From Chitinophagaceae bacterium (GTDB lineage Bacteria; Bacteroidota; Bacteroidia; Chitinophagales; Chitinophagaceae): 12,222 nucleotides of DNA. The DNA lies in the NCBI GenBank assembly GCA_009996555.1, contig JAACZX010000027.1:1-12222 (forward strand), written 5' to 3'. Positions 1 through 12,222 of the stretch are shown piece after piece. Made by a program: the position numbers and the translations under genes. Position 1 is the first letter of the stretch. Each line of letters starts with the position of its first letter. The notes under the pieces are model-generated. The model saw only the letters and a program-made list of their open reading frames with translations, was not told where the DNA came from and made no database searches.

Positions 1-2429
1 AAATTGTTTTTCTTGGCAATAGTATTACCGATGGATCGGAATGGACGCAACTGTTCAATGATGTGCAAATGAAGAACCAGGGCATCAGTGGTGATATTAC
101 AGCAGGTGTATTGCATCGTTTAGCTGTTGTTACTAATCGTAAACCTGCAAAAGTTTTTCTGCTGATCGGTACAAACGATCTGGCAAGAGGCATCAGTGCC
201 GATAGTGTGCTGAAGAATATGCTGTTGATCGCTGATTACATCAAACAGCAATCGCCCAAAACAAAATTGTATGTACAAAGTATTTTGCCGGTGAATGAAG
301 TGTATGGCAAGTTTGCGGGACACACAAAAAATACTGACGTTATTAAGAAAGTAAATGAGCAGCTAAAGACAAATGCAACTGCTCATTACTACCAGTATGT
401 TGATCTGCATACAGCCTTCAGCAATGAAAACGGAAAACTGAAACCTGAACTGAGTAATGATGGATTGCACCTGATGGGCAATGCGTATTTACTGTGGAAG
501 CACATCATTTATCCGTATGTGTACGATCTGCAACCAAAGGCTGCTATTATTCCGCAGCCACAACAACTGCAATGGAAGCAGGGTGCTTTTGCTGTGTACA
601 ATAACAAAACAATTGTACTGAAAGATAAAAGTTTGCTGAAAGAAGCAACACAACTGCAACAATATTTTCAATCGATCGGTTGGGAAATGAAGTTGGCAGA
701 TAAACCAACTGGCGGCGAATCGTTCATTGAAATCGGATTGGGAAAGCTGAAGTCAGCACAACATGAAAACGAAGCGTACCAACTGGATGTAAGTGCAGCA
801 GGCGTAAAACTTTTTGCCAATACTGCACACGGTATTTTCAACGGTATTCAAACATTGAAACAATTGCTGCGCAGCGGAACAATGATTGATGCAGTAAGTA
901 TCACTGATTGGCCTGCCTTCAGCTGGCGTGGTTATATGATCGATGTGGGACGAAATTATATGTCGATGCCCTTGCTGAAACAGCAGATCGATGTAATGGC
1001 TGCCAACAAACTCAATATTTTTCATTTTCATGCAACGGAAGATATTGCGTGGCGCATCGCCATCAAACAATATCCGCAACTCACCGCACCCGAACACATG
1101 CTGCGTAACAAAGGCATGTATTACAGCGAAACAGAGATAAAGGAGTTGATCAATTATTGCAATGAACGACATATTACGTTTGTTCCTGAGATTGATATGC
1201 CCGGCCACAGTGCTGCATTTAAGCGTGCCATGAAAACCGATATGCAGAGCGATAGTGGATTAATGATCGTAAAAAATATCCTGAAAGAATTTATTACAAC
1301 TTATGATGTGCCGTATATCCATATTGGTGCAGATGAAGTAAAGATCACCAACAAAAATTTTGTTCCTGAAGTAACTGCGTTCATCGAGAGTCTTGGAAAA
1401 AAAGTGATCGGCTGGCAGCCTGGTGGTAATTTCAGCAACAGTACTATCCGTCAACTTTGGATGGATGATAATGCACATCTTTCTTCCGATAATAAAATTC
1501 AATTCATTGATTCACGGCATTTGTATTTAAATCACATGGATCCTTTGGAAGCAGTCACCACCATCTTCAACCGAAAAATTGCAGACAAAGAAAAAGGCGA
1601 TGCAACAACACTCGGTGGTACCATCTGTATGTGGCACGACAGAGCAGCAAGCAAAGAAGAAGATATTCTCAACATGAATCCTGTTTATCCCGGCATACTT
1701 GCATTTGCAGAACGCAGCTGGCAGGGTGGTGGTGTTGATGGTTGGGTAGCAAACATCGGCGAACCGAATACTGCAAAAGCAAATGCATTCACTGAGTTTG
1801 AAAAGAGTTTACTTGATCACAAGCAACAATATTTTTCTCAGCTTTCATTTTCTTACGTCCAGCAATCAAATCTTGTTTGGAAATTGTTCGGACCGTTTGA
1901 TAACAAAGGTGATCTGGCGAAACAATTTGCACCGGAGCAAAAAAGTTTTCATGCAGATAAAATAAAACCAGCAGTTGAACAGATGGGTGCAACAATAGTG
2001 CTGCGTCATTGGTGGGCACCGTTAATTAAAGGAGCTGTGCCCAATGCGGAAGACAGTACCACCTGGTATGCCACAACAAAGATCTGGAGCGATGAAGATG
2101 GAGAAAAACAGTTTTGGGTCGGCTTTAATAATTTATCCCGCTCACCTGCAACCGATGCGCCGCCTGCAAATGCATGGGATAACAAACAGAGTGCAGTGTG
2201 GGTAAATGGAAATTTCATTCCTGCGCCACAGTGGAAACATGCAGGACAAAAAGGAAACAGTGAATTGCCGTTGGCTGATGAAGGCTATGAATACCGTAAG
2301 CCAACAACGATTTTATTAAAGAAAGGATGGAACACTGTGTTGATCAAAGCGCCGGTTGGAAGCTTCAAAGGCAAAGACTGGCAAAATCCTGTGAAGTGGA
2401 TGTTTACCTTTGCACCTGTTGAATTCTGA
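1..2429 (+). CDS. SGNH/GDSL esterase - GH20 hexosaminidase fusion (5' partial)
   Basis: The frame is open from base 3 with no stop, so the true start and any signal peptide lie before the window; 808 residues are visible. An SGNH esterase domain fills roughly visible residues 1-170. It has block I GNSIT (nucleophile Ser7), a GISGD glycine region, GTND (Asn58) and DGLH (Asp153/His156). A GH20 N-terminal domain begins at the IIPQP motif near residue 182. The GH20 barrel starts at FSWRGYMIDVGRN near 306 and carries the catalytic pair in HIGADE (Asp444-Glu445). About 200 C-terminal residues look like a beta-sandwich, ending in a KKGWNTVLIKAP stretch. Known for GH20: retaining hydrolysis of terminal beta-GlcNAc/GalNAc with substrate-assisted catalysis. 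The motifs differ from the next gene (HFHATED for HWHLVDD, WHDR for WTEY), so substrate preference may differ. Inferred role: periplasmic or surface deacylation plus exo-hexosaminidase action. It is probably co-transcribed with the GH20 gene 24 bases downstream. Confidence 0.88.
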   Translation, partial: IVFLGNSITDGSEWTQLFNDVQMKNQGISGDITAGVLHRLAVVTNRKPAKVFLLIGTNDLARGISADSVLKNMLLIADYIKQQSPKTKLYVQSILPVNEVYGKFAGHTKNTDVIKKVNEQLKTNATAHYYQYVDLHTAFSNENGKLKPELSNDGLHLMGNAYLLWKHIIYPYVYDLQPKAAIIPQPQQLQWKQGAFAVYNNKTIVLKDKSLLKEATQLQQYFQSIGWEMKLADKPTGGESFIEIGLGKLKSAQHENEAYQLDVSAAGVKLFANTAHGIFNGIQTLKQLLRSGTMIDAVSITDWPAFSWRGYMIDVGRNYMSMPLLKQQIDVMAANKLNIFHFHATEDIAWRIAIKQYPQLTAPEHMLRNKGMYYSETEIKELINYCNERHITFVPEIDMPGHSAAFKRAMKTDMQSDSGLMIVKNILKEFITTYDVPYIHIGADEVKITNKNFVPEVTAFIESLGKKVIGWQPGGNFSNSTIRQLWMDDNAHLSSDNKIQFIDSRHLYLNHMDPLEAVTTIFNRKIADKEKGDATTLGGTICMWHDRAASKEEDILNMNPVYPGILAFAERSWQGGGVDGWVANIGEPNTAKANAFTEFEKSLLDHKQQYFSQLSFSYVQQSNLVWKLFGPFDNKGDLAKQFAPEQKSFHADKIKPAVEQMGATIVLRHWWAPLIKGAVPNAEDSTTWYATTKIWSDEDGEKQFWVGFNNLSRSPATDAPPANAWDNKQSAVWVNGNFIPAPQWKHAGQKGNSELPLADEGYEYRKPTTILLKKGWNTVLIKAPVGSFKGKDWQNPVKWMFTFAPVEF

Positions 2430-2453
2430 AAAATAAATAAATTATAATCGATC

Positions 2454-2513
2454 ATGCCATTAAAAATTGTAAAATTCCTGTTGTTGCTTGTTTGTCCGTT
2501 AACCATGTTTGCA
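2454..2513 (+). other. Signal peptide of the GH20 enzyme
   Basis: The first 20 codons give a lysine-containing n-region (MPLKIVK), a leucine-rich hydrophobic core and a small-residue end (MFA), followed by QQ. The only cysteine in it (Cys14) lies in LLVCP, which does not fit a lipobox well, so type I cleavage is more likely than lipidation. Confidence 0.8.
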
Positions 2514-4757
2514 CAACAGGTTTCTATTATTCCGCAGCCGGTTGAATTAAAACTGAACGAAGGAAATTTCAGTATCGATAATAATACTTCTGTACAGTTC
2601 AATGCTTCACAAGCTGCATTAAAACCAGCGGTTGATTTTTTTCTCAACGCTGTAAATGATATTTCAGGCATTACATTGCAGCAGAATAAACCAACAGCAA
2701 AAAAAGTAGAATTCGTACTTGCAGCGCAAACTGCATTCAAACCTGAAGCATACAGCTTAACTGTTACGCCTTCACTTATTCAGATAAAAGCAAGCAGCTA
2801 CGCCGGTATTTTTTACGGCATCCAATCAGTACTGCAAACATTACCACAAGTGCGTACCAATGCGGCCTTGCAGGTGCCGTGTATGCAGATCATGGATGAA
2901 CCTCGTTTTAAATGGAGAGGCATGCATCTTGATGTGAGCCGTCATTTCTTTTCAGCAGATGTAGTAAAACAATACATCAACCTGATGTCGATGTACAAGA
3001 TGAATACATTTCATTGGCATTTGGTAGACGATCAGGGCTGGCGTATTGAAATCAAAAAATATCCCAGGCTTACTTCAACAGGTGCATGGCGTGTTGATCA
3101 GAACGATAAAGTATGGGGCAGCCGTCCGCAGGCGCAACCCGGCGAAGCAGCAACTTACGGTGGCTACTACACGCAGGAACAGGTAAAAGAAATTATTGCT
3201 TATGCGAAAACAAGAAACGTAACTGTTGTTCCTGAAATAGAAATGCCCGGGCATGTGGCATCGGCTATTGCAGCATATCCGCACCTGAGTTGCACGCAAC
3301 AACCGCAGTTATCGCTGACTGGGGGCAATTACAATAACATGTCCTCAAACTATTGCGCAGGTAATGAAGAAGTATTTTCGTTTTTGCAGGATGTGTTAAC
3401 GGAAGTGATCGCTTTGTTTCCTTCAACCTACATTCATATTGGTGGTGATGAAGTGGATAAAGGTCCATGGAAAAAATGTGAGCGTTGCCAGGCACGTATG
3501 AAAAAAGAAGGATTGAAGAACGAAGAAGAGCTGCAGAGTTATTTTATTAAACGCATGGAGAAATTCATCGTCAGCAAAAAAAGGAAAATGATCGGTTGGG
3601 ATGAAATACTTGAAGGAGGATTAGCACCTGAAGCAACCGTGATGAGCTGGCGTGGTGAAGCAGGTGGTATTGAAGCTGCAAAGATGAATCATGATGTGGT
3701 GATGACACCCGGTTCGCCTTGTTACTTCGATCACTACCAGGCAGGACCTGAAGGCGAACCATTGGCAATTGGAGGCTTTAATACCGTTAAGAAAGTGTAC
3801 GATTACGAACCGATACCAAAAGAGTTAAATGCAGAGCAACACAAATATGTTTTAGGTGCGCAAGGCAATGTGTGGACGGAATATATTTCTACTGCAGAAC
3901 ATCTGGAGTACATGGTGTTGCCACGTATGCTGGCATTGGCAGAAACTGTTTGGTCGCCTGCTGCTGCAAAAGATTGGAACAGTTTCAGCAAGCGTTTACA
4001 GTTTCATTTCAAAGCATTCGATGCAAAAGGTTTGCATTATTCACCGGGCAACTTTACTGTTGATATTAAACCCGCTGCAAAAAATGGCAAACTGGAAGTA
4101 GCATTGCTTTCTGAAGTGCCCACAGCTTCTATTCTTTACACAACCGACGGCACAGTGCCCACCATTTCAAGTAGATTGTACACAAAGCCTATTCCTGTTG
4201 AAAGCACACAAACACTTCGTGCAGTAACGATGCAGAACGGAAAGATCATGAACCTGCAACCCGTTGACCAACGGTTTGTGATGCATCAGGCAGTTGGAGC
4301 AAACGTGCAGTATGTACACCAGCCGTCAAGATCATATATGGCCGATGGTGTCAATTCGTTAACGGATGGTGTAAGAGGTAAATCTGCAGTAAATAAATTC
4401 TGGCATGGCTTCAGTAAAAATAATCTTGTTGCAACTGTTGATCTGGGTGCAGAAAAAAACATCAGCAGTATAACATTAGGTTGTCTGCAACATTACCGTG
4501 ACTGGATCTTTTTGCCAACAGCTGTAAGGTTTGAAATATCAGTTGATGGAAAAATATTTACGGAAGCTGCAACTGTACAGAATAATATATCGGTAAATGA
4601 AACGGCACTCACCATCAAAGATTTTACGGCAAAGTTTGCAGCAGCCAATGCCCGTTATGTGCGTGTAACAGCGTTTACACTGGAAGCCTGTCCGAAAGGT
4701 CATCCCGGTGAAGGAAAACCGGCATGGACCTTTGCTGATGAATTAATTGTTGAATAA
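2454..4757 (+). CDS. Secreted beta-N-acetylhexosaminidase, GH20 multi-domain
   Basis: This gene encodes a complete 767-residue exo-beta-N-acetylhexosaminidase that releases terminal GlcNAc or GalNAc. Residues 1-20 form a signal peptide (KIVKFLLLLVC core, likely cut at FA|QQ); no lipobox is seen, so it should be soluble periplasmic or secreted. A GH20 N-terminal domain starts at IIPQP (residue 25). The barrel runs from FKWRGMHLDVSRH (about 152) to about 515 and has canonical HWHLVDDQGWR, the catalytic pair Asp332-Glu333 in HIGGDE, MSWRGE, YFDHYQ and GNVWTEY. A chitobiase-type C-terminal module (about 540-605, LYTTDGTVPT) and an F5/8 type C (discoidin)-like module (about 615-767, TVDLGAEKNISSITLG) follow. 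All catalytic landmarks are intact. The ATG has no Shine-Dalgarno but an A/T-rich leader, common in Bacteroidetes. It follows the fused esterase-GH20 gene by 24 bases and is closed by a strong terminator, suggesting a two-gene or longer transcript. Confidence 0.95.
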   Translation: MPLKIVKFLLLLVCPLTMFAQQVSIIPQPVELKLNEGNFSIDNNTSVQFNASQAALKPAVDFFLNAVNDISGITLQQNKPTAKKVEFVLAAQTAFKPEAYSLTVTPSLIQIKASSYAGIFYGIQSVLQTLPQVRTNAALQVPCMQIMDEPRFKWRGMHLDVSRHFFSADVVKQYINLMSMYKMNTFHWHLVDDQGWRIEIKKYPRLTSTGAWRVDQNDKVWGSRPQAQPGEAATYGGYYTQEQVKEIIAYAKTRNVTVVPEIEMPGHVASAIAAYPHLSCTQQPQLSLTGGNYNNMSSNYCAGNEEVFSFLQDVLTEVIALFPSTYIHIGGDEVDKGPWKKCERCQARMKKEGLKNEEELQSYFIKRMEKFIVSKKRKMIGWDEILEGGLAPEATVMSWRGEAGGIEAAKMNHDVVMTPGSPCYFDHYQAGPEGEPLAIGGFNTVKKVYDYEPIPKELNAEQHKYVLGAQGNVWTEYISTAEHLEYMVLPRMLALAETVWSPAAAKDWNSFSKRLQFHFKAFDAKGLHYSPGNFTVDIKPAAKNGKLEVALLSEVPTASILYTTDGTVPTISSRLYTKPIPVESTQTLRAVTMQNGKIMNLQPVDQRFVMHQAVGANVQYVHQPSRSYMADGVNSLTDGVRGKSAVNKFWHGFSKNNLVATVDLGAEKNISSITLGCLQHYRDWIFLPTAVRFEISVDGKIFTEAATVQNNISVNETALTIKDFTAKFAAANARYVRVTAFTLEACPKGHPGEGKPAWTFADELIVE

Positions 4758-4769
4758 AACGATCAAACC

Positions 4770-4804
4770 AAAAAAATCCGCAGCAAACCGCTGCGGATTT
4801 TTTT
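4770..4804 (+). terminator. Intrinsic terminator, closes the GH20 block
   Basis: A perfect 15-bp hairpin runs from 4770-4784 to 4790-4804 with the 5-base loop AAACC. The core ATCCGCAGC/GCTGCGGAT is flanked by an A tract on the left and a T tract on the right. It begins 13 bases after the GH20 stop codon. Because the A and T tracts are symmetrical it could stop transcription in both directions, though both neighbouring genes are on the + strand. It separates the hexosaminidase unit from the antiporter gene. Confidence 0.93.
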
Positions 4805-4870
4805 ATACTGCAAATTATATTGAACCATTACGTCCGTCCTGTCTTCATCTTTTTCGCACCTGTTTATGTC

Positions 4871-4884
4871 TTGCGTATACTTTG
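4871..4884 (+). promoter_or_regulatory. Possible promoter for the antiporter gene
   Basis: The stretch TTGCGTATACTTTG lies 26 bases before the antiporter ATG and after the terminator, where a promoter is expected. TATACTTTG resembles the Bacteroidetes -7 box TAnnTTTG with one extra base in the spacer. No convincing -33 box is seen. This is a weak call made mainly from position. Confidence 0.3.
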
Positions 4885-4909
4885 TATATTGATGATATAA
4901 ACCTGCTGT

Positions 4910-6487
4910 ATGATCGAGCATTTTCCGTTTTTTCTAACCATGTTGCTGGCAATTATTTTTCTTGTGATGCTGGCAAACAAATTAAAAGTGGCTTATCCTG
5001 TATTGCTTGTTCTGGCAGGACTGCTGATAAGCTTTATACCCGGCATCCCTGTTATACACATTGATCCGGAATTGATCTTTATTATTTTCCTTCCACCATT
5101 ATTGTATGAAGCAGCATGGTCTATTTCATGGAAAGAGTTGTGGCGCTGGCGCCGTATTGTAGGCAGTTTTGCATTTGTAGTGGTGTTTCTAACTGCTTTG
5201 TCAGTGGCATTTGTCTCCAATTGGTTTATACCCGGCTTTACCTTGGCACTTGGTTTTTTATTGGGTGGAATCGTGTCGCCTCCCGATGCAGTGAGTGCAG
5301 GGGCCATTCTTAAATTTGTAAAGGTGCCCAAAAGAATGTCTTCAATACTGGAAGGCGAAAGTTTGCTGAATGATGCTTCTTCGCTGATCATTTTCCGTTT
5401 TGCTTTGATTGCAGTAGCCACCGGGCAATTTGTGTGGTACAATGCAGCACTAAGTTTCAGTTGGATGGTACTGGGTGGTGCTGCTGTTGGCTTACTCATC
5501 GGTTTTATTTTTATGAAACTGCATAAATATTTACCCACCGATGTAAATATGGATATTGTGCTCACTATCATCACGCCTTATATCATGTACATTGCTGCAG
5601 AGGAAATGCATAGCTCCGGTGTGCTGGCTGTGGTAAGTGGTGGTTTATTATTATCGAACAAGCGACATCATTTTTTAAGCAGCTCATCCAGGCTGCGTGG
5701 TGTAAATGTGTGGGAAAGCCTGGTGTTTGTTCTGAACGGGTTGGTGTTCTTGCTCATCGGGCTCGATTTGCCGGAAATAACCGATGGACTTAAACAGGAA
5801 GGTGTGAGTTTTACATCAGCTATTGGTTATGGCTTGCTCATTACAGTTGTTTTGATTGTTGTACGCTTTCTGTCGGGGTATGGCGCCGTTTTTACAACAT
5901 TGGTCGTACGTAATTTTATACAGGTAGCTGATCCCAACCCGGGATTTAAAGCGCCTTTGATCCTTGGCTGGACGGGGATGCGTGGTGTGGTTTCACTTGC
6001 AGCAGCATTGGCAATACCGGTACAGTTAAGCGACGGTACACCGTTTCCACAGCGAAACCTTATTTTATTTATCACGTTTGTGGTGATCTTAACCACGCTG
6101 GTGTTGCAGGGGCTAACATTACCCACGCTCATCAGGAAAATGAAACTGACATCGTATAACGATCATCTGCCGGAAGAAGAAGCCGATCATTTTATCCGGA
6201 AAGAATTGGCCAGTCATGCGTTAACTCATCTTACCAATAATTACAGCGATCAGCTTGATGAGCATCATGCCCTGAAAAAGCTGGTTGCTAAATGGGAGGG
6301 CAAAACTGCCGATGATGCAGAATTGATCATGCCTGCCGAAAGCAAACTTATTTACCTTGATCTGCTGAACCAGCAACGTAAATGGCTTATTGAACGGAAC
6401 CAGACAGATAAACATCTTGATGAAGATGTGATCAGGAAACATCTGCGGGTGATTGATATTGAGGAAGAAAAACTGCGGTTTATCTAA
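4910..6487 (+). CDS. Na+/H+ antiporter, CPA1 family
   Basis: This 525-residue inner-membrane cation/proton antiporter is close in length to other CPA1 (NhaP/NHE/YjcE-like) proteins. It has about 12 hydrophobic segments up to residue 407, then a charged cytoplasmic tail (about 408-525) rich in Glu, Asp, Lys and His. Family landmarks are visible: FLPPLLYEAAW (60-70), GGIVSPPDAVSAG (119-131), the ion-binding Asn154-Asp155 in LEGESLLNDASSL, and GWTGMRGVVSLAAALAIP (353-370, with Arg358). CPA1 proteins exchange cytoplasmic Na+ (sometimes K+) for protons to control pH and sodium. Ion selectivity cannot be read from the sequence. The start is the first ATG, placed directly before the first membrane segment. 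It sits alone between a terminator and a 325-base spacer, so it is likely a single-gene transcript unrelated to its neighbours. Confidence 0.94.
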   Translation: MIEHFPFFLTMLLAIIFLVMLANKLKVAYPVLLVLAGLLISFIPGIPVIHIDPELIFIIFLPPLLYEAAWSISWKELWRWRRIVGSFAFVVVFLTALSVAFVSNWFIPGFTLALGFLLGGIVSPPDAVSAGAILKFVKVPKRMSSILEGESLLNDASSLIIFRFALIAVATGQFVWYNAALSFSWMVLGGAAVGLLIGFIFMKLHKYLPTDVNMDIVLTIITPYIMYIAAEEMHSSGVLAVVSGGLLLSNKRHHFLSSSSRLRGVNVWESLVFVLNGLVFLLIGLDLPEITDGLKQEGVSFTSAIGYGLLITVVLIVVRFLSGYGAVFTTLVVRNFIQVADPNPGFKAPLILGWTGMRGVVSLAAALAIPVQLSDGTPFPQRNLILFITFVVILTTLVLQGLTLPTLIRKMKLTSYNDHLPEEEADHFIRKELASHALTHLTNNYSDQLDEHHALKKLVAKWEGKTADDAELIMPAESKLIYLDLLNQQRKWLIERNQTDKHLDEDVIRKHLRVIDIEEEKLRFI

Positions 6488-6497
6488 GCAGTATCTG

Positions 6498-6635
6498 CTG
6501 GCTGTTTAAAGGAACATTTGTTTGCTTGCATAAGTGCTGAACAGTTTTTTAAAAGGCATAATCGCAGTATGTAATCTCATGTTCTCTTCTGTAACATTCT
6601 CCTTTCTGTGAACTGGTTGTTTAAAGCTGCATTTG
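6498..6635 (+). repeat. Imperfect 23-base direct repeat pair
   Basis: The unit at 6498-6520 and the unit at 6613-6635 agree at 19 of 23 positions. Shared blocks are CTGG, TGTTTAAAG and CATTTG; the differences fall at positions 5 and 15-17 of the unit. The starts are 115 bases apart. It could be a pair of binding sites for a regulator of the downstream operon or a chance or decayed duplication. Confidence 0.5.
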
Positions 6636-6718
6636 CAAAAAAGCAGTATTTCTACTTGTTGCAGGCACAGAAGCAGGCCCTGTTGGAAAATAATCCATCA
6701 AATCAGTAAAACCTTCCA

Positions 6719-6748
6719 TTGAATGCCGTTACAGGCTTATTTACTTTG
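6719..6748 (+). promoter_or_regulatory. Candidate Bacteroidetes-type promoter for the MaoC operon
   Basis: TTG at 6719-6721 and TTACTTTG at 6741-6748 are separated by 19 bases. This resembles the -33 TTG / -7 TAnnTTTG pattern used by the Bacteroidetes housekeeping sigma factor, with one mismatch in the -7 box. Transcription would begin near 6755 and leave a leader of about 58 bases before the MaoC ATG. Confidence 0.45.
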
Positions 6749-6765
6749 AACTTGGAAAATAAGCC
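6734..6765. promoter_or_regulatory. Perfect 9-bp inverted repeat, candidate operator
   Basis: GGCTTATTT at 6734-6742 is the exact reverse complement of AAATAAGCC at 6757-6765, with 14 bases between. The left arm overlaps the candidate -7 box and the right arm covers the predicted start of transcription. This is a usual place for a repressor operator. No regulator gene is in the window. A hairpin role is less likely because the left arm would lie upstream of the transcript. Confidence 0.45.
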
Positions 6766-6812
6766 GGTTTTAAAGCAAGAGCCGGCAGGAACATAAAACT
6801 GATTGCAGCCAC

Positions 6813-7256
6813 ATGTTTATAAAGAAATACTTCGAAGAATTTGCAGTGAATGATGTGCGCCATACACGTGGACGCACAATTACCGAAACTGATATTGTTA
6901 TTCACGCCGGTCAATCTGGTGATTTTTTTCCTCATCACATGGACGAAGAGTGGTGCAAAACGCAGCCGTTTCAAAAACGCATTGCACACGGCACACTCAT
7001 CTTTACGGTAGCTATTGGTCTTACTGCCGATTTTATTAATGAAGTAAGCATGACCTATGGCTATGAGCGTTTGCGTTTTATTAAACCGGTATTCATTAAC
7101 GATACCATCAGAGTAACTGTTACCATTAAAGACAAAAAGGATCATAAGAAACCTGAATTTGGTTTAGTGACCGAACTGGTGGAATGTTTTAATCAGCATA
7201 ACGAACTGGTAATGCTTTGTGAGCATTTGTTATTAGTACATAAAGGAAACAACTGA
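6813..7256 (+). CDS. MaoC-like hot-dog hydratase/dehydratase
   Basis: This 147-residue single hot-dog protein belongs to the MaoC / (R)-enoyl-CoA hydratase type. The hydratase signature is recognisable in [16 protein letters not shown], which fits the family pattern GDxNPxH: Asp37 and His42 match the catalytic pair, while the usual Asn is Phe39. It is followed by the typical RIAHGTL (57-62) and a [13 protein letters not shown] strand. Family members add water to, or remove it from, CoA thioesters in the cytoplasm; some act in mesaconyl-, itaconyl- or C4-C5 acid pathways. The missing Asn suggests an unusual substrate pocket. It is the first gene of the apparent operon, preceded by a candidate promoter and operator, and stops 2 bases before the solute-binding-protein gene. 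Presence of two CoA-transferase genes nearby supports a CoA-thioester role. The exact substrate is unknown. Confidence 0.88.
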
Positions 7257-7261
7257 GAATG
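7245..7261 (+). promoter_or_regulatory. Shine-Dalgarno-like site deciding the solute-binding-protein start
   Basis: GGAAAC, preceded by AAA, lies 11-14 bases before the ATG at 7259, inside the end of the MaoC gene. The same frame has a TAA stop at 7241-7243. The coding region therefore can gain at most five codons upstream, and no signal peptide could be hidden there. Confidence 0.55.
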
Positions 7262-8410
7262 GAAAGGGTGATACTGAATGGCATTACTTGGGGACACAGC
7301 AGGGGCATTACTCCGCTGCTGGCCGTTTCGCAACGTTACAGCGAACTGCATCCTGAAGTGGAGATTCGCTGGAAAAAGCGAACACTCCAGGAGTTTGCTG
7401 ATTTTCCAATTGAAAAACTGACAACCGATTACGACCTTTTAATTATTGATCATCCATGGGTGGGTTGTGCAGCAGCAACTAATTGTGTGTTGCCGTTGAA
7501 CCAATATCTGCCTGCTGCATATTTTCAGGATCAGCAAAATAATTCTGTAGGAAAATCGCACATCAGTTATAATTATGATTTGCAGCAGTGGGCATTGGCT
7601 ATTGATGCTGCCACACCTGTTGCCAGCTATCGTAAAGATCTGCTGAGCAGCATACCGCAAACATGGGATGATGTTCTTGCATTGGCCAAAGAAGGAAAAG
7701 TTGCTGTGCCTGCCATTCCGATTGATCTGCTCATGAATTTTTACAGCTTCTGTATTGCACATGGCAAAGAACCATTTCAATCGGAGGAAGAAGTGATTGA
7801 TGCTGAAACAGGCATCAAGGCCATTGAAACCATGAAGCAGTTGTACAGCCTGGTTGATAAAAAAATGTTCACTTGCAACCCCATTGCTGTGGCAGAGTTA
7901 ATGAGCAGCAGTGACAATTATTTGTATTGTCCGTTTGCTTATGGTTATTCAAACTATGCAAGAAACGGTTATGCAAAACATGTGCTGCATTATACAGATG
8001 TGGTGAGTTTTGGCACACAAAAATTAAGAACAACACTGGGCGGAACAGGTATTGCTGTATCTGCATTCAGTAAGCATAAAGAAGCGGCGGTTGATTTTGC
8101 ACGGATGATCGTTGATGGTGAATGCCAGCGTACAATGTATGTGCAAAACGGAGGACAGCCCGGTCATCGTTCGGCTTGGACAGATGCAGAAGCAAACAGC
8201 ATCACCAATAACTATTTCACCAATACATTGCCTGTGCTCGACAACAGTTATGTTCGTCCCCGCTATAACGGTTATTTGTTTTTCCAGGATCATGCAGGCG
8301 AACCGCTGCAGCAATGTTTACGCAATAATGGCGATCCGCAAACGGTATTACAGGAAATGAATAAACTGTACCATCAATCACTACTCAAAAAAACAGCAGC
8401 AGTAATATGA
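7259..8410 (+). CDS. Solute-binding-protein-like protein without signal peptide
   Basis: The 383-residue product resembles family 1 (sugar-type) ABC solute-binding proteins. Features include an N-terminal strand ending in HSRGITPLLAVSQRYSELHP, YDLLIIDHPWVG (58-69), a domain-crossing ATPVASYRKDLL and PQTWDDVLALAKEGK. A late LGGTGIAVSAFSKHKEAAVDFARMI segment and NGGQPGHRSAW follow. Normal members are exported lipoproteins or periplasmic proteins. Here the N-terminus MERVILNGITWG starts straight at the first core strand, with no hydrophobic leader or lipobox, and an in-frame stop five codons upstream excludes a missed leader. No ABC permease or ATPase gene is in the window. It begins 2 bases after the MaoC gene and its stop overlaps the next start (ATGA at 8407-8410), so it is tightly coupled to two enzymes of CoA metabolism. 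It is therefore probably cytoplasmic; its role as sensor, carrier or enzyme partner is unknown. Confidence 0.82.
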   Translation: MERVILNGITWGHSRGITPLLAVSQRYSELHPEVEIRWKKRTLQEFADFPIEKLTTDYDLLIIDHPWVGCAAATNCVLPLNQYLPAAYFQDQQNNSVGKSHISYNYDLQQWALAIDAATPVASYRKDLLSSIPQTWDDVLALAKEGKVAVPAIPIDLLMNFYSFCIAHGKEPFQSEEEVIDAETGIKAIETMKQLYSLVDKKMFTCNPIAVAELMSSSDNYLYCPFAYGYSNYARNGYAKHVLHYTDVVSFGTQKLRTTLGGTGIAVSAFSKHKEAAVDFARMIVDGECQRTMYVQNGGQPGHRSAWTDAEANSITNNYFTNTLPVLDNSYVRPRYNGYLFFQDHAGEPLQQCLRNNGDPQTVLQEMNKLYHQSLLKKTAAVI

Positions 8411-9552
8411 CGATGTTGCCATTACAAGGAATTATTGTGCTGGAATTTTGCCAGTATCTATCAGGGCCGTCGGCTTCATTACGACTGGCCGATCTTGGTG
8501 CAAGAGTGATCAAGATCGAACGTCCAAAAACAGGTGATGCCGGAAGGAAACTGGCCATCAAGGATATGTGGGTTGATGATAATTCATTATTGTTTCACAC
8601 CATTAACCGCAACAAAGAAAGTTTTACTGCCGATCTGAAAAACGAAGATGATAAAGCTGTGCTGTATAAGCTTATTCAGAAAGCAGATGTACTCATTCAC
8701 AATTTCCGTCCTGATGTAATGGGAAAGAATGGGCTTGATTATGCTACTGTACAACAACTGAACCCAAGATTGGTGTATGCAGAAATATCGGGTTACGGCA
8801 AGAAGGGTCCCTGGAAAAACAAACCCGGACAGGATCTGTTGCTGCAATCAATGTCGGGCCTTGCATATACAACCGGCAATGGCAGTAACGGCCCTGTGCC
8901 GTTTGGTATTTCTATTACAGATATATTGGCAGGTTCGCAATTAGTGCAGGGCGTGTTAGGTGCACTTATCCGCCGTCAAAAAACAAATAAGGGAGCTTTA
9001 ATTGAAGTGAGCCTGCTGGAATCGATACTCGATTTTCAGTTTGAATTACTCACTACATATTTTGCAAATGATGTGCAGCCAAAACGAAGTGTGGTGGCAA
9101 ATGGCCAACCATTGTTAGGTGCACCATACGGTATTTATGAAACAGCAAACGGGCATCTTGCATTGGCAATGATGGATATTCATCAGCTGGCAGATACTGT
9201 TCAATGCCCAGCTGTTAAAGCATTTGCAAAAGAAGATGCATTTGCAAAACGTGATGAGATCAAACAATTGCTGGCAGATCATCTCAAAGAAAAAGAAACA
9301 GCGTATTGGTTAAACTTGTTACAGGAAGCCGGGTTGTGGGCCATGGAGGTAATGAACTGGGACGGTTTAACAAAGCATGATGCATATCGTGTATTGAAAA
9401 TGGAACAGAACGTTTCAATCAACGAAAAGCAGTTTATCACAACACGATGTCCGATACGTATTGACGGAGAATTGTTACTGTCTGCAAAGCCTGCACCGCA
9501 GCTGGGCGAACAGAATGAAGTGATCAGAAGAGAGTTGGTAGCCGGTAGTTGA
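8407..9552 (+). CDS. Class III CoA-transferase (CaiB/BaiF), copy 1
   Basis: This 381-residue protein is of normal length for the CaiB/BaiF family, which moves CoA from one acyl-CoA to a carboxylic acid through an aspartyl intermediate. Landmarks are LEFCQYLSGPSASLRLADLGARVIKIERP near the N-terminus, NRNKESFTADLK, HNFRPDVMGKNGLDY, YAEISGYGKKGPW and GQDLLLQ. Asp143 in GQDLLLQ aligns with the catalytic Asp of formyl-CoA transferase and CaiB. The ATG at 8407 overlaps the stop of the preceding gene by four bases, indicating translational coupling. A second ATG at 8413 would give the same N-terminal length as the paralogue and is equally plausible. The acyl donor and acceptor cannot be named. It is clearly related to the second CoA-transferase at 9789. 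Confidence 0.93.
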   Translation: MTMLPLQGIIVLEFCQYLSGPSASLRLADLGARVIKIERPKTGDAGRKLAIKDMWVDDNSLLFHTINRNKESFTADLKNEDDKAVLYKLIQKADVLIHNFRPDVMGKNGLDYATVQQLNPRLVYAEISGYGKKGPWKNKPGQDLLLQSMSGLAYTTGNGSNGPVPFGISITDILAGSQLVQGVLGALIRRQKTNKGALIEVSLLESILDFQFELLTTYFANDVQPKRSVVANGQPLLGAPYGIYETANGHLALAMMDIHQLADTVQCPAVKAFAKEDAFAKRDEIKQLLADHLKEKETAYWLNLLQEAGLWAMEVMNWDGLTKHDAYRVLKMEQNVSINEKQFITTRCPIRIDGELLLSAKPAPQLGEQNEVIRRELVAGS

Positions 9553-9788
9553 TTGTTTTAGTTATGGGTTAAAGGTTAAACGTTACAAGTGGAGCAGAAT
9601 CGTTATCCGCTCATTGGAAGGGCGGCAGACAGTTACACAGAGGAATGATAAACAGGGGTGGGTTAATAAATGCATGATGAGTGTGGTTTCATTCACCATT
9701 CATAAAGCAGCATAGCATTACCGAACGTAGAAGAGTGCGACGCAACAACAGATGAACAACGCAGGAACGTTGGAAACAAAAACAAAAA
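9553..9788. other. 236-base gap between the two CoA-transferase genes
   Basis: Only very short reading frames (under 15 codons) occur here. The region has a tandem GGTTAAA pair (9567-9580), a small perfect dyad TGCGACGCA (9736-9744) inside an AGAGTGCGACGCAAC stretch, and an A-rich leader (AAACAAAAACAAAAA) just before the next ATG. No TAnnTTTG box and no terminator hairpin are visible, so whether transcription continues through is undecided. Confidence 0.5.
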
Positions 9789-10958
9789 ATGAAACTATTA
9801 GAAGATATATTGGTCATTGATTTCAGCCAGTTCCTTTCGGGACCATCTGCAGCATTGCGGTTGGCCGATATGGGAGCGCAGGTGATCAAAGTGGAGCGCC
9901 CGGGCACAGGCGATATTTGCCGTGAGTTATATGTATCTGATGTAATGATTGAAGGTGAATCAACCATCTTTCATGCCATTAACCGCAACAAGCAAAGCTA
10001 TGCGGCCGATCTCAAGAATCCTGATGATCTCTTCAAAATAAAACAGCTCATTGCAAAGGCCGATGTGGTGATGCATAATTTCCGTCCCGGAGTAATGAAA
10101 CGCATCGGGCTTGATTACGAAACAGTGAAGCAGATAAAACCAGATGTGATCTATGCTGAGATAAGTGGTTATGGCAGCGAAGGCCCTTGGAAAAATTTAC
10201 CGGGTCAGGATCTGCTGTTGCAATCAGTGTCGGGGTTGGCATGGCTGAGTAATAATATTCATGAAAGTCCTACACCAATGGGTGTGGCAGTAGTGGATAT
10301 TATGGCGGGAACACATGTTGCACAGGGTATTCTTGCGTCACTTTTTCGCAAAGGGCAAACAGGCGAAGGAGCGTTGGTGCAGGTGAGTATGCTGGAAAGT
10401 ATTCTTGATTTCCAGTTTGAAGTGTTAACCTGTTATTATAATGATGGAAAACAATTACCGGTACGTGGTGCAGTAAACAGTGCCCACGCTTATATTGCAG
10501 CGCCTTACGGCCTGTATAAAACAAATGATGATTACATTGCGCTGGCAATGACCAATATTCCCACGCTGGCAGCGTTGTTGCAATGTGAACCATTGAAACA
10601 ATTTACCGACAGTAACGATTGGTTTGCAAAGCGGGATGAGATCAAAAGTATTTTAGCACAGCACCTTGCCACGCAATCAGTACAGTACTGGCTGAGTGTA
10701 CTGGAAAAAGCGGATGTATGGTGCGCCCCGGTAATGAATTACGATGCATTGGTGAAGCAGGAGGGGTACCGCCTGCTGGAAATGGAAATAAAAGTGCAAA
10801 CGGGCAACGGACTTACAGTCAGCACTACACGATGCCCCATACGGGTTGATGGTGAAGTGCAGTTATCGGGCAAAGGTGCACCTGCTTTGGGCGAGCATAA
10901 CAATCAGATTGAACAACAGTTTGGTTTAAACACTCACCTGCAGGATGTAAGTAAATAA
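9789..10958 (+). CDS. Class III CoA-transferase (CaiB/BaiF), copy 2
   Basis: This 389-residue paralogue of the CoA-transferase at 8407 has the same domain order without gaps over the first 200 residues: IDFSQFLSGPSAALRLADMGAQVIKVERP, NRNKQSYAADLKNPDD, HNFRPGVMKRIGLDY, YAEISGYGSEGPW and GQDLLLQ. The catalytic Asp is Asp141. By eye more than half of the residues are identical in that part. The middle region after residue 215 and the C-terminus differ more, and it has an extra tail of about 10 residues. Both copies keep the catalytic Asp. Known class III enzymes include heteromers made of two related subunits (SmtAB, BbsEF), so these two may form one enzyme or act on two different acids. The lactonase gene starts 9 bases downstream. 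Confidence 0.93.
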   Translation: MKLLEDILVIDFSQFLSGPSAALRLADMGAQVIKVERPGTGDICRELYVSDVMIEGESTIFHAINRNKQSYAADLKNPDDLFKIKQLIAKADVVMHNFRPGVMKRIGLDYETVKQIKPDVIYAEISGYGSEGPWKNLPGQDLLLQSVSGLAWLSNNIHESPTPMGVAVVDIMAGTHVAQGILASLFRKGQTGEGALVQVSMLESILDFQFEVLTCYYNDGKQLPVRGAVNSAHAYIAAPYGLYKTNDDYIALAMTNIPTLAALLQCEPLKQFTDSNDWFAKRDEIKSILAQHLATQSVQYWLSVLEKADVWCAPVMNYDALVKQEGYRLLEMEIKVQTGNGLTVSTTRCPIRVDGEVQLSGKGAPALGEHNNQIEQQFGLNTHLQDVSK

Positions 10959-10967
10959 CCCTTGCCG

Positions 10968-11822
10968 ATGATACAGAAGATTGCAGATACACATGTTCAT
11001 ATATGGGATTTTAACCGTGCTGAATATGCATGGTTGAAAAACAATACCAGCATTCTCAACCGCACGTATTCAATTGAAGAGCTGGAGAACGAACGTGTTG
11101 ATTCAGGTATTACAACAGGCATCCTGGTTCAGGCGGCCAATAATTTTGAGGATACAGACTGGATGTTACATGTGGCAGTAAACAGCACATGGATTGCGGG
11201 TATTGTAGGATGGCTTCCTTTAACTGATCCTGATGCTACATTAAAAGCACTGCAAAAAAAATACGGGAAAGAAAAATATTTCAAAGGCGTTCGTCATTTG
11301 ATACATGATGAGCCTGATCCATATTGGTTGTTGCAGCCTGCTGTGATCAACAGTATGCATATACTTGCTGATCATAATATCCCTTATGATGTAGTGGGTG
11401 TTTTGCCGGAGCATATAGAAGCTGCACTGGAGGTAGCAAACAAAGTTCCTGATCTGAAAATGGTGTTCGATCATTTAAATCAGCCACCTGTTGCAACAAA
11501 AGAACAATTTGGAAGATGGGGTGAGCTGATGAAAGAAGCAGCACAGCATAAAAATTTTTATGCAAAGATCTCCGGCCTCGGCACAACAGCACAACGTGGC
11601 GATGAATGGACCGGGGAAGATATAAAACCATATATAGCATTTGCTATTGATCAGTTTGGAACCGATCGTTGTTTTATTGGCGGCGATTGGCCGGTATCAT
11701 TGCTGGCAGGTTCTTACAGCAACACCTTGAAAAATTACAAAGATGTTATTCATGAATTGGTAGATACAGCAGCAGCGGAAAAAATATTTTATTCCAATGC
11801 TGCAAACTTTTATTCCTTTTAA
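10968..11822 (+). CDS. COG3618-type lactonase/amidohydrolase
   Basis: This 284-residue TIM-barrel metal hydrolase belongs to the amidohydrolase 2 group that includes L-fuconolactonase, L-rhamnono-lactonase and 2-pyrone-4,6-dicarboxylate lactonase. Landmarks from the ATG at 10968 are DTHVHIWD (His9/His11), YAWL, FKGVRHLIHDEPD (about 105-117), VFDHLNQP (His169), YAKISGL (about 198-204) and the closing FIGGDWPV with the barrel Asp240. GVRHxIxDEPD is typical of the lactonase branch. An in-frame TTG at 10962 could add two residues, but the ATG gives MIQKIADTHVH, the more usual family N-terminus. It is expected to open a sugar or aromatic-acid lactone in the cytoplasm. It lies 9 bases after the second CoA-transferase and 17 bases before a RhaT-like symporter, which favours a sugar-derived lactone. 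Decarboxylase activity is a less likely alternative. Confidence 0.88.
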   Translation: MIQKIADTHVHIWDFNRAEYAWLKNNTSILNRTYSIEELENERVDSGITTGILVQAANNFEDTDWMLHVAVNSTWIAGIVGWLPLTDPDATLKALQKKYGKEKYFKGVRHLIHDEPDPYWLLQPAVINSMHILADHNIPYDVVGVLPEHIEAALEVANKVPDLKMVFDHLNQPPVATKEQFGRWGELMKEAAQHKNFYAKISGLGTTAQRGDEWTGEDIKPYIAFAIDQFGTDRCFIGGDWPVSLLAGSYSNTLKNYKDVIHELVDTAAAEKIFYSNAANFYSF

Positions 11823-11839
11823 ATCATCTGCGTAAGAAC

Positions 11840-12222
11840 ATGGAAGTTATTAACGGAGTTTTGTTTCATGCTGTGGGTGCTTCAAGCGCATCGCTCTGCT
11901 ACACACCGCAAAAAAAAGTAAAAGGCTGGAGCTGGCAAACCTATTGGCTGGCGCAGGCAGCGGTGTGCTGGTTCATCTTGCCATTGGTAATTGCTTACTT
12001 AACCATTCCTCAATTAACAACAGTATTAAAAGAAGCTCCTGCCAGTGCCATGCAGCGTAGCTTTTTATTGGGCATTGCTTATGGTGTGGGTGGTACTGCA
12101 TTTGGTATTGCCATCCGTTATGTAGGATTTTCATTAACCTATGCCATATCAGTTGGTATCAGTTGTGTGTTGGGCACATTGTTGCCACCATTGGTTGCCG
12201 GCACACTTGGCGAGGTATTATC
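11840..12222 (+). CDS. RhaT-like L-rhamnose/H+ symporter (3' partial)
   Basis: The reading frame begins at ATG 11840 and stays open to the window end; 127 codons are visible. The start MEVINGVLFHAVGASSAS followed by CYTPQKKVKGWSWQTYW closely resembles the N-terminus of E. coli RhaT ([29 protein letters not shown] as recalled in outline). It is followed by WFILPLVIAYLTIP, LLGIAYGVGGTAFGIAIRYVG and a VLGTLLPPLVAG segment, matching four of the family's ten membrane helices. RhaT imports L-rhamnose, and some homologues may carry other sugars, with a proton across the inner membrane. It follows the lactonase gene by 17 bases, so it is probably the last seen member of the same transcript. No rhaA, rhaB or rhaD gene is in the window, so the substrate could differ from rhamnose. 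Confidence 0.88.
   Translation, partial: MEVINGVLFHAVGASSASLCYTPQKKVKGWSWQTYWLAQAAVCWFILPLVIAYLTIPQLTTVLKEAPASAMQRSFLLGIAYGVGGTAFGIAIRYVGFSLTYAISVGISCVLGTLLPPLVAGTLGEVL

Follow-up and report, generated by a model that had tools for sequence, protein, structure and literature searches.

Organization of the locus

The window, by which we mean the whole stretch of DNA that was analysed, is an entire contig of 12222 bases from a draft genome in 801 contigs; the downstream end of the operon is therefore missing, as the contig stops before the remaining genes. The features of the locus are collected in Table 1. The gene of interest, an open reading frame with an ATG start and a TGA stop, encodes a family-1 solute-binding protein (SBP), named SBP1, and lies between the gene for a MaoC-type protein and two genes for CaiB-type proteins (CaiB1 and CaiB2), which are followed by an amidohydrolase gene. 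The original prediction had described a tight linkage of SBP1 to its neighbours on both sides, and this was borne out: two bases separate the end of the MaoC reading frame from the start of SBP1, and the overlapping ATGA at the SBP1/CaiB1 junction could be read in the sequence. From this overlap, we infer that translation of SBP1 and CaiB1 may be coupled. Likewise, no ABC permease or ATPase was detected by Pfam among the eight main open reading frames of this contig, whose downstream end is cut. The amidohydrolase, a probable sugar lactonase, scored 141.1 bits against the L-fucono-1,5-lactonase model, under the model cut-off of 400.

Table 1. Features of the analysed locus, with their positions in the window.
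Feature	Position	Strand	Basis
MaoC-type hydratase/dehydratase, 147 aa	6813..7256	+	PF01575, 85.8 bits (cut-off 27)
In-frame TAA, 5' of the SBP1 start	7241..7243	+	Direct sequence reading
SBP1, leaderless family-1 solute-binding protein, 383 aa	7259..8410	+	ORF, Pfam, fold, conservation
ATGA, overlap of the SBP1 stop and the CaiB1 start	8407..8410	+	Sequence
CaiB1, predicted class III CoA-transferase, 381 aa	8407..9552	+	PF02515, 316.8 bits; catalytic-Asp motif
CaiB2, predicted class III CoA-transferase, 389 aa	9789..10958	+	PF02515, 323.5 bits; sister paralogue of CaiB1
Amidohydrolase, L-fuconolactonase group, 286 aa	10962..11822	+	PF04909, 135.1 bits; TTG start as listed

A complete solute-binding protein without a leader

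SBP1 exceeded the curated cut-offs of two Pfam families, SBP_bac_1 (PF01547; 49.9 bits, cut-off 26) and SBP_bac_8 (PF13416; 49.6 bits, cut-off 27), and its AlphaFold2 model (pLDDT 94.6, pTM 0.91) displays the two-lobe SBP fold. The first strand of this model spans residues 4-11, in agreement with the earlier claim that the protein begins directly at the first core strand. SBP1 is a complete family-1 SBP without a leader, in which Pfam detected no DNA-binding or signalling domain. Among named homologues, those of Lacibacter come closest (78-80% identity), and another homologue shares 93% identity; where names are given, they read "extracellular solute-binding protein" or "multiple sugar transport system substrate-binding protein". 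Within the family, 38 columns are invariant across 51 sequences and 31 across a wider set of 60, many of them charged or polar, with R15, D59, D64, H65, D116, R125, D127, R333 and R335 being invariant in both alignments.

The in-frame TAA reported upstream of SBP1 was confirmed by direct reading, and bars an N-terminal leader on this protein. When the query and 120 close homologues (those listed of 5239) were compared, 119 of the 121 sequences harbored a TW.H motif at residue 9 or 10, and the remaining 2 carried, at that position, a form of it altered by one residue, so that the start is common to all 121. Starts were further assessed at 99 loci: the window, 18 Bacteroidota relatives and 80 loci from a GTDB contig scan (the best 80 of its 577 confirmed hits). 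The motif could be located in 98 of them, the closest start codon lying 0 to 11 codons 5' of it, and the longest possible N-terminal extensions contained a mildly hydrophobic stretch at one locus only. Export signals were called here from hydrophobicity and start position, not with a dedicated signal-peptide predictor, and the hydrophobicity measure is crude, as the CaiB proteins of the window reach 1.62-1.85 over their first 40 residues and one exported SBP reaches 2.33. The in-frame stop, together with the start conserved across the close group, rules out a misassembly, a local loss of the leader or a missed start.

Homologues with a leader, which the original prediction had regarded as evidence against itself, do exist among distant relatives but not among the 120 close homologues. 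Tat-like leaders were found in 2 of 44 long homologues among the matches listed (P0258, from an Opitutaceae assembly, and P0273), the leaders being called from the Tat motif; both proteins are distant, neither belonging to the 120. Export thus appears to be retained or regained in rare family members, and most of the other long N-termini among the 44 are read as probable over-extended gene calls. Two distant proteins apart, the evidence says that the members examined remain intracellular, as judged from their predicted N-termini.

Pairing with CoA-transferases in Bacteroidota

An even sampling of 395 Bacteroidota genomes was searched for the SBP (E<=1e-10) and for the CaiB1 clade (E<=1e-60). 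The SBP was found in 19 genomes, as a single copy in each (worst E-value 2.1e-128, with no more matches down to 1e-10), and the CaiB1 clade in the identical 19 genomes, as two copies in each (38 matches; worst E-value 1.8e-115). Hence, 19 genomes harbor both, 376 harbor neither, and no genome harbors either one alone. In 17 of 18 Bacteroidota relatives the genes follow the order SBP-CaiB1-CaiB2, with a 4-base SBP/CaiB1 overlap in 10 of these 17; a second leaderless SBP (SBP2) lies 3' of CaiB2 in 11 of the 18 relatives, and a MaoC or crotonase gene is present in 17 of the 18 stretches. The exception to the gene order is G286, where the SBP stands apart and a CaiB-CaiB-SBP2-Gfo-MaoC cluster is found some 60 kb off on the same contig. 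The 18 relatives are not independent observations, since they come from four families only and linked genes may move together.

As to the two CaiB proteins, a catalytic-Asp motif was read in both, and it is present in all 37 related CaiB proteins (34 by pattern and 3 by eye); the role presumed for this Asp is that of its counterpart in formyl-CoA transferase. CaiB1 and CaiB2 form sister clades of 21 members each in the CaiB tree (support 0.995 and 0.831, respectively). Both are predicted to be class III CoA-transferases with CoA-transfer activity. The best NCBIfam match of the window MaoC is the hydratase part of PaaZ (99.6 bits, cut-off 562.8); the GD..PHH.D motif, with the presumed catalytic Asp and His, is found in this protein and, at related loci, in 15 of the 16 MaoC proteins examined. 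Crotonase-type hydratases replace MaoC in L024, L030, Variovorax, Sinorhizobium K101, Streptomyces and Azospirillum, an interchange that fits dehydration of a 3-hydroxyacyl-CoA.

Pairing outside Bacteroidota

The 80 loci retained from the GTDB contig scan (the best 80 of 577 confirmed hits) are mostly titled Hyphomicrobiales. Neighbouring genes in these loci, as well as in the 18 Bacteroidota stretches, were sought with tblastn (E<=1e-8) and a small set of references, which diverged genes may escape; moreover, 9 of the 80 do not reach 15 kb in length, so that the numbers given for outer genes are minimum values. A CaiB gene on the same strand lies no more than 400 bp from the SBP in 77 of the 80 loci, in Alphaproteobacteria with the order CaiB-SBP, reversed relative to Bacteroidota. 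The two genes overlap by 4 bases at 68 of the 77 junctions, a count biased to short gaps in that the start codon closest to the junction, within 12 codons, was taken. In the three exceptional genomes, a CaiB of the same group is present elsewhere. None of the 80 leaderless SBP genes adjoins (within 400 bp) an ABC permease or ATPase gene recognised by the tblastn references, whereas the exported SBPs of the same loci, serving as internal control, adjoin a permease in 58 of 60 cases and a CaiB in none of the 60. A neighbourhood with CoA-transferases conserved in other genomes, the lack of which would have told against the original prediction, was therefore found both here and in the Bacteroidota relatives.

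The pairing was also seen in plasmid records of Sinorhizobium, Martelella, Shinella, Ponticoccus, Methylobacterium, Variovorax, Azospirillum, Rhizobium and Streptomyces. The pSymB record of S. meliloti 1021 has an intact SBP, but the adjacent CaiB matches as two pieces in different frames, suggesting that this CaiB may be broken; in strain RCAM1750 it reads in one frame. A single CaiB is usual in alphaproteobacteria, and the CaiB1/CaiB2 pair in Bacteroidota.

With regard to a possible importer, no match to the ABC permease family PF00528 was obtained in 2 of the 19 SBP-carrying Bacteroidota genomes (G150 and G107, each with a listed completeness of 100%), and six more yielded a single match. 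An ABC partner encoded elsewhere in the genome is thus disfavoured by these two genomes; in the other 17, permeases were counted and not assigned to systems. Neither permease nor ATPase genes were detected by tblastn with the small reference set in any of the 18 Bacteroidota stretches, and the secondary transporters found in Bacteroidota clusters are relatives of FucP (11 of 18) and RhaT (5 of 18). As judged from gene content, the leaderless SBP does not appear to serve an importer.

Natural fusions

When the SBP and CaiB1 sequences were joined and used as a query, 496 proteins matched; the 120 listed comprise 118 CaiB-CaiB fusions and 2 SBP-CaiB fusions. A second search, for longer proteins related to the SBP part of one of the fusions (P0197), gave 44 relatives among the matches listed, with at most 8000 candidates considered, including 7 SBP-CaiB fusions. 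P0239 was dropped because its SBP half is out of register with its relatives towards the C-terminus. Six clean SBP-CaiB fusions, among the matches listed, form three like pairs (P0197/P0243, P0271/P0276 and P0279/P0283); the fused CaiB is CaiB2-like in P0197 and P0243 and of other types in the remaining four. When one CaiB half per pair was placed in the CaiB tree, the three halves fell in separate parts, indicating that such fusions occur in at least three lineages. All six come from metagenome-type sources. An indel at a 4-base overlap could create a false fusion; that the six recur in pairs and have intact ends argues against this. The AlphaFold2 model of P0197 consists of two well-folded halves (pLDDT 92.1) joined by a low-confidence linker, and supports no fixed interface (pTM 0.59).

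Other long relatives differ in what they carry. In P0260 (7 member sequences), the SBP is joined to an enolase-superfamily (MR_MLE) protein and not to CaiB, and in P0248, 1 of the 44 long relatives listed, helix-turn-helix domains precede it. P0269, considered as a fusion of a MaoC remnant to the SBP, was rejected as Pfam gave no MaoC match, and P0265, which combines the SBP with part of an ALDH, was not counted as informative.

Sugar-pathway genes near the SBP

In the G170 genome (locus L028), the genes divergent from the SBP operon include an L-fucose dehydrogenase (NF052481; 357.3 bits, cut-off 300) and a Zn-dependent dehydrogenase, and a FucP gene (TIGR00885; 364.1 bits, cut-off 280.4) stands at the end of the operon. 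Also divergent are relatives of fuconolactonase (267.6 bits, below the cut-off of 400) and of 2,4-didehydro-3-deoxy-L-rhamnonate hydrolase (377.9 bits, below the cut-off of 500). The set of dehydrogenase, lactonase and Zn-dependent dehydrogenase recurs in 8 of the 18 Bacteroidota loci, 7 of which also have the hydrolase; the window holds only the lactonase relative of this L-fucose pathway set. Among the 80 loci (the best 80 of 577), we found MaoC in 75, the lactonase family in 63, Gfo/Idh/MocA in 52 and the rhamnose-mutarotase family in 49, with a relative of the IclR regulators in 67 and of LacI in 2. Passages of PMC8222616 describe COG3254 and COG3618 as often associated in IclR regulons and cite the L-fucose mutarotase of the non-phosphorylative pathway. 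COG3254 is here taken to be the mutarotase family and COG3618 the lactonase family. It is likely, from the identity of these neighbours, that they serve non-phosphorylative catabolism of L-fucose or a related 6-deoxyhexose.

An aldonate dehydratase was looked for in two families only, the enolase superfamily (MR_MLE) and ILVD_EDD, and none was recognised in the genomes G170, G343, G324 and G025. For the eight named enolase-superfamily proteins of these genomes, the best-fitting models are those of dipeptide epimerase/DgcA or MenC, and no protein reaches the cut-off. One ILVD_EDD gene is present in each genome; only that of G170 was named, and it is IlvD (803.3 bits, cut-off 644). Weak PF13378 matches in 434-aa frames were taken as enolase itself. 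The full neighbour set is present in 3 of the 4 loci; the hydrolase was not found in the G025 stretch. These fucose-type clusters thus seem to show no visible fuconate dehydratase, and CaiB, MaoC, SBP and Gfo appear in them without an explanation. Stronger MR_MLE matches occur in other genomes of the 19, and in G214 a galactonate-dehydratase-like MR_MLE gene lies about 4 kb past the operon. Among the loci of the GTDB contig scan (the best 80 of 577), 44 encode MR_MLE in the same stretch; at one Shinella locus, the two named MR_MLE proteins are similar to dehydratases of galactonate and of talarate/galactarate, each scoring below cut-off. A CoA route would therefore be no simple replacement for MR_MLE in those 44 loci, and a universal replacement of the MR_MLE dehydratase is ruled out.

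Discussion

The original prediction of a non-exported SBP with an intracellular job tied to a CoA-transferase has gained support from (i) the leaderless start, (ii) the co-occurrence of the two proteins in Bacteroidota, (iii) their adjacency, set against the internal control, (iv) the natural fusions, and (v) the two permease-free genomes. From the genomic evidence, the SBP is very likely a partner of the class III CoA-transferase, and probably a subunit of it. The overall explanation that we find best, and hold to be somewhat more probable than its opposite, is that the cytoplasmic SBP acts as the ligand-binding partner of the CoA-transferase in 6-deoxyhexose breakdown, the sugar being, to judge from the neighbouring genes, most likely L-fucose or L-rhamnose. 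Three jobs had been put forward for the protein, those of intracellular ligand sensor, of substrate carrier feeding the CoA-transferase and of repurposed subunit; a repurposed subunit or substrate carrier fits best, and a pure sensor is less favoured.

We infer a physical complex, its ligand, its chemistry and the order of the steps as follows. The pathway would be an oxidative, non-phosphorylative breakdown of a 6-deoxyhexose, in which dehydrogenase and lactonase would yield an aldonate. The SBP would capture this aldonate and hand it to the CoA-transferase, which would convert it to the aldonyl-CoA; water would then be removed at C2/C3 by MaoC, or by the crotonase-type enoyl-CoA hydratase that other lineages have. 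The 2-keto-3-deoxy product would give its CoA back to the next aldonate, to be oxidised and finally cleaved by the FAH-type hydrolase. By analogy with known CoA-dependent dehydrations, it is conceivable, at less than even odds, that the SBP-CoA-transferase and MaoC/crotonase thereby dehydrate the aldonate in place of a fuconate/rhamnonate dehydratase.

About as probable as such a dehydration is that the module acts on another compound or at a later step, with the SBP still a partner and the dehydration left to another enzyme. The MR_MLE genes of the 44 loci and that near the operon of G214 fit this; two CoA-transferases exceed the need of one dehydration, and our dehydratase search was confined to two families. 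However, G170, G343, G324 and G025 carry the fucose-type oxidation genes beside the module together with no recognised dehydratase. We think it unlikely that the SBP is itself a catalyst (e.g. a dehydratase, lyase or thioesterase working on a sugar acid or CoA ester), to which the CoA-transferase would supply the substrate, even if its invariant charged and polar columns resemble an active site more than a ligand-variable site, its joining to CaiB or to an enolase-superfamily protein in natural fusions would suit a metabolic enzyme, and the periplasmic-binding-protein fold is found in enzymes such as thiaminase I. Still more doubtful is an intracellular ligand sensor that would switch the CoA-transferase or the operon and handle no substrate: the SBP fold suits ligand sensing, the pairing with one enzyme is strict, IclR and LacI relatives occur at the loci and P0248 carries helix-turn-helix domains, but SBP1 is devoid of DNA-binding and signalling domains, the other fusions found link the SBP to enzymes, and many clusters already hold dedicated regulators. 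Finally, an ordinary exported SBP of an ABC importer, its leader missed, lost locally or misassembled, would agree with the "extracellular" annotation and the two distant Tat-like leaders, but is highly improbable in view of the upstream stop, the leaderless start of the close group, the lack of detected adjoining permeases in the best 80 of 577 loci, the two genomes without PF00528, and the FucP or RhaT transporters of the Bacteroidota clusters.

The current "extracellular" and "transport" names are at odds with the intracellular role, as part of a metabolic enzyme, that is supported here for the leaderless SBP as ligand-binding partner of the CoA-transferase. Should this partnership be true, it would represent a new type of subunit for CoA-transferases, with the sugar-catching module of importers reused inside the cell. 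Should the pathway reading be true as well, a CoA-thioester route, not normally linked to sugars, would fill a missing step in deoxy-sugar catabolism; sugar acids would then follow a CoA-dependent route that had not been described before, in which an import-type SBP fold is the substrate-binding subunit of a metabolic enzyme. Family members occur in culturable bacteria, such as Sinorhizobium and Mesorhizobium, which makes the claim directly testable. In the open-access papers covered, judged by title and start of abstract and with subscription papers and preprints mostly outside the scope, no SBP working with a CoA-transferase was found described.

Comparison with known systems

Compared with family-1 sugar SBPs (TMBP, 1eu8; MalE3, 6dtq; SmoF, 7yzs), the proteins described here have no export signal and no ABC partners that we could find, carry an invariant charged set of residues, and are encoded with, and sometimes fused to, CoA-transferases. 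In the carnitine-crotonobetaine system of E. coli, CaiB and CaiD dehydrate carnitine via its CoA ester, and CaiB (1xk6) is among the sequence matches. Both systems combine a class III CoA-transferase with a hydratase for the dehydration, putative in our case, of the CoA ester of a 3-hydroxy acid, and in both CoA could cycle between substrate and product; in contrast to carnitine, the putative substrate here is a sugar acid, with MaoC as the usual hydratase. The CaiB/CaiD system is not known to include an SBP. Benzylsuccinate CoA-transferase (PDB 9fn0, a sequence match) likewise has two class III subunits, which here belong to sister clades and are fused in other organisms; unlike that enzyme, both CaiB proteins of the window retain the catalytic-Asp motif. 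Nor is it known to contain an SBP.

The related clusters share with the non-phosphorylative L-fucose/L-rhamnose pathway the dehydrogenase, a putative lactonase, a putative FAH-type hydrolase, the mutarotase family and FucP/RhaT. They depart from it in that the usual enolase-superfamily dehydratase went unrecognised in four genomes, and in that SBP, CaiB and MaoC are additional. Thiaminase I, an enzyme with an SBP-like fold, provides a precedent for the use of this fold beyond transport.

Domain fusions and variant forms of the CaiB and SBP genes

Among the matches listed for the search with the joined SBP and CaiB1 query, 118 proteins (P0123 and 117 others, including P0147 from Hymenobacter aerilatus) were found to be CaiB-CaiB fusions, an arrangement suggestive of a heteromeric CoA-transferase. 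In the S. meliloti 1021 pSymB locus (L039), the match to the CaiB adjoining the SBP was split in two pieces lying in different frames (6839-7995), while the corresponding CaiB of S. meliloti RCAM1750 (L038) lies in one frame; the split match may thus reflect either a gene broken in strain 1021 or a sequence error.

The SBP itself was found joined to an enolase-superfamily (MR_MLE) protein in P0260 (7 member sequences, 3 contigs), and the precomputed Pfam list places helix-turn-helix domains N-terminal to the SBP in P0248; this could represent either fusion to a regulator or an artefact of gene calling. Two other family members, P0258 and P0273, bear Tat-like leaders. Furthermore, a second leaderless SBP (SBP2), whose branch is clearly distinct from that of SBP1, follows CaiB2 in loci L025-L029, L031-L035, L037, L040, L047 and L139, and measures about 407-418 aa in most of them.

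Glycan-related genes in the window and in relatives

The first of the two GH20 genes of the window (see table), starting 63 bases from the contig edge, encodes a GDSL domain and GH20 in one product. The catalytic profile is 348 positions long, and the best stretch of this gene covers no more than positions 1-191 of it. In a Bacteroidota relative (L207, genome G214), the interval 457-8394, which lies outside the SBP operon at a distance of about 4 to 12 kb, holds an alpha-L-fucosidase gene (PF01120), a GH20 gene and an enolase-superfamily gene that resembles galactonate dehydratase.

Coordinates and evidence for glycan-related genes
Feature	Location	Evidence
GH20 hexosaminidase gene 1	window 63-2429	domain profile match
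GH20 hexosaminidase gene 2	window 2454-4757	domain profile match
GH141-domain protein with C-terminal L-rhamnose mutarotase domain, one chain	L028 (Bacteroidota relative) 10-2517 (-)
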